IMG/VR virus record: IMGVR_UViG_3300020152_000035
Location: 1-43,655 of that record
Reading direction: 5' to 3' (one strand)
DNA from: a virus
DNA: 43,655 nucleotides
A program made the translations under genes and the position numbers. Below the pieces are notes generated by a model, which was given only the letters and a program-made list of their open reading frames with translations, ran no database searches and was not told where the DNA came from. Below are positions 1 to 43,655 of the stretch, in pieces. Position 1 is the stretch's first letter. Each line of letters begins with the position of its first letter.

Positions 1-10
1 GTCAGTTTCT

Positions 11-35
11 CTCCCCCCGAAAGAAAGGGGGGGAG
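11..35 (+). promoter_or_regulatory. C-run/G-run hairpin covering the first Shine-Dalgarno
   Basis: CTCCCCCC at 11-18 pairs with GGGGGGAG at 28-35 across an A-rich loop. The G-run is also the only Shine-Dalgarno-like sequence for the GTG start at 38, so folding would hide it. It lies at the window edge and may also belong to the genome-end (cos/pac) region. Function is inference. Confidence 0.4.
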
Positions 36-37
36 GG

Positions 38-328
38 GTGCCTAGGCGAGGTCGCCTTGAACTCGCGCTCGCTCGCGCAGTTCGGACGGCTCCTGTCCTG
101 CCGATGGACGAGGCCGCGGTCGAATTGGCGCGTACTTACGCCGCCTCGATTGACGCGAATCCTCTGATGGTGGGGCAACTTGGCGGCGGGCTAAAGGCGA
201 TGCTTCAAGAGTTGGGCATGACGCCGAAAGCCCGCGCGGACCTGATGGGCGGTAAGGTTGCGCCGGCTGCGAATCCCAGCCTCGACGAGCTACGCGCACG
301 CCGCGAGCAGCGCGCGAGGCAGCGATGA
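38..328 (+). CDS. terminase small subunit (putative)
   Basis: A 96-residue basic protein immediately upstream of the terminase region. Small terminases recognise the packaging site and hand DNA to the large subunit. Residues about 44-70 (GQLGGGLKAMLQELGMTP, then KARADLM) resemble the C-terminal part of short actinophage-type small terminases, and the tail is Arg-rich. The GTG start at 38 follows a G-rich Shine-Dalgarno. The frame stays open to the window edge, so an earlier start is possible if the genome is circularly permuted. The stop overlaps the next ATG (ATGA). Assignment rests on context plus weak similarity. Confidence 0.6.
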   Translation: MPRRGRLELALARAVRTAPVLPMDEAAVELARTYAASIDANPLMVGQLGGGLKAMLQELGMTPKARADLMGGKVAPAANPSLDELRARREQRARQR

Positions 329-822
329 ACTGTAAGCACCCACTTGGCTGCGAGAGACCAGTCCGGGCGCAGGGCTGGTGTAATGCGCACTATCTCCGGT
401 GGAAGGCAACCGGAGATCCGGGCGTGGCGGAGATCAAGCGGGTTCGTCCAACCGGCGAGCCGTGCGCAGCGGAGGGGTGCGCCCGCCCTCGAAGCAAGCG
501 GGAATGGTGTGGCACACACTACGAACGGTGGCGCGTCCATGGAGACGCCTCAATCTCGCTCGTTGCGCGCGGAAATCCCTCATACCTAGCGCTCCATAAA
601 CAGGTTTACCGGCGCAAGGGCAAAGCTAGCGAGCGCCAATGTGCGCACTGCGGCTCTGCTGCTCAGCAATGGGCCTACGACCACCTTGATCCGAATGAGC
701 GGATCGCGCCCATCAAGGTGCGCGACGAGGTATTCGACCTCCGCTACAGCCAAGACCCTGAGCACTACATACCGCTCTGCGTTCCGTGCCACCGCCAATT
801 CGACCGGGCGGTGGTCGCATGA
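325..822 (+). CDS. HNH endonuclease with two zinc knuckles
   Basis: A 165-residue protein. The N-terminal half has two copies of a C-x4-C-x8-C-x2-H-Y-x2-RW module (residues about 3-31 and 48-76), probably zinc-binding and DNA-contacting. The C-terminal half has an HNH-type core: CAHCG near residue 110, the YDHLDP motif, and CVPCHRQFD near the end, which fits a beta-beta-alpha metal nuclease fold with structural cysteines. It lies between small and large terminase genes and overlaps both by ATGA. HNH proteins next to terminases often assist cos cleavage. A free-standing homing role is the alternative. Confidence 0.88.
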   Translation: MNCKHPLGCERPVRAQGWCNAHYLRWKATGDPGVAEIKRVRPTGEPCAAEGCARPRSKREWCGTHYERWRVHGDASISLVARGNPSYLALHKQVYRRKGKASERQCAHCGSAAQQWAYDHLDPNERIAPIKVRDEVFDLRYSQDPEHYIPLCVPCHRQFDRAVVA

Positions 823-2345
823 TCGCGCAGGCGCCGGCGGTCATGGGCCGCACGTATCCGAGAATTGCTACGGCTCCTCTGGTAAAGGGCGAACCTGGAC
901 CGTGCGGCTGCGGCTGCGCCTTATCGCCGGCCACGTCCTACGGATTCGATGTAGAGGACTTCGCCAGGGACGTACTCAACAGGCCTCTCGACCCGTGGCA
1001 GCGGCACCTCGTAATCCACGCGGGAGAGTTACTAGGAGAGGAGGGAAATGGCGGGCTGTCTTCGTTGCGAAGGCCCAGATTCAGGCAAGTCCTGGTTCTG
1101 GTTGCCCGCCAGAGACCGAACGGTAAGACCGAGCTCCTCGTGATCCTCACCCTGTATTGGCTCTACGTCGACCGTGTTCGGCTGGTTCTAGGCACATCAA
1201 CCAACCTCGATACTGCGCGCGAGTCATGGGAGAAGGCAGTCTCGCTCGCCGAGGACAACCCAACTCTGGCCTCTGAGGTCGGGGATGTTCGGCGTACGAA
1301 CGGTGAGCAGACACTGACCACGGTGTGGGGTGGTCGATACAAGATCGCGGCCTCAAACCGGAAGGGTGGTAGAGGCCTCACAATCGACCGCCTCGTGCTC
1401 GATGAGTTGCGTGAGCACGCTCACTGGGACTCGTACAACGCTGCTGTTCCAGCAATGAACGCCGTCCCCGACGCCACGGCCTTCTTCATCTCAAACCAAG
1501 GTGACGACAAGTCTCAGGTACTGAACGCGCTGCGCGACCAGGCGTTGGAGGGAAGCGACGAACGCTTGGGGTTGTTCGAGTGGTCGTCCGAGGACGGCAT
1601 GGACCCGACAGATCCTGAGGCTCTTGCGATGGCTAATCCGAGCTTAGGGCGGCGCATTTTTCTCGACACGCTAATGGGTGATGCGATTCGTGCGAAGCAA
1701 GCCGGCGGGGAACAGTTGGCGGACTTCCTCACTGAAGTGCACTGCAGACGAGTGCCACTCCTGAACCCAGCTATCGACTTGGACGCCTGGTCGCGCAGCT
1801 ACAGCGCCGAGAACAGCCTCGAGGCGTTCAAGGACAAGCTCGCCCTGTGCGTCGATGTCTCGTTCGACCAGACGCACGCGACGCTCTACGCCGCCGCGGT
1901 GGATGGCGAGCGCGTGCGCGTCGATCCCGTGGCGGCATGGGAGGGGCAGGACGCCATCTCCCAGATGTCGTCCCAGTTGCCGGCGCTGGTCGAGAAGATG
2001 AAACCGCGCGTGCTCGGCTGGTTCCCCGACGGACCGGCCGCAGCAGCGCTCCCCGCGCTGACTCCGCGTCAGGGCTGGCCTCCGGCAGGTGTGACGGTCG
2101 AGGCGATCCGCCAGGTGACGGCGGTGTGCATGGGCTTCGCCGAGCAGGTGCGGTCGGACAAGGTCTACCACTCGGGCGACCCGTTGCTCGACGCGCACGT
2201 GCGGGCCGCCGAGAAGCTCTCGTACGGCGACGGCTGGCGCTTCACTCGACGCAAGGCGGGGCACGTCGATGCGGCGTACGCCGCTGCGGGCGCAGTGCAC
2301 CTCGCGCGCACACTCCAAGACGAGTCAGAACCGATGATCTTCTGA
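819..2345 (+). CDS. terminase large subunit
   Basis: A 508-residue DNA-packaging motor with ATPase and nuclease domains. The ATP-binding site is ARQRPNGKT (about residue 97 on) followed by a helix. Walker B is RLVLDELREH near residue 195. The nuclease half has the acidic motif LALCVDVSFD (about residue 340) and a late HVDAAYAAAGAV motif. I chose ATG at 819, which overlaps the HNH stop, over an in-frame GTG at 786. The P-loop looks two residues longer than the usual ARQNGKT. The stop overlaps the next ATG. Confidence 0.93.
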   Translation: MIAQAPAVMGRTYPRIATAPLVKGEPGPCGCGCALSPATSYGFDVEDFARDVLNRPLDPWQRHLVIHAGELLGEEGNGGLSSLRRPRFRQVLVLVARQRPNGKTELLVILTLYWLYVDRVRLVLGTSTNLDTARESWEKAVSLAEDNPTLASEVGDVRRTNGEQTLTTVWGGRYKIAASNRKGGRGLTIDRLVLDELREHAHWDSYNAAVPAMNAVPDATAFFISNQGDDKSQVLNALRDQALEGSDERLGLFEWSSEDGMDPTDPEALAMANPSLGRRIFLDTLMGDAIRAKQAGGEQLADFLTEVHCRRVPLLNPAIDLDAWSRSYSAENSLEAFKDKLALCVDVSFDQTHATLYAAAVDGERVRVDPVAAWEGQDAISQMSSQLPALVEKMKPRVLGWFPDGPAAAALPALTPRQGWPPAGVTVEAIRQVTAVCMGFAEQVRSDKVYHSGDPLLDAHVRAAEKLSYGDGWRFTRRKAGHVDAAYAAAGAVHLARTLQDESEPMIF

Positions 2346-2524
2346 TGACGAGGGATGCGCTGGAATGGCTCGGAGCGATGCTAGTGGTGGTGGGAGCGGG
2401 CATGGCCTATCTCCCTCTCGGATTCCTTGCAGCGGGATTGTGGCTGCTGTGGGCCGCGAACGCAGACGCGATCGCGGTACTGATGTTCGGTACGGGAGGC
2501 GAAGATGGCACCGACGCTGAGTAA
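2345..2524 (+). CDS. small membrane protein between terminase and portal
   Basis: A 59-residue protein starting at the ATG that overlaps the terminase stop. Residues about 8-50 form one long or two short hydrophobic segments (LVVVGAGMAYLPLGFLAAG and LWLLWAANADAIAVLM), with an acidic C-terminus. The end overlaps the portal start by 20 bases, suggesting translational coupling. Small membrane proteins occur in this position in other high-GC phages, but no function is known. It is too short to classify. Confidence 0.6.
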   Translation: MTRDALEWLGAMLVVVGAGMAYLPLGFLAAGLWLLWAANADAIAVLMFGTGGEDGTDAE

Positions 2525-3767
2525 TTTTTCCACCCGCGTCCGTACGCGTGGTGCAAATCCAGTGACGCAGCGACAGACGCCCCGATGGTCGCCCAGTTGG
2601 TTTACGGGGTTATCGGGGCGCACATTCGATGTATCGCAAGCCATGAGTGTTCCAGCATTCGGCCGCGCGGGGAACATCATCGCCGGAACGATTGCGGGGT
2701 TCCCCTTACACATCTACGAGTCCGGACAGGACGGGCAGCGTCGATTGGCGCAGGACGACTCCAACCGGTTTCTGTGGGGCGTCGGCGGGCCGCGTAGCAA
2801 GAACAACGACCGGCCACTCGGGCCTAACCCGGAGGTTCCAGCGTTTGTCTTTTGGAAGGTAGTGGCGACTCACAAGTTCTGGCGAGAGAACGTCTACCTC
2901 TTTGTGGTTTCTGATAATGCCCGGCGTACTCTGGAACTCTGGCCGATCGATCCTGTTCGCGTGCGGGTCGGGCGCCTCGCAGACGGCCGCAAGATATTCG
3001 AGGTCGATGGCAAAGAGGCATACCTCGACTACCTCCACGGAGGAGAGATCGTCCATGTCGTCGGGGACTCAGAGGATGGGCTCGTCGGCGTAGGACCACT
3101 ACAGCGCTACGCCGACACCTTCGAGACGGCGATTTCGACGGAGCAGTACGCCTCCCGGCAGTTCTCAAACAACACGAATCCGAGCGGCATCCTCAAGACC
3201 GACCAGCAACTGACTCCAGACCGCGCCGAGGAACTCCTTGCGCGCTGGGAGGCGCGTCACGCTGGCGGGGTAAACGCTGGCCGCCCTGCTGTTCTGTCGA
3301 ACGGGCTGGAATGGCAAACGATCCAGTTCAACCCGGAAGAGACTCAGATGCTCGAGTCTCGCAAGTTCGGCGTGTTCCTCATGGAGATCCTGAGCGGCGT
3401 CCCGCCGCACTTGCTGGGCGACGTAGAACGGTCTACTTCGTGGGGGAGCGGCATCGAAGAGCAATCAAGAAATTTCCTGACGTACACGCTCTCGAATCAC
3501 TACATTCCGATTGAACAGACGATCACGATGGCGTTCCTGCCGAAGGATCGCTTTGCGTTGTTCAACCCGGACGCCATCCTGCGGCCGGACACCTTCAAGC
3601 GGGCTCAGGTCCACGAGATCATGATCCGCTCCCGCATGGCTACGCCAAACGAGCGCCGTGCCTACGAGAACATGGAGCCCATCGAAGGCGGCGACGAGCT
3701 CGCTGCTCCCCCGAACGCATCCCTCCCCGCACCGACTGAACGTCGTTCAACTGAGGAGGGCGAGTGA
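2505..3767 (+). CDS. portal protein, HK97 family
   Basis: A 420-residue protein that forms the dodecameric ring at the capsid vertex through which DNA passes. Typical features: the N-terminal MSVPAFGRAGNIIAGTIAG helix, the VWPIDPVRVRV-like stretch (WPIDPVRVRV), GILKTDQQLTP, FGVFLMEILSGVPPHLLGD, and a C-terminal NERRAYENMEPIEGGDEL tail, all characteristic of HK97-type portals of about 400 residues. ATG at 2505 lies inside the end of the membrane gene. The C-terminus is disordered and acidic. Order terminase-portal-protease-capsid is canonical. Confidence 0.95.
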   Translation: MAPTLSNFSTRVRTRGANPVTQRQTPRWSPSWFTGLSGRTFDVSQAMSVPAFGRAGNIIAGTIAGFPLHIYESGQDGQRRLAQDDSNRFLWGVGGPRSKNNDRPLGPNPEVPAFVFWKVVATHKFWRENVYLFVVSDNARRTLELWPIDPVRVRVGRLADGRKIFEVDGKEAYLDYLHGGEIVHVVGDSEDGLVGVGPLQRYADTFETAISTEQYASRQFSNNTNPSGILKTDQQLTPDRAEELLARWEARHAGGVNAGRPAVLSNGLEWQTIQFNPEETQMLESRKFGVFLMEILSGVPPHLLGDVERSTSWGSGIEEQSRNFLTYTLSNHYIPIEQTITMAFLPKDRFALFNPDAILRPDTFKRAQVHEIMIRSRMATPNERRAYENMEPIEGGDELAAPPNASLPAPTERRSTEEGE

Positions 3768-4024
3768 TGGGAGAACAGATCACCGAACAGATGTGGGGCT
3801 TGCACGCGGATCGCGAGGCTCCGTGTGACCGCTGCTACGCGATGATCAGCATGGTCATAGCGGGTCAGTCCACTTGGCAGAACATCAACGATCTCCATCA
3901 CGACTGCCGCCTAGCGGCGATCAATGTTGGCTTGATCAGGTGGGTTCCGGTGCAGCGAATGTCGCTCTCTGATGCCGGCCAACTCCGAACGCTGATCGAG
4001 GCGTTTGAGGAGGGCAACGAATGA
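3767..4024 (+). CDS. unknown small protein carrying a capsid-like peptide
   Basis: An 85-residue protein. ATG at 3767 forms TGATG with the portal stop; a GTG one codon earlier is also possible. The middle has CDRC and HHDC, a possible zinc site. The C-terminal SDAGQLRTLIEAF is nearly identical to ADAGQLRTLIDAF at residues 254-266 of the capsid at 5571-6881, with differences almost all at synonymous bases. The match suggests a copied capsid segment, perhaps binding the same partner. Function is unknown. Confidence 0.6.
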   Translation: MGEQITEQMWGLHADREAPCDRCYAMISMVIAGQSTWQNINDLHHDCRLAAINVGLIRWVPVQRMSLSDAGQLRTLIEAFEEGNE

Positions 4025-4170
4025 TGGGGGTACAGACAATCCCGGCGGCCATCGAGCAGAAGATCGAGGCGTTTTGCGGCCAGAAGAAATCGGGGCGGTT
4101 CATCCTCGACATCAGCGAGGGCCGCATCGTCGGCTGGGAGATTCTCGAAAAGGGCCGCATCCGTGGATGA
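4021..4170 (+). CDS. small DUF2292-like protein
   Basis: A 49-residue protein overlapping the preceding stop by ATGA. The pattern SGRFILDISEGRIVGWEILEKGR is a short beta-hairpin followed by a basic end. It resembles the tiny DUF2292-type proteins of phages and bacteria, whose role is unknown. A second protein of similar pattern lies at 21815-21961. The resemblance is by eye only. Confidence 0.5.
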   Translation: MMGVQTIPAAIEQKIEAFCGQKKSGRFILDISEGRIVGWEILEKGRIRG

Positions 4171-4276
4171 CCGCTGCGAGTGCGGACACTCGATCGAGCG
4201 GAAGCACGGGCCGTACGGCTGCCAGTCGTGTCCTCCGAACAAGTGCCTGCGCGAAGGTTTGCGTCCGGTCGGATAA
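4163..4276 (+). CDS. Cys-rich mini zinc-finger protein
   Basis: A 37-residue frame from GTG at 4163, overlapping the previous gene by 8 bases. It contains CECGH, then CQSCPPNKC, a pattern of alternating Cys and His expected for a single zinc knuckle. Similar tiny Cys-rich proteins are common in high-GC phages and have no assigned function. A competing frame starting at ATG 4167 shows no recognisable features. Confidence 0.45.
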   Translation: MDDRCECGHSIERKHGPYGCQSCPPNKCLREGLRPVG

Positions 4277-4278
4277 TG

Positions 4279-4308
4279 TTGACGCGCGTACTCGGGTGAG
4301 GGCATACT
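4279..4308 (+). promoter_or_regulatory. candidate promoter for the head genes
   Basis: TTGACG at 4279-4284 and CATACT at 4303-4308 are separated by 18 bases, a fair match to a housekeeping sigma promoter, in one of the few rightward intergenic gaps (4277-4398). It would drive protease, capsid and downstream genes. Confidence 0.5.
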
Positions 4309-4356
4309 AGCATTAGGTAATAAGGTTCCTCCTACGCCCGCCCCAGGCGGTTCCAG

Positions 4357-4397
4357 CGGAGCCCTTCGAGCGATGCACATCGCTACGGGGGCTCCGC
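4357..4397 (+). promoter_or_regulatory. folded leader before the protease gene
   Basis: GCGGAGCCC pairs with GGGCTCCGC and an inner GCGAT pairs with ATCGC, giving a two-stage hairpin. It ends one base before the TTG start at 4399 and contains the G-run that could act as ribosome-binding site. There is no T-run, so a terminator is unlikely. A translational brake or mRNA-stabilising fold is the best guess. Confidence 0.5.
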
Positions 4398-4398
4398 T

Positions 4399-5574
4399 TT
4401 GTACGACACAAGGGCGTTCCTCTCCGACCAACCCTGGGCCGTAGACCTCCCTCACCTCGAGAGGGAGCTTTCTAGCCGACTCGAAATCCTCAAGGCAATC
4501 GGCCAACCGCACGCGGAGCAACGCGTCCCACCGCCCCGCCTGCCGCGCGGTGGCTCTGGCGTGGCAGTCCTCTCAATCCGCGGCCCGATCACGCACCACT
4601 CCGAAGGCGGCCTTCTAGCCGCGCTCTTCGGCGAGACGACGTACGACTCGATCGGGGCGGAGTTTCGCACGGCGATGGCGGACGAAGCCGTTCGCGCGAT
4701 CGTCCTCGACATCGACTCCCCGGGCGGCACCGTCGCCGGAGCTCCCGAACTCGCAGCCGAGATCTACCGCGCGCGCGGGCGCAAGCCTGTAGTCGCGCTC
4801 GCCAACGCGCACGCGATGAGCGCGGCGTACTGGCTCGGATCGTCAGCCGAAGAGTTCTACATCACGCCTTCTGGCGAGGGCGGCAGCATCGGCGTGATCG
4901 CCTCGCACATGAACCTCTCTGGCGCCGCCGAGAAGGCCGGCATCCAGCCGACCATCCTCTCCGCCGGCAAATACAAGGCAGAGGTCAACGAGTTCGAGCC
5001 TCTGAACGACGAAGCACTGGCCGCCGCGCAGCATCGCATCGAGGCCGCATACGACCTATTCGTCCACGACGTAGCGCGCAACCGCGGCGCGACCGAGGCG
5101 CAGGTGCGCAATGGCTACGGCGAAGGCCGTTACTTGGTCGCGAAGGACGCGGTCAAGGCTGGCCTGTTCGACGGTGAGCGCACGTTCGAGCAGGTGCTTC
5201 GCAACATCGGTCAGTCACGCTCATCGTCTCCCGCCGCTGCGCTCGAAGAGACCGAGCGCGCCGCAGAGTCCATTCCATTCGGAGTTCACGCCACGCAGGC
5301 GCTAGCTGCCATGCAGGCGTTCATCTCCCGTGCGCAAGCGCTAGCTGCTCTGCGCGCGGAGGAGGGCCGCCCCCTCGGCGAGTCCGCACGAAACGCACTG
5401 TTCTCATTCGCTGAGGCGGTCGCGGAGCAAACCCAGCTAGTCGATCAACTGATTCGCAACCAGCCAGACGCGCGAGCGCGTCAGGACGCGGAAGCGTTCG
5501 CTCGGTTCCGAGTCGCGTTGCTTCGAGACGAGGCCGCTGCCACGCAGCAGGCACTGGAGATGAACGCACGATGA
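4399..5574 (+). CDS. S49-type prohead protease
   Basis: A 391-residue ClpP/SppA-fold serine protease that processes the prohead. Motifs: LSIRGPIT (about residue 58), DIDSPGGTV (105-111), catalytic Ser141 in HAMSAAYW, GGSIGVI (161-167), and Lys191/Lys193 in SAGKYKAEVN as the likely base. The last 110 residues are Ala/Glu-rich and helical and may act as internal scaffold. The only reasonable start is TTG at 4399, since the frame holds no ATG or GTG from the upstream stop at 4321 to there. The stop overlaps the capsid start (ATGA). Most HK97-like phages use U35 proteases, but S49 versions are known. Confidence 0.9.
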   Translation: MYDTRAFLSDQPWAVDLPHLERELSSRLEILKAIGQPHAEQRVPPPRLPRGGSGVAVLSIRGPITHHSEGGLLAALFGETTYDSIGAEFRTAMADEAVRAIVLDIDSPGGTVAGAPELAAEIYRARGRKPVVALANAHAMSAAYWLGSSAEEFYITPSGEGGSIGVIASHMNLSGAAEKAGIQPTILSAGKYKAEVNEFEPLNDEALAAAQHRIEAAYDLFVHDVARNRGATEAQVRNGYGEGRYLVAKDAVKAGLFDGERTFEQVLRNIGQSRSSSPAAALEETERAAESIPFGVHATQALAAMQAFISRAQALAALRAEEGRPLGESARNALFSFAEAVAEQTQLVDQLIRNQPDARARQDAEAFARFRVALLRDEAAATQQALEMNAR

Positions 5575-6881
5575 CCACACAGACTCGGGCGGACCAGGCG
5601 CGCGAGCGCCTCGTCGAGGCCACGGCAGTCCTGATCGAGGAACTCGCCAAGTACGAGAACACACCTCCGACCCCGGAGCAGTTGGAGCACCTGAACGAAC
5701 TGAAGGCGTCGAAGGACAAGGCCAAGGCTGACTTCGATGAGGTCGGCAAGTTCGAGGCTCTCCGCGTCGACGCCGCGACCATGCAGGACTTCCTCAAGCA
5801 GCCGGCCAACCGCCCGCCGCACGCGGACAGCGGTGAGCCGATGCGCGAGCGCCGCGGGCGCATCTCGCCCAAGAGCCTCGGCCAGAAGTTCGCGGCCGAC
5901 GAAAACTACCAGGCATGGCTGAAGTCCATCGCGCCGAACGGCAAGATCCCCGACAGCGCGCGAATCCCCAGCTCCCCGGCGTTCGCTTTCGGTGGTCTGA
6001 ACGACCTGCAGCCGATGGCGGCGCTGCTGACCGGTGCGTCGTCCACATCGGGCGGCGCGATGATCTACGACGACAACTACCCAGGCCTCATCGGCCTCGG
6101 TCGTCGCGAACTCACCATCCGCGACCTGGTCACCCCCGGCCAGACGGACAGCGACACCGTGACGTACGTCCGCGTCACGAGCGAGACGAACAACGCGGCT
6201 CCCGTGGCGGAGGCAACCGCTACTGGTGACGGCTCCGGCGTGAAGCCTGAGTCGGCGATGGCGTTCGAGCGCGTCTCGACGACCGTGAAGACGATCGCCC
6301 ACTGGATTCCCGCCACGAAGGCGGCGCTGGCTGACGCTGGTCAGTTGCGCACGCTGATCGACGCCTTCCTGCGCGACGGCCTCGAGGAAGAGCTCGAAGA
6401 CCAGATGCTCACCGGCGACGGTTCCGGCGAGAACTTCACTGGAATTTTCAACACGACCGGCACGCAGACGCAGGCGTGGGACACCGACATCTTCGCGACC
6501 ACCCGCAAGGCGATTACGAAGATGCGCACCGTCGCGCGTCGCCGTCCGACCGCCTGGGCGATGCTCCCGGCCACGCTGGAGTTCCTCGACCTCCAGAAGG
6601 ACGGCGAGGAGCGTTACTACAACGGCGGCCCATTCGGGCCTGCTGGCCGCACGCTCTGGGGCTACCCGATCGTCGAGACCGAGGGGCTCCCGACGGGCTT
6701 CGCGCTGCTCGGAGACTTCAAGCGCGCCGTGCTCTGGGATCGCGAGCAGGCGTCGATCCAGGTCTCGGACTCGCACTCGGACTTCTTCATCCGAAACCTC
6801 GTCGCAATCCTCGCGGAGATGCGCGCGGCCTTCGGTGTGCTGCAGCCCAACGCGTTCGTCGAAGTGGACGTGGTCGCCTAA
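5571..6881 (+). CDS. major capsid protein, HK97 fold
   Basis: A 436-residue capsid subunit. Residues about 5-75 are a charged coiled coil (delta domain) serving as fused scaffold and normally removed by the prohead protease encoded just upstream. The remainder has HK97-fold signatures: a long spine helix near LADAGQLRTLIDAF (about 252-266), ELEDQMLTGDGSGENFTGI, and the C-terminal FGVLQPNAFVEVDVVA strand. ATG at 5571 overlaps the protease stop. No separate scaffold gene is seen, which agrees with a fused delta domain. Confidence 0.94.
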   Translation: MTTQTRADQARERLVEATAVLIEELAKYENTPPTPEQLEHLNELKASKDKAKADFDEVGKFEALRVDAATMQDFLKQPANRPPHADSGEPMRERRGRISPKSLGQKFAADENYQAWLKSIAPNGKIPDSARIPSSPAFAFGGLNDLQPMAALLTGASSTSGGAMIYDDNYPGLIGLGRRELTIRDLVTPGQTDSDTVTYVRVTSETNNAAPVAEATATGDGSGVKPESAMAFERVSTTVKTIAHWIPATKAALADAGQLRTLIDAFLRDGLEEELEDQMLTGDGSGENFTGIFNTTGTQTQAWDTDIFATTRKAITKMRTVARRRPTAWAMLPATLEFLDLQKDGEERYYNGGPFGPAGRTLWGYPIVETEGLPTGFALLGDFKRAVLWDREQASIQVSDSHSDFFIRNLVAILAEMRAAFGVLQPNAFVEVDVVA

Positions 6882-6914
6882 CAGGGCGGCGCGACCGGAA
6901 GCAGGAGATTCGAG

Positions 6915-7277
6915 ATGAGCGACACGCTCAATGGCGCGGGCCTCGACCGAGTGTCCGTGAAGACGGCGAACTACACCGTCGTCGCCGCCACAGACAACGG
7001 CAAGGTCTTCACCAACGAGGGCGCGGCGGGGGCGATCACGTTCGCCCTCCCCGCCGCAACGGTGGGCCAGCGCTACGGCTTCCATGTGATGGCGGCGCAG
7101 GAACTGCGCATCGACCCGAACGGCACCGAGACCATCTCGCTGCCCACGGGCGTGCAGCAGGCCGCCGGCAAGTACATCGGTGCCGACGCAGCGGGCGAGT
7201 ACATCCTCATCCGCTGCGTGAAGGCGGGTCAGTGGAACGCCTTCGGCGCTGTCGGCACCTGGACGGCTGAGGCCTAG
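6915..7277 (+). CDS. capsid decoration-like protein (putative)
   Basis: A 120-residue protein with a strong Shine-Dalgarno (AGGAG) before ATG 6915. It is beta-rich and Gly/Ala-rich: DNGKVFTNEGAAGAITFALP, RYGFHV, then a DPNGTETI turn. This pattern occurs in phage virion proteins of beta-sandwich or beta-helix type. Position directly after the capsid suggests a decoration or head-stabilising protein, by context only. Confidence 0.5.
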   Translation: MSDTLNGAGLDRVSVKTANYTVVAATDNGKVFTNEGAAGAITFALPAATVGQRYGFHVMAAQELRIDPNGTETISLPTGVQQAAGKYIGADAAGEYILIRCVKAGQWNAFGAVGTWTAEA

Positions 7278-7280
7278 CAG

Positions 7281-7421
7281 ATGCCAGACACGGTAGCCCC
7301 GTTCACGACCACGACGCAGGCGCTGCCCCCGGTGCCTGTGCGTGTCGTGCAACGGGGCTACCGCTGTCCGATCTGCAATCGACTGAACTACGCCTGCACG
7401 ACAGAGGAGCACGAGGCATGA
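7281..7421 (+). CDS. 46-residue CPIC protein
   Basis: A small frame between decoration and connector genes with ATG at 7281 and a stop overlapping the next ATG. The N-terminal half is Pro/Thr-rich; the C-terminus has RCPICNRLNYAC, a possible half zinc ribbon. Function is unknown. Its tight coupling to the following gene supports expression. Confidence 0.5.
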   Translation: MPDTVAPFTTTTQALPPVPVRVVQRGYRCPICNRLNYACTTEEHEA

Positions 7422-7687
7422 CAACCGAACGACCGGTCACGCGGGTGAACACCGCAGACGGCAAGACCACGATCAACGTCCGCAACGAAGAGCTCGAGAA
7501 GTACCTCGCGGCCAACCCCGGCGCCGAGGTGGTGCAGCCGGAGCGCACTGCGACTCGCTCGCGTACGCGCGCGCAGGCCGAGGACGCGTCCACCGAGGAC
7601 GCCGACGGCGACCAGGACGAGCAGGAAACGGACGGCGACGACGGTCCGCGGCGTTCCCCCCGCGCCCGCACGACTCGTCGCAGCTAG
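7418..7687 (+). CDS. unknown protein with acidic-then-basic tail
   Basis: An 89-residue protein. Residues 1-40 could fold (TTINVRNEELEKYLAANPGAEVV); the rest is low-complexity, Asp/Glu-rich followed by Arg-rich. Small proteins of this kind lie between capsid and connector genes in many siphoviruses and may be head-associated. I do not recognise a family. Confidence 0.55.
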   Translation: MTTERPVTRVNTADGKTTINVRNEELEKYLAANPGAEVVQPERTATRSRTRAQAEDASTEDADGDQDEQETDGDDGPRRSPRARTTRRS

Positions 7688-7708
7688 CGCAGGGAAGACG
7701 GTGGCGAG

Positions 7709-8353
7709 TTGGAACTGCTGGACCCGTATGTCTCGGTGGACGAGTACCGCACCCGTGCGGGGTCGCTCGCCATTGCAGACGACCCGACCCTGGCAGCACA
7801 ACTCGTCGCCGTCTCCCGCCTGATCGAGGAAGTCCTCAAGGTCGCGCCCGGCGCGTTCAACAGCGTCGAGGGCACGCGTTACTTCGACAGCGACGGCACC
7901 GCGACTCTCCGGCTCCGGGACGCGCAGGGCAAACAGCACTTTCTGCAGTCCGTCGATGCGAACGCGATCGGCGTCGACAACTCCTCCAGCGGAGCGTTCA
8001 CGGACTACGCGCTCGACTTCGATGACGACTGGGTCGTCGGAGTAGGCGGGCTCGGGCAGCCGTACGAGGCGATCACGATCAGCCCGATCACCTCGGCCGC
8101 CCCGTACTACTGGCCGCGCGGCGTGCGCACCGTCTCGATCACTGGTGTCTGGGGCTGGCCGTCTGTGCCTGGTGTCATCAAGGAACTTGTGGTCGGGCTC
8201 GCACGCGACATGCGGCAGGGGCAACTGACGGGGTCGGGCGGGAGCATCGCTGACTTCGAGGGCTTCAACGGTCGCGCACTGTCGCCGGGGACGTACTTCT
8301 GGTGGACCGAGGCCAAGCGCCTGCTGTCTAGAGAACTGACTGCATTCGCATGA
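7709..8353 (+). CDS. head-tail connector protein (putative)
   Basis: A 214-residue protein starting from TTG at 7709; no ATG or GTG lies in frame upstream after the preceding stop. VSVDEYRTRAG, DPTLAAQLVAVSRLIEEVLKV and WGWPSVPGVIKELVVGLARDM match the helical plan of gp6-like adaptor proteins that bind below the portal and extend the DNA channel. The predicted helical ends and beta-rich centre fit. Overlap with the next ATG (ATGA) continues the operon. Confidence 0.6.
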   Translation: MELLDPYVSVDEYRTRAGSLAIADDPTLAAQLVAVSRLIEEVLKVAPGAFNSVEGTRYFDSDGTATLRLRDAQGKQHFLQSVDANAIGVDNSSSGAFTDYALDFDDDWVVGVGGLGQPYEAITISPITSAAPYYWPRGVRTVSITGVWGWPSVPGVIKELVVGLARDMRQGQLTGSGGSIADFEGFNGRALSPGTYFWWTEAKRLLSRELTAFA

Positions 8354-8808
8354 GTTGGCTCACCGCGCGCGCCGCGCTCGCTGCACTCCTCAATGGTCAG
8401 GCCCTGCAGGTCGAGGGCTACCGCGAAGAGACGCTGACGTGCGTCAGCACGCCGAAGGCCATGCCCGACGCGCCGGGGTTCCCGCTGGCGGTCGTGCGCC
8501 GGCCGGCGTCGCGCGTCGTCAGGCGATCGCCGGGTGGCCTGCGCAACTTGGAAGTCACCGCCGAGGTCGACGTCATGGTCGCGGCGGAAACGCTCGATGA
8601 AGCCGAGGAGCGCCTCGAGGCGTGGGTGCAGCACCTGATGGACCTCGTCGGCGCCCACCTCAAGTTCGACGGTCAGACGGACGTGACCGTGACCGGGCAG
8701 GAGTTCGGCGAGTTCGGGTCGTACAGCGACCAGGCGAACGCCTCGCCGTTCGGCTTCCCGATGCAACTGACGGTCTTGCTTACCGACACGGAAACGCGCG
8801 GAGCGTAG
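8350..8808 (+). CDS. tail terminator/head-closure type protein (putative)
   Basis: A 152-residue protein overlapping the connector by ATGA. It is alpha/beta: ARAALAALLNGQ, then LEVTAEVDVMVAAETLDEAEERLEAWVQHLMDLV typical of tail-terminator or minor tail proteins that cap the tube, then QANASPFGFPMQLTVLL. Position between connector and tube gene supports a neck role. The exact type is not resolved. Confidence 0.5.
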   Translation: MSWLTARAALAALLNGQALQVEGYREETLTCVSTPKAMPDAPGFPLAVVRRPASRVVRRSPGGLRNLEVTAEVDVMVAAETLDEAEERLEAWVQHLMDLVGAHLKFDGQTDVTVTGQEFGEFGSYSDQANASPFGFPMQLTVLLTDTETRGA

Positions 8809-8818
8809 GAGGCAGCAC

Positions 8819-9082
8819 ATGGCGTGGAAGTTCAAGGGCGAAGGGCTGCCGCTGCCGGGCATCGGGGCGGGGCCGTTCACAGACGAAGAGTTCGAGATCG
8901 CGGTCTCGGTGTACGAGGCGCAGTTCTCGGATGACCAGAAGGGCGCGGTCAAGGCGTCCGGCCTCTACGAGCGGACGTCGCTCGAGAAGGTCGCGGACGA
9001 ACTGCCTGACACGCCGCCGCCCGTCGTGGCAGAGGCAAAAGCCGACGAGCAGCCGCGGCGCCGCGGTGGGAGGACTGAGTAA
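8819..9082 (+). CDS. small unknown neck/tail protein
   Basis: An 87-residue protein with Shine-Dalgarno AGGAG before ATG 8819. The middle has FTDEEFEIAVSVYEAQF and SGLYERTS; the C-terminus is Pro/Arg-rich and disordered. Small proteins with a DEEF...SGLY layout occur just before the tube gene in other phages. Function is unknown. Confidence 0.55.
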   Translation: MAWKFKGEGLPLPGIGAGPFTDEEFEIAVSVYEAQFSDDQKGAVKASGLYERTSLEKVADELPDTPPPVVAEAKADEQPRRRGGRTE

Positions 9083-10081
9083 ATGGCGATCACAGCGTCC
9101 GGTCTGAAGGTCTACCAGGGCGGGCCGGAGGTCACTCCTGGCACGCCCGTAGCGGCGACGCGGAAGTTCTCGCTAGAGAACCTCGACTGGACGCCGCAGG
9201 ACGAGGTCTACCGCCCGCGCTTCGCGAACGGGGTACTGCTCGACAACCGCGGCGGCGAGACGGTCATCTCGCGCGGCTCGGAGTTCACGGGCGAAGGGCC
9301 GGTCATCCCGGACGAGCTCCACCGCTGGGCGTCGATGTGCATCGCGGCTGACGTGATCACGGGCTCAGGCCCGTACACGCACACCTTCACGCGCAACCCG
9401 GTCGCCAACCCGACGCTGAAAACGTGGACTCTGGAGCGGCGCCTTTCGGACGGATCAAACGCGATCGACAACGAATGGAGCCATGCGCTCCTGCGCTCGC
9501 TGACGATCTCGGCCGCCATGGACGCGCCGTTGCGTCTGAGCTTCGCGGGGATCGCGCGGCGCGTGCTGGACTCAACACTGACCGCCGCGCTGTCGCAGGT
9601 CACGACGGAGATTCTGCCGTCGTCGCTCTCGACCGTGTTCATCGACCCGGCGTGGGCTGACCTCGGCGAGACGCAGGTCACGCAGCAGGTGCTGTCGTTC
9701 TCCGTCACGTTCCGCTCGGGCATCAATCCGGTAAAAACCGCTGACGGTAGAACGGATTTGGACTTCGGCATCGTCACGGTCAATGACGAGGAAGTCGGCA
9801 TCGACATCTCGATGCGCCTGATGGTCAAGGCGGACTCTGGCCAGTACGCGACGGAAAAGACTGCGGCCGAGGCGCAGAGCCTCCGCGCCGTCCGCATCGC
9901 CGTCGCTGGTGCGGGCGACACCGAGATCACGATCGACGCGCTCTGCAAGCACGTCGCTGGGTCGCTGTTCAAGGTCGACGAGCAGGACGGATACGAGGTC
10001 TTCGACATGAACCTCGTGTCGAGCACTGACCTCACCAATGCATACCGCCTGGTCGTGATCAACGCGGCCTCGGCGCTCTAG
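9083..10081 (+). CDS. major tail tube protein
   Basis: A 332-residue protein, right size and position (before the chaperone pair and tape measure) for the tube subunit that stacks as hexamers. It begins with VYQGGPEVTPGTPVAATRKF, a typical tube N-terminus, and contains repeated beta-strand pairs such as SLTISAAMDAPLRLSFAG and VLSFSVTFRSG. ATG at 9083 is directly after the previous stop. A fused Ig-like domain is not obvious. Confidence 0.8.
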   Translation: MAITASGLKVYQGGPEVTPGTPVAATRKFSLENLDWTPQDEVYRPRFANGVLLDNRGGETVISRGSEFTGEGPVIPDELHRWASMCIAADVITGSGPYTHTFTRNPVANPTLKTWTLERRLSDGSNAIDNEWSHALLRSLTISAAMDAPLRLSFAGIARRVLDSTLTAALSQVTTEILPSSLSTVFIDPAWADLGETQVTQQVLSFSVTFRSGINPVKTADGRTDLDFGIVTVNDEEVGIDISMRLMVKADSGQYATEKTAAEAQSLRAVRIAVAGAGDTEITIDALCKHVAGSLFKVDEQDGYEVFDMNLVSSTDLTNAYRLVVINAASAL

Positions 10082-10091
10082 GGGGAACTGA

Positions 10092-10439
10092 GTGGCGGAG
10101 AAGCACCGGATCAAGTTGGACGACCTGCTCGGCGAGGACTACGCGGGCGAGTGGGTGGACATCCACAAGGCGCGTACGTGGGGCGCGCGGCTCAAGGTGC
10201 AGGACGCGGCGCGCGGCGACGTGTCCGACTACAAGCTCACCGTGCTTGACGTCTCGATCGTCGGCTGGTCACGCAGCGAGCCGCATGAGCGCTCGGCATA
10301 CGAAGCGCTGGCCGAGGAGGCAGGAGAGGCGCTGTTCGAGGCGATTACCGGCTACTACGCCAGCCGGAGGCGTGCCGCAGATGCCTCGAAAAGCGCTGTG
10401 GCTGCAGGGGCTGACGAACCCGGAGAGCGTGCCGCCTGA
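10092..10439 (+). CDS. tail assembly chaperone, first frame
   Basis: A 115-residue protein with a GTG start at 10092 after GGGGG. Size, helical content (YEALAEEAGEALFEAITGYY) and place between tube and tape measure fit the G-type tail chaperone that coats the tape measure during assembly. The Lys/Ala-rich tail overlaps a second frame at 10381-10596. A ribosomal frameshift would have to be +1 or -2. Confidence 0.65.
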   Translation: MAEKHRIKLDDLLGEDYAGEWVDIHKARTWGARLKVQDAARGDVSDYKLTVLDVSIVGWSRSEPHERSAYEALAEEAGEALFEAITGYYASRRRAADASKSAVAAGADEPGERAA

Positions 10440-10596
10440 ACTGGCGTACGTGGCTGTAGCGGAACGCTTCGGCTGCGACCCGCAGGCGGTGCTCGAGTGG
10501 GACGAAGAAGTGGCGGAAGACGTGGCGCTGTTCCTGCGGATCTCGAACGCGAACTCGCGCGCCGCGGCTCAGGTGCGAAGGGGTCTCCGTGGCTGA
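10381..10596 (+). CDS. tail assembly chaperone, second frame
   Basis: A 71-residue frame overlapping the end of the first chaperone in the +1 frame. It has its own GGAGG at 10366-10370, ten bases before ATG 10381, so separate initiation is plausible. A fusion made by frameshifting is also plausible, for example at GAA-CCC-GGA near 10417-10425. The sequence is helical (LAYVAVAERFGCDPQAVLEW, then EEVAEDVALFLRI) and typical of the T domain of G/GT chaperones. The classical -1 shift does not reach this frame. Confidence 0.6.
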   Translation: MPRKALWLQGLTNPESVPPELAYVAVAERFGCDPQAVLEWDEEVAEDVALFLRISNANSRAAAQVRRGLRG

Positions 10597-11014
10597 TCGC
10601 ATCTACGTCAAAGGCCTCAAGGAGATGCGCGGCGCACTGCGCAACCTCGGCCCGGAGTTCGTGAAGGAACTCCAGCGCGAGAACAAGGCGGTCGCAAACG
10701 AGATCGGGCAGGAAGCCGGCCGCGCGTTCGCCGCGGCGCATCCGGGCGGCTCAGGTCGCAGCGCCGCCACGTATCGCGGTCTCGCAACGCAGACCAGCGC
10801 GAAGGTCGCTGCTGGCTCCGCGCGTCGCCTCCATGTGCTCGGGTTCGACTTCGGCTCGAACCAGGGCAAGAACAAGAAGCAGTTTCCGCCGTACGTGAAG
10901 GGCGGGCGGTTCCTCTATCCGACGATCCAGCGCCGCTCGGCTGACCTGCCAGAGCGGTACGGGAAGGTGCTCGACAAGGTTGGGCGCCCGGTGTTCCCCG
11001 GTGGGTCGCGATGA
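10589..11014 (+). CDS. HK97 gp10-like protein
   Basis: A 141-residue protein from GTG 10589, overlapping the second chaperone frame. It starts with IYVKGLKEMRGALRNLGPEF and has AAAHPGGSGRSAATYRG and a C-terminal GRFLYPTIQRRSADL, the pattern of HK97 gp10-type tail-completion proteins. These normally lie between connector and tube genes; here the gene follows the chaperones, an unusual order. The family call is by pattern. Confidence 0.6.
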   Translation: MADRIYVKGLKEMRGALRNLGPEFVKELQRENKAVANEIGQEAGRAFAAAHPGGSGRSAATYRGLATQTSAKVAAGSARRLHVLGFDFGSNQGKNKKQFPPYVKGGRFLYPTIQRRSADLPERYGKVLDKVGRPVFPGGSR

Positions 11015-11015
11015 C

Positions 11016-11267
11016 TTACGGGGTGCAGAAGTTGGCTGTGTTGCTCCACGCGGCGCACATCGCGTCGATTTCCTCGCGCCCGCAGATGACCGCGTCGGTG
11101 ATGAGGCGGATGCAGGGCTGGCTCACGAGGCTCTCCCAGCCGAGCTTCATCAGGACTACGTCGAAGGCGCCCATGCTCCAGACGATGAAAAGCCCTACGC
11201 CCAGCAGTAGAGCGAGGGCGGGGATGGCCTTTGAGGGTGCCGGGGTGAGGGTTTGGGCGCTTTGCAC
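11016..11267 (-). CDS. leftward membrane protein inside the tail operon
   Basis: An 83-residue leftward gene in an otherwise rightward operon. Third codon positions are mostly G or C on the minus strand, as in real genes here. GTG start, a hydrophobic segment (IPALALLLGVGLFIVWSMGAF, residues about 15-35), then an amphipathic stretch with four cysteines. A TAGACT box lies 8 bases before the start. It looks like a self-promoted moron gene, perhaps acting on the host envelope during lysogeny. No family is recognised. Confidence 0.6.
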   Translation of the reverse strand: MQSAQTLTPAPSKAIPALALLLGVGLFIVWSMGAFDVVLMKLGWESLVSQPCIRLITDAVICGREEIDAMCAAWSNTANFCTP

Positions 11268-11275
11268 GGGCGTTC

Positions 11276-11281
11276 AGTCTA
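11276..11281 (-). promoter_or_regulatory. -10 box TAGACT for the leftward membrane gene
   Basis: TAGACT read leftward, 8 bases before the GTG at 11267. A transcript starting about 7 bases downstream would be leaderless or nearly so. No clear -35 is seen. Confidence 0.4.
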
Positions 11282-11302
11282 GCAGCACGAAGGCGGCCGG
11301 GA

Positions 11303-13255
11303 ATGGCTGACCGCCAGCTCACCGTAACAATTTTGGGAGATGCTGCCGACGCCGTGCGTGCCTTGAAGCAGATGGACGGCGAACTCGGCACGGTTGAGAC
11401 CACGACGACCCGCGTTGGCCGGACGATGCAGAATGCCTTTGCCATCGGCGCGACGGCGATCGCGGCTGGCACGGCAGCGGCGGCGGCAGGCGCGGGGGCG
11501 GTACTCAACCTCGCGAACTCCTATGCCGAGGCGGGTTCGCAAATCTTCGACCTGTCGCAGCGGACGGGGTTCTCCACCGAGGCTCTCTCCGAATGGAAGT
11601 ACGCGGCTGACCAGTCCGGGGCCAGCATCGAAGGCCTAGAGGTTGGCATCCGGCGGATGTCCTCGACGGTCGTGGATGCAGGCAATGGGCTCGACAGTGC
11701 CAAAGACATCCTGAAGGGGCTCGGAGTCTCGGTCTCAGAACTCAACGGCCTCCAGCCGGAGCAGATTTTCAACCGCATGGTCGCCGCTCTCGCCTCCGTC
11801 GATGACGAGACGACCAGAGCGGCGCTCGCGACTGACCTGTTCGGACGCTCCGGCACGCAACTTCTGCCGTTGCTCGCTGATGGGACGGAAGGCCTCGAAG
11901 CGCTGAAGCAAGAGGCTCGAGAGGCAGGTGTCGTCTTCAGTCAGGACGCCGCCGCAGCCGCGGACGCATTCGGCGACGACATGCTGCGGCTTGAACGAGA
12001 GATTCAGGGCGTCAAGTACCAGATCGCCAGTGAGTTACTCCCAGCGCTCACGCCGATGATCGACGAGTTCCAGTCGTGGATCGACCAGAACGGCGCCGAG
12101 TTCGCTAGAGACACGGCCGAGGCCATCGCTGGCGTAGCGGAAAAGACGAGCGAACTGGTCGGCTGGCTGGGGGACGTCGCGAGCTTCGGGCCGATCCGAG
12201 TGGCGATCGACGTGGCCGCGAACATGAGCGGCGACGAGCTCGCGATCGCGACTACGGCTCTGCTCGTGGGGTCGCGGTTCGGGCCGATCGGGTTAGGGCT
12301 CGGCGCGCTCACTGCGGGCGTCGCAGCTATTACCTCCGGGCAGCCGACGGAACGCCCGATCGGCGGGCCAGCAGGAGCGCGCCCCGCGGGTGCCCCCGCG
12401 CCTGTTGGCGTCCGCGCCGGCGGTTCGGGCAGCAACTTCACGCCTTCGGTTCCTAGCGGCATGAGCGACGAGGACGCCTTCCTCGCCGCTGAGGAGGCGC
12501 TCGCACGCGCGGCCGGCTGGGTTCCGAACGAGAACGGCCCAATCACACCGCCGCGCGCATCGGCCGGGTTCGCCGCAGGCCGTGGTGCGGGCGGGGTGAG
12601 CACCGCTCGCGGTGGCGGCGCCGGCGGTGCAAAGAAGGCGGTCGAGGAACTCACCGAGGCCGAGCGCGCGCTCGCCCGCATCCGCGAGGACCAAGCTGCG
12701 GAGATCGAGCGCGCCTACGTCACGGGCGGCATCGAAGCCGTCAACGCACTGCGCCAACTCCACGCCGAACAGGACGCGACCTGGGAGGCGATGAAAGCCC
12801 AGGCCCGTGAGGACGGCTACGAACTGACGGACACGGCTCGCGACGCGTGGCAGCAGATGCTCGAAGACCAGAAGGCCGCGAACGAGCGGATGAACGAGGA
12901 GAACGAGCGCGCCTTCGAGGAACTCGAGCGCATCCGCCAGGACGCGATCGACGACATGCTCGAAGCGGAGAAAAAGGCGGCGGAGGAGCGTAAGCGCATC
13001 CTCGACGATGAGAACCAGGACGTCTTCAACCGCACGCGCCAACTCTGGGCCGCAGCCGGGCCGAACCTCTCGACCGGGAACGCGCTCTCCCTCGCGCGCC
13101 AGGCGGAGCTCGGCGCGATCCTCAACACCAACGTCAACAATCCCGGCCTCGACCGCGGCTACACGATCGTCAACTACGGCACGCAGAACCTCGCGCTGCC
13201 CAACGTGGTCGCGGGTCAGCCGCTCATGCCGTCCACGGCGGACAGCCTACCTTGA
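11303..13255 (+). CDS. tape measure protein
   Basis: A 650-residue protein, by position and composition the tape measure that sets tail length. An N-terminal helix with ILGDAADAVRALKQMDGEL is followed by an Ala-rich hydrophobic stretch (about residues 45-75). QIFDLSQRTGFSTEALSEW and LPLLADGTEGLEALKQEA are typical of TMP_2-like domains. Residues 330-450 are Gly/Pro/Ala-rich. Residues about 450-590 form a long charged coiled coil with many Glu/Arg. The length implies a tail on the order of 100 nm by the usual 1.5 angstrom per residue rule. Confidence 0.92.
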   Translation: MADRQLTVTILGDAADAVRALKQMDGELGTVETTTTRVGRTMQNAFAIGATAIAAGTAAAAAGAGAVLNLANSYAEAGSQIFDLSQRTGFSTEALSEWKYAADQSGASIEGLEVGIRRMSSTVVDAGNGLDSAKDILKGLGVSVSELNGLQPEQIFNRMVAALASVDDETTRAALATDLFGRSGTQLLPLLADGTEGLEALKQEAREAGVVFSQDAAAAADAFGDDMLRLEREIQGVKYQIASELLPALTPMIDEFQSWIDQNGAEFARDTAEAIAGVAEKTSELVGWLGDVASFGPIRVAIDVAANMSGDELAIATTALLVGSRFGPIGLGLGALTAGVAAITSGQPTERPIGGPAGARPAGAPAPVGVRAGGSGSNFTPSVPSGMSDEDAFLAAEEALARAAGWVPNENGPITPPRASAGFAAGRGAGGVSTARGGGAGGAKKAVEELTEAERALARIREDQAAEIERAYVTGGIEAVNALRQLHAEQDATWEAMKAQAREDGYELTDTARDAWQQMLEDQKAANERMNEENERAFEELERIRQDAIDDMLEAEKKAAEERKRILDDENQDVFNRTRQLWAAAGPNLSTGNALSLARQAELGAILNTNVNNPGLDRGYTIVNYGTQNLALPNVVAGQPLMPSTADSLP

Positions 13256-15624
13256 TCTCCATCCTGACCTTCGACGGGCACGCCATCAATGACGGCACGA
13301 ACTACGACGCCTGGTTCGACGTAGGGGACTCGCCGTACTCGCGGCAGATCACGCCGGTCATCCAGCGCCCGCTCTCTCGCATCCCGCGCTACATGCGGCG
13401 GGACATCCAGGAGCGGATCATCCCGGTCCACGTCTCGATCAAGACCGACCTCGCCGCAAATCGCGAGCAACTCGAGGAGTGGTTCGCACCGGGGGAGGCG
13501 GGCGAGCTCGTCGTCGCCTACGAGGGCACGGACCGCGCGCTGACCTGCGTCGTCACGCGCTTCATCTCCTACGACGGCTCCGCGAACCGCTTCACGGCCG
13601 TACTGCTGGCCGCTGACCCGGAGTGGCACTCGCCATCGGTACAGAATGTCAGCCAGCAGCAGACAGCGAGCGGTGCCACCTGGGACGTCACGAACGACGG
13701 GAACGCCGTCGAGAGCCGCGCCGTGATCACGCTCCAGCCGCGCACGGCGAAGGTCGCGGCGGACGCCTACCTCTACAAGCGCGAGGTGATCGTCGCCAAC
13801 CGCGTCGCGCGCGCATTCGCGAACTACGCGCTCGACGTGACCGACAGCGGCCTCGACCACGCCGCGCTAGTCACGGCGACGAAGTCTCAGGCTGACGGCG
13901 ACGACGTCCGGGTGCGTGTGGATGGCGTCGAGGTGCCGCGCTGGTTCCATGAGCACGCGAGTCACGACGCGAACTCGGCGGCAACGCGCGTCTGGATCAA
14001 CATCAGCCTGTCACCCGGCAAGTTCGCGGAGCTGCTCGCGGACGTGACGGCAGGCACCCCAGCAGACGGCTCGGACCTCGAGGTCGTGCGGGGCGGCACG
14101 TCGGGCTGGCCGCGCTCAGGCGCGTTCCTGATCGACGACGAGATCGTGGAGTACGACGGGGTTTCGGAGAGCAATGCAAATGGCAGGGCCAGTTTTCTAA
14201 ACATCAAGCGCGCGCGCCGCGGTACGGCGGCGGCGAGCCATAGCGCAGGCGACATCCTGTACTGGGTCGAGCGCCGCGTGCAGATCGTCTACGGCTGGTC
14301 GGCGGCTACAGCGCCGGACGCCTTCCCTGAGCGGAAGCCGATGCTGGACTTCACGTCGAGCACGCTGACGAACGAGCAGCACGAGTACCTCGATTTCGCG
14401 CACGAGACCGACCCGCGGTCGATGCAGTGGGCGCGCACCTACCTCAGCCGCGACGATCAAGGCCAGCTTGTCCGTGCGCCGAGCGGCACTCCTGCCGCCG
14501 CGATGACGCTCGAATACGACCAGGATGGGGCGTCTGTCGGCTATCCCAACTACAACGCTTGGACGCGCGACTTCCCCTCAAAGACGGACGGGAACATCGC
14601 GATCACGCGCGTTGTGGACAACACGATGGCCTTACAGGTGATCGGGACAGACGAGGAAGGCAACGAGGTACGGGGCACGCCCGCCAACAACGGATTACTG
14701 CTCGGGCCGCTGAGTTCGGGCTCGGTCAATCACGACCCTGGCGATGTGGTGAGCCTGCTCTTCTGGGGCGTGAACCAGTTGATCGGGGCGTCGCGTGCTG
14801 TAGCGCTGGCGGCTGGCACTGCTGCCTTGCTGGACACGGATAGCGCGGCGAACGCGCAGCAGTTCACGACTGGCGATGAGCCCATGATGCTGAAGTCGGT
14901 TTCCGTCTGGGCGGGCGGCAGCAACGAGTCCACCACCCTCCGCATCATGCCAGACAACGCTGGGGCGCCGGCCGGGGAGGCCGCCTCGCTGGGGTCTGCA
15001 AGCCTCAACCTCAGCACCACCGCAGGCATCGCGACAGCCACCTTCACTACGGCCATCCGCCTCGAGCCGAACACGACGTACTGGATCGGAATCGAGACCG
15101 GCGCCGGTAACTCGTGGCACTACACGAACGGCAGTTACTCGGGCGGACCAGCGCGCATCAACGGCACGAACTATGCCTACCGCCGCTATGAGTTCAAGAT
15201 CACGGGCTACCCGGCGCCGCCCAGCATCGCGTACGAGCGCTTCGACTCGAACTGCCTCGCAGACGACCAGGATGTGGCGCAGGTCACAGCACTCACTGTG
15301 CCGCTGCTCGCCACCGGCGTCCCGTACGTTGCGGTCGGCAGTGAGCAGGCGGCGTACTGGCTGAACGGCACGCTGACCAACACCCTTACGGCACAGAGCG
15401 TGACGTTCGACCTGATCTGCGCGCTGCTGGACGAGATCGAGATCGACGTCGGCGCGCGCACCATCCTGAACGTCACGCAGGGCGAGTCGGTATTCGCCAG
15501 CGCGCAGTTCTCTGACCCGGAGAACTGGATCGACATCTTCTCGGGCGCGAACACCTTCTCGTACGACGAAGAGGGGATCGCGCGTGTCGACGTCACGATC
15601 TCTTTTAGAGACAGGTGGCACTAG
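13252..15624 (+). CDS. distal tail (Dit-like) protein with long extension
   Basis: A 790-residue protein starting TTG at 13252 inside the tape-measure stop. Residues 1-130 fit the N-terminal Dit/siphovirus tail component: LTFDGHAINDGTNYDAWF, then RRDIQERIIPVHVSI and RFTAVLLAADPEWHSPS. The middle is beta-rich. Residues about 530-640 look like a jelly-roll or carbohydrate-binding module (LEPNTTYWIGIETGAGNSWHY). The end, DVTISFRDRWH, returns to a Dit-like strand, so the middle could be an insertion between two Dit halves. The last codons are followed at once by a leftward HNH gene. Confidence 0.75.
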   Translation: MISILTFDGHAINDGTNYDAWFDVGDSPYSRQITPVIQRPLSRIPRYMRRDIQERIIPVHVSIKTDLAANREQLEEWFAPGEAGELVVAYEGTDRALTCVVTRFISYDGSANRFTAVLLAADPEWHSPSVQNVSQQQTASGATWDVTNDGNAVESRAVITLQPRTAKVAADAYLYKREVIVANRVARAFANYALDVTDSGLDHAALVTATKSQADGDDVRVRVDGVEVPRWFHEHASHDANSAATRVWINISLSPGKFAELLADVTAGTPADGSDLEVVRGGTSGWPRSGAFLIDDEIVEYDGVSESNANGRASFLNIKRARRGTAAASHSAGDILYWVERRVQIVYGWSAATAPDAFPERKPMLDFTSSTLTNEQHEYLDFAHETDPRSMQWARTYLSRDDQGQLVRAPSGTPAAAMTLEYDQDGASVGYPNYNAWTRDFPSKTDGNIAITRVVDNTMALQVIGTDEEGNEVRGTPANNGLLLGPLSSGSVNHDPGDVVSLLFWGVNQLIGASRAVALAAGTAALLDTDSAANAQQFTTGDEPMMLKSVSVWAGGSNESTTLRIMPDNAGAPAGEAASLGSASLNLSTTAGIATATFTTAIRLEPNTTYWIGIETGAGNSWHYTNGSYSGGPARINGTNYAYRRYEFKITGYPAPPSIAYERFDSNCLADDQDVAQVTALTVPLLATGVPYVAVGSEQAAYWLNGTLTNTLTAQSVTFDLICALLDEIEIDVGARTILNVTQGESVFASAQFSDPENWIDIFSGANTFSYDEEGIARVDVTISFRDRWH

Positions 15625-16142
15625 ACCACATGCTTCCAATTCTTACCGAGTGCGATGCGCGATACAGAGACCTGACCGATGCCAAATCGATCGGCAATGG
15701 CCTGCTGGCTCATGCTGCCGAGGAGGGTGCGAATCGTGCGGACATCCTCTTCAGAGAGCTTGGCGCTGTGGTGCTGGGCTCCGAAACGAAGGTTCGCGAC
15801 TGGGTTAGAAAGGCCCGTGCGCGCAGCATGGATCTGGTTAGCGCTCGGGGTAACCCATTCAAGGTTTTCGACACGATTGTTTGTGGGGTCGCCGTCGATG
15901 TGATTGACCTGATGGGTATTTGTCGGGGGGCCTCCGAGGAACGCCTTCGCTACCAACCTATGAACCGTTCGGCTGTATTGCTTGTCTTGGCCGCGGAGAT
16001 TGACGTACAGGCGTCTCTCCCAAACGCCCGGACGGAGCACGCGTGGCGCAGGCCTCCCTGGCAGTACTACCACGCGCCTGACGTTCCCAAGACTGCTCAC
16101 TTCGTACAGGGGGAACTCTTCGATCTGGCGCCACTCTTCCAT
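15621..16142 (-). CDS. NUMOD4-HNH homing endonuclease
   Basis: A 173-residue leftward gene. Residues 1-30 are NUMOD4-like (MEEWRQIEEFPLYEVSSLGNV). The HNH core is HRLVAKAFLGG, then NHIDGDPTNNRVENLEWVT. The C-terminus is a helix-turn-helix (LSEEDVRTIRTLLG, IADRFGIGQVSVSRIALG). I prefer ATG 16142 over GTG 16169 because the family starts there and TATAAT lies six bases upstream. Codon use is less GC-biased than in neighbouring genes. The stop TAG comes from CTAG, which also gives the upstream tail gene its stop. It is probably a selfish homing gene. Confidence 0.88.
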   Translation of the reverse strand: MEEWRQIEEFPLYEVSSLGNVRRVVVLPGRPAPRVLRPGVWERRLYVNLRGQDKQYSRTVHRLVAKAFLGGPPTNTHQVNHIDGDPTNNRVENLEWVTPSANQIHAARTGLSNPVANLRFGAQHHSAKLSEEDVRTIRTLLGSMSQQAIADRFGIGQVSVSRIALGKNWKHVV

Positions 16143-16148
16143 TTCTCG

Positions 16149-16154
16149 ATTATA
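16149..16154 (-). promoter_or_regulatory. consensus -10 box TATAAT for the HNH gene
   Basis: A perfect TATAAT read leftward, six bases before ATG 16142. Initiation at the normal distance would fall on or next to the ATG, giving a leaderless mRNA. The box lies within the orphan copy of the tail gene's terminal codons. The -35 region is weak. Confidence 0.55.
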
Positions 16155-16171
16155 CGAAGTCGGTGGCACTG

Positions 16172-17005
16172 ATGCCGATGATCCACAACACCTCGTACGA
16201 AGTCGGCGACTACATCCCAGCGGAGCAGTTCGGCGACGGCTGCGTCCATGCTGTGCGTTATCACGCGGCAGGCGTCACGCAGGACTCACTCGGCCCATCC
16301 CCGACACCGTTCAACGGCTCACGCACTGTGCGCTTCGCCTGCAAGACTGGCGACCCGCCCTGGACGCCCAGCGGCTCGGCGCTGGGCTACCGCTCGGAGC
16401 ACGAGCACGACGACCACGAACTGAGCAGCTCGGGCACGTACTGCTGGTACGGCTGGGCGCTCTACCTCAACGCCGACTGGAAGATCGGCTCTGAGGGCTG
16501 GCGCATCCTCACGCAGTGGCACCTCGGCTCCGGGCAGCCCGCGCTAAAGCTCGTCTATGACGTGGCCTCTGCTGGTGGATGGTGCTGGCAGCGCCGCACG
16601 ACGACCAACCTGAACCAGATGATCACACCGATCACGCTGGCGACCGGACAGTGGCACCGCTTCGTGGTCAAGGCACGCTGGCGCGCGGACAACACCGGCC
16701 TGCTGAAAATCTGGCAGAACGACGTGCTGCTGGCCGACCTGAACAACATCAGGACGGTCGCGACCTCTAGCGCTGCGGTCTACTCGAAGCGCGGGCTGTA
16801 CCACCAATCCGGGGCCGATGGCTATGTCTACGGCGACGACTGGAAGACATACAAGACCACGAACGCAGCCGAAGACGCGTACTCGCTGGTGAACCCCTCG
16901 GGCGGTTCCGAGACGGGCGGCATCCTCCCGCCTCCTTCGACCTCACTTATGGCCTACAGCGCTCTCCGTAACCACGGCTCCGGACTGGCGAGGGTGCTGC
17001 GATGA
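16172..17005 (+). CDS. polysaccharide-lyase-like tail protein
   Basis: A 277-residue protein resembling the heparin-lyase-I/PL-type jelly-roll family. Features: RTVRFACKTGDPP, a charged YRSEHEHDDHEL block, WYGWALYLNADWKIGSEGW, ILTQWHLGSGQPALKLVYD, then GQWHRFVVKARWRADNTGLLKIWQND in shorter pieces. These enzymes cut uronate-containing polymers, so it may be a tail depolymerase that opens host capsule. Start ATG 16172 would form TGATG with the ancestral upstream stop; GTG 16163 is an alternative. Activity is inferred. Confidence 0.7.
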   Translation: MPMIHNTSYEVGDYIPAEQFGDGCVHAVRYHAAGVTQDSLGPSPTPFNGSRTVRFACKTGDPPWTPSGSALGYRSEHEHDDHELSSSGTYCWYGWALYLNADWKIGSEGWRILTQWHLGSGQPALKLVYDVASAGGWCWQRRTTTNLNQMITPITLATGQWHRFVVKARWRADNTGLLKIWQNDVLLADLNNIRTVATSSAAVYSKRGLYHQSGADGYVYGDDWKTYKTTNAAEDAYSLVNPSGGSETGGILPPPSTSLMAYSALRNHGSGLARVLR

Positions 17006-17631
17006 GCACGGTCACGTTCACCGTGGCTGCGAATGGAGACGACTGGCACTCGTCCATCGACGGCTCGACCAAGAACGCCTCGTTCGAGGGCGCAGGCGCT
17101 ACTAGTTTCGTGGCTCCCCGTTCCTTGAACACGGACGCGGGACGCGTGAACGCAGGCTGGCGCTGTACGGCTGTGGGCGGGACACCAGCGGGACTCAAGG
17201 GCGCGACCATCAACAGCGCGATCCCGACGCTCTACGTGACCAGCACAACGCGCGACGACGCGCGCCTCAACTTCTACGGCGTGGCCGAGGACGACCCAGC
17301 GGGATGGTCAGCAGGACGGCGCCCTCTCGCTACAGACGTGACGTTCACGACTGCGAACGTGGCGTGGGTGGCGGGCTCGGTTGGTACAGGCGCGGTCGCT
17401 GGCCCGGACATCAAGACGGTCATCCAAGAGCTCGTCAATCGCGCGGGATTCACCGACGCGAGCCACATCGCAATCGTTGGCGCGGGGCAGAACAGCGCCA
17501 CGGACAACGACATCGACTGTCTGGCGTTCGAGTCCGGAACCGGAACCTATTTCAAGATCGACATCGACTACACGCCTTCGACCACGCCCAGCCCATACGC
17601 AGTGCGTCGCCAACAGGCACCACTGAACTGA
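17002..17631 (+). CDS. minor tail protein, unknown
   Basis: A 209-residue protein overlapping the lyase gene by ATGA. The sequence is beta-rich with FTVAANGDDWHSS, TLYVTSTTRDDARLNFYG and a late FKIDIDYTP strand; this layout resembles a beta-sandwich virion protein. It has a helix near IKTVIQELVNRAGF. Context (between lyase and other tail genes) suggests a baseplate or fibre component. No specific family is recognised. Confidence 0.6.
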   Translation: MSTVTFTVAANGDDWHSSIDGSTKNASFEGAGATSFVAPRSLNTDAGRVNAGWRCTAVGGTPAGLKGATINSAIPTLYVTSTTRDDARLNFYGVAEDDPAGWSAGRRPLATDVTFTTANVAWVAGSVGTGAVAGPDIKTVIQELVNRAGFTDASHIAIVGAGQNSATDNDIDCLAFESGTGTYFKIDIDYTPSTTPSPYAVRRQQAPLN

Positions 17632-17641
17632 GGAGACTGCG

Positions 17642-18211
17642 ATGCCCCTACCTCTCGAAATCGACAGCGCTGCGGACGTGTTGATCGGGCCGATCATCAG
17701 CACCTCGACCAACCTGAAGACGGACGCGCTGGTCTACAACTCGGCGGGCATGGCGATCGCCACCTACACGGGCGGCACGCGCACCACGCGCACGCTCTCG
17801 GGCACGACGAACGCCGACTGGTGGTTCCGCTCCGCTGGCGGTGAGGGCATGTACCTCCTGCGCATCCCCGCGTCGGTACTGACCTCGGCCTCCGAGGGTA
17901 TGAGCTTTGCCGTGCGCGGTGTCGCCACAGGCGTCTACGACTTCGGCAACTACCAGGCGCTGCAGATCGTAGACCCGGAGGCGGCGGACATCCTCGCCGC
18001 GATCGCGCTGCTGTCGAACTCGGCGGTGGGGCTCAAGGTACAGGTCGTCGCGATCGACGACGAGCCAGCGCACGACATTTCGGACAAGGTCGCGGAGATC
18101 AAGGAGAACATCACCGGCACGACCCTCACGAGGAAGCGCGGCGACGGCACTACCATCGTCACGCGCACGGTCACGCTCGACGAGCGCGACCCGATCGTGG
18201 ACATCTCCTAG
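17642..18211 (+). CDS. minor tail protein, unknown
   Basis: A 189-residue protein with AGGAG before ATG 17642. It begins with PLPLEIDSAADVLIGPIIS and contains YNSAGMAIATYTGG and SFAVRGVATGVYDFGN, a BppU-like or baseplate upper-protein pattern: beta-sandwich followed by a helix (ADILAAIALLS) and a C-terminal KRGDGTTIVTRTVTLDER. It is a structural protein by composition and place. The C-terminal third resembles a fibre attachment segment. Confidence 0.6.
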   Translation: MPLPLEIDSAADVLIGPIISTSTNLKTDALVYNSAGMAIATYTGGTRTTRTLSGTTNADWWFRSAGGEGMYLLRIPASVLTSASEGMSFAVRGVATGVYDFGNYQALQIVDPEAADILAAIALLSNSAVGLKVQVVAIDDEPAHDISDKVAEIKENITGTTLTRKRGDGTTIVTRTVTLDERDPIVDIS

Positions 18212-19444
18212 ATGGTCAGCCTGCTCTGGGACGGCGGCGGCGCCGGTGGGGCGGGTGCGCCCGGTATCGCCACGTCCGTCCCGCAGCAGGGCACGCTCCC
18301 GCGCGTCTTCATCCACGACGGCGCCGGCCGCAGGCTGGGGCAGGTCACGACCGCGCGCGACGTCGACCGCTCGTACCTGCTCATGGAGCCAGCCTCGGCG
18401 CGCTTCATCTGCGCCACCGACGACCCGCTGCTCGCGGACATGGACCCGCGACAAGGCCGGATCGTCGTGATCGAGGGCTACTACCCGTATCCGTGGGTCG
18501 GAAAAATGACCGTCCCCTCGGGCAACCGTGCCGCCGAGGAAGTCACGGTGATGTGCCGCTCGTTCGATGCGGTACTCACGGAGCGCTTCATTCCCCATCA
18601 GCAACCTGATCCCGAAGACGGCATGACGCATCGAGGCTCCGCAGGCAGCGTGTTCCAGAAGATCGTCGAAGAGACGGGAGCCTTGAATCCGCATGGGATC
18701 GCGGCGAAAAACAGCGACGTTGTACCAGGGCCGTCGTACAAAGCCGTCCTGAACGATCGCTCGGCTTATACCGCGCTGATGCTAGTGGCGCGAAACGTAG
18801 GCTTCGAGTGGTGGCTCGAGTACGCGGTCAGCCCGCAGCAAATCCTCGCCTACGCCCACTTCCGCCCAGCTCGCGGCTTCGACCGCTGTACCGTCGCCTC
18901 CCCGCTGGTGGACGGCGGAAACGGCCACTGGACGGACTGGAAGATCGAGGGCGAGGCAACGACATTCGCACAGACGGTCGTCGGCGGCCGCGGCTCAGTC
19001 ACGCAGGCGTACTCCGAGCGGCCACGCCAGCGCCAGCAGAGCGACGCCACGCTCGCATCCTCCCCGGTAGTGCCGGCCGGCGCAGTACACGGCCACCTCA
19101 TCGAGCGCGCTACGTCAGCGTCCGCGGGGATCACGCGCATCGAGCGGCTCCGCATCGCGGAGAACCTGAAGAACCAGGACCACGTCCGCACGGCGACCGA
19201 GGCGCTGATCGCGCGCCCGCCCATCGCGGAACGCTCGATGACGTGGCAGGTGTTCATGCGTGGGGCGGACGGGAAGGCGGTGGACTGGGAGCACTTCGAC
19301 GTCGGCTCAATTATCTCGGCCAGCGCGCCGACCGCGTTCATCGACGGCTTCGAGGGCTCGCTGCGGATCATGGCCGCGCAGCCGGTTGAGGAACTAGGCG
19401 TCCTGAACATCGTCGTCGAGATCGTGGAGGGCAGCCATGCCTAG
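18212..19444 (+). CDS. tail-associated (Tal/minor tail) protein
   Basis: A 410-residue protein. The early part, RVFIHDGAGRRLGQVTTARD, then DVDRSYLLMEPASARFICA, matches siphovirus tail-tip hub proteins that describe a beta-barrel. The middle has helices around VFQKIVEETGALNPHG and YTALMLVARNVGFEWWLE; the end is beta-rich. Length and place after the Dit-like protein support a hub role. No lytic domain is seen. It overlaps the next small gene by 8 bases. Confidence 0.65.
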   Translation: MVSLLWDGGGAGGAGAPGIATSVPQQGTLPRVFIHDGAGRRLGQVTTARDVDRSYLLMEPASARFICATDDPLLADMDPRQGRIVVIEGYYPYPWVGKMTVPSGNRAAEEVTVMCRSFDAVLTERFIPHQQPDPEDGMTHRGSAGSVFQKIVEETGALNPHGIAAKNSDVVPGPSYKAVLNDRSAYTALMLVARNVGFEWWLEYAVSPQQILAYAHFRPARGFDRCTVASPLVDGGNGHWTDWKIEGEATTFAQTVVGGRGSVTQAYSERPRQRQQSDATLASSPVVPAGAVHGHLIERATSASAGITRIERLRIAENLKNQDHVRTATEALIARPPIAERSMTWQVFMRGADGKAVDWEHFDVGSIISASAPTAFIDGFEGSLRIMAAQPVEELGVLNIVVEIVEGSHA

Positions 19445-19598
19445 CCAGAAGCAGGTCGACGTCCAGGACGGCCGCCTCGTCGTGAGCGAGCACAAGCACA
19501 TCGACCTGATCGGCCACGTCTACCGCCGTGGCTCAGACCGGGAACTGCTGAAGGAACTCGCGCTGCGCGTCTCCGAGGTCGAAAGGGCAGATGCGTAA
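19437..19598 (+). CDS. 53-residue unknown protein
   Basis: A short frame from ATG 19437, inside the end of the tail-hub gene, ending in TAATG with the next gene. It has VDVQDGRLVVSEHKHIDLIG and a helical, charged C-terminus. The two-sided coupling argues that it is real. Function is unknown. Confidence 0.5.
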   Translation: MPSQKQVDVQDGRLVVSEHKHIDLIGHVYRRGSDRELLKELALRVSEVERADA

Positions 19599-19987
19599 TG
19601 GCACGCGTACCGCGCACGCTCGAAGAACTGGATGCGGCAGTCGCCGCGAACGAGACGGCGATCGCGCAGTTGCAGACGTTCCGCACGAACGCGAACAACC
19701 GCTTCCAGATCATCGAATCATGGGATGCGGCTGCGCGCCTGACAGCGCTCGAAGCGTTCCGCGCGGTGATGGAGACGTTCCGGGGCAACACGAACGACCG
19801 TTTCCGGCTCGTGGAGGACGCGCTGGAGCGCGTGCGCGACGTGCTGCGCGGGCTGCGCCAGGGGCGGCTTGTGGACGTGGACGGCAGCCAGGCGACGTTC
19901 GAGGTGCAGGAGCGGTTCACGGCCGAAGAGATGCGCGACATTCGGTGGCTGATCGCGGAGCGACGGAAGGCACGTACCCGGCGATGA
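19598..19987 (+). CDS. coiled-coil protein
   Basis: A 129-residue, almost entirely helical protein: LEELDAAVAANETAIAQLQTF, then repeated RFQIIESWD and RFRLVEDALERVRDVLRGLR segments. It is probably an oligomeric coiled coil, either a fibre-stalk or lysis-associated protein. ATG 19598 overlaps the preceding TAA. It ends in ATGA with the next gene. Confidence 0.6.
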   Translation: MARVPRTLEELDAAVAANETAIAQLQTFRTNANNRFQIIESWDAAARLTALEAFRAVMETFRGNTNDRFRLVEDALERVRDVLRGLRQGRLVDVDGSQATFEVQERFTAEEMRDIRWLIAERRKARTRR

Positions 19988-20253
19988 ACGAGGTGAAGGT
20001 GTTCAGTGAGATCGCCGCCCAGTTGGGCGCAGGCGCCGCCTTCCTTTTGATCATCGCGATCGTTGCGTTGCAGCGCGAATGGGTAGTGCCGGGGAGCGCG
20101 TTTAGGCGCCACGTCCAGGAGTGCAACGCTCACATTCGACGGTTGCAGATGCGGCTGGACCGTCGTGAGGGATTCATCGACGAAACCTTGGCGCTCGGCG
20201 AAGAGGGCGCCGAGCTCCTTTCCGAGCTGCGTCGGGCAAGGAGGGAAGAGTGA
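19984..20253 (+). CDS. single-span membrane protein with coiled coil
   Basis: An 89-residue protein. LGAGAAFLLIIAIVALQ (residues about 14-30) is one membrane segment. The remainder is a charged helix with RRLQMRLDRREGFIDETLALGEEGAELL. It precedes the lysis genes and could be a holin accessory or spanin-like anchor. ATG 19984 overlaps the previous stop. Confidence 0.55.
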   Translation: MNEVKVFSEIAAQLGAGAAFLLIIAIVALQREWVVPGSAFRRHVQECNAHIRRLQMRLDRREGFIDETLALGEEGAELLSELRRARREE

Positions 20254-20426
20254 GCATCGTGGAATCCTTACTGCGTGCCATCGGCTGGCGCCAGCGTGTC
20301 GGCCCGACCATCCCTACGATCCCCGATGAGGACATCCCGCCGCATCTGGTGCGCCGCAAGCAGCGGCTCGAGAACGTGATCCGCCAAGAGGCGCGCCTGA
20401 TCGAAGAACTCAGGAGGGCTCAATGA
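20250..20426 (+). CDS. 58-residue unknown protein
   Basis: A short frame from GTG 20250, overlapping both neighbours (GTGA and ATGA), with AGGAGGGAAGA upstream. It begins with a hydrophobic MSIVESLLRAIGW and ends in a charged helix RRKQRLENVIRQEARLIEEL. It is perhaps a membrane-attached helix. Function is unknown. Confidence 0.5.
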   Translation: MSIVESLLRAIGWRQRVGPTIPTIPDEDIPPHLVRRKQRLENVIRQEARLIEELRRAQ

Positions 20427-20809
20427 CCGTACCGATTTTCCTCGTCCTGGTGGGTGTCGCCGGGCTCATGGCGAAGGTCTACGTGCTGCGAGCCACCAGG
20501 GAGCGGCTCGCGCTGGCACGCGAGAAAGGCATCGACGGGTATCTCCAACGGTCGGGTGAAACGGCCTGGCGGCTGCAGGTGATTGTGCTGCTGGCAATGA
20601 TCTGCCTGACCGGAATCAGCGCGATCTCGATCTTCGATCCGCTCCAGCGGGCTATCCCACTCACAGGCCCACGGCTCGCGCGCGGAGTGCTGTTCGTCGT
20701 TACCGATCTGTTGCTCGTGGCGCACGCCTTCTATACCGCCTGGCGTTACGCCGGAGACCTCGAATGGGAGCCACCGACAAGCGCGAGCACGGAAGGGGTG
20801 GAGGCGTGA
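20423..20809 (+). CDS. multi-span membrane protein upstream of endolysin
   Basis: A 128-residue protein with about three membrane segments: VPIFLVLVGVAGLMAKVYVL, LQVIVLLAMICLTGISAISI and a third around ARGVLFVVTDLLLVAHAFY. The C-terminus is acidic. Its place directly before the endolysin (GTGA overlap) suggests a holin or anti-holin role, but no family is recognised. Confidence 0.55.
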   Translation: MTVPIFLVLVGVAGLMAKVYVLRATRERLALAREKGIDGYLQRSGETAWRLQVIVLLAMICLTGISAISIFDPLQRAIPLTGPRLARGVLFVVTDLLLVAHAFYTAWRYAGDLEWEPPTSASTEGVEA

Positions 20810-21516
20810 CAGCAACCGACGAATGGCAGTTCACGCCGGACGGGAGCGAGGAAGGCATGGCCTTCAAGAACCTTCCGAACGGGGTGCGCATCTTCGACGC
20901 CCGCCATCTCTGGTCGGACGGCTTCGGGGGTGGCTCGCCGCTCGAGAAGATCGGATACGCCGTCCACCACGCCGTGACGGAGCTCGGCAACGGCACTATC
21001 CGTGGTGACTTGGCGATCATCGGGGCGATCCACGCGTGGCACACGGGGACGCCGGGCAACGGCTGGCCGGGCATCGGCTACCACCGGATCATCGGGACCG
21101 GAAAGCGCATCTACATGGTCGGCGCGTCGTCGAGCGTGCGCGCGCACGTCTCGAACCTGAACCACAAGTGGATCGGCTGGTGCTTCCTCGGGAACTGGGC
21201 GAACGGGCGCCCGCCCGCGGACATGATCGAGGCCTTCACCGTCGGCACGCAGTGGGAGACCGACCAGCGCGGCGTCGAGATGCAGCTCGCACCGCACAAG
21301 CGTCTCGAGGCAGCTGGTACGGAATGCCCCGGCTCGTGGGCCTTTGTGGACTCGTGGAAGGACATCACGCTCAAGCCGAAGAGTGCGCTTCCTGCTCCGC
21401 CACCGCAGCCGCCCACGAAAACCCACAAGCAGAAGGTGGTTGACCAGTTGAACATCGTCCAGGCCGAGGCCAACCGACTCCGCGAGCTGGTCGAGGCGAT
21501 GCCGGAGGTGAAGTGA
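20806..21516 (+). CDS. endolysin, N-acetylmuramoyl-L-alanine amidase type
   Basis: A 236-residue amidase_2/PGRP-fold enzyme that cleaves the peptide from muramic acid. Zinc ligands are likely His55 in AVHHAVT, His164 in APHKRLE and Cys174 in TECPGSW; Tyr92-His93 (GYHRII) lies at the usual active-site position. A Pro-rich linker (about 190-205) leads to a short helical C-terminus, perhaps a wall-binding or oligomerisation helix. Start GTG 20806 has GGAAGGGG upstream and overlaps the previous stop. No signal peptide, so it needs a holin. Confidence 0.9.
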   Translation: MTATDEWQFTPDGSEEGMAFKNLPNGVRIFDARHLWSDGFGGGSPLEKIGYAVHHAVTELGNGTIRGDLAIIGAIHAWHTGTPGNGWPGIGYHRIIGTGKRIYMVGASSSVRAHVSNLNHKWIGWCFLGNWANGRPPADMIEAFTVGTQWETDQRGVEMQLAPHKRLEAAGTECPGSWAFVDSWKDITLKPKSALPAPPPQPPTKTHKQKVVDQLNIVQAEANRLRELVEAMPEVK

Positions 21517-21818
21517 TGGAAAGCGCTATCCGCCCCATCGTGACGGTAGCTCTCACTGCGACACAGATCGCGCTCGCGGGGTTCTGGACGTGGGGCTACA
21601 CCTACGCCGAGCCAGCGTTCGCGGCGCTGTCGCCGTTCACGTCGATGGTGCTCGTCTTCTGGTTTAAGGACCGCACCGACGAGAAGGCACGCGAGGCCAC
21701 AGTCGCGGCAGTGGCGGCTGCTACGACCGGCACCGGCAATGGTGCGGCACCGCTGCTCGCGCGCGTCAACGAGACGACCGAGGACACGAACCGCATCGTG
21801 AACGAGGAACTCAAGTGA
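21516..21818 (+). CDS. putative holin
   Basis: A 100-residue protein after the endolysin, with GGAGG seven bases before ATG 21516 (TGATG). Two hydrophobic segments: PIVTVALTATQIALAGFWTW and PAFAALSPFTSMVLVFWF, then a charged cytoplasmic tail. The two-span layout and place fit small holins that form membrane lesions. No sequence family is recognised. Confidence 0.65.
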   Translation: MESAIRPIVTVALTATQIALAGFWTWGYTYAEPAFAALSPFTSMVLVFWFKDRTDEKAREATVAAVAAATTGTGNGAAPLLARVNETTEDTNRIVNEELK

Positions 21819-21961
21819 CCTCGCCGCTCCCGCCGTGGGTGCTGAAGGAGATCGCGGAAAAGCACCAGCAGGGCTTTTCGGGGCGTATCGAACTGCACAT
21901 GCGCAACGGCGAGATCCTTGAGGTGGAAGTCGCCCAGCGTAAGCGGAAACCGGTAGAATAG
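21815..21961 (+). CDS. second small DUF2292-like protein
   Basis: A 48-residue protein from GTG 21815 overlapping the holin stop. The pattern GFSGRIELHMRNGEILEVEV resembles the strand-turn-strand core of the 4021-4170 protein, with a basic tail. Function is unknown; the pair hints at a shared fold. Confidence 0.5.
   Translation: MTSPLPPWVLKEIAEKHQQGFSGRIELHMRNGEILEVEVAQRKRKPVE
21954..21959 (+). promoter_or_regulatory. candidate -10 box TAGAAT
   Basis: TAGAAT overlaps the end of the preceding gene and opens the 128-base gap before 22090. No -35 is evident, which is common for TANNNT-type promoters in high-GC bacteria. It could drive the second structural operon. Confidence 0.3.
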
Positions 21962-22039
21962 CCTCGACCGGGCGAGACCGACCCGAGCCGCCCAGTCGTT
22001 GTAATCCCTCGCATCTTTCTTCCGACTTCGGAGACCGAT

Positions 22040-22088
22040 CTGAGCCCGAGTCGTAGCGCGGAAGGCCGCGCTCCGACCGGAGTCTCAG
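22040..22088 (+). promoter_or_regulatory. extended hairpin leader before 22090
   Basis: CTGAG (22040-22044) pairs with CTCAG (22084-22088), GTCG with CGAC, and AGCGCGG (22055-22061) with CCGCGCT (22066-22072) around an AAGG loop. The fold ends one base before the ATG and places CGGAG in an internal loop. It resembles the leader at 4357-4397 in layout, not sequence. The rest of the 21962-22089 gap holds nothing else I recognise. Confidence 0.5.
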
Positions 22089-22089
22089 C

Positions 22090-22380
22090 ATGGACAAGGC
22101 ACTCGAAGCGTTCGACAAGGCGTGGCAGGACTCGAACGCCACGAAAGACCGCAAGAAGCCGCTCTCCCTCGCCCAGGCCTACGTCAAGGCTCACCCCGAA
22201 CTCGCCCAGCGTTACCAGGCGATGACCCTCGAAGAGATCGTCCCGCTCGTCTCGAAGGCGCGGCAGGACGGCGACGAGGAGCGGCGCCTCGAACTCGATA
22301 TCTGGCTGCTCGCGACCTACGAGCCCCAGCAAATCGGCGGCTCGCGCGGCGGTGACGCCCCGCGCCGGACGGAGGCGTAA
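22090..22380 (+). CDS. 96-residue helical unknown protein
   Basis: A helical, charged protein: MDKALEAFDKAWQDSN, LSLAQAYVKAHPELAQRYQAM, then EEIVPLVSKARQDGDEERR. It follows the structured leader and opens the second block of structural genes. It may be a virion assembly factor. No family recognised. Confidence 0.55.
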   Translation: MDKALEAFDKAWQDSNATKDRKKPLSLAQAYVKAHPELAQRYQAMTLEEIVPLVSKARQDGDEERRLELDIWLLATYEPQQIGGSRGGDAPRRTEA

Positions 22381-22382
22381 CG

Positions 22383-22814
22383 GTGCCGAACGATTTCATC
22401 ATCAGCAACGCAGCCGCGATCGCGATGCTCGACGTGCTGGACGACCAGATCAACGCGGGCACCGCGGCCGTGATCAACATCTACGACGGCACTCCGCCCG
22501 CAGAAGCGGATGCTGCGCTGTCCGGTAACAACCTGCTCGCGCAACTCACCATGAGCGCCACCGCGTTCGGCGCGGCGGCGGACGCGACCGGCAAGGCGCG
22601 CATCACCGCAGCGGCGATCACAGCGGACTCGTCAGCGGACGCGACTGGGACGGCATCGTTCTACCGCATCCTCACCCAGTCGGGCGGGACGGTCGTGGTG
22701 CAGGGCACGGTCGGCACCTCGAACGCCGACCTCGTCCTGAATACGGTCGCAGTGACCGCCGGATCAACGGTCTCGATCACGGCGATGACGATCGATCTAC
22801 CGGAACAGGCCTAG
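22383..22814 (+). CDS. phage structural protein
   Basis: A 143-residue protein from GTG 22383. It has a helical start (AAIAMLDVLDDQINAG), INIYDGTPPAEADAAL, and a beta-rich end with GTASFYRI, QGTVGTSNADLVLNTVAV and TAGSTVSITAMTI. This layout is frequent in small phage virion proteins near the fibre genes. The final LPEQA-stop is repeated in frame beyond the HNH gene that follows. Its stop TAG is part of a CTAG shared with that leftward gene. Confidence 0.6.
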   Translation: MPNDFIISNAAAIAMLDVLDDQINAGTAAVINIYDGTPPAEADAALSGNNLLAQLTMSATAFGAAADATGKARITAAAITADSSADATGTASFYRILTQSGGTVVVQGTVGTSNADLVLNTVAVTAGSTVSITAMTIDLPEQA

Positions 22815-23368
22815 GTGTGACGGGCTCGCCAACGGCGCATGGCATCACGGGTGCAAGTGCGGCATGCTCGCGCGCCGTTCTTGAGTACCCGCGTGTTCTG
22901 TTCGTCGAATGGATGGCCGTGGATGCACTCGCTCTTGAGACCAGTGCCGTAAGAACGTTGGCGAGCCACGTTGTCCGCATGGCTAACGACATCAAGGTGT
23001 TCGGGGCGGACACAATTGCGGACGTAGCAGAGGTGGTCAACCTCCATACCGATCGCCCTGTCCCCAACGGCAAAGCGGTGCGCGAGGGACATCTGTCCCT
23101 TGGCAATGCCGAAGTATCCGTATCCCGTCTTGGATGTCGCACCAGTCCAGATCCAACAGTTGCCGAGGGTTGGGTTGCTCGCGGGGAGTGGGCCGGCTTT
23201 GTCCACGAAACGCCAGAAACGCACATCGGCCGGCACGGAGTCGCGCGCGTAGCGGGCCATTTCAGGCCGCGCATCGCCATGCGCTTTCCATCGGTCGTAG
23301 TGCCGCGAGCACATGCCGCGGCTCTTGGTGGGACGTTCGCATGACTCGACGGAACAAGGAGTAGCCAT
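22811..23368 (-). CDS. HNH endonuclease with zinc knuckle, leftward
   Basis: A 185-residue protein. Residues 5-31 are a zinc knuckle (CSVESCERP...MCSRHYDRW) like those in the nuclease at 325-822. FWRFVDKAGP and CWIWTGATSKTGYGYFG lead into the HNH core VDHLCYVRNCVRPEHLDVV. A CIHGHPFDEQNT plus CRTCTRDAMRRW end is typical of HNH_3 homing nucleases. ATG 23368 has TACAAT six bases upstream. The stop TAG uses the same CTAG as the upstream structural gene. Confidence 0.9.
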   Translation of the reverse strand: MATPCSVESCERPTKSRGMCSRHYDRWKAHGDARPEMARYARDSVPADVRFWRFVDKAGPLPASNPTLGNCWIWTGATSKTGYGYFGIAKGQMSLAHRFAVGDRAIGMEVDHLCYVRNCVRPEHLDVVSHADNVARQRSYGTGLKSECIHGHPFDEQNTRVLKNGARACRTCTRDAMRRWRARHT

Positions 23369-23417
23369 GCAGACATTGTACTACATTGAGCGCATCACCA
23401 TGCCTGAGCAGGCGTAG
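23367..23417 (+). other. orphan 3' tail of the interrupted structural gene
   Basis: A 16-codon frame (ending ERITMPEQA-stop) beyond the HNH gene repeats the C-terminal LPEQA-stop of the gene at 22383-22814. The three base differences within PEQA are all in third codon positions. It probably is the displaced original gene end. An AAGGAG precedes its ATG, so it might be translated. Confidence 0.55.
23375..23380 (-). promoter_or_regulatory. -10 box TACAAT for the second leftward HNH gene
   Basis: TACAAT read leftward, six bases before ATG 23368, the same spacing as TATAAT before the other leftward HNH gene. It lies in the orphan tail segment. No clear -35. Confidence 0.5.
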
Positions 23418-23419
23418 GC

Positions 23420-23686
23420 GTGGACGCGCTCAATCGACGCCGCGCGCGTACATGGCTCCTGCGGGAGATCCATGCGGAGAACGGCGACGCGGGTTTCTCA
23501 AAGGCGGAACTCGACGCGGCTGTCGGGGCGATCGACGACTGGGCCACGGCCAACGCCACATCGTTCAATCAGGCCCTCCCGCAGCCCTTCCGGGGAGCCG
23601 CAAGTACGTCGCTGAAGAACCTGCTCCTCGCGGCGGTCTGCCTCAGGCGCGCTGGCAAAGCGAAGACGACTGAGGACGAAGCCTAA
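23420..23686 (+). CDS. 88-residue unknown protein
   Basis: A helical protein from GTG 23420, two bases after the orphan tail stop. RTWLLREIHAENGDAGFS, LDAAVGAIDDWATANATSF and LKNLLLAAVCLRRAGK suggest a compact helical bundle. It lies among structural genes and ends in TAATG. Function is unknown. Confidence 0.55.
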   Translation: MDALNRRRARTWLLREIHAENGDAGFSKAELDAAVGAIDDWATANATSFNQALPQPFRGAASTSLKNLLLAAVCLRRAGKAKTTEDEA

Positions 23687-24213
23687 TGGCAACCGGCACC
23701 GTCCTCCTCACCCCCGAAATGGCGACGCCGGGCGACTTCTCGACCGGCAACCTCAGTCCGGCGCAGGCTCGGCTCCAAGGATCACAGAGCAACCCTAAGC
23801 TGCACAAGCTGGTGCTGGCCTTCGACGGCGCGGGCTCCGTGGCAGAGTCAGTCCACTTCAACTTCATCGTGCCGGACAACTACGCCTCGGGCGGCACGCT
23901 CGAGATCATCGGCACGATCAACTCCACGACCGGCAACGTCGCGGTGATGCAGGCGCAGGTCTCGTGCGTGTCCCCAGCGGACGCCGACACGCCGATGGAG
24001 CACGCCTACAGCGCAGCGGCGACGGTGAGCATCACCGCGAACACGACCGAGGCGCGGAGGCTGCTCACGGGCGCGATCACGCTGAACATGGACAGCGCCG
24101 CGCCCGGTGATCACATCAGCATCAAACTCTTCCGCGACCCGGCGCACGCGTCCGACACCCACACCTCAGACTTTGAGTATTGGTCTGGGGAATTTCAATA
24201 CACCACGTCGTAG
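23686..24213 (+). CDS. structural protein, beta-rich
   Basis: A 175-residue protein starting at the ATG overlapping the preceding TAA. It is a Thr/Ala/Ser-rich beta protein: VHFNFIVPDNYASGG, LEIIGTINSTTGN, HISIKLFRDPAHASDTHTSD. This layout is like small virion beta-sandwich proteins that accompany fibres. No family recognised. Confidence 0.6.
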   Translation: MATGTVLLTPEMATPGDFSTGNLSPAQARLQGSQSNPKLHKLVLAFDGAGSVAESVHFNFIVPDNYASGGTLEIIGTINSTTGNVAVMQAQVSCVSPADADTPMEHAYSAAATVSITANTTEARRLLTGAITLNMDSAAPGDHISIKLFRDPAHASDTHTSDFEYWSGEFQYTTS

Positions 24214-24222
24214 GGCGGCCTC

Positions 24223-26085
24223 ATGCCGCGTACGTTTAACGGCTCCTCGCAAAACATCACGACAGGCGTCGGGACAGCGGGCGCTGCGACGGCGTACACA
24301 ATGGCGGCGCTCGTCAAGCGCGCGAGCACCGGCACCTACGACTGCATCTATGGGCGGCAGTCAGGCACGACGATTCGGGAGTTCCTGGAGTTCGCGGACA
24401 ACGCGACCGACATCATCATCGGGCGCGACGCGGGCACGTTCCGCCAGCAGGCACACGGCCTCGTCGCGACTGACTGGAACCTGATCGTCGTCACCAAGGG
24501 CAGCGGCACGTTCTTCCCGCGCTTTCACATGATGCCCGCGGCGACGGGAGTCTGGTCTCACTTCGCGGCCTCAGGCTCGCTCGCCAACGCCGCCGGCAGC
24601 GCGACCTCCATCCTCATCGGGGACGGAAACTTCTCGGGTACGCACGACTGGTTCCACGGCGACATCGCGTTCGTCGGCCACTGGAACGTGGCGTTCTCAG
24701 ACGGGCAGTGTGAGGCGTACTTCGGCGCGCTCGACATCTCGACCATCCTCAGCACGAATCCGCTCGCGTTCTGGGTGCTCGACCAGAGCGCCACGACCAT
24801 CCCAGTCGCCGACATCACAGGTAATGGCGCGAACCAGACTGCAACCACCAACCCCACGATTGGAGACGGTGCGCCGTACTCGTACGGGCCTTCGCCTCGT
24901 CCGGTCACCGTTGAAAGCGGGGCTGTCCCAGCCTCTGGTACGGCCGCCTCCGCCCTGGCGCCGCTGGTCTCGGCCGCAACCGGCACGCACACGCAATCCG
25001 GCACATCGGCAGCAAGTCTCGCGCCCGCCACGTCCGCCGCGACAGGCTCGCACGGACAGAGCGGGACCTCGGCGGCCAGCCTCGCCCCACTGACCTCGGC
25101 GGCTACAGGGGCTCAGGCGCAGACCGGCGCGGCGAGCGCGGCGCTGGCACCGCTGACGAGCGCCGCGACCGGCACGCAGGCGATGTCCGGGACAGCGGCA
25201 TCCGCCATCGCCCCGCTTACCTCCGCTGCCACTGGAGTACAGCATCCAGCCGGCACATCCGCCGCCACCCTCAGTCCGCTCACGAGCGCCGCCACCGGTG
25301 CGCAAGCACAGACAGGCACCTCGTCCGCTGCCCTCGCCCCACTCGTCTCGGCCGCGTCAGGCACGCAGGGGCAATCAGGCACCTCCGCCGCCACGGTGCC
25401 GGCGCTCACCTCGGCGGCGAGTGGCACCCAGCACCCAGCCGGGGCCGCCTCATCCGCACTCGCGCCTCTCACGTCAGCAGCAGCGGGCACGCAGGCGCAG
25501 ACGGGCACCGCCGCCAGTAGCCTCGCGCCGCTGACGTCGGCTGCGTCAGGCGCGATGGGGGAGTTCGAGCGCACCGGCACGGCGGCGAGCGCGCTGGCTC
25601 CGCTCAGTTCAGCCGCCACGGGTGCGCAGACGCAGACCGGGACGGCGGCATCGACCCTCGCGCCGGTCGTCTCGGCGGGCGTGGGGGCGCAGGCGCAGAG
25701 CGGCACGTCAGCGGCGGCGATTCAGCCGCTCACTTCGGCTGGGGCTGGGACGCACGCACAGGCTGGCACCGCTGCCTCCGCGCTCGCTCCGCTTACGTCC
25801 ACGGCCACCGGGACGGGCGAAGTTCCGGAAACGATCGGCACAGCGGCATCCTCGCTCGCCCCACTCACCTCCACGGCTACCGGCACAGCGATCCATGTCG
25901 GGGAGTTGGTAGCAGTGATCAGCGTCACGCCCGCCCTGGCCGCGGCATTCGAGACCATGCCAGCCATTACGTCGCGGCTCAGGAGCCAGCCAGCAGGGGC
26001 TGCTGTCTTCAGCACAGAGCCAAGCATCAACGCGGAGATCGAAGCGCAGCCCGCGATCGCGGGCGTGCCGACAGCGGAGGCATGA
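24223..26085 (+). CDS. fibre-like protein with LamG-like head and tandem repeats
   Basis: A 620-residue protein. Residues 1-210 resemble a concanavalin/LamG-like domain: FNGSSQNITTGV, YTMAALVKRASTG, WNLIVVTKGSGT, SILIGDGNFSGTHDWFHGDIAFV. Residues about 238-559 are fifteen tandem Ala/Ser/Thr-rich repeats of mostly 21 residues, consensus GTAASALAPLTSAATG. The last 60 residues form a separate end. It probably is a tail fibre or adhesion protein with a glycan-binding head and a long repetitive stalk; the repeats may vary in number between relatives. Confidence 0.7.
   Translation: MPRTFNGSSQNITTGVGTAGAATAYTMAALVKRASTGTYDCIYGRQSGTTIREFLEFADNATDIIIGRDAGTFRQQAHGLVATDWNLIVVTKGSGTFFPRFHMMPAATGVWSHFAASGSLANAAGSATSILIGDGNFSGTHDWFHGDIAFVGHWNVAFSDGQCEAYFGALDISTILSTNPLAFWVLDQSATTIPVADITGNGANQTATTNPTIGDGAPYSYGPSPRPVTVESGAVPASGTAASALAPLVSAATGTHTQSGTSAASLAPATSAATGSHGQSGTSAASLAPLTSAATGAQAQTGAASAALAPLTSAATGTQAMSGTAASAIAPLTSAATGVQHPAGTSAATLSPLTSAATGAQAQTGTSSAALAPLVSAASGTQGQSGTSAATVPALTSAASGTQHPAGAASSALAPLTSAAAGTQAQTGTAASSLAPLTSAASGAMGEFERTGTAASALAPLSSAATGAQTQTGTAASTLAPVVSAGVGAQAQSGTSAAAIQPLTSAGAGTHAQAGTAASALAPLTSTATGTGEVPETIGTAASSLAPLTSTATGTAIHVGELVAVISVTPALAAAFETMPAITSRLRSQPAGAAVFSTEPSINAEIEAQPAIAGVPTAEA
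24934..25899 (+). repeat. fifteen in-frame tandem repeats, 63-bp unit
   Basis: Twelve units are 63 bases, two are 72 (with inserts around GEFER and GEVPET), and the last is 66, totalling 966 bases. Units differ mostly at third positions and at the last four codons (variants ending TQAQ, AQAQ, TQHP, VQHP). They encode the stalk of the fibre-like protein. Confidence 0.85.
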
Positions 26086-26089
26086 GGCA

Positions 26090-26395
26090 ATGGAGATCTA
26101 CATCGGTAACGACTCGCTCATCGTCGTGGACGAACTGAAGAACGTCGCCACCGACGCCTTCCTGAACTCGGCCACGGTCTCGGCCCAACTGAAGACCACG
26201 GCGGGAGTGAACGTCGGCAGCGCGATCACGCTCTCCTACGTCGCGGCCTCGGACGGCAAGTACCGAGGCACGCTCGAAGAGGACGCGGCGGTCGTCTCGA
26301 CGCAGGACTACGAGCTCCACATCGACGTCGACGGGGGCTCAGACCTCAAGGCGCACTGGGAGATCCCGGTCAAAGCCTTGAAGCGGCGCGGCTGA
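26090..26395 (+). CDS. small fibre-associated structural protein
   Basis: A 101-residue protein. YIGNDSLIVVDELKNVATDAFLN, YVAASDGKYRGTLEEDAAV and YELHIDVDGGSDLKAHWEIP form an all-beta plan typical of small phage proteins after fibres (Ig-like or BppU-like). GGAGG lies upstream of ATG 26090. Function is unknown, probably virion-associated. Confidence 0.6.
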   Translation: MEIYIGNDSLIVVDELKNVATDAFLNSATVSAQLKTTAGVNVGSAITLSYVAASDGKYRGTLEEDAAVVSTQDYELHIDVDGGSDLKAHWEIPVKALKRRG

Positions 26396-26396
26396 C

Positions 26397-26585
26397 GTGC
26401 GCGCGATGCCGCGGTACGTCGGTGGGGTGCAGCCGTGGATGCGGCGCCTGCGCTGGGTCTCAGTGCCGGGCTATCCGCCAGGGCACCACCTGAACATCGA
26501 CGGGCTGCATGGCTACCAGGAGTTCTGCGTTCTCAGGCCGGGCGAGGCGAGGGTGCGGCTACGGCTGATGATGTGGCTCAACTGA
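26397..26585 (+). CDS. 62-residue unknown protein
   Basis: From GTG 26397 right after the previous stop. Arg-rich, with a VSVPGYPPGHHLNIDG segment. It is the last rightward gene of the late block before the attP-like region. Function is unknown. Confidence 0.45.
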   Translation: MRAMPRYVGGVQPWMRRLRWVSVPGYPPGHHLNIDGLHGYQEFCVLRPGEARVRLRLMMWLN

Positions 26586-26643
26586 CGCCGCTACAGCGCT
26601 TGCTCGTTGAACCGAAAACTGAGGCGATCGTGCTTTTCGAGAC

Positions 26644-26757
26644 TGGCTATTTATAAGGCTTTCAGCGTGGCGCTAGAGCGGAATGAAGCCGAGGCTCCAA
26701 AGTCCTCAGTGCTACCGTTACACCATCCGGCATCGGTAAAACCGTTATATAAAGCCA
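26644..26757. repeat. imperfect 17-bp inverted repeat, inner arms
   Basis: 26644-26660 and the reverse complement of 26741-26757 match at 13 of 17 positions, both with TGGCT and a TTTATA or TATATA centre. The pair brackets the tRNA-like segment. Confidence 0.45.
26691..26732 (-). other. 5' half of a tRNA-Gln (anticodon TTG)
   Basis: Read leftward: acceptor-like TGCCGGA, then TG, a perfect D-arm GTGT-AACGGTA-GCAC, and an anticodon arm GAGGA-CTTTGGA-GCCTC (one stem mismatch). No T-arm and no complementary 3' acceptor follow, so it is not a working tRNA. It is likely the attP identity segment or a decayed tRNA. Confidence 0.55.
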
Positions 26758-26843
26758 ATCCCGGGCAATCGCGCCGCCTGCCTCTACCGCTACAGCGCTA
26801 GCAGCACTTAGGATTGTGGCCGCTCTGAGAGGGGGCCAGCCAC

Positions 26844-27737
26844 ATGCCGAGCCTACTGGTGAAGTCCTTCGAGCGCCACCTGCGCGTCCGCAACCTCGCG
26901 CCCTCCACGCAGAAGCTCTACGTTGCCGCGATCACGCGCCTCGAGGAGACGCTCGGCAAGCCACCGGAGGAGATGACCCGCCAGGACGTCGAGGGCTACC
27001 TGCTCGACATGCTGGAGCGCAGCTCGCCGGGGAACGCCGCAAACAAGTTCCGCTCCTTGCAGCAGTTCTTCAAGTGGGCCGTCGAGGAGGGGGAACTCGA
27101 CGCGTCACCGATGGAGAAGCTCTCCCCGCCGCGCGTGCCGGAGAAGCGAATCCGGGTGCTCACGAAGGAGCAGATGCGCGACCTGCTCGCGACGTGCGAG
27201 GGCGGCCGGGACTTCGAGAGCCGCCGCGACTACGCGCTCCTCATGGTGCTGATCGACACGCCAGCGCGCCGCGCTGAGGTCGCCGCGCTGCGCTACGACC
27301 CGGAGGACGAGACCAAGAACGACGTGGACCTCGACCAGGCCATGATCCGCGTTGTCGGGAAGGGCAGTAGGGAGCGCGTCATGCCGCTCGGGAAGAAGAC
27401 GGTAGTCGCCCTCGACCGCTACCTTCGCTCGCGCCGACTGCACAAGGACGCGGAGTCGAAGGCACTCTGGCTCGGGCGCCGCGGGGTGCTGGGCTACGAG
27501 GGTGTCAGGCTCGCGGTGAAGCGCCGGGGCGAGCAGATCGGCATCGAGGGCTTACACATGCACATGTTCAGACACGCGTTTGCAAAGAACTGGCTCTTGG
27601 ACGGGGGCGGAGAGTCTGACTTGATGCGGCTGGCTGGCTGGCGGTCAACGACCATGGTGCGGCGCTACACAGCGAACGCGGCTGACGAGATCGCCCGTGA
27701 GACACACCGGCGGCTATCCCCCGGGGACAACCTATAG
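26844..27737 (+). CDS. int: tyrosine integrase
   Basis: A 297-residue tyrosine recombinase for integration and excision. Residues 1-90 are a SAM-like core-binding domain ([32 protein letters not shown]). Catalytic residues seen: Arg142 in ARRAEV, Lys173 in VGKGSRER, His240 and Arg243 in HMFRHAF, Trp266 in LAGWRS (Trp replacing the usual second His), and Tyr275 in VRRYTA. No separate arm-binding domain is seen at the N-terminus. ATG 26844 follows GAGAGGGGG. It is adjacent to the attP-like region. Confidence 0.95.
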
Positions 27738-27793
27738 GAAGGCTTTCGGACTGCCCATAAGCCAAGCAATGCTCGCCGTCAGATGTGGTAAAA

Positions 27794-27811
27794 CATCCGT
27801 GCTAACGGATG
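27794..27811. other. 7-bp stem palindrome CATCCGT-GCTA-ACGGATG
   Basis: A perfect inverted repeat 57 bases after the integrase stop. No T-run follows on either side, so it is more likely a protein site or mRNA-end structure than a classical terminator. Confidence 0.4.
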
Positions 27812-27830
27812 GGGCGAGAGGGCGGCAGGT

Positions 27831-28016
27831 GTGAAGGTGATCCTGATCTTGGAGCTGGATCTCGGGGGCGAGGCAGGAATCGGAGACCCGCTAGGCCCGG
27901 AAGTGCTCTCTCGTGTGGAGAGTGAGGGCGTCCTCAAAGCGCTGCCGAGCCGCCTGCTTCGCGCCCACCTGATGAGGGGCGGCGCATCCGCGCAAAGTGT
28001 GCGACCAGTCGCCTAA
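27831..28016 (+). CDS. 61-residue unknown protein, uncertain
   Basis: A frame from GTG 27831 preceded by GGCAGG. MKVILILELDLGGEAGIG is plausible as a folded start. Its last 83 bases lie opposite the end of the repressor gene, and that part reads as low-complexity. The start looks real; the tail-to-tail overlap lowers confidence. Confidence 0.35.
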   Translation: MKVILILELDLGGEAGIGDPLGPEVLSRVESEGVLKALPSRLLRAHLMRGGASAQSVRPVA

Positions 28017-28326
28017 CTGCGGCTCTGTCTTCCTCGGCGATCTCATCCCATCCAGGAAGCATTGGAGGGCGATCGCCGGGTACGACGTGTCGCGCCAAGA
28101 CTAGCAACTCGTCGTAATCGACTTCGAAGAATGCTGCAATGTCACGCAGATCGAATGGGTCTGGCGGGAATTCACCACGTGTCCACTTGGACGCCATGCT
28201 TCTGGATTTGTTCGTGATACGAGAGAGCTCGACATCGTGCAGGTGTTTCGAAGCCAGAAGGTCTCGCAGCTTGACAGCGAGATCGTAATAGGGCGCGGAC
28301 GGCTTCGGCGGCTTACTTGCAGGCAT
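27934..28326 (-). CDS. XRE-type immunity repressor (putative)
   Basis: A 130-residue leftward protein after the integrase. Residues about 14-75 form an XRE helix-turn-helix domain (LAVKLRDLLASKHLHDVELSRI, then SRSMASKWTRGEFPPDPFDLRDIAAFFEVD in two parts). The C-terminal half is short and helical without a peptidase motif, so induction would not be by LexA-like self-cleavage. It diverges from the RHH/Cro-like genes across a region with a palindromic operator overlapping its own TAGGGT box; autoregulation is likely. Confidence 0.8.
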   Translation of the reverse strand: MPASKPPKPSAPYYDLAVKLRDLLASKHLHDVELSRITNKSRSMASKWTRGEFPPDPFDLRDIAAFFEVDYDELLVLARHVVPGDRPPMLPGWDEIAEEDRAAVRRLVAHFARMRRPSSGGREAGGSAAL

Positions 28327-28332
28327 CGTCGG

Positions 28333-28351
28333 GTAACCCTAATCCGGTTAC
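28333..28351. promoter_or_regulatory. operator 1, GTAACC-N7-GGTTAC
   Basis: A perfect 6-7-6 palindrome between the divergent repressor and RHH genes. It covers the repressor's likely -10 box (TAGGGT, leftward, 28336-28341) and lies 12 bases upstream of the TTGACA of the rightward promoter. A second copy is at 28555-28573. Confidence 0.7.
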
Positions 28352-28363
28352 GTCCAACAGAGG

Positions 28364-28393
28364 TTGACAAGAATTACTACCCGTGCGTATATT
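28364..28393 (+). promoter_or_regulatory. strong rightward promoter for the RHH gene
   Basis: TTGACA at 28364-28369, an 18-base spacer, and TATATT at 28388-28393: the best promoter in the window. ATG 28401 lies 7 bases after the -10, so the mRNA is likely leaderless. Confidence 0.75.
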
Positions 28394-28400
28394 TCCGGTT

Positions 28401-28637
28401 ATGAAGCGAGCGAGAACCTCCATCACCATGGACCCGGTGCTCAGGCAGCGCCTAGAGGACCTCAGTGCGCACACTGGAATGACAATGAGTGCTCTCGTGA
28501 CGCTAGCTGTGAGGAAGATGCAGAACGACATGGCCTATTTCGGCATGCCTATCGGTAACCGCGTAACGGTTACTGGTAGCGAAGTGCAGGGGTATCGTCG
28601 CCGTCGTGAGCGCAGGGATTTGGAGGCTGCTGGATGA
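28401..28637 (+). CDS. ribbon-helix-helix regulator
   Basis: A 78-residue protein: RTSITMDPVLRQRLEDLSAHTG is the ribbon and first helix of a CopG/Arc-type dimer, MTMSALVTLAVRKMQNDM the second helix. The C-terminus is basic. First rightward gene of the immunity switch, with promoter TTGACA/TATATT. An operator copy lies inside its own coding sequence. It may act as Cro-like or excision control. ATG 28401 is preferred over 28383 because of the family start and promoter. Confidence 0.75.
   Translation: MKRARTSITMDPVLRQRLEDLSAHTGMTMSALVTLAVRKMQNDMAYFGMPIGNRVTVTGSEVQGYRRRRERRDLEAAG
28555..28573. promoter_or_regulatory. operator 2, GTAACC-N7-GGTTAC
   Basis: A second perfect copy of the divergent-region palindrome, 222 bases downstream, within the RHH gene. 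Paired operators could allow looping or a transcription roadblock. Confidence 0.65.
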
Positions 28638-28846
28638 GCGTGGCGGTGGATTGGCTGACGCCTCAGCGGGCAGCGAGCAGAGAACTACGAGGTGTGCTGT
28701 TCGACCTGGAACTCACACAGAGGATGGTCGCTCAGCAGATGGGCATCTCCGACCAGATGCTCTCGGACTACATGAGGTGCGCCCGCCGCTGGCCGACTGA
28801 CTTCGAGCAGCGGTTCCGCGATGCAGTAGCGGAGCTTTCGAAGTGA
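28634..28846 (+). CDS. Cro-like helix-turn-helix protein
   Basis: A 70-residue protein overlapping the RHH gene by ATGA. LTQRMVAQQMGISDQMLSDYM is a helix-turn-helix of the Cro/C1 kind, followed by RCARRWP. It is likely the second gene of the lytic switch, repressing lysogeny functions, or an excisionase-type factor. Two codons after its TGA an in-frame TAG occurs within a CTAG shared with the stop of the leftward neighbour. Confidence 0.6.
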   Translation: MSVAVDWLTPQRAASRELRGVLFDLELTQRMVAQQMGISDQMLSDYMRCARRWPTDFEQRFRDAVAELSK

Positions 28847-28851
28847 GCGGG

Positions 28852-29241
28852 CTAGTCGGCCATGACAGCGGAGAACTCGTAGAAGGCGAGCTGCTCCCCG
28901 TCAACGACGAACGCGATCCCATACCGGCCGGGGAGCGGCAGTTCCACGCGGAAGGGTCCTTCACGAAAGTGCATGTGTGCAGCCCGACCGGCTGCTACGA
29001 ACGGGACGATCTGCGTCCGGTAGTCCAAGCGAAGGGGGTCAATCTCCCCTCCCATCAGCACGAGTTCAAGGGTCACGGGCATGCCCGCATGGTCGTCTGG
29101 TGCAGCGAACCATGTGTATACCGAGAAACGGTGCTCGGACGGGAGTTGATGCAACTCCAAGGTGTCGAAGAGCCCCGTGACGTGCAGTTCTCCGTCACCG
29201 ACCGTGATCTCATCCGCGACAAGGAAAGCGAGCAACCTCAC
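28852..29241 (-). CDS. DUF6941-like leftward protein
   Basis: A 129-residue protein. LLAFLVADEITVGDGELHVTG at the start and LPGRYGIAFVVDGEQLAFYEF at the end match the beta-sandwich pattern of DUF6941-type proteins of unknown function, found in bacteria and phages. Codon third positions favour G/C on this strand. GTG 29241 has TAGGCT seven bases upstream. It lies between the switch and the early operon, so it is likely a lysogen-expressed moron. Confidence 0.65.
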   Translation of the reverse strand: MRLLAFLVADEITVGDGELHVTGLFDTLELHQLPSEHRFSVYTWFAAPDDHAGMPVTLELVLMGGEIDPLRLDYRTQIVPFVAAGRAAHMHFREGPFRVELPLPGRYGIAFVVDGEQLAFYEFSAVMAD

Positions 29242-29248
29242 GACGCGC

Positions 29249-29254
29249 AGCCTA
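29249..29254 (-). promoter_or_regulatory. -10 box TAGGCT for the DUF6941-like gene
   Basis: TAGGCT read leftward, seven bases before GTG 29241; a leaderless transcript would follow. It fits the placement seen for the other isolated genes in this genome. Confidence 0.4.
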
Positions 29255-29270
29255 GCACGGGCGGTGCCTC

Positions 29271-29522
29271 GTGAACCGCTCTGCCGCCGGCCGCATCGGG
29301 GCGCTCAAGCTCCATGCCCTACACGACCCGCACGAGATCACGAGCAACGCGCGCGCGACGGCGAACTCGAAGCTTGACGAGCGCCTGCTCGCTGAGATTC
29401 GCGCGGCCCGACCGGGCATCACGCCGCAGGCAGAGCGTGAGGCGCTCCAGAAGTACCGAAGTTTCCACTTCCGACAACTTGCCTCGCGCCCTCGTCGCCC
29501 GCGCAAGGCGGTGAACGCATGA
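29271..29522 (+). CDS. 83-residue basic unknown protein
   Basis: From GTG 29271; starts the early rightward operon. Helical and Arg/Ala-rich (RATANSKLDERLLAEIRAARPG, then AEREALQKYRSFHF). Possibly nucleic-acid-binding by composition. Overlaps the next gene by ATGA. Function is unknown. Confidence 0.5.
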   Translation: MNRSAAGRIGALKLHALHDPHEITSNARATANSKLDERLLAEIRAARPGITPQAEREALQKYRSFHFRQLASRPRRPRKAVNA

Positions 29523-29848
29523 CCACGCACCTCGCCCCGGCCACGCACCGCAACGACCCACGCACGAGCCTCGAAGCCGAGCTCGAAGTGACGGTCACGG
29601 GCCAACGGCAGCGGCACATCGACATGGTGGTCGCTTCGGTGCGCGAGTACCCCGGCCTCACCGCTGAGGAGTACGGCGCGCTCACCGGCCTCGGCCGCAT
29701 CGAGACGGCGCGCCGCCTCAGTGACGCGAAGGAAGCGTGGCTGGTGCGTCGGGGCGAGCGAAAGGTCTACCCGGCAGTAGGTGGCACCTCGCAGAGCACC
29801 TGGTACCCGGTGACAGCGGAGCCGGTGCAGATCGGGATGCCGCTGTGA
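29519..29848 (+). CDS. winged-helix DNA-binding protein
   Basis: A 109-residue protein. TSLEAELEVTVTGQRQRHID precedes a winged helix-turn-helix: VVASVREYPGLTAEEYGALTG, LGRIETARRLSDAKEAWLV, and a wing with RRGERKVYPAVGG. This layout is common in small phage regulators and replication-adjacent proteins. Target is unknown. Confidence 0.65.
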   Translation: MTTHLAPATHRNDPRTSLEAELEVTVTGQRQRHIDMVVASVREYPGLTAEEYGALTGLGRIETARRLSDAKEAWLVRRGERKVYPAVGGTSQSTWYPVTAEPVQIGMPL

Positions 29849-30444
29849 AGTACGCGCTGTTCTTGGCTGTGTTCGGAGTAGTGGTGAGCGGGTGCCAGGG
29901 GGCACACGAACGGAGCAGCTCGAGCCCTCCGGTCGTGTCCCCCCTGGCGTCGCCCACGCTTGTTTCGGATCGGGCCAAAGGCGACGCCAGTGACGAGGAC
30001 ATGGGCGCAATCGGCATTGTCGATTCCCACGCTGACGCTCTCTCTGTCAGCGCGCCCGTGTCCTCGTCACTCAATGGGGACGTAGCTCATCAGGTAGAGC
30101 AGCGGTCTCCAAAACCGCAGGTGGCAGGTTCGACTCCTGCCGTCCCCGCCACGCAACCGATCGCCTTCACGTACGAGGAGTGGTTGGCGGCGAAGGCGTT
30201 CCCACCGTCCGAGCAGATGCGCGCGCTGCGCGTGATGCGCTGCGAGACGCGCGGCTCGGCAGCTCCTGACTACGCCGTCGGGCGTGCGGGCGAGGTGGGG
30301 CGCTGGCAAGTGCATCCCATTCACGCGGGCCTCGTGGAGCGCCTCGGCTACGAGTGGGCGGACCTCACTGATCCGGAAGTGAACGGCATCGTCGCGCGCG
30401 CCATCTGGGACGCGAGCGGATGGAAAGCATGGGCCTGCGCCTAA
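29845..30444 (+). CDS. lipoprotein lytic-transglycosylase-like ORF containing a tRNA gene
   Basis: A 199-residue frame from GTG 29845. Residues 1-18 form a signal peptide ending in a lipobox (VVVSGC). A Ser/Pro-rich linker follows. Residues about 110-198 resemble a small SLT-like domain: MRALRVMRCETRG (likely catalytic Glu), GEVGRWQVHPIHAG, EVNGIVARAIWDASGW, and a final CA. It would loosen peptidoglycan at the cell surface. A complete tRNA-Trp (30076-30151) lies in the linker, in the same strand, and is translated as GDVAHQVEQRS and onward. Either the protein tolerates this, or two genes have been merged by a tRNA without stop codons. Confidence 0.55.
   Translation: MKYALFLAVFGVVVSGCQGAHERSSSSPPVVSPLASPTLVSDRAKGDASDEDMGAIGIVDSHADALSVSAPVSSSLNGDVAHQVEQRSPKPQVAGSTPAVPATQPIAFTYEEWLAAKAFPPSEQMRALRVMRCETRGSAAPDYAVGRAGEVGRWQVHPIHAGLVERLGYEWADLTDPEVNGIVARAIWDASGWKAWACA
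30076..30151 (+). tRNA. tRNA-Trp (anticodon CCA), CCA end encoded
   Basis: A 76-base canonical tRNA: acceptor GGGGACG/CGTCCCC, D-stem GCTC/GAGC, anticodon arm GCGGT-CTCCAAA-ACCGC, T-arm GCAGG-TTCGACT-CCTGC, discriminator G and encoded CCA. All stems pair perfectly. It lies inside an open protein frame. It may support Trp-rich late proteins. Confidence 0.97.
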
Positions 30445-30911
30445 TGGGAACAATCACTTTTGGCGAGCGCTTCTGGTCGAAAGTTGATCGATCCGCCGGG
30501 CCTGAGTCGTGCTGGTTGTGGAAGGCGTCAATCGATCGGGCGGGCTACGGAAAGTTTTCCTACGGCCACTCGCGCTGGGTCGGCGCGCACCGCGTTGCGT
30601 ACGAACTGGCAAACGGCCCCGCGCCGGGCCTGCACATTCTGCACTCGTGCGACAACCCGCCATGTGTGAACCCGGCGCACCTCCGCGCAGGAACTAACCA
30701 CGAAAACATCTTGGATGCAGTGGCGCGGCGCAGGATCAACCACGCCGGTGAACACAACGGGAACGCGCGTCTGTCCGCCGAGCAGGTGCGAGAGATTCGC
30801 GAGATCGACTGGTCTTCTGGCCTAACGAAGATCTCGGTCGCTCGTCGGTACGGCGTGTCCTACGAAACGATCCGCCAGATACGTAACGGCGAGAGATGGA
30901 GCTGCGCATGA
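30444..30911 (+). CDS. HNH homing endonuclease, rightward
   Basis: A 155-residue protein starting at ATG 30444 (TAATG with the preceding gene). FGERFWSKVDRSAGPE and CWLWKASIDRAGYGKFSYG lead into the HNH core AHRVAYELANGPAPG, LHSCDNPPCVNPAHL. The C-terminus is a helix-turn-helix (LSAEQVREIREIDWSSG, ISVARRYGVSYETIRQIRNG) like that in the leftward HNH at 15621-16142. It ends in ATGA with the next gene. The final CA-stop repeats the end of the interrupted upstream gene, so it may be an insertion like the other two. Confidence 0.9.
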   Translation: MGTITFGERFWSKVDRSAGPESCWLWKASIDRAGYGKFSYGHSRWVGAHRVAYELANGPAPGLHILHSCDNPPCVNPAHLRAGTNHENILDAVARRRINHAGEHNGNARLSAEQVREIREIDWSSGLTKISVARRYGVSYETIRQIRNGERWSCA

Positions 30912-31000
30912 ACGCGATCGTGATCGGCTTGCTGGTTTGGAGTGGGTTGTCGCTCGTGCTGGGACTCGGCCTCGGCCGTCTTCTGCGCGAGGAGGCCTAA
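30908..31000 (+). CDS. 30-residue membrane peptide
   Basis: ATG 30908 overlaps the HNH stop. One membrane helix: IVIGLLVWSGLSLVLGLGLG, then RLLREEA. Similar single-span mini-proteins precede surface or replication genes in many phages. The 80-base gap after it (31001-31080) contains a weak GAGG...CCTC hairpin and a Shine-Dalgarno. Confidence 0.5.
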   Translation: MNAIVIGLLVWSGLSLVLGLGLGRLLREEA

Positions 31001-31080
31001 AGGCAACGAGGCCGACGCGGTGACGCGCGCCGACCTCGTCTATTCCGCGCTCGCCGGTACGCGAGCAGGGAGGTTCCCCA

Positions 31081-31662
31081 ATGGTAACGAACAAGCGACT
31101 GCGACGCGTGGGCCTGATCGCCTCGGCGCTTCTGATGGCAGGACTCGTCGGTTTCGGTGCAGGGCAGGCGGAGGCAGGCTGCAAGCCGTCGAAGCCTGAG
31201 CACTGCCCCGGCGGCGTGTACCCGCCGAAGACCGCGACGAAAGCACCGACGAAGGCTCCAACTAAAGCCCCTACAAAGGCACCCACGAAGGTCCCGACCG
31301 TCGTTGCAACGCCAGTACCAGACGGGGGCGAGCCTGAGCCAACCCCGACCACAGTCGCTACGCCGGCAGGGACGCCGACTCCTACAGCGAGCGGGCCAAC
31401 GCCAGAGCAGGTGTGCGTCGAGGCGTTCGGGCCGGACGGCTGCCGCGTCGTTCCGCTGCCGCCGTACATGATCGACAGCTCCAAGCCTGCCCCGACCTTT
31501 GTCCCTAACACGCCGCTCGTACCGCGCCCGCCGAAAACCGGTAGCGCCGGACTCGCGGACGGCGAGGGGGAGTGGGCTACGGCCGGCGTCGCAGTCCTGC
31601 TGGTAGCGCTCGCGATCGCGGTGGTTGTCCTCGGGCGCGTGCTTGCGCGGGGCCGCAAATGA
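31081..31662 (+). CDS. secreted Pro/Thr-rich surface protein with sortase-like tail
   Basis: A 193-residue protein. Basic N-terminus and hydrophobic core (VGLIASALLMAGLVGFGAG) form a signal peptide cut near AEA-G. A TKAP repeat (five units) and a Pro/Thr-rich stalk follow. At about residues 152-157 RPPKTGS resembles an LPxTG sortase site, followed by a hydrophobic helix (AGVAVLLVALAIAVVVLG) and the basic tail RVLARGRK: a cell-wall sorting signal layout. It is likely displayed on the lysogen surface, perhaps for exclusion or adhesion. Whether a sortase accepts PPKTG is open. Confidence 0.65.
   Translation: MVTNKRLRRVGLIASALLMAGLVGFGAGQAEAGCKPSKPEHCPGGVYPPKTATKAPTKAPTKAPTKAPTKVPTVVATPVPDGGEPEPTPTTVATPAGTPTPTASGPTPEQVCVEAFGPDGCRVVPLPPYMIDSSKPAPTFVPNTPLVPRPPKTGSAGLADGEGEWATAGVAVLLVALAIAVVVLGRVLARGRK
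31237..31296 (+). repeat. five 12-bp in-frame repeats (TKAP)
   Basis: Units of 12 bases starting at 31237, ACGAAAGCACCG and variants differing mainly at third positions, encode TKAP x4 and TKVP in the surface-protein stalk. Confidence 0.8.
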
Positions 31663-31760
31663 CAGACGAGCAACGGTTCCGCCTCCGTGTGTGGGCGATG
31701 GCTGAACGCATCGAAGCATTCCAGCGCATGGCGCGGGAGTTCGCTGAAGGAGACCGGTGA
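31659..31760 (+). CDS. 33-residue unknown peptide
   Basis: ATG 31659 overlaps the previous stop and the end overlaps the next start. A single amphipathic helix: RFRLRVWAMAERIEAFQRMA. Two-sided coupling suggests translation. Function is unknown. Confidence 0.45.
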   Translation: MTDEQRFRLRVWAMAERIEAFQRMAREFAEGDR

Positions 31761-32053
31761 TGCGACACCTGAGACTGCTGAAGAACGAGCGCCCGCCCAC
31801 GCCGCGGAGCGTAGTCCAGCACAGCGAGAAGTCGGCGCTGGAACGCATCGATGATGCGATCGACTTCTTGGAGGACGCGCACCCGATGGCGGGACGCTCC
31901 CCGCTGATCGCCTCGGCGCTGCAGTTCCTCGAAGCCGCGCGTACCGACATCCAGTTCAAGCAGAGCAACGAGGTCGAGGACGAGGGGCCAGAGGGTTCGT
32001 TCCTCAAGTTGGCCGAAATCCTGATCGAGCGCGACGTGCTGAGGCTCCGATGA
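31760..32053 (+). CDS. 97-residue unknown helical protein
   Basis: ATG 31760 forms TGATG with the upstream stop. SALERIDDAIDFLEDAHPMAG and ASALQFLEAARTDIQF suggest helices; the C-terminus is charged. It belongs to the small-gene early operon. No family recognised. Confidence 0.5.
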   Translation: MRHLRLLKNERPPTPRSVVQHSEKSALERIDDAIDFLEDAHPMAGRSPLIASALQFLEAARTDIQFKQSNEVEDEGPEGSFLKLAEILIERDVLRLR

Positions 32054-32532
32054 GCTGGGCGACGCGCGAGGACTTGATGGCGGGTCGGCGGATCACGCCT
32101 GGCTCGAACGACACGGTGCGCGCCCGCGACGCACGCGCGGAACTCTACGGCTGGTCGCCTGAGTACCTCGCGGCCATGCAGGAGTACGAGCGCAAGGTCG
32201 CGAAGGGGTCGAAGGCGTGCGCGCGTGAGTTCACGAACGCCGCCGGCGAGCTGATCAAGATCATCGTCGACGTCACGCGCAGCACGGACGGCGGTCCGGT
32301 GGTCGTGTCCAGCAAGAACGCGATGCCGATGGGGAAGCACTTCAGGTTCGGTCAGCACGTCGAACTCCTCGACGTGTGGCGCGCGGCGGACGACTGGCTC
32401 GTCTCGCTGCCTGAGGACTACTGCCTGGACATCTCCTGCTCAGACCTCCGCGCGCACGAGTGGTCACGATTCATTCGTGACTACCTCTCGAAGGTGCCTT
32501 GTGTCGCAGTACCGGCTAAGGATTCCGAGTGA
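32050..32532 (+). CDS. 160-residue unknown protein
   Basis: Overlaps the previous gene by ATGA. Mixed alpha/beta: WSPEYLAAMQEYERKVAKGSK, LIKIIVDVTRSTDGGPVVV, and a late LDISCSDLRAHEWSRFI. No motif I can assign. Its length and tight coupling on both sides make it a real gene. Confidence 0.55.
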   Translation: MSWATREDLMAGRRITPGSNDTVRARDARAELYGWSPEYLAAMQEYERKVAKGSKACAREFTNAAGELIKIIVDVTRSTDGGPVVVSSKNAMPMGKHFRFGQHVELLDVWRAADDWLVSLPEDYCLDISCSDLRAHEWSRFIRDYLSKVPCVAVPAKDSE

Positions 32533-32678
32533 TGCGGCTGTTTCTGTACGCAGTGCTCGGCGTCATCGCGTGGTTGCTCGTCGGGTGGGCGCTGCCAGAC
32601 CTGTCCTTCTGGAGGCAGTTCGCGCTGTTCGTGGGAGTCAGCTTGCTCTCGGTCGATCTGGATGGAGTTGGCAAATGA
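32532..32678 (+). CDS. 48-residue two-span membrane protein
   Basis: ATG 32532 forms TGATG. FLYAVLGVIAWLLVGWALP and FALFVGVSLLSVDL are hydrophobic segments. It resembles small holin-like or superinfection-exclusion peptides, but no family is recognised. Confidence 0.5.
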   Translation: MRLFLYAVLGVIAWLLVGWALPDLSFWRQFALFVGVSLLSVDLDGVGK

Positions 32679-32764
32679 CGTTTCTCCTATTGCTGGGGCT
32701 GATGACGTCCGTTGCGTGTGTTGAGTGCTGGCGGCAGTGGCGCACGGGGGCGCTCGAAGGATGA
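32675..32764 (+). CDS. 29-residue membrane peptide
   Basis: ATG 32675 overlaps the previous stop (ATGA). MTFLLLLGLMTSVACVECW is hydrophobic with two Cys (VACVEC), then a basic tail. It ends in ATGA with the next gene. Function is unknown. Confidence 0.45.
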   Translation: MTFLLLLGLMTSVACVECWRQWRTGALEG

Positions 32765-33108
32765 CGAGCGAAAGCCCGTTCGGTCGCGTGACGCTCTCGG
32801 CGGCGCTGCCTGGTCTGCCTGACTGGCGGATCGAGGTCGAGGTGCGCGAGGGCTTCCGCCCGTTCGTGGCCGCGCGCGCGTTCGAGGAGCAGTACGTCGC
32901 GACGTTCGGGCGTGACGCGATCGACCTCGCGCTGCAGCCACCGCCGCCGGCCGCGCCGCAGGCGCCATCTTCGGCGTCACCGTCCGCGCCACCGAAATGC
33001 AACCTGCACAACCGCGCGATGAAGGCGAGCGAGAAGGTGCCGGGGCAGTGGTACTGCACGGCCAAGCTCGCGGATCAGTCCTACTGCTCGGAGAAGGTGG
33101 GGCCGTAG
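32761..33108 (+). CDS. unknown protein with C-terminal zinc ribbon
   Basis: A 115-residue protein. Residues 1-60 are alpha/beta (WRIEVEVREGFRPFV, FEEQYVATFG); a Pro/Ala linker follows; the end has CNLHNRAMKASEKVPGQWYC and SYCSEKV, a C-x2-H/C-x-C zinc ribbon seen in phage replication-region proteins. It probably binds nucleic acid. ATG 32761 overlaps the previous stop. Confidence 0.6.
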   Translation: MTSESPFGRVTLSAALPGLPDWRIEVEVREGFRPFVAARAFEEQYVATFGRDAIDLALQPPPPAAPQAPSSASPSAPPKCNLHNRAMKASEKVPGQWYCTAKLADQSYCSEKVGP

Positions 33109-33306
33109 ATGCCGCACCTCGCCGACCTGCACGGCAATCCGATGACGTGGGACGAGTTGTACGACCGTCTCGCTGAGTACCACGCCGCGCAGGAGCGGAT
33201 CGACCTCAACCTGCCAGTCTACAACTGCGTCACGCCAGGCTGCCAGCGGCGCCAGGTGCGAGGCCGCTACTGCCACACGCACTACTTCAGAACACGGATC
33301 GCCTGA
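33109..33306 (+). CDS. small protein with a zinc-knuckle end
   Basis: A 65-residue protein. WDELYDRLAEYHAAQERIDL is helical. CVTPGCQRRQVRGRYCHTHYF matches the C-x4-C-x8-C-x2-HY knuckle of the HNH nucleases at 325 and 22811. It may be a stand-alone DNA-binding cofactor. TGATG coupling at the end. Confidence 0.55.
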   Translation: MPHLADLHGNPMTWDELYDRLAEYHAAQERIDLNLPVYNCVTPGCQRRQVRGRYCHTHYFRTRIA

Positions 33307-33794
33307 TGGCAGAGAAGCGCTGCGCGCGCCGGGACTGCGGTGCCAAAAAAAACCATCCGATCCACCTGCGGATCACACCGGGGCACCACGAGTTCGAGGA
33401 CGCGCGCCCCGTGGGGATCAAGGCGGTCAGCGACGACCGCGCCGCGTACCAACGCACGCAGCAGCACAAGGATGCCTACGCCGGCCTGGGTGACGTGTGC
33501 CTGGCACATGCAGCGGGAGCTCCCGGTCAGTGCGGCGGCGGGATCGTCCCGCACCACGTGTTCGCGCGCGGTCAGGCGGGCGGGCAAGAGGCAGCTGAGG
33601 ACGGCTGGCCGGTGATCGCGGTGTGCGCCTACTTCAACGGTGACGTCGAGGCGAAAGCGCGCGTGCGGCAATGGGCGCAGGACAACACGTTCATTTGGTC
33701 GCAGGACCGCAACGAGTACCCGTTCCGGATCAACGCGGCAATGGCGCGGCGCATTCGAGAGGAGCGCGCGAACAAAGCGCCGACGCGCATCTAA
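33306..33794 (+). CDS. HNH-like or NinG-like protein, degenerate
   Basis: A 162-residue protein. Early CARRDC and HPIHLRITPGHHEFED suggest a zinc site; the middle CGGGIVPHHVFARGQAGG, VIAVCAYFNGD resembles an HNH motif (HH plus a later Cys/Asn), but the final His is missing. A helical basic C-terminus follows. It is possibly a nuclease relative. Confidence in function is low. Confidence 0.5.
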   Translation: MAEKRCARRDCGAKKNHPIHLRITPGHHEFEDARPVGIKAVSDDRAAYQRTQQHKDAYAGLGDVCLAHAAGAPGQCGGGIVPHHVFARGQAGGQEAAEDGWPVIAVCAYFNGDVEAKARVRQWAQDNTFIWSQDRNEYPFRINAAMARRIREERANKAPTRI

Positions 33795-33821
33795 AAAGCG
33801 ATTAGTTAGTAGGGGGACAGC

Positions 33822-34469
33822 ATGGTTTCGACGGAGACAAGCACGAACGGTCACACACCAGCAGCGCCCACGGCGCGAAGGGTGGCACGGCCAGAAGCAA
33901 TCGCGGTCGAAGTTCCGCAGATCGATGTGCGGCAGATGGAGATCACGCTGATTGGCGACTCTCCGCTGATCGTGCATCGGTGGTCTGAGAAGGCCAAGAA
34001 GGAAATGCTCGACAAGCAAATGAAGAAGGCCAAGACGGCCAAGGATGCGAAGGACCCGGAGCAGGACTACCAGGACTCGCTCTACAAGCTCGACGGCGGA
34101 GGGTTCGGCTTCCCGTGCGTGGCGTTCAAGGCTGCGGCGGTAGGGGCGTGCCGCTTCGCGGACATGAAGATGACCGAGGCGCGCGGCGCCTTCCACGTCG
34201 TGGGTGAGTTCGCCGTGATCGACGGCGCTCCCTCGATGCGCGAGGACATGGTGCGCGTGGGGATGGGGACTGCGGACATCCGTTACCGCGGGGAGTTCAA
34301 GCAGTGGAAGACCACGCTGACCATCTCCTACAACGCCGCAGCATTCTCGCCGGCGCAGATCATCAACCTCTTCAACATCGCTGGTTTCGGCGTCGGCGTC
34401 GGTGAGTGGCGTCCTGAAAAGGACGGCTCTTACGGGCGGTTCCACGTCCAGACGAGCGAAGAGAACTAG
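33822..34469 (+). CDS. conserved phage protein of unknown function
   Basis: A 215-residue protein preceded by AGTAGGGGGACAGC. Conserved-looking blocks: LIGDSPLIVHRWSEKAKKEML, EARGAFHVVGEFAVIDGAP, REDMVRVGMGTADIRYRG, and a C-terminal AGFGVGVGEWRPEKDG. This family recurs in phage genomes near recombination or replication genes. The Gly-rich C-terminal loop and N-terminal strand recall RAMP-type (Cas5/7-like) folds; that is a guess. Its stop codon is the start of a pentanucleotide array. Confidence 0.65.
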   Translation: MVSTETSTNGHTPAAPTARRVARPEAIAVEVPQIDVRQMEITLIGDSPLIVHRWSEKAKKEMLDKQMKKAKTAKDAKDPEQDYQDSLYKLDGGGFGFPCVAFKAAAVGACRFADMKMTEARGAFHVVGEFAVIDGAPSMREDMVRVGMGTADIRYRGEFKQWKTTLTISYNAAAFSPAQIINLFNIAGFGVGVGEWRPEKDGSYGRFHVQTSEEN

Positions 34470-34772
34470 GCAGGCTAGGCCCGTTCGGGCCCGGCTTGGC
34501 GAGGACAGGCGTGGTCAGGCGAGTTGAGGCAGTCGAGTTTAGGCGCGGCGAGGACGGGTAGGTCGCGGTTAGTCGTGGCAGGGCAGGCGAGGCGATGTAT
34601 GGCGAAGCACGTCGTGTCTTGGTGGAGCGATGCAAGGCAGGCGAGTCCCGGCGAGGCGCGTCACGGCTTCGCACGGCACGCAAAGGCAAGGCGATGCAGG
34701 GCAGGCGGGGCATGGTGGTGCAAGGCAAGCGACGTCGCGGCTAGGTGTGTCTGGGCAGGCGGGGAAACCAGA
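34466..34772 (+). repeat. G-rich degenerate pentanucleotide array 1
   Basis: About 300 bases without a convincing gene. From CTAGGCAGGC (34466-34475, holding the previous stop) on, the sequence runs in 5-base phase, units like AGGCG, TGGCG, AGGAC, AGGCA with drift, G far more frequent than C on this strand. The last 20 bases before the next gene hold a purine-rich Shine-Dalgarno. Frames inside are low-complexity and show no domain. Confidence 0.75.
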
Positions 34773-34792
34773 GTCGATGAAAGGAACGAACG

Positions 34793-35284
34793 ATGAAGTT
34801 TGAGTACCGAGGTCCGGGTGCTCCGAAGGACATCCCGGCTGGGGTGACTGGCGCAGAGCTCACGCGTATCGCCGAGCGCGACGGTGGAATCGTCCCGAGC
34901 GCAGTGGTCGAGGAAGCGCGTCCGGAAGATGCGCCGCTGCACAGCGCGTTCGAATGGGACGACTCGATCGCGGCCGAGGAGTACCGACAGCAGCAGGCCC
35001 GGCAACTCGTGCGGGCAGTCGTGCTCGTGTCGGAGCCTGAGCGCAACGAGACAGCGCCCGTCGTGCGCGCGTTCGTCAGCATCCGCAACACGGCAGGTGC
35101 AACTCCTCAGTCGCGGCTCTACAAGCCGACGCTAGACGTGCTGGCGAACCCAGACGAGGCGGAGCAGGTGAAGCGTCGCCTGCGCAACGAAGTGATCGCG
35201 CTGCGCCAGCGCTACATGAGCCTGCTGGAACTCGACGAGTCAGTCAGTGGCGCATTCCAGGTGCTGGAGCGTGCCGTCGCCTAG
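34793..35284 (+). CDS. conserved phage protein between the arrays
   Basis: A 163-residue protein with GAAAGGAA before ATG 34793. AELTRIAERDGGIVPSAVVEEA, then LHSAFEWDDSIAAEEYRQQQAR and LVRAVVLVS are hallmarks of a phage protein family that I have no function for. The C-terminus is helical (ALRQRYMSLLELDES). Enclosed on both sides by pentanucleotide arrays, it may act with them or with its upstream neighbour. Confidence 0.65.
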   Translation: MKFEYRGPGAPKDIPAGVTGAELTRIAERDGGIVPSAVVEEARPEDAPLHSAFEWDDSIAAEEYRQQQARQLVRAVVLVSEPERNETAPVVRAFVSIRNTAGATPQSRLYKPTLDVLANPDEAEQVKRRLRNEVIALRQRYMSLLELDESVSGAFQVLERAVA

Positions 35285-35495
35285 GCAGGCGAGGCTTGTC
35301 GCGGCATGTCGAGGCTCTGCACGGCGGGGTATGGCAGGCGCGGACAGGCAAGGCTTGGCTCGTCATGGCGTTGCTTGGCGTGGCAGGCGCGGCAGCGCAC
35401 GGCGGGTTCGGGTTTGGCGTGGCAAGGCAGGCTCGGCGTGGTGAGTTGGGGTCCGGCTCGTCGTGGCACGGCGAGGCTGGTTCGGAACGCAAAGG
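35281..35495 (+). repeat. G-rich degenerate pentanucleotide array 2
   Basis: About 215 bases starting with the same CTAGGCAGGC (35281-35290) that holds the previous stop. Units such as GGCTT, GTCGC, GGCAT, GTCGA, GGCTC run in 5-base phase with slips. It ends just before the DnaA-like gene. No credible gene inside. Confidence 0.75.
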
Positions 35496-35504
35496 GGGCC
35501 TTCC

Positions 35505-35963
35505 GTGACAGGGGCAGAACAACAGGAACAGACGGGCCGCGAGGAGTACGTGCAGGAACTCGTGCGCCAGGCTGCGCGTGCGATGGGCGTCACCCCGGAC
35601 GCGATCTATGGACCGCGGCGTGAGCAGGCGATCGTCGAGGCACGCTGGGCGGTGATAGCGCGGCTATATGAGCAGGGCTGGGGCCTCGTGGACATTGGGC
35701 GCGCGCTGGGCCGCGACCACTCCTCGATTCACCACGCGCTGCAACGCATCGAACCCAGGATGCGGATGAACGAAGACTTCCGAGACCTCATCGGTGGCCT
35801 CCCGGCGTTCAGCCACGTCCTCCGCACGCCAACAACCGCGCAACTCATGGAGCGCCTCGCGGTGCTTCGCGACGAAGCGCGCTCGATCGCGGAACAACTC
35901 GACGCGCGCCTCGACGACCTCGAAGGCCGCTTCCGCTCCCCGCTGATTGCGAGGGCATCATGA
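35505..35963 (+). CDS. DnaA domain IV-like protein
   Basis: A 152-residue protein. EEYVQELVRQAARAMGVTPDAI, then RREQAIVEARWAVIARLYEQG, IGRALGRDHSSIHHALQRIE is the DnaA C-terminal DNA-binding helix-turn-helix with its DHSS/THxH-like signature. No AAA+ ATPase part is present. The C-terminal third is a coiled coil (RLAVLRDEARSIAEQLDARL). It may bind origin-like sequences, possibly the neighbouring arrays. GTG 35505 follows GGGGG at good spacing. Confidence 0.78.
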   Translation: MTGAEQQEQTGREEYVQELVRQAARAMGVTPDAIYGPRREQAIVEARWAVIARLYEQGWGLVDIGRALGRDHSSIHHALQRIEPRMRMNEDFRDLIGGLPAFSHVLRTPTTAQLMERLAVLRDEARSIAEQLDARLDDLEGRFRSPLIARAS

Positions 35964-36139
35964 CCACGCCAAAGGTGCTCGTCCGTCACGGTCCATACGT
36001 CCGCAAGGCAGCGGCATCGAACGTCGCGCCGCTGTGCCTGGGTGGGTGCGGTACGGGGACGTTCTCGGTGTGCATGACCTGCCGCGAGAACGTCTGCGGG
36101 CGCTGCCTCGCCGGTCACGTCTGCGAGGCAGTCCGGTGA
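35960..36139 (+). CDS. Cys-rich zinc-binding small protein
   Basis: A 59-residue protein: CLGGCGTGTFSVCMTCRENV and CGRCLAGHVC give seven Cys and a His, likely two zinc sites (B-box or ribbon-like). Overlaps by ATGA and GTGA. Function unknown, perhaps nucleic-acid or protein binding. Confidence 0.55.
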   Translation: MTTPKVLVRHGPYVRKAAASNVAPLCLGGCGTGTFSVCMTCRENVCGRCLAGHVCEAVR

Positions 36140-36645
36140 GCGCGAACGACCGCACGGGTGTCGGCGCGGGGAGCGCGGAGTGGGGCACGCCGCCCGATCT
36201 CTTCGCCCGCCTGCATCGGCGCTTCAAGTTCGACTACGACGCCTTCGCCAGCCACGAGAACGCGCTCTGCAGCATGTACTCGACGAGGGACGGCACGTTC
36301 GGCAAGTTGCTCCACCCACCGGACGAGCCGGCGCAGATCAGTGGACTCGACGGCCTGACCTACGACTGGTCAGGCCTGCGCGTGTTCATGAACCCGCCCT
36401 ACTCGCGCGGGCTGATCGAGCAGTGCATCGAGAAAGCCTATGAGGAGCGGGAGCGCGCGGACATCATCGTCGCGCTGATCCCCGCCTCGACCGAGACGCA
36501 GTGGTTCCAGCGGTTCATTCTGCCGCACTGCCACATCGACTGGCTCGCCAAGCGCGTCCGCTACATCGATCCGGTCACGAAGCAGCCGGGGCAATCCCCG
36601 CCGTCTGGCTCCGTGATCGCCGTGTTCAAGGCTCCCCTGCAATGA
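36136..36645 (+). CDS. phage DNA N6-adenine methyltransferase (Dam-type)
   Basis: A 169-residue protein from GTG 36136. EWGTPPDLFARLHRRFKFDYDAF is the typical start of the phage Dam family (PF05869-like); RVFMNPPYSRGLIEQ holds the NPPY catalytic motif; IIVALIPASTETQWFQRFI and PPSGSVIAVF complete the family layout. It methylates adenine, probably to protect DNA from restriction or mark it for regulation. Confidence 0.85.
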   Translation: MSANDRTGVGAGSAEWGTPPDLFARLHRRFKFDYDAFASHENALCSMYSTRDGTFGKLLHPPDEPAQISGLDGLTYDWSGLRVFMNPPYSRGLIEQCIEKAYEERERADIIVALIPASTETQWFQRFILPHCHIDWLAKRVRYIDPVTKQPGQSPPSGSVIAVFKAPLQ

Positions 36646-36672
36646 CACCGACCCCTCCCCCGAGGGCCTCCC

Positions 36673-37512
36673 ATGAACGAACCGATCCCCCTGCGACCAG
36701 AGCGAGCGGAGCCTGCTCGTGATCCAGGTCGAGGGCCGCTAGCCATGTACCGCTACCTGCTCGGGCGTGCCGAGGACGGCTCTGTCGTGGCGTCCTACAG
36801 CGAGCTCGGGGCGCCGTTCGGCGTGAAGGAAGGTGCGGCCTCCGACTGGTGCGCGCCGCTGGTCGCCGCCGGCTGTGTGGCCAAGCAGTTCAACGGGCCG
36901 GGCCCGCTGCGCTGGGTTCCGCTGGTCAGCATCGAGGCTGCCGAGCAGATGCTGGTCGGTACCAACCAGACCACCGAGCAAGGTACTGGGCAGCAGTCCT
37001 CGCGCGGGGGCGCGCAGGCACGCGATACCGTTTCTTCTTCCTCGTCCTCCTCTTCCTCGGCGGTCGACCTACCAACCAGTACCTACCAACCAAGCAACCT
37101 GCTCCCCTACGCTCCCGGCCTCACGGTCGAGGGCGTGCTGACCAAGCTCGGACTGCGCTACGAGCACTCGACTGTCGTCGCCTTCCGCGCTCTGACGGTC
37201 GAGCAGCAGGTCGAGGCGATCCGCAAGTTCCAGCATGGCGGGCCGAGCGGTCCCGGCCGGTCGAACCAGTACATGCGCACCTGCATCGATGACGTGCTCA
37301 CGCCGGCCCGTGCCGCGTTGCTGCCTGACTTCGTGCTCGACGCGCCGCTCCCCTCGACGCCGCATGAACCGTCGAATTATCGAGTTACCGAATTACCGGA
37401 AGTTGATAAAACACCGTTCGTAGCGCCGCCTGCAGTCCCTGTGCCTGCTCGCTCGCTCGCTCGTCGTGTAGGTCTGCGCGTGGCGGAAGCTGTTGTGAGG
37501 TGGCTCTCGTGA
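36673..37512 (+). CDS. replication-module protein with winged-helix-like start
   Basis: A 279-residue protein. Residues about 20-85 suggest a winged helix (AMYRYLLGRAEDGSVV, YSELGAPFGVKEGAASDW, LVAAGCVAKQFN). A nine-Ser run (about 120) separates a helical C-terminal half (LTVEGVLTKLGLRYEHS, VEQQVEAIRKFQHGG). This resembles phage replication-initiator or helicase-loader architecture. The exact role is not resolved. Start ATG 36673 follows GAGGG. Confidence 0.5.
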   Translation: MNEPIPLRPERAEPARDPGRGPLAMYRYLLGRAEDGSVVASYSELGAPFGVKEGAASDWCAPLVAAGCVAKQFNGPGPLRWVPLVSIEAAEQMLVGTNQTTEQGTGQQSSRGGAQARDTVSSSSSSSSSAVDLPTSTYQPSNLLPYAPGLTVEGVLTKLGLRYEHSTVVAFRALTVEQQVEAIRKFQHGGPSGPGRSNQYMRTCIDDVLTPARAALLPDFVLDAPLPSTPHEPSNYRVTELPEVDKTPFVAPPAVPVPARSLARRVGLRVAEAVVRWLS

Positions 37513-37763
37513 TGGAGATCCGCCCGGAGCGCGACGACCTGAGCAGCACGACCACCAATCGGGAGACGGTCACGCGCGTCGTTTTTGGCCTCGAGGTGAT
37601 CACGGACTCGCCCGATGAGGCGTACGCGATGGCCGAGAAGTTCGTCGCGTACCTGCTCGCGCACAAAGAGCGAGGACATCCCGAGTTGGTGCGGATCAAG
37701 CCCTGCCTCGGGGCGAAGCGAGCGACTGAGGTCTACCAGGTGGGCGGGAGGACGCAGCAGTGA
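37512..37763 (+). CDS. 83-residue unknown protein
   Basis: ATG 37512 forms TGATG with the upstream gene. TVTRVVFGLEVITDSPDEAY, then AMAEKFVAYLLAHKERG suggest an alpha/beta fold. The end is basic. No family recognised. It ends in GTGA with the zinc-ribbon gene. Confidence 0.5.
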   Translation: MEIRPERDDLSSTTTNRETVTRVVFGLEVITDSPDEAYAMAEKFVAYLLAHKERGHPELVRIKPCLGAKRATEVYQVGGRTQQ

Positions 37764-37960
37764 GCCCCCGACGTCGTCGAGCAATGGAGAAGCCGATCAT
37801 CGCGCGTGGGGCTGTGTGTCCGCGCTGTCACGGGAAGGCGACGCACGCAGTAGCAGGCGAGCACGTAGCACGCGCGTGGAAGTGCGCGGCGTGTGGCGAA
37901 ACCTGGCTGGAGAGGGATGCAAAGCCGGTGCTGGATGACCCGTGGTGGAACGCAGGATGA
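37760..37960 (+). CDS. zinc-ribbon protein
   Basis: A 66-residue protein from GTG 37760. CPRCHGKATH and CAACGETWLERD form a two-CxxC zinc ribbon with a basic N-terminus. Such ribbons bind DNA, RNA or partner enzymes. It lies directly before the nuclease gene. Confidence 0.6.
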   Translation: MSPRRRRAMEKPIIARGAVCPRCHGKATHAVAGEHVARAWKCAACGETWLERDAKPVLDDPWWNAG

Positions 37961-38442
37961 CAGAGAGCGCACTCGAGGCGGAGCTCGCGTTCCACATGCG
38001 CGCACTCAACCTCCCGGAGCCGGTGCGCGAGCTGCGGTTCATGCCGCGCTGCTGCAAGCACGTCGAGGCGGTACACGACGATGATCGCTGTCGGGGCTGT
38101 GTTGTCCAATGCGAGGAGGACGGTCGTGCAGGACGCTCCGCGCGCTGCTACTGCGCGCACATGTTCGATCGTGGGAGGCTCTGGCGCTTCGACTTCGCGT
38201 GGCCGGACCGGATGATCGCGGTCGAGGTGGACGGCGGGACGTGGACGGGTGGCCGTCACGTGCGACCAGCGGGCTACCAGAAGGACGCCGAGAAACTCAA
38301 CGCGGCTGCGCTCAAAGGCTGGACGGTGCTCAGGTACGACCGCATCCAGGTCAAGTCGGGCGTGGCACTGAACGAGATCGAGAAAGCACTGCGGCTCCCC
38401 TCTCCCTCTACAGACTCTGAACAGCAGGAGGCCCAAGCGTGA
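37957..38442 (+). CDS. VSR/DUF559-like endonuclease with Cys-rich insert
   Basis: A 161-residue protein. After a helix (LEAELAFHMRALNLP) comes a Cys/His cluster, CCKHVEAVHDDDRCRGC to CYCAH, probably zinc-binding. The PD-(D/E)xK core follows: RFDFAWPDRMIAVEVDGGTW with Asp and the E-V-D pair, GYQKDAEKLNAAALKGWTVLR. This is the VSR/DUF559 plan used for phage resolvases and repair nucleases; no RusA or RuvC gene is seen, so it may resolve replication intermediates. Confidence 0.72.
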   Translation: MTESALEAELAFHMRALNLPEPVRELRFMPRCCKHVEAVHDDDRCRGCVVQCEEDGRAGRSARCYCAHMFDRGRLWRFDFAWPDRMIAVEVDGGTWTGGRHVRPAGYQKDAEKLNAAALKGWTVLRYDRIQVKSGVALNEIEKALRLPSPSTDSEQQEAQA

Positions 38443-38819
38443 AGGCAGTCAAAGTCAGCAGGCCGCGCAAGTCGATTGAGGAGCAGCTGTTCGACGCGCT
38501 GGGAGAGGAGTGGTGCGGCAATACCACGCCGCCCGGTGATCATCTGGGCTTTCGTCTTCGCGACTATGGCGTCGAGGGTGGGCGCGAGTCCTACTACTAC
38601 GTCGGCACCAGTAACGACGGCTTCGAGTTGTGGCTGGGCACGAATAGCAAGTGGGACACGTTCATGAACGCGCGCGAGGCCCGCAGGCTGGCGTGGTTCA
38701 TCCTGTGGCGCTGGTGGGCGCGCGGGACGTGGTTCGGGCTGAGACGCGCCATCTGGTATCGCCTGCTGCATCGCCGCATCAACCGCTGGGCGCGCGCAGT
38801 GAGGTCGCCACATGACTAA
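38439..38819 (+). CDS. unknown protein with basic aromatic C-terminus
   Basis: A 126-residue protein from GTG 38439. Middle: YGVEGGRESYYYVGTSNDGFELWLG. C-terminus: ARRLAWFILWRWWARG, WFGLRRAIWYRLLHRRI, Trp/Arg-rich, amphipathic, perhaps membrane-binding. Function is unknown. Ends 8 bases into the next gene. Confidence 0.5.
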   Translation: MKAVKVSRPRKSIEEQLFDALGEEWCGNTTPPGDHLGFRLRDYGVEGGRESYYYVGTSNDGFELWLGTNSKWDTFMNAREARRLAWFILWRWWARGTWFGLRRAIWYRLLHRRINRWARAVRSPHD

Positions 38820-39567
38820 CCCCGTTTCCGATATGGAGCAGGAGCGCGCGCGGAACTGGTGCCGGAGTTGTGGCGCGACCGCCCTCGGCACGTTCGATGG
38901 CAGCCCGCTGACTCACTGCGGATTCTGTGGTGCGCCCCTCCCCGCCTTCTCCCCCATCGATGAGGTAGCCGAAGGAGCACGAGGCGTGACCGAGCACGAG
39001 TTGAAGTGCTGGCCCGAGTTCATGGATGACGTGCTAGACGGCTCCAAAACGTTCGAGGTGCGCCGTGACGATCGCGGGTTCGCGGTGGGCGATCGGCTCA
39101 AACTCGTCGAGTGGGAGCCGCTGAACGGTCTCTTCGGAGGCCGTCAGACAACCGTGGAGGTTACGTACGTCCTCAAGGCGGACGAGTGCCAAGCGTTCGG
39201 TTCACCGCTCGCGGACGGCTACGTCGTCATGGGGATTCGCCCGCTCCAACCCGCCCCTCTCCAGTTAGAGCCCTTGAACGATGAGCAGGAGCGCATCTAT
39301 GAGCGGCTCATGGAAGGCGCGCGTCCAGTAGAGCCCTCAGTCGAGGAAGCACGCGGGTATGTGCTCGCGTACTACTTCATGGGGCGCGAAGGGGCGGACA
39401 ACCTCGAAGCTCTCGAAGCCGCACTGGACCGCTACGACCGTGCTATCCGCCGTTCAGTAGAGGCCGAAGTGCGCGAGTCGATTCACAGCGGAGCGCCCGC
39501 CTACGTGTGGCCGTTCGTGGACGCCGCCCTAGCAGCTCTTGAGCAGGAGGGGGAAGGGGCCAAATGA
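38812..39567 (+). CDS. zinc ribbon plus DUF3850-like (PUA/ASCH fold) protein
   Basis: A 251-residue protein. Residues about 17-42 hold CRSCG...CGFCG, a zinc ribbon. Residues about 61-145 match DUF3850: HELKCWPEFMDDVLDGSKTF, EVRRDDRGFAVGD, VTYVLKADECQ, YVVMGI. That fold relates to ASCH/PUA RNA-binding domains. The last 100 residues are helical. Possible role in RNA binding or translation control; unproven. Confidence 0.65.
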   Translation: MTNPVSDMEQERARNWCRSCGATALGTFDGSPLTHCGFCGAPLPAFSPIDEVAEGARGVTEHELKCWPEFMDDVLDGSKTFEVRRDDRGFAVGDRLKLVEWEPLNGLFGGRQTTVEVTYVLKADECQAFGSPLADGYVVMGIRPLQPAPLQLEPLNDEQERIYERLMEGARPVEPSVEEARGYVLAYYFMGREGADNLEALEAALDRYDRAIRRSVEAEVRESIHSGAPAYVWPFVDAALAALEQEGEGAK

Positions 39568-39803
39568 CCAACGAGTTCGAGGCGGCGTTCCCGCCTGGCA
39601 CTCAAGTCAAGATTGACGCGCTAGAGGAGCAACTGCGCCTAGCGCGCGCTGACCGCGATTACTGGCATGAGGTCGCGTGGAAGGCGATGCACGAACTAGA
39701 CGAAATCGGCACGATTCAGAGCCGCGCCCGCTCGGGCATCTACAACGCGCTGACCCGCGAACCGTCATGGCAGGAGCGCATGGCTAGGCGGGTGCAGGGA
39801 TGA
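39564..39803 (+). CDS. coiled-coil small protein
   Basis: A 79-residue protein. VKIDALEEQLRLARADRDYW is a short coiled coil with an EVAWKAMHELDEI helix. ATGA overlap at both ends. No family recognised. Confidence 0.5.
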   Translation: MTNEFEAAFPPGTQVKIDALEEQLRLARADRDYWHEVAWKAMHELDEIGTIQSRARSGIYNALTREPSWQERMARRVQG

Positions 39804-40666
39804 AAGAACAGGTAGAGGCGCGAGACGCGGGCCGGCAGTGGCACTTGGAGCACACGTCCGTACCACCGTACGCGAACAGTCCATTCGTGGCGGCATTCGA
39901 GGCGGGGGCTGAGTGGGAACGCTCGCGCTCCATCCTAGCCGCCCGCTCTAGCCAGGATGAGGAGACGCTGCTGCTGCATCGGTGCGCTGAATGCGGGCTT
40001 ACCGTTGTCGAGTTGAGTACGGGCAACTGGTCGCACTCGTCCTCCGATTGGGCCGTCTATAACGCGGCGCTCGCTCACAAGGCTGTCCCCGAGGACGACG
40101 TTCGGTTGCGCTCCGCCGCCTCCACTCCCACCCCGACAGACGCAGGGGCGCAGGAGCGATGCGCGTTCGTTGGTGACATTCTCGGATTCGGCGTGCGCGT
40201 CTGCGGCTTTACGCGCGGCGGAAACGTTCACGAGGCTGACGGCTGTGCAGGGTGCGGCGTGATGCACCGTCGTGAGTTCCACCACGCTTTCACGCCCCAG
40301 CAGGCAGACGCAGGGGCGGACGATGCGCAACTACTTGAGATGCGACGCAGGCTCACGACCGGCCACGCGGAAGGCCGCGAATGGGTGCCCGGTGTTGACT
40401 GGCGTGAGTTGGCGCGATTCGAGGCCCTTGTCCGCGCCCGCGAGCAGGCTTCACATGCTGCTCTAACGCTAGCGGTGAATCAGGCGTGGGAGTGCGCGCG
40501 TGACCGCCTAGCAGACTGCCCAGACACACCGATGCGCGTAGACGAGATGAACGAACGTGAGTACGGGGTGTTCTTAGCCGCAGCGCACGCATTGGGCGCT
40601 CTCACATTTATCGAGGAGCATTTGCGCGCCGCCCTATCAGAGTCAACTCAGGAGGCCAAGCAGTGA
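39800..40666 (+). CDS. 288-residue unknown protein with zinc sites
   Basis: ATG 39800 overlaps the previous stop. Motifs: HRCAECGLTVVEL (CxxC), then CGFTRGGNVHEADGCAGCGV, MHRREFHHAF, a possible zinc-binding cluster. The last 100 residues are helical. Sequences at 40110 and 40300 share a short PT/Q-DAGA motif (TPTPTDAGAQ and QADAGADD). No function assigned. Confidence 0.5.
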   Translation: MKEQVEARDAGRQWHLEHTSVPPYANSPFVAAFEAGAEWERSRSILAARSSQDEETLLLHRCAECGLTVVELSTGNWSHSSSDWAVYNAALAHKAVPEDDVRLRSAASTPTPTDAGAQERCAFVGDILGFGVRVCGFTRGGNVHEADGCAGCGVMHRREFHHAFTPQQADAGADDAQLLEMRRRLTTGHAEGREWVPGVDWRELARFEALVRAREQASHAALTLAVNQAWECARDRLADCPDTPMRVDEMNEREYGVFLAAAHALGALTFIEEHLRAALSESTQEAKQ

Positions 40667-40908
40667 GCGAGGGCAGCGCGGAAACAGTCGAGTACCGCAT
40701 GGTGGAGTCGTGGCCGGGCATGTGGGCTGTGATGTGGACGTACCGCACCGAGTTCGGCTACCCGTCTCGGACGTTCCAAGTCCCGATTCAAGGCGAGGAC
40801 ATGGCGCGCGCATGGAAGTCTCGCCTGGAAACAGACGAAATCTGGCGAGGGCAGGTGGAATACGGCCTGATCGCCTCGGGCCAGGTGCAAGGCTGGTCAG
40901 CCGCATGA
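40663..40908 (+). CDS. 81-residue unknown protein
   Basis: From GTG 40663, overlapping the previous stop. YRMVESWPGMWAVMWTYRTEF and EIWRGQVEYGLIASGQ suggest a beta-rich small protein. The 28 bases that follow (to 40936) hold a Shine-Dalgarno for the next gene. Confidence 0.45.
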   Translation: MSEGSAETVEYRMVESWPGMWAVMWTYRTEFGYPSRTFQVPIQGEDMARAWKSRLETDEIWRGQVEYGLIASGQVQGWSAA

Positions 40909-40936
40909 CCGCCGAGTCAACTCAGGGAGGGGAAGC

Positions 40937-41173
40937 ATGAGCGGAAGTCGCGCGCCGAGTAAGCGTCGTCAGAGGCTCGCCCTGACGCTCCCGTCGTTCG
41001 TTTTGTGGGGTGATGGGCTAGACCTCAGTTCGTGCCCGTACTACAGAGGCGAAGGAAAGTGCGAGTCGGGCTGCTACTCGGAGCCGTCGTGCATTACTGA
41101 TCGCCCGCTCAAGGGGTGGCCGTCGGAACGAACGCGCCACACTCGCTCGTCTCAGCAAGGAGGGCAGGCGTAA
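40937..41173 (+). CDS. 78-residue Cys-containing unknown protein
   Basis: ATG 40937 has GGGAGGGGAAGC upstream. LALTLPSFVLWGDGL and CPYYRGEGKCESGCYSEPSC, with four Cys, suggest one zinc site or disulfide cluster. C-terminus is Arg-rich. TAATG coupling to the next gene. Confidence 0.5.
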   Translation: MSGSRAPSKRRQRLALTLPSFVLWGDGLDLSSCPYYRGEGKCESGCYSEPSCITDRPLKGWPSERTRHTRSSQQGGQA

Positions 41174-41433
41174 TGGCGGACAGGGCCGTATGCGGATGGT
41201 GCTCACATGACATGCAGCCAGCGGAGGCGGTAGCCCGCCCTTCATTCGGTCCGCTCTTGCGCCTCAAGGCGTGGGACTGCGCCGAGTGCGGCGAGGCGCG
41301 TATCGAGGACTCGAACATATTCCGCCGCGCCCTGTGGTGGCTATTCAACGGAGATTGCGCGTTCGAGGGCGAACTGCACCGCCTGCCCGTTCCCTCACCA
41401 ACCACCACGGAGGGAGGGGCCGGTAATGGCTGA
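41173..41433 (+). CDS. zinc-ribbon protein, 86 residues
   Basis: ATG 41173 overlaps the preceding TAA. CGWCSHDM and CAECGEARIED form a two-CxxC ribbon; the RRALWWLFNGDC segment is hydrophobic. Ends 8 bases inside the next gene. Unknown role. Confidence 0.5.
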   Translation: MADRAVCGWCSHDMQPAEAVARPSFGPLLRLKAWDCAECGEARIEDSNIFRRALWWLFNGDCAFEGELHRLPVPSPTTTEGGAGNG

Positions 41434-41734
41434 CGTAGTGCATGGGCGCTTTCGCGGGCCTTTTCCTATGCGCTGGTTGAACTTGGACGAGCGCGTTGGC
41501 TCGGCGGGCGAAGGGATGGCGGAAAGCGCGCGCGCGTCTGAATGCCCTCATCACCCGCTGGGTGAGTACCGCGAGTGTCACCACGTCGGCAAGGACTTCG
41601 TGGCGGTCTACTGGGACAAGCGCTTCAAGTGCTGGGTGAGCACGGCAGGGACAATCGGCAAGCGCGGCTCAATCAGCGGACGCGCCGACACCGAGTTGCC
41701 GTACATGCTCGCCCGTCTGCGAGGTGCAGCGTGA
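41426..41734 (+). CDS. 102-residue unknown protein with CxxH sites
   Basis: ATG 41426. HGRFRGPFPMRWLN begins the protein; CPHHPLGEYRECHHVGKDFV suggests zinc binding; the end is FKCWVSTAGTIGKRG. GTGA overlap with the next gene. Unknown role. Confidence 0.45.
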   Translation: MADVVHGRFRGPFPMRWLNLDERVGSAGEGMAESARASECPHHPLGEYRECHHVGKDFVAVYWDKRFKCWVSTAGTIGKRGSISGRADTELPYMLARLRGAA

Positions 41735-41940
41735 CCACGATCCCACTTACTCCACCACTCACCCTATGGGAGTTAGCAGATCAACTCGCGCGCGCCTTAG
41801 ACAGGAACGCGTGCGTCCGGCCGCTCTGCAAGGGGCGGTACTTCCACGGTGTCTGTCACCTCTGCGCGCGACCGAAGCCGCGTGACGCACGACGCATCTC
41901 GCGCGGTCACGGCGCGCCCCGGACAAAGGATCTCCGCTAG
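41731..41940 (+). CDS. 69-residue Cys-rich basic protein
   Basis: GTG 41731 overlaps the upstream stop. LTLWELADQLARALDRNACVR is helical; CVRPLCKGRYFHGVCHLC gives a zinc knuckle; the end is Arg-rich. Probably nucleic-acid binding. Last gene before the 75-base gap with a palindrome. Confidence 0.45.
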   Translation: MTTIPLTPPLTLWELADQLARALDRNACVRPLCKGRYFHGVCHLCARPKPRDARRISRGHGAPRTKDLR

Positions 41941-41956
41941 CGGACTTGCTTGTTTA

Positions 41957-41975
41957 GTGCAGGCGGATTCTGCAC
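41957..41975. promoter_or_regulatory. palindrome GTGCAG-N7-CTGCAC upstream of the last operon
   Basis: A perfect 6-7-6 inverted repeat in the 41941-42015 gap, the same geometry as the immunity operators but different half-sites. It is a candidate regulator site for the ParB-like gene. No convincing -35/-10 pair was found nearby. Confidence 0.5.
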
Positions 41976-42015
41976 GTTATCTACATCGACTCCTCCCCTG
42001 TCGAAGGACTTCGAT

Positions 42016-42588
42016 GTGACGACTGCGGTCGTACTCCTGAACGAAGCCGAAGCGAGATCGGCGATTGCGGCGATCCGCGAGGCGATGGAAAGCAGCATCG
42101 ACTCGTTCGACCGGGCGATGGCGCTCGCGCGAGGGTTTGAGCAGGGCGAGGGATATCGCGCCCTCGGCTACCGCTCAATGGGCGCCTGCCTCGCGAACGA
42201 GCTCGCGCTGAGCCGAAGCCGCGCGTACCAGCTCATCGACCAGATGAAGGCCAGCATCCTCATCTCCGAGGAGACGGGCGAGCCGCCGGCGAAAGTGCCT
42301 GTGCGCCGCGCGCGCGAGGTCATCGCGCCAACCGCGCCGCAAGAGCCGACAGAAGCAGAAGTGTCCAACAGTTGGACAGTTGAGCAGCCGGAGTCACCCG
42401 CTCCAGCGCGCCCTGCTCCCATCCAGCATGTGCGCAATGGCGCCGACGCCTTCCCTGCAGATTCGTTCGACACGGACGAGGCGATTTACGAGTGCGGCCA
42501 TTGCAGCAAGCAGCCGACGACGCTGGCCGAGATGCTGCGCCGTGGCTGCCTATCAGTGGCGCGCGCCCAGCAGGAGCCGTGGGACTGA
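42016..42588 (+). CDS. ParB/KorB-like DNA-binding protein (putative)
   Basis: A 190-residue protein. GTG 42016 has GAAGGA six bases upstream; the TTG 41950 start would read through the palindrome and is less likely. Residues about 10-85 are helical with a helix-turn-helix: LARGFEQGEGYRALGYRSMG, LANELALSRSRAYQLIDQM. The central part is Pro/Glu-rich, and the end carries CGHCSKQPTTLAEMLRRGC. Possibly a regulator or segregation-type protein binding the upstream palindrome. Confidence 0.55.
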   Translation: MTTAVVLLNEAEARSAIAAIREAMESSIDSFDRAMALARGFEQGEGYRALGYRSMGACLANELALSRSRAYQLIDQMKASILISEETGEPPAKVPVRRAREVIAPTAPQEPTEAEVSNSWTVEQPESPAPARPAPIQHVRNGADAFPADSFDTDEAIYECGHCSKQPTTLAEMLRRGCLSVARAQQEPWD

Positions 42589-42989
42589 TGCCTACCAACA
42601 AGCGCCGCAAGCACGACGGATTGCCGTGCCTCGCTTGCCGCGAGCATGGTCAGCGCCCCAAGTACATAGAGCGCGTGCCGAGCATCGTGTTCTACCCGCC
42701 TATCGGGATGCCAGGACGCCCCACGATCGAGGGGCATCGCCTATCCGCTGAACACATGGCAGGGCAGGCGCTGCACTTCGGCTTCGCTCAGACGATGAAG
42801 GACTACCAGCTCACGAATGCAGAGCTTCTGGTGGCCTGCTGGTGGGCTGGTCAGTACGGCCCGCGCCGATTCAAGCGTGCATGGGCTGACTGGTCGCAGG
42901 TTGCAGGATGGCATCTCTGGTACTCGTGCGAGAACGCGCCGCAACCCGCCCACTCTGAGCGACATAGAAGAACTGGGGGTGCTGCATGA
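42588..42989 (+). CDS. 133-residue unknown protein
   Basis: ATG 42588 forms TGATG with the ParB-like gene. CLACREHGQRPKYIERVPSI suggests a zinc site; LSAEHMAGQALHFGFAQTMK and YQLTNAELLVACWWAGQYG are helical. No family recognised. Overlaps the next start (ATGA). Confidence 0.5.
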   Translation: MPTNKRRKHDGLPCLACREHGQRPKYIERVPSIVFYPPIGMPGRPTIEGHRLSAEHMAGQALHFGFAQTMKDYQLTNAELLVACWWAGQYGPRRFKRAWADWSQVAGWHLWYSCENAPQPAHSERHRRTGGAA

Positions 42990-43189
42990 CAGCACAACCT
43001 GAGCACAGTGGCGTTCGACGCCTGCTGGACGAGCTAAGTGCGCGCCCCAGCAGCGGCTACACGCCATACGTCACCAACGAGGATGGTATGCCTGTTTACG
43101 TGCAGACACCCTCTGTAGGTGGCTTCGGCACCATCCGCGTTCCGTGGCGAGGCTCTCCTCAAAGTCAGGACGAATCGCCTAATGCCTAG
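42986..43189 (+). CDS. 67-residue unknown protein
   Basis: ATG 42986. VRRLLDELSARPSSGYTPYV, then PVYVQTPSVGGFGTIRVPW. Probably a small beta protein. It overlaps the HNH start by 8 bases. Function unknown. Confidence 0.45.
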   Translation: MTAQPEHSGVRRLLDELSARPSSGYTPYVTNEDGMPVYVQTPSVGGFGTIRVPWRGSPQSQDESPNA

Positions 43190-43442
43190 CACTACTCAAC
43201 GAGGCTACGGCTCACGCCATCAGCAGACACGCCGAGCACTGCTGCCTCGTGCCATCGGTACTCCATGCTCACGTTGCGGTGAGCCGATGCGCGCAGACCA
43301 ACCGCTCGACCTCGACCACACCGACGATCGACGTGGCTATCTCGGGTTCAGCCACGCTGAATGCAACCGGAGAGCAGCGGGCTACAAGGCGACAGGCGCA
43401 GGAGCATCGAGTCCAGCACCAAAGGGACAGACCAAGTGGTGA
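43182..43442 (+). CDS. HNH endonuclease near the genome end
   Basis: An 86-residue HNH protein: YGSRHQQTRRALLPRAIGTPC, CSRCGEPM, then LDLDHTDDRRGYLGFSHAECNRRA, giving the D-H...H..CN pattern. This type usually lies beside terminase genes; if the genome closes here, it sits just before the small terminase. It likely assists packaging-site cleavage. ATG 43182. Confidence 0.85.
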   Translation: MPSTTQRGYGSRHQQTRRALLPRAIGTPCSRCGEPMRADQPLDLDHTDDRRGYLGFSHAECNRRAAGYKATGAGASSPAPKGQTKW

Positions 43443-43606
43443 GTGAGCAGGAGCGCGAGATCAACCCATTGGTGCGTATCGAGATGAAACTCGACGCGCT
43501 GCTCTACGCCGACTCGCTGGCGATAGCGCGCTATCGAGGGATGCTCGCGGAACGCGATGCTCAGACGCTCACCGCCCTGGTACGAGATGAGCAGCCGCGA
43601 TGGTGA
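43439..43606 (+). CDS. 55-residue unknown protein
   Basis: GTG 43439 overlaps the HNH stop. EREINPLVRIEMKLDALLYA is helical, followed by LAIARYRGMLAERDAQ. No family recognised. It is the last gene before the terminal non-coding stretch. Confidence 0.45.
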   Translation: MSEQEREINPLVRIEMKLDALLYADSLAIARYRGMLAERDAQTLTALVRDEQPRW

Positions 43607-43655
43607 CATACCCCGGGGGGGATAAAAAGTTCAGCGGGATTGAGGTCTTCCAGAC
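43607..43655. other. terminal non-coding stretch, possible cos/pac side
   Basis: A 49-base gap with CCCCGGGGGGG (43613-43623) followed by an A-run. Together with the G-rich hairpin at 11-35 it would form the junction if the genome is circular or cos-ended, between an HNH gene and the small terminase. No gene seen. Confidence 0.4.

Follow-up and report, generated by a model that had tools for sequence, protein, structure and literature searches.

How does a free-standing HNH endonuclease gene come to lie against the end of a virion structural gene, and why does a second version of that gene's last codons stand on the far side of the endonuclease gene? We addressed this question in the complete IMG/VR record IMGVR_UViG_3300020152_000035 (the window, 43,655 bases), a phage sequence with portal, capsid, tail, lysis and integrase genes. 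A profile search of the window with HNH_3 returned three HNH genes (HNH1, HNH2 and HNH3), not two as first reported, and all three scored above the cut-off for PF13392 and also matched PHROG HNH families. They therefore carry the HNH nuclease domain of free-standing phage HNH genes. The features of the three loci are collected in Table 1.

Results

The 3′ end of a virion structural gene is repeated beyond HNH2

The virion gene at the HNH2 locus ends with the codons ATC GAT CTA CCG GAA CAG GCC TAG (IDLPEQA-stop), and beyond HNH2 the plus strand reads ATC ACC ATG CCT GAG CAG GCG TAG (ITMPEQA-stop), followed by GC and then by the GTG of the next ORF. Both coordinates and sequence agree with the PEQA-TAG repeat that had been described for positions 22797-23417 around a leftward HNH gene, and the codon comparison bears out that the three base differences within PEQA are all synonymous. 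Only one of 3000 dinucleotide shuffles of the far side reached the observed score of 26, which was met by about 1.7e-4 of mismatched pairs from other HNH loci in the antiparallel layout. The two copies are not the exact short direct repeat of a transposon target-site duplication; they are 67% identical with coding-type differences, which supports the suggestion that the repeat is protein-coding sequence from a homologous allele.

Relatives of the virion gene in actinophages and IMG/VR records have the C-termini IDLPEGP, IELPEGG, ILLPEGP and VTMPETP, and relatives were also found in mycobacteriophages. Judged against these sequences, both tail versions fit the natural C-termini of the gene family. 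The reading frame of the target is closed and complete and HNH2 lies outside any intron or intein; Rfam group I intron models gave no match in the window at the gathering threshold and none at the HNH2 site at a relaxed threshold. A search through the neighbouring ORFs, which are without close relatives, returned no empty-site relatives of the window phage. By analogy with the pair of Gordonia phages described below, the orphaned copy would be the native one.

Table 1. Features at the three HNH loci of the window (a point in the strand column stands for both strands).
Feature	Position	Strand	Support or remark
HNH1 target: 790-aa ORF in the tail-gene region after the tape-measure gene, ends FRDRWH-stop	13252..15624	+	
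Putative substitute 3′ edge at HNH1	15604..15624	+	
HNH1 endonuclease gene (ATG 16142), HNH_3 domain	15621..16142	-	PF13392 55.5 bits
TATAAT, -10-like box, six bases ahead of HNH1 ATG	16149..16154	-	
HNH1 orphan tail IRSRWH-TGA	16152..16172	+	overlaps the ATG of the next gene (TGATG)
HNH2 target: virion structural gene (PHROG 3758), 143 aa, ends IDLPEQA-stop	22383..22814	+	phrog_3758 E=1.2e-37
Putative substitute 3′ edge of the target, would have arrived with HNH2	22791..22814	+	24-nt in-frame repeat of 23394-23417, 67% identical; role by analogy with Malisha/Spooky
CTAG, overlapping TAG stops of the target (+) and HNH2 (-)	22811..22814	.	common convergent overlap type
HNH2 endonuclease gene, 185 aa, HNH_3 domain	22811..23368	-	PF13392 30.2 bits; phrog_826 E=1.2e-38
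TACAAT, -10-like box, six bases ahead of HNH2 ATG	23375..23380	-	without a -35 partner
Orphan tail ITMPEQA-stop, presumed native 3′ end of the target	23394..23417	+	repeat and shuffle test; 2 nt before the next ORF
Next ORF, 88 aa, GTG start	23420..23686	+	no relatives found
HNH3 endonuclease gene, parallel case, weaker	30444..30911	+	PF13392 46.2 bits; starts TAATG at the stop of 29737-30444
Possible HNH3 orphan tail ERWSCA-stop, identical with the HNH3 C-terminus	30891..30911	+	stop overlaps the next ATG (ATGA)

Two further HNH genes in the same phage

HNH1 shares the layout of HNH2 in an unrelated target, as had been claimed. FRDRWH-TAG precedes the HNH gene and IRSRWH-TGATG follows it, and none of 3000 shuffles reached the score of 29. 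HNH3 overlaps a lysozyme-like gene, with KAWACA-TAA and ERWSCA-TGA as the repeat pair (2 of 3000 shuffles reached the score of 25). It is the weakest case of the window because the Trp may be the HNH protein's own, such proteins often having a Trp near their end. The gene-end repeat is thus present at HNH2 and HNH1 and, less surely, probably at HNH3, with only four to eight codons repeated at each site. A tRNA gene lies at 30076-30148 (+), just upstream of the lysozyme-like gene and HNH3.

HNH1 and HNH2 are different HNH proteins, and in both genes a -10-like hexamer precedes the ATG by exactly six bases (a perfect TATAAT in 16143-16154 and TACAAT in 23369-23380, minus strand). Neither hexamer has a -35 element, as expected for leaderless transcripts, and a promoter scan at HNH2 gave no -35/-10 pair. 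The box at HNH2 had been placed inside the orphan tail; its distance from the ATG was given correctly and it lies in the same open stretch, but it ends about 14 nt short of the repeated codons. We rejected a leaderless promoter as a general feature of the design, since the box recurs at HNH1 but the hexamer is not enriched across the loci of the survey described next.

Repeated 3′ gene edges in a survey of HNH loci

HNH relatives were collected from viral contigs and bacterial genomes to give 351 non-redundant HNH ORFs. The tails of neighbouring genes, anchored at the stop codon, were compared with the far side of the HNH gene, and mismatched loci served as the null. At a score of at least 20 we observed 11 matches in the parallel layout against 1.05 expected and four in the antiparallel layout against 0.64 expected, so the predicted enrichment of terminal-codon repeats around HNH genes holds. 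HNH3 is not among the 11 parallel matches, its start having been set too far upstream in that run. In the convergent subset, for which a wider far side was used, five of 41 loci passed against 0.14 expected: HNH1, HNH2, L219, L105 and the portal gene in L072. Control genes in the same loci gave 12 parallel matches and one antiparallel match among 518, and the parallel excess is for this reason less clean than the antiparallel one. The strongest parallel control matches are tandem gene copies, and one is the HNH1 site reached through an opposite-strand ORF. Three control genes (L044 4400-5027, L050 5130-6048 and L066 441-753) have strongly repeated C-terminal tails, for example SGTPDYLKFLIG and MKWFEQFKKNKI, each followed by a stop codon; these are apparently tandem gene copies with the last 12-13 codons nearly identical.

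Unanchored local alignment added longer repeats, the long cases spanning 15-40 codons with about 40 in L120. In L219, TLYIYPAYLRLKQ and its stop codon are repeated as QLYVYPAYIRLKQ and a stop immediately ahead of the next gene, and in L079, L203, L213 and L263 the HNH ORF itself now terminates in the 8-11 repeated codons. The DNA of the repeat pairs is 57-81% identical and 80 of 167 differences fall at third codon positions, a bias that stems in part from detection by protein similarity, which favours synonymous differences. The junctions between orphan and next gene look like those of native operons, both in the window (TGATG at HNH1, TAG-GC-GTG at HNH2, ATGA at HNH3) and elsewhere (ATGA in L079 and L263, TAG-ATG in L203). 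Matches in L202 and L187 are tandem HNH paralogues and those in L073, L083 and L013 are short or of low complexity; none of these was counted as firm. About 11 firm 3′ cases and the four firm 5′ cases described below, picked by eye from the score lists, amount to about 4% of the 351 HNH ORFs.

The CTAG that stops both strands at HNH2 is present as described, with TAG serving the target and HNH2. It did not prove to be a shared signature, as the antiparallel loci L219, L072 and L105 have other stop geometry and a four-base overlap is simply common. Among the convergent HNH/ORF pairs of the survey, 14 of 60 overlap by exactly four bases, far above other offsets.

Relatives were also compared at several of the 3′ sites. 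No empty-site relatives of L213 and L219 were found in phages, and for L219 there were none in the 50 viral records searched. The terminase in L136 was compared with a partial relative (71% identical), which did not single out the orphan as native, and among the relatives of L263 in Bacteroidales both tail versions are plausible as natural ends. HNH sites differ among the Xanthomonas phages Xp10, OP1 and Xop411. The gene-end repeat was not found at the tested HNH genes of phage T7, at HNH genes of several actinophages, or at the related HNH genes Piper2020 gp23 and REQ3 orf23.

5′ gene edges and an occupied site with an empty relative

We also compared the start of the gene that follows an HNH gene with the region before the HNH gene. 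In the parallel layout four matches reached a score of 50 against 0.15 expected, some of them composition matches; the firm 5′ cases are L173, L055, L093 and L223. The design is consequently not a specifically 3′-end strategy, as had been proposed, since mirror cases occur at 5′ ends. In L173 the two copies are MPTGQQIVSDALTM and VPTGQQIVSNALTI, the first of which is fused to the HNH ORF. At 2944-3453 of this locus the HNH ORF is in frame with the first 14 codons of a head-tail gene, the complete version of which starts anew where the HNH gene ends, and translation of the HNH protein appears to use the native start of the target. The repeat in L055 covers 30 residues of the start of a VRR-nuclease-like gene, and that in L223 has 12 synonymous codon changes against two others. 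The downstream copy of the repeated gene start in L223 (reverse strand, about 3440-3470) is MATYTYAQLVARVRQSLLG; a small indel seems to have put it in a different frame from the remainder of the gene.

The top-listed and best-covering isolate match of HNH2 is gp29 of Gordonia phage Malisha (L349 13382-14041; 37% over 98%), which sits inside the lysin B gene lysB. The first residues of gp29 are MRVVKLRGAGESLGGRNMLSSIAGEDL, and those of lysin B, encoded by the gene that follows, are MTRVYKLRGAGEPLDGRNMLSSIPGHEV. The HNH gene is absent at this place in many related Gordonia phages, including Spooky, so that Malisha has an occupied site and its close relative Spooky an empty one. The two phages share a tract of 4464 nt at 99.6% identity that reaches into lysB and takes in its first 83 nt; the last 1000 nt of this tract contain no mismatch. 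HNH sequence begins in Malisha directly after these native 83 nt, which are identical to the native lysB start of Spooky and have become the opening of the HNH ORF. Malisha's rebuilt start of lysB is about 62-64% identical to that of Spooky (46/72 nt), and of its 25 codons six are the same, 13 differ synonymously and six non-synonymously; the region behind it is about 84% identical. Because the scrap equals the Spooky start and the rebuilt start has diverged, it is the scrap that belongs to the native gene, and the edge now in use was imported together with the HNH gene. Imported sequence extends further into the body of lysB, as expected if the exchange there went by homology. The Malisha/Spooky pair is a 5′-edge case, whereas HNH2 of the window is a 3′-edge case. 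The annotated HNH protein of Malisha has about 27 lysin B residues at its N-terminus, and at sites such as this the HNH start given in databases may be in error.

Discussion

Probable one-sided recombination with a diverged donor

The HNH gene is likely a free-standing element of the homing type, acquired from a diverged donor phage by recombination that was one-sided. In the donor it would have neighboured an intact allele of this virion gene. On the target side, exchange by homology inside the gene body would have given the recipient the donor's complete end (IDLPEQA-stop) together with the HNH gene. The other side would have offered little homology, and the junction would have formed a few codons short of the recipient's own stop. 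The recipient's last codons (ITMPEQA-stop) would thus have been stranded beyond the insert, still beside their native downstream gene, and the native end of the virion gene would be of the orphan type ending in ATCACCATGCCTGAGCAGGCGTAGGCGTG and not of the type of the upstream copy, ATCGATCTACCGGAACAGGCC. Only outcomes with an intact virion protein would survive selection. We infer the exact course of repair and, from the family of HNH2, that this enzyme makes the initiating cut.

On this account the incoming DNA restored the split gene by supplying its own version of the lost end. One-sided homing explains why both gene ends and both orientations are involved, why the copies differ as alleles do, why the scraps are still coupled to their native downstream gene, and why the pattern is infrequent. 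The original prediction of a general 3′-end homing strategy was right about recurrence, but most HNH loci lack the pattern and a dedicated strategy is not needed, since one-sided recombination with selection for an intact target yields the pattern as a by-product.

A purpose-built cassette of the kind first proposed is possible. It would resemble the fungal mitochondrial mORFs, with the HNH gene and the substitute end forming one evolved unit, whose enzyme cuts just at a gene edge and whose insertion repairs the target each time. The anatomy is that of the fungal cases (PMC3630166), HNH1 and HNH2 have in common both their geometry and the -10 box six bases before the ATG, and Malisha gp29, a relative of HNH2, follows the same logic. 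We nevertheless consider this explanation unlikely, because the pattern is limited to about 4% of HNH loci and is tied neither to one gene end nor to one orientation, the related genes Piper2020 gp23 and REQ3 orf23 are without it, and the foreign tract in Malisha extends through lysB (84%) with no end at the edge.

Duplication of the gene end at insertion, by target-site duplication or replication slippage and with subsequent drift of the copies, would also leave two copies in direct orientation flanking the insert. Copies that are just 57-81% identical with an excess of third-position differences are unexpected for an unselected scrap, however, and Malisha contradicts this course of events, as it is the scrap that is identical to the empty site and the functional copy that has diverged; we judge duplication to be quite improbable. 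Still harder to credit is a chance resemblance of a few codons. Each window site has only four to eight of them and the HNH3 match shares a Trp that is common in the HNH family, but 0, 1 and 2 of 3000 shuffles at HNH1, HNH2 and HNH3, the excess in the survey and the cases of 15-40 codons speak against it. Many HNH genes are carried by introns and the orphan keeps a coding frame, yet a group I intron with the orphan as last exon is the least credible explanation, given that Rfam detected none in the window at the gathering threshold or at the site at a relaxed one, the upstream gene is already complete with a natural C-terminus and HNH2 is antiparallel.

One-sided homing explains how essential genes of densely packed phage genomes can harbour HNH genes and still stay intact. 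It leaves a readable scar, the orphaned native gene end, that records which neighbour was hit, the side on which homologous exchange took place and the divergence of the donor. Past homing events can accordingly be found in single genomes, and the route by which free-standing HNH genes reach new sites becomes testable. For annotation it is a warning that some HNH proteins begin or end with codons of a neighbour, for example of lysin B in Malisha gp29. More tentatively, gene-edge exchange may be a widespread and undescribed route of phage evolution, in which HNH genes invade near either end of a gene, swap in the donor's end and leave the native one as a dated scar, and which in some phages, such as this one with its three HNH genes, may be an evolved cassette strategy. 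If this is true, past homing events and their donors could be read from the scars of native gene ends.

Comparison with known systems

Like the mob genes of phage T4, the HNH genes described here lie between phage genes and overlap their neighbours with no intron, and co-conversion of flanks is common to both (PMC2988022). The same review of phage homing endonucleases describes split genes, such as nrdA with mobE, and the text searched gave no repeated gene edge (PMC2988022). Genes 2.8, 3.8 and 7.7 of phage T7 are likewise HNH genes between genes of a one-direction operon that overlap the next start; unlike the window HNH genes, they have no repeat of the neighbouring gene's end. The HNH endonucleases of lactococcal Skunavirus are also variable genes at defined sites, and marker exclusion activity has been shown for them, but duplicated gene ends are not mentioned (PMC12724721). 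The phage literature thus covers co-conversion, split genes and recombination boundaries at HNH and other nuclease genes (PMC2988022, PMC10448857, PMC12724721), and a phage account of repeated gene edges was not found in the reviews and surveys searched, subscription journals lying mostly outside the search.

The closest precedent is provided by endonuclease ORFs of fungal mitochondria, the mORFs of Allomyces atp6 and of Glomus atp6, atp9, cox2 and nad3 (PMC3630166). There, too, an endonuclease ORF is inserted at a gene's 3′ end; the gene is completed by a C-terminal segment of foreign origin, and its native C-terminus lies stranded downstream (PMC3630166). The HNH2 site is arranged likewise, in that the endonuclease ORF adjoins one complete gene end and is followed by another. 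The fungal copies are 64-81% identical in DNA and the native copy matches relatives (PMC3630166); in Malisha/Spooky the copy beyond the ORF is native and the copy fused to the gene is foreign, in this instance at a 5′ edge. The fungal enzymes are of the LAGLIDADG or GIY-YIG type and are encoded in mitochondrial DNA, whereas those described here are HNH_3 proteins in phages, with the window itself a virus record. Unlike the fungal mORFs, the phage cases occur in either orientation and at either gene end, and their scraps range from a few to about 40 codons.
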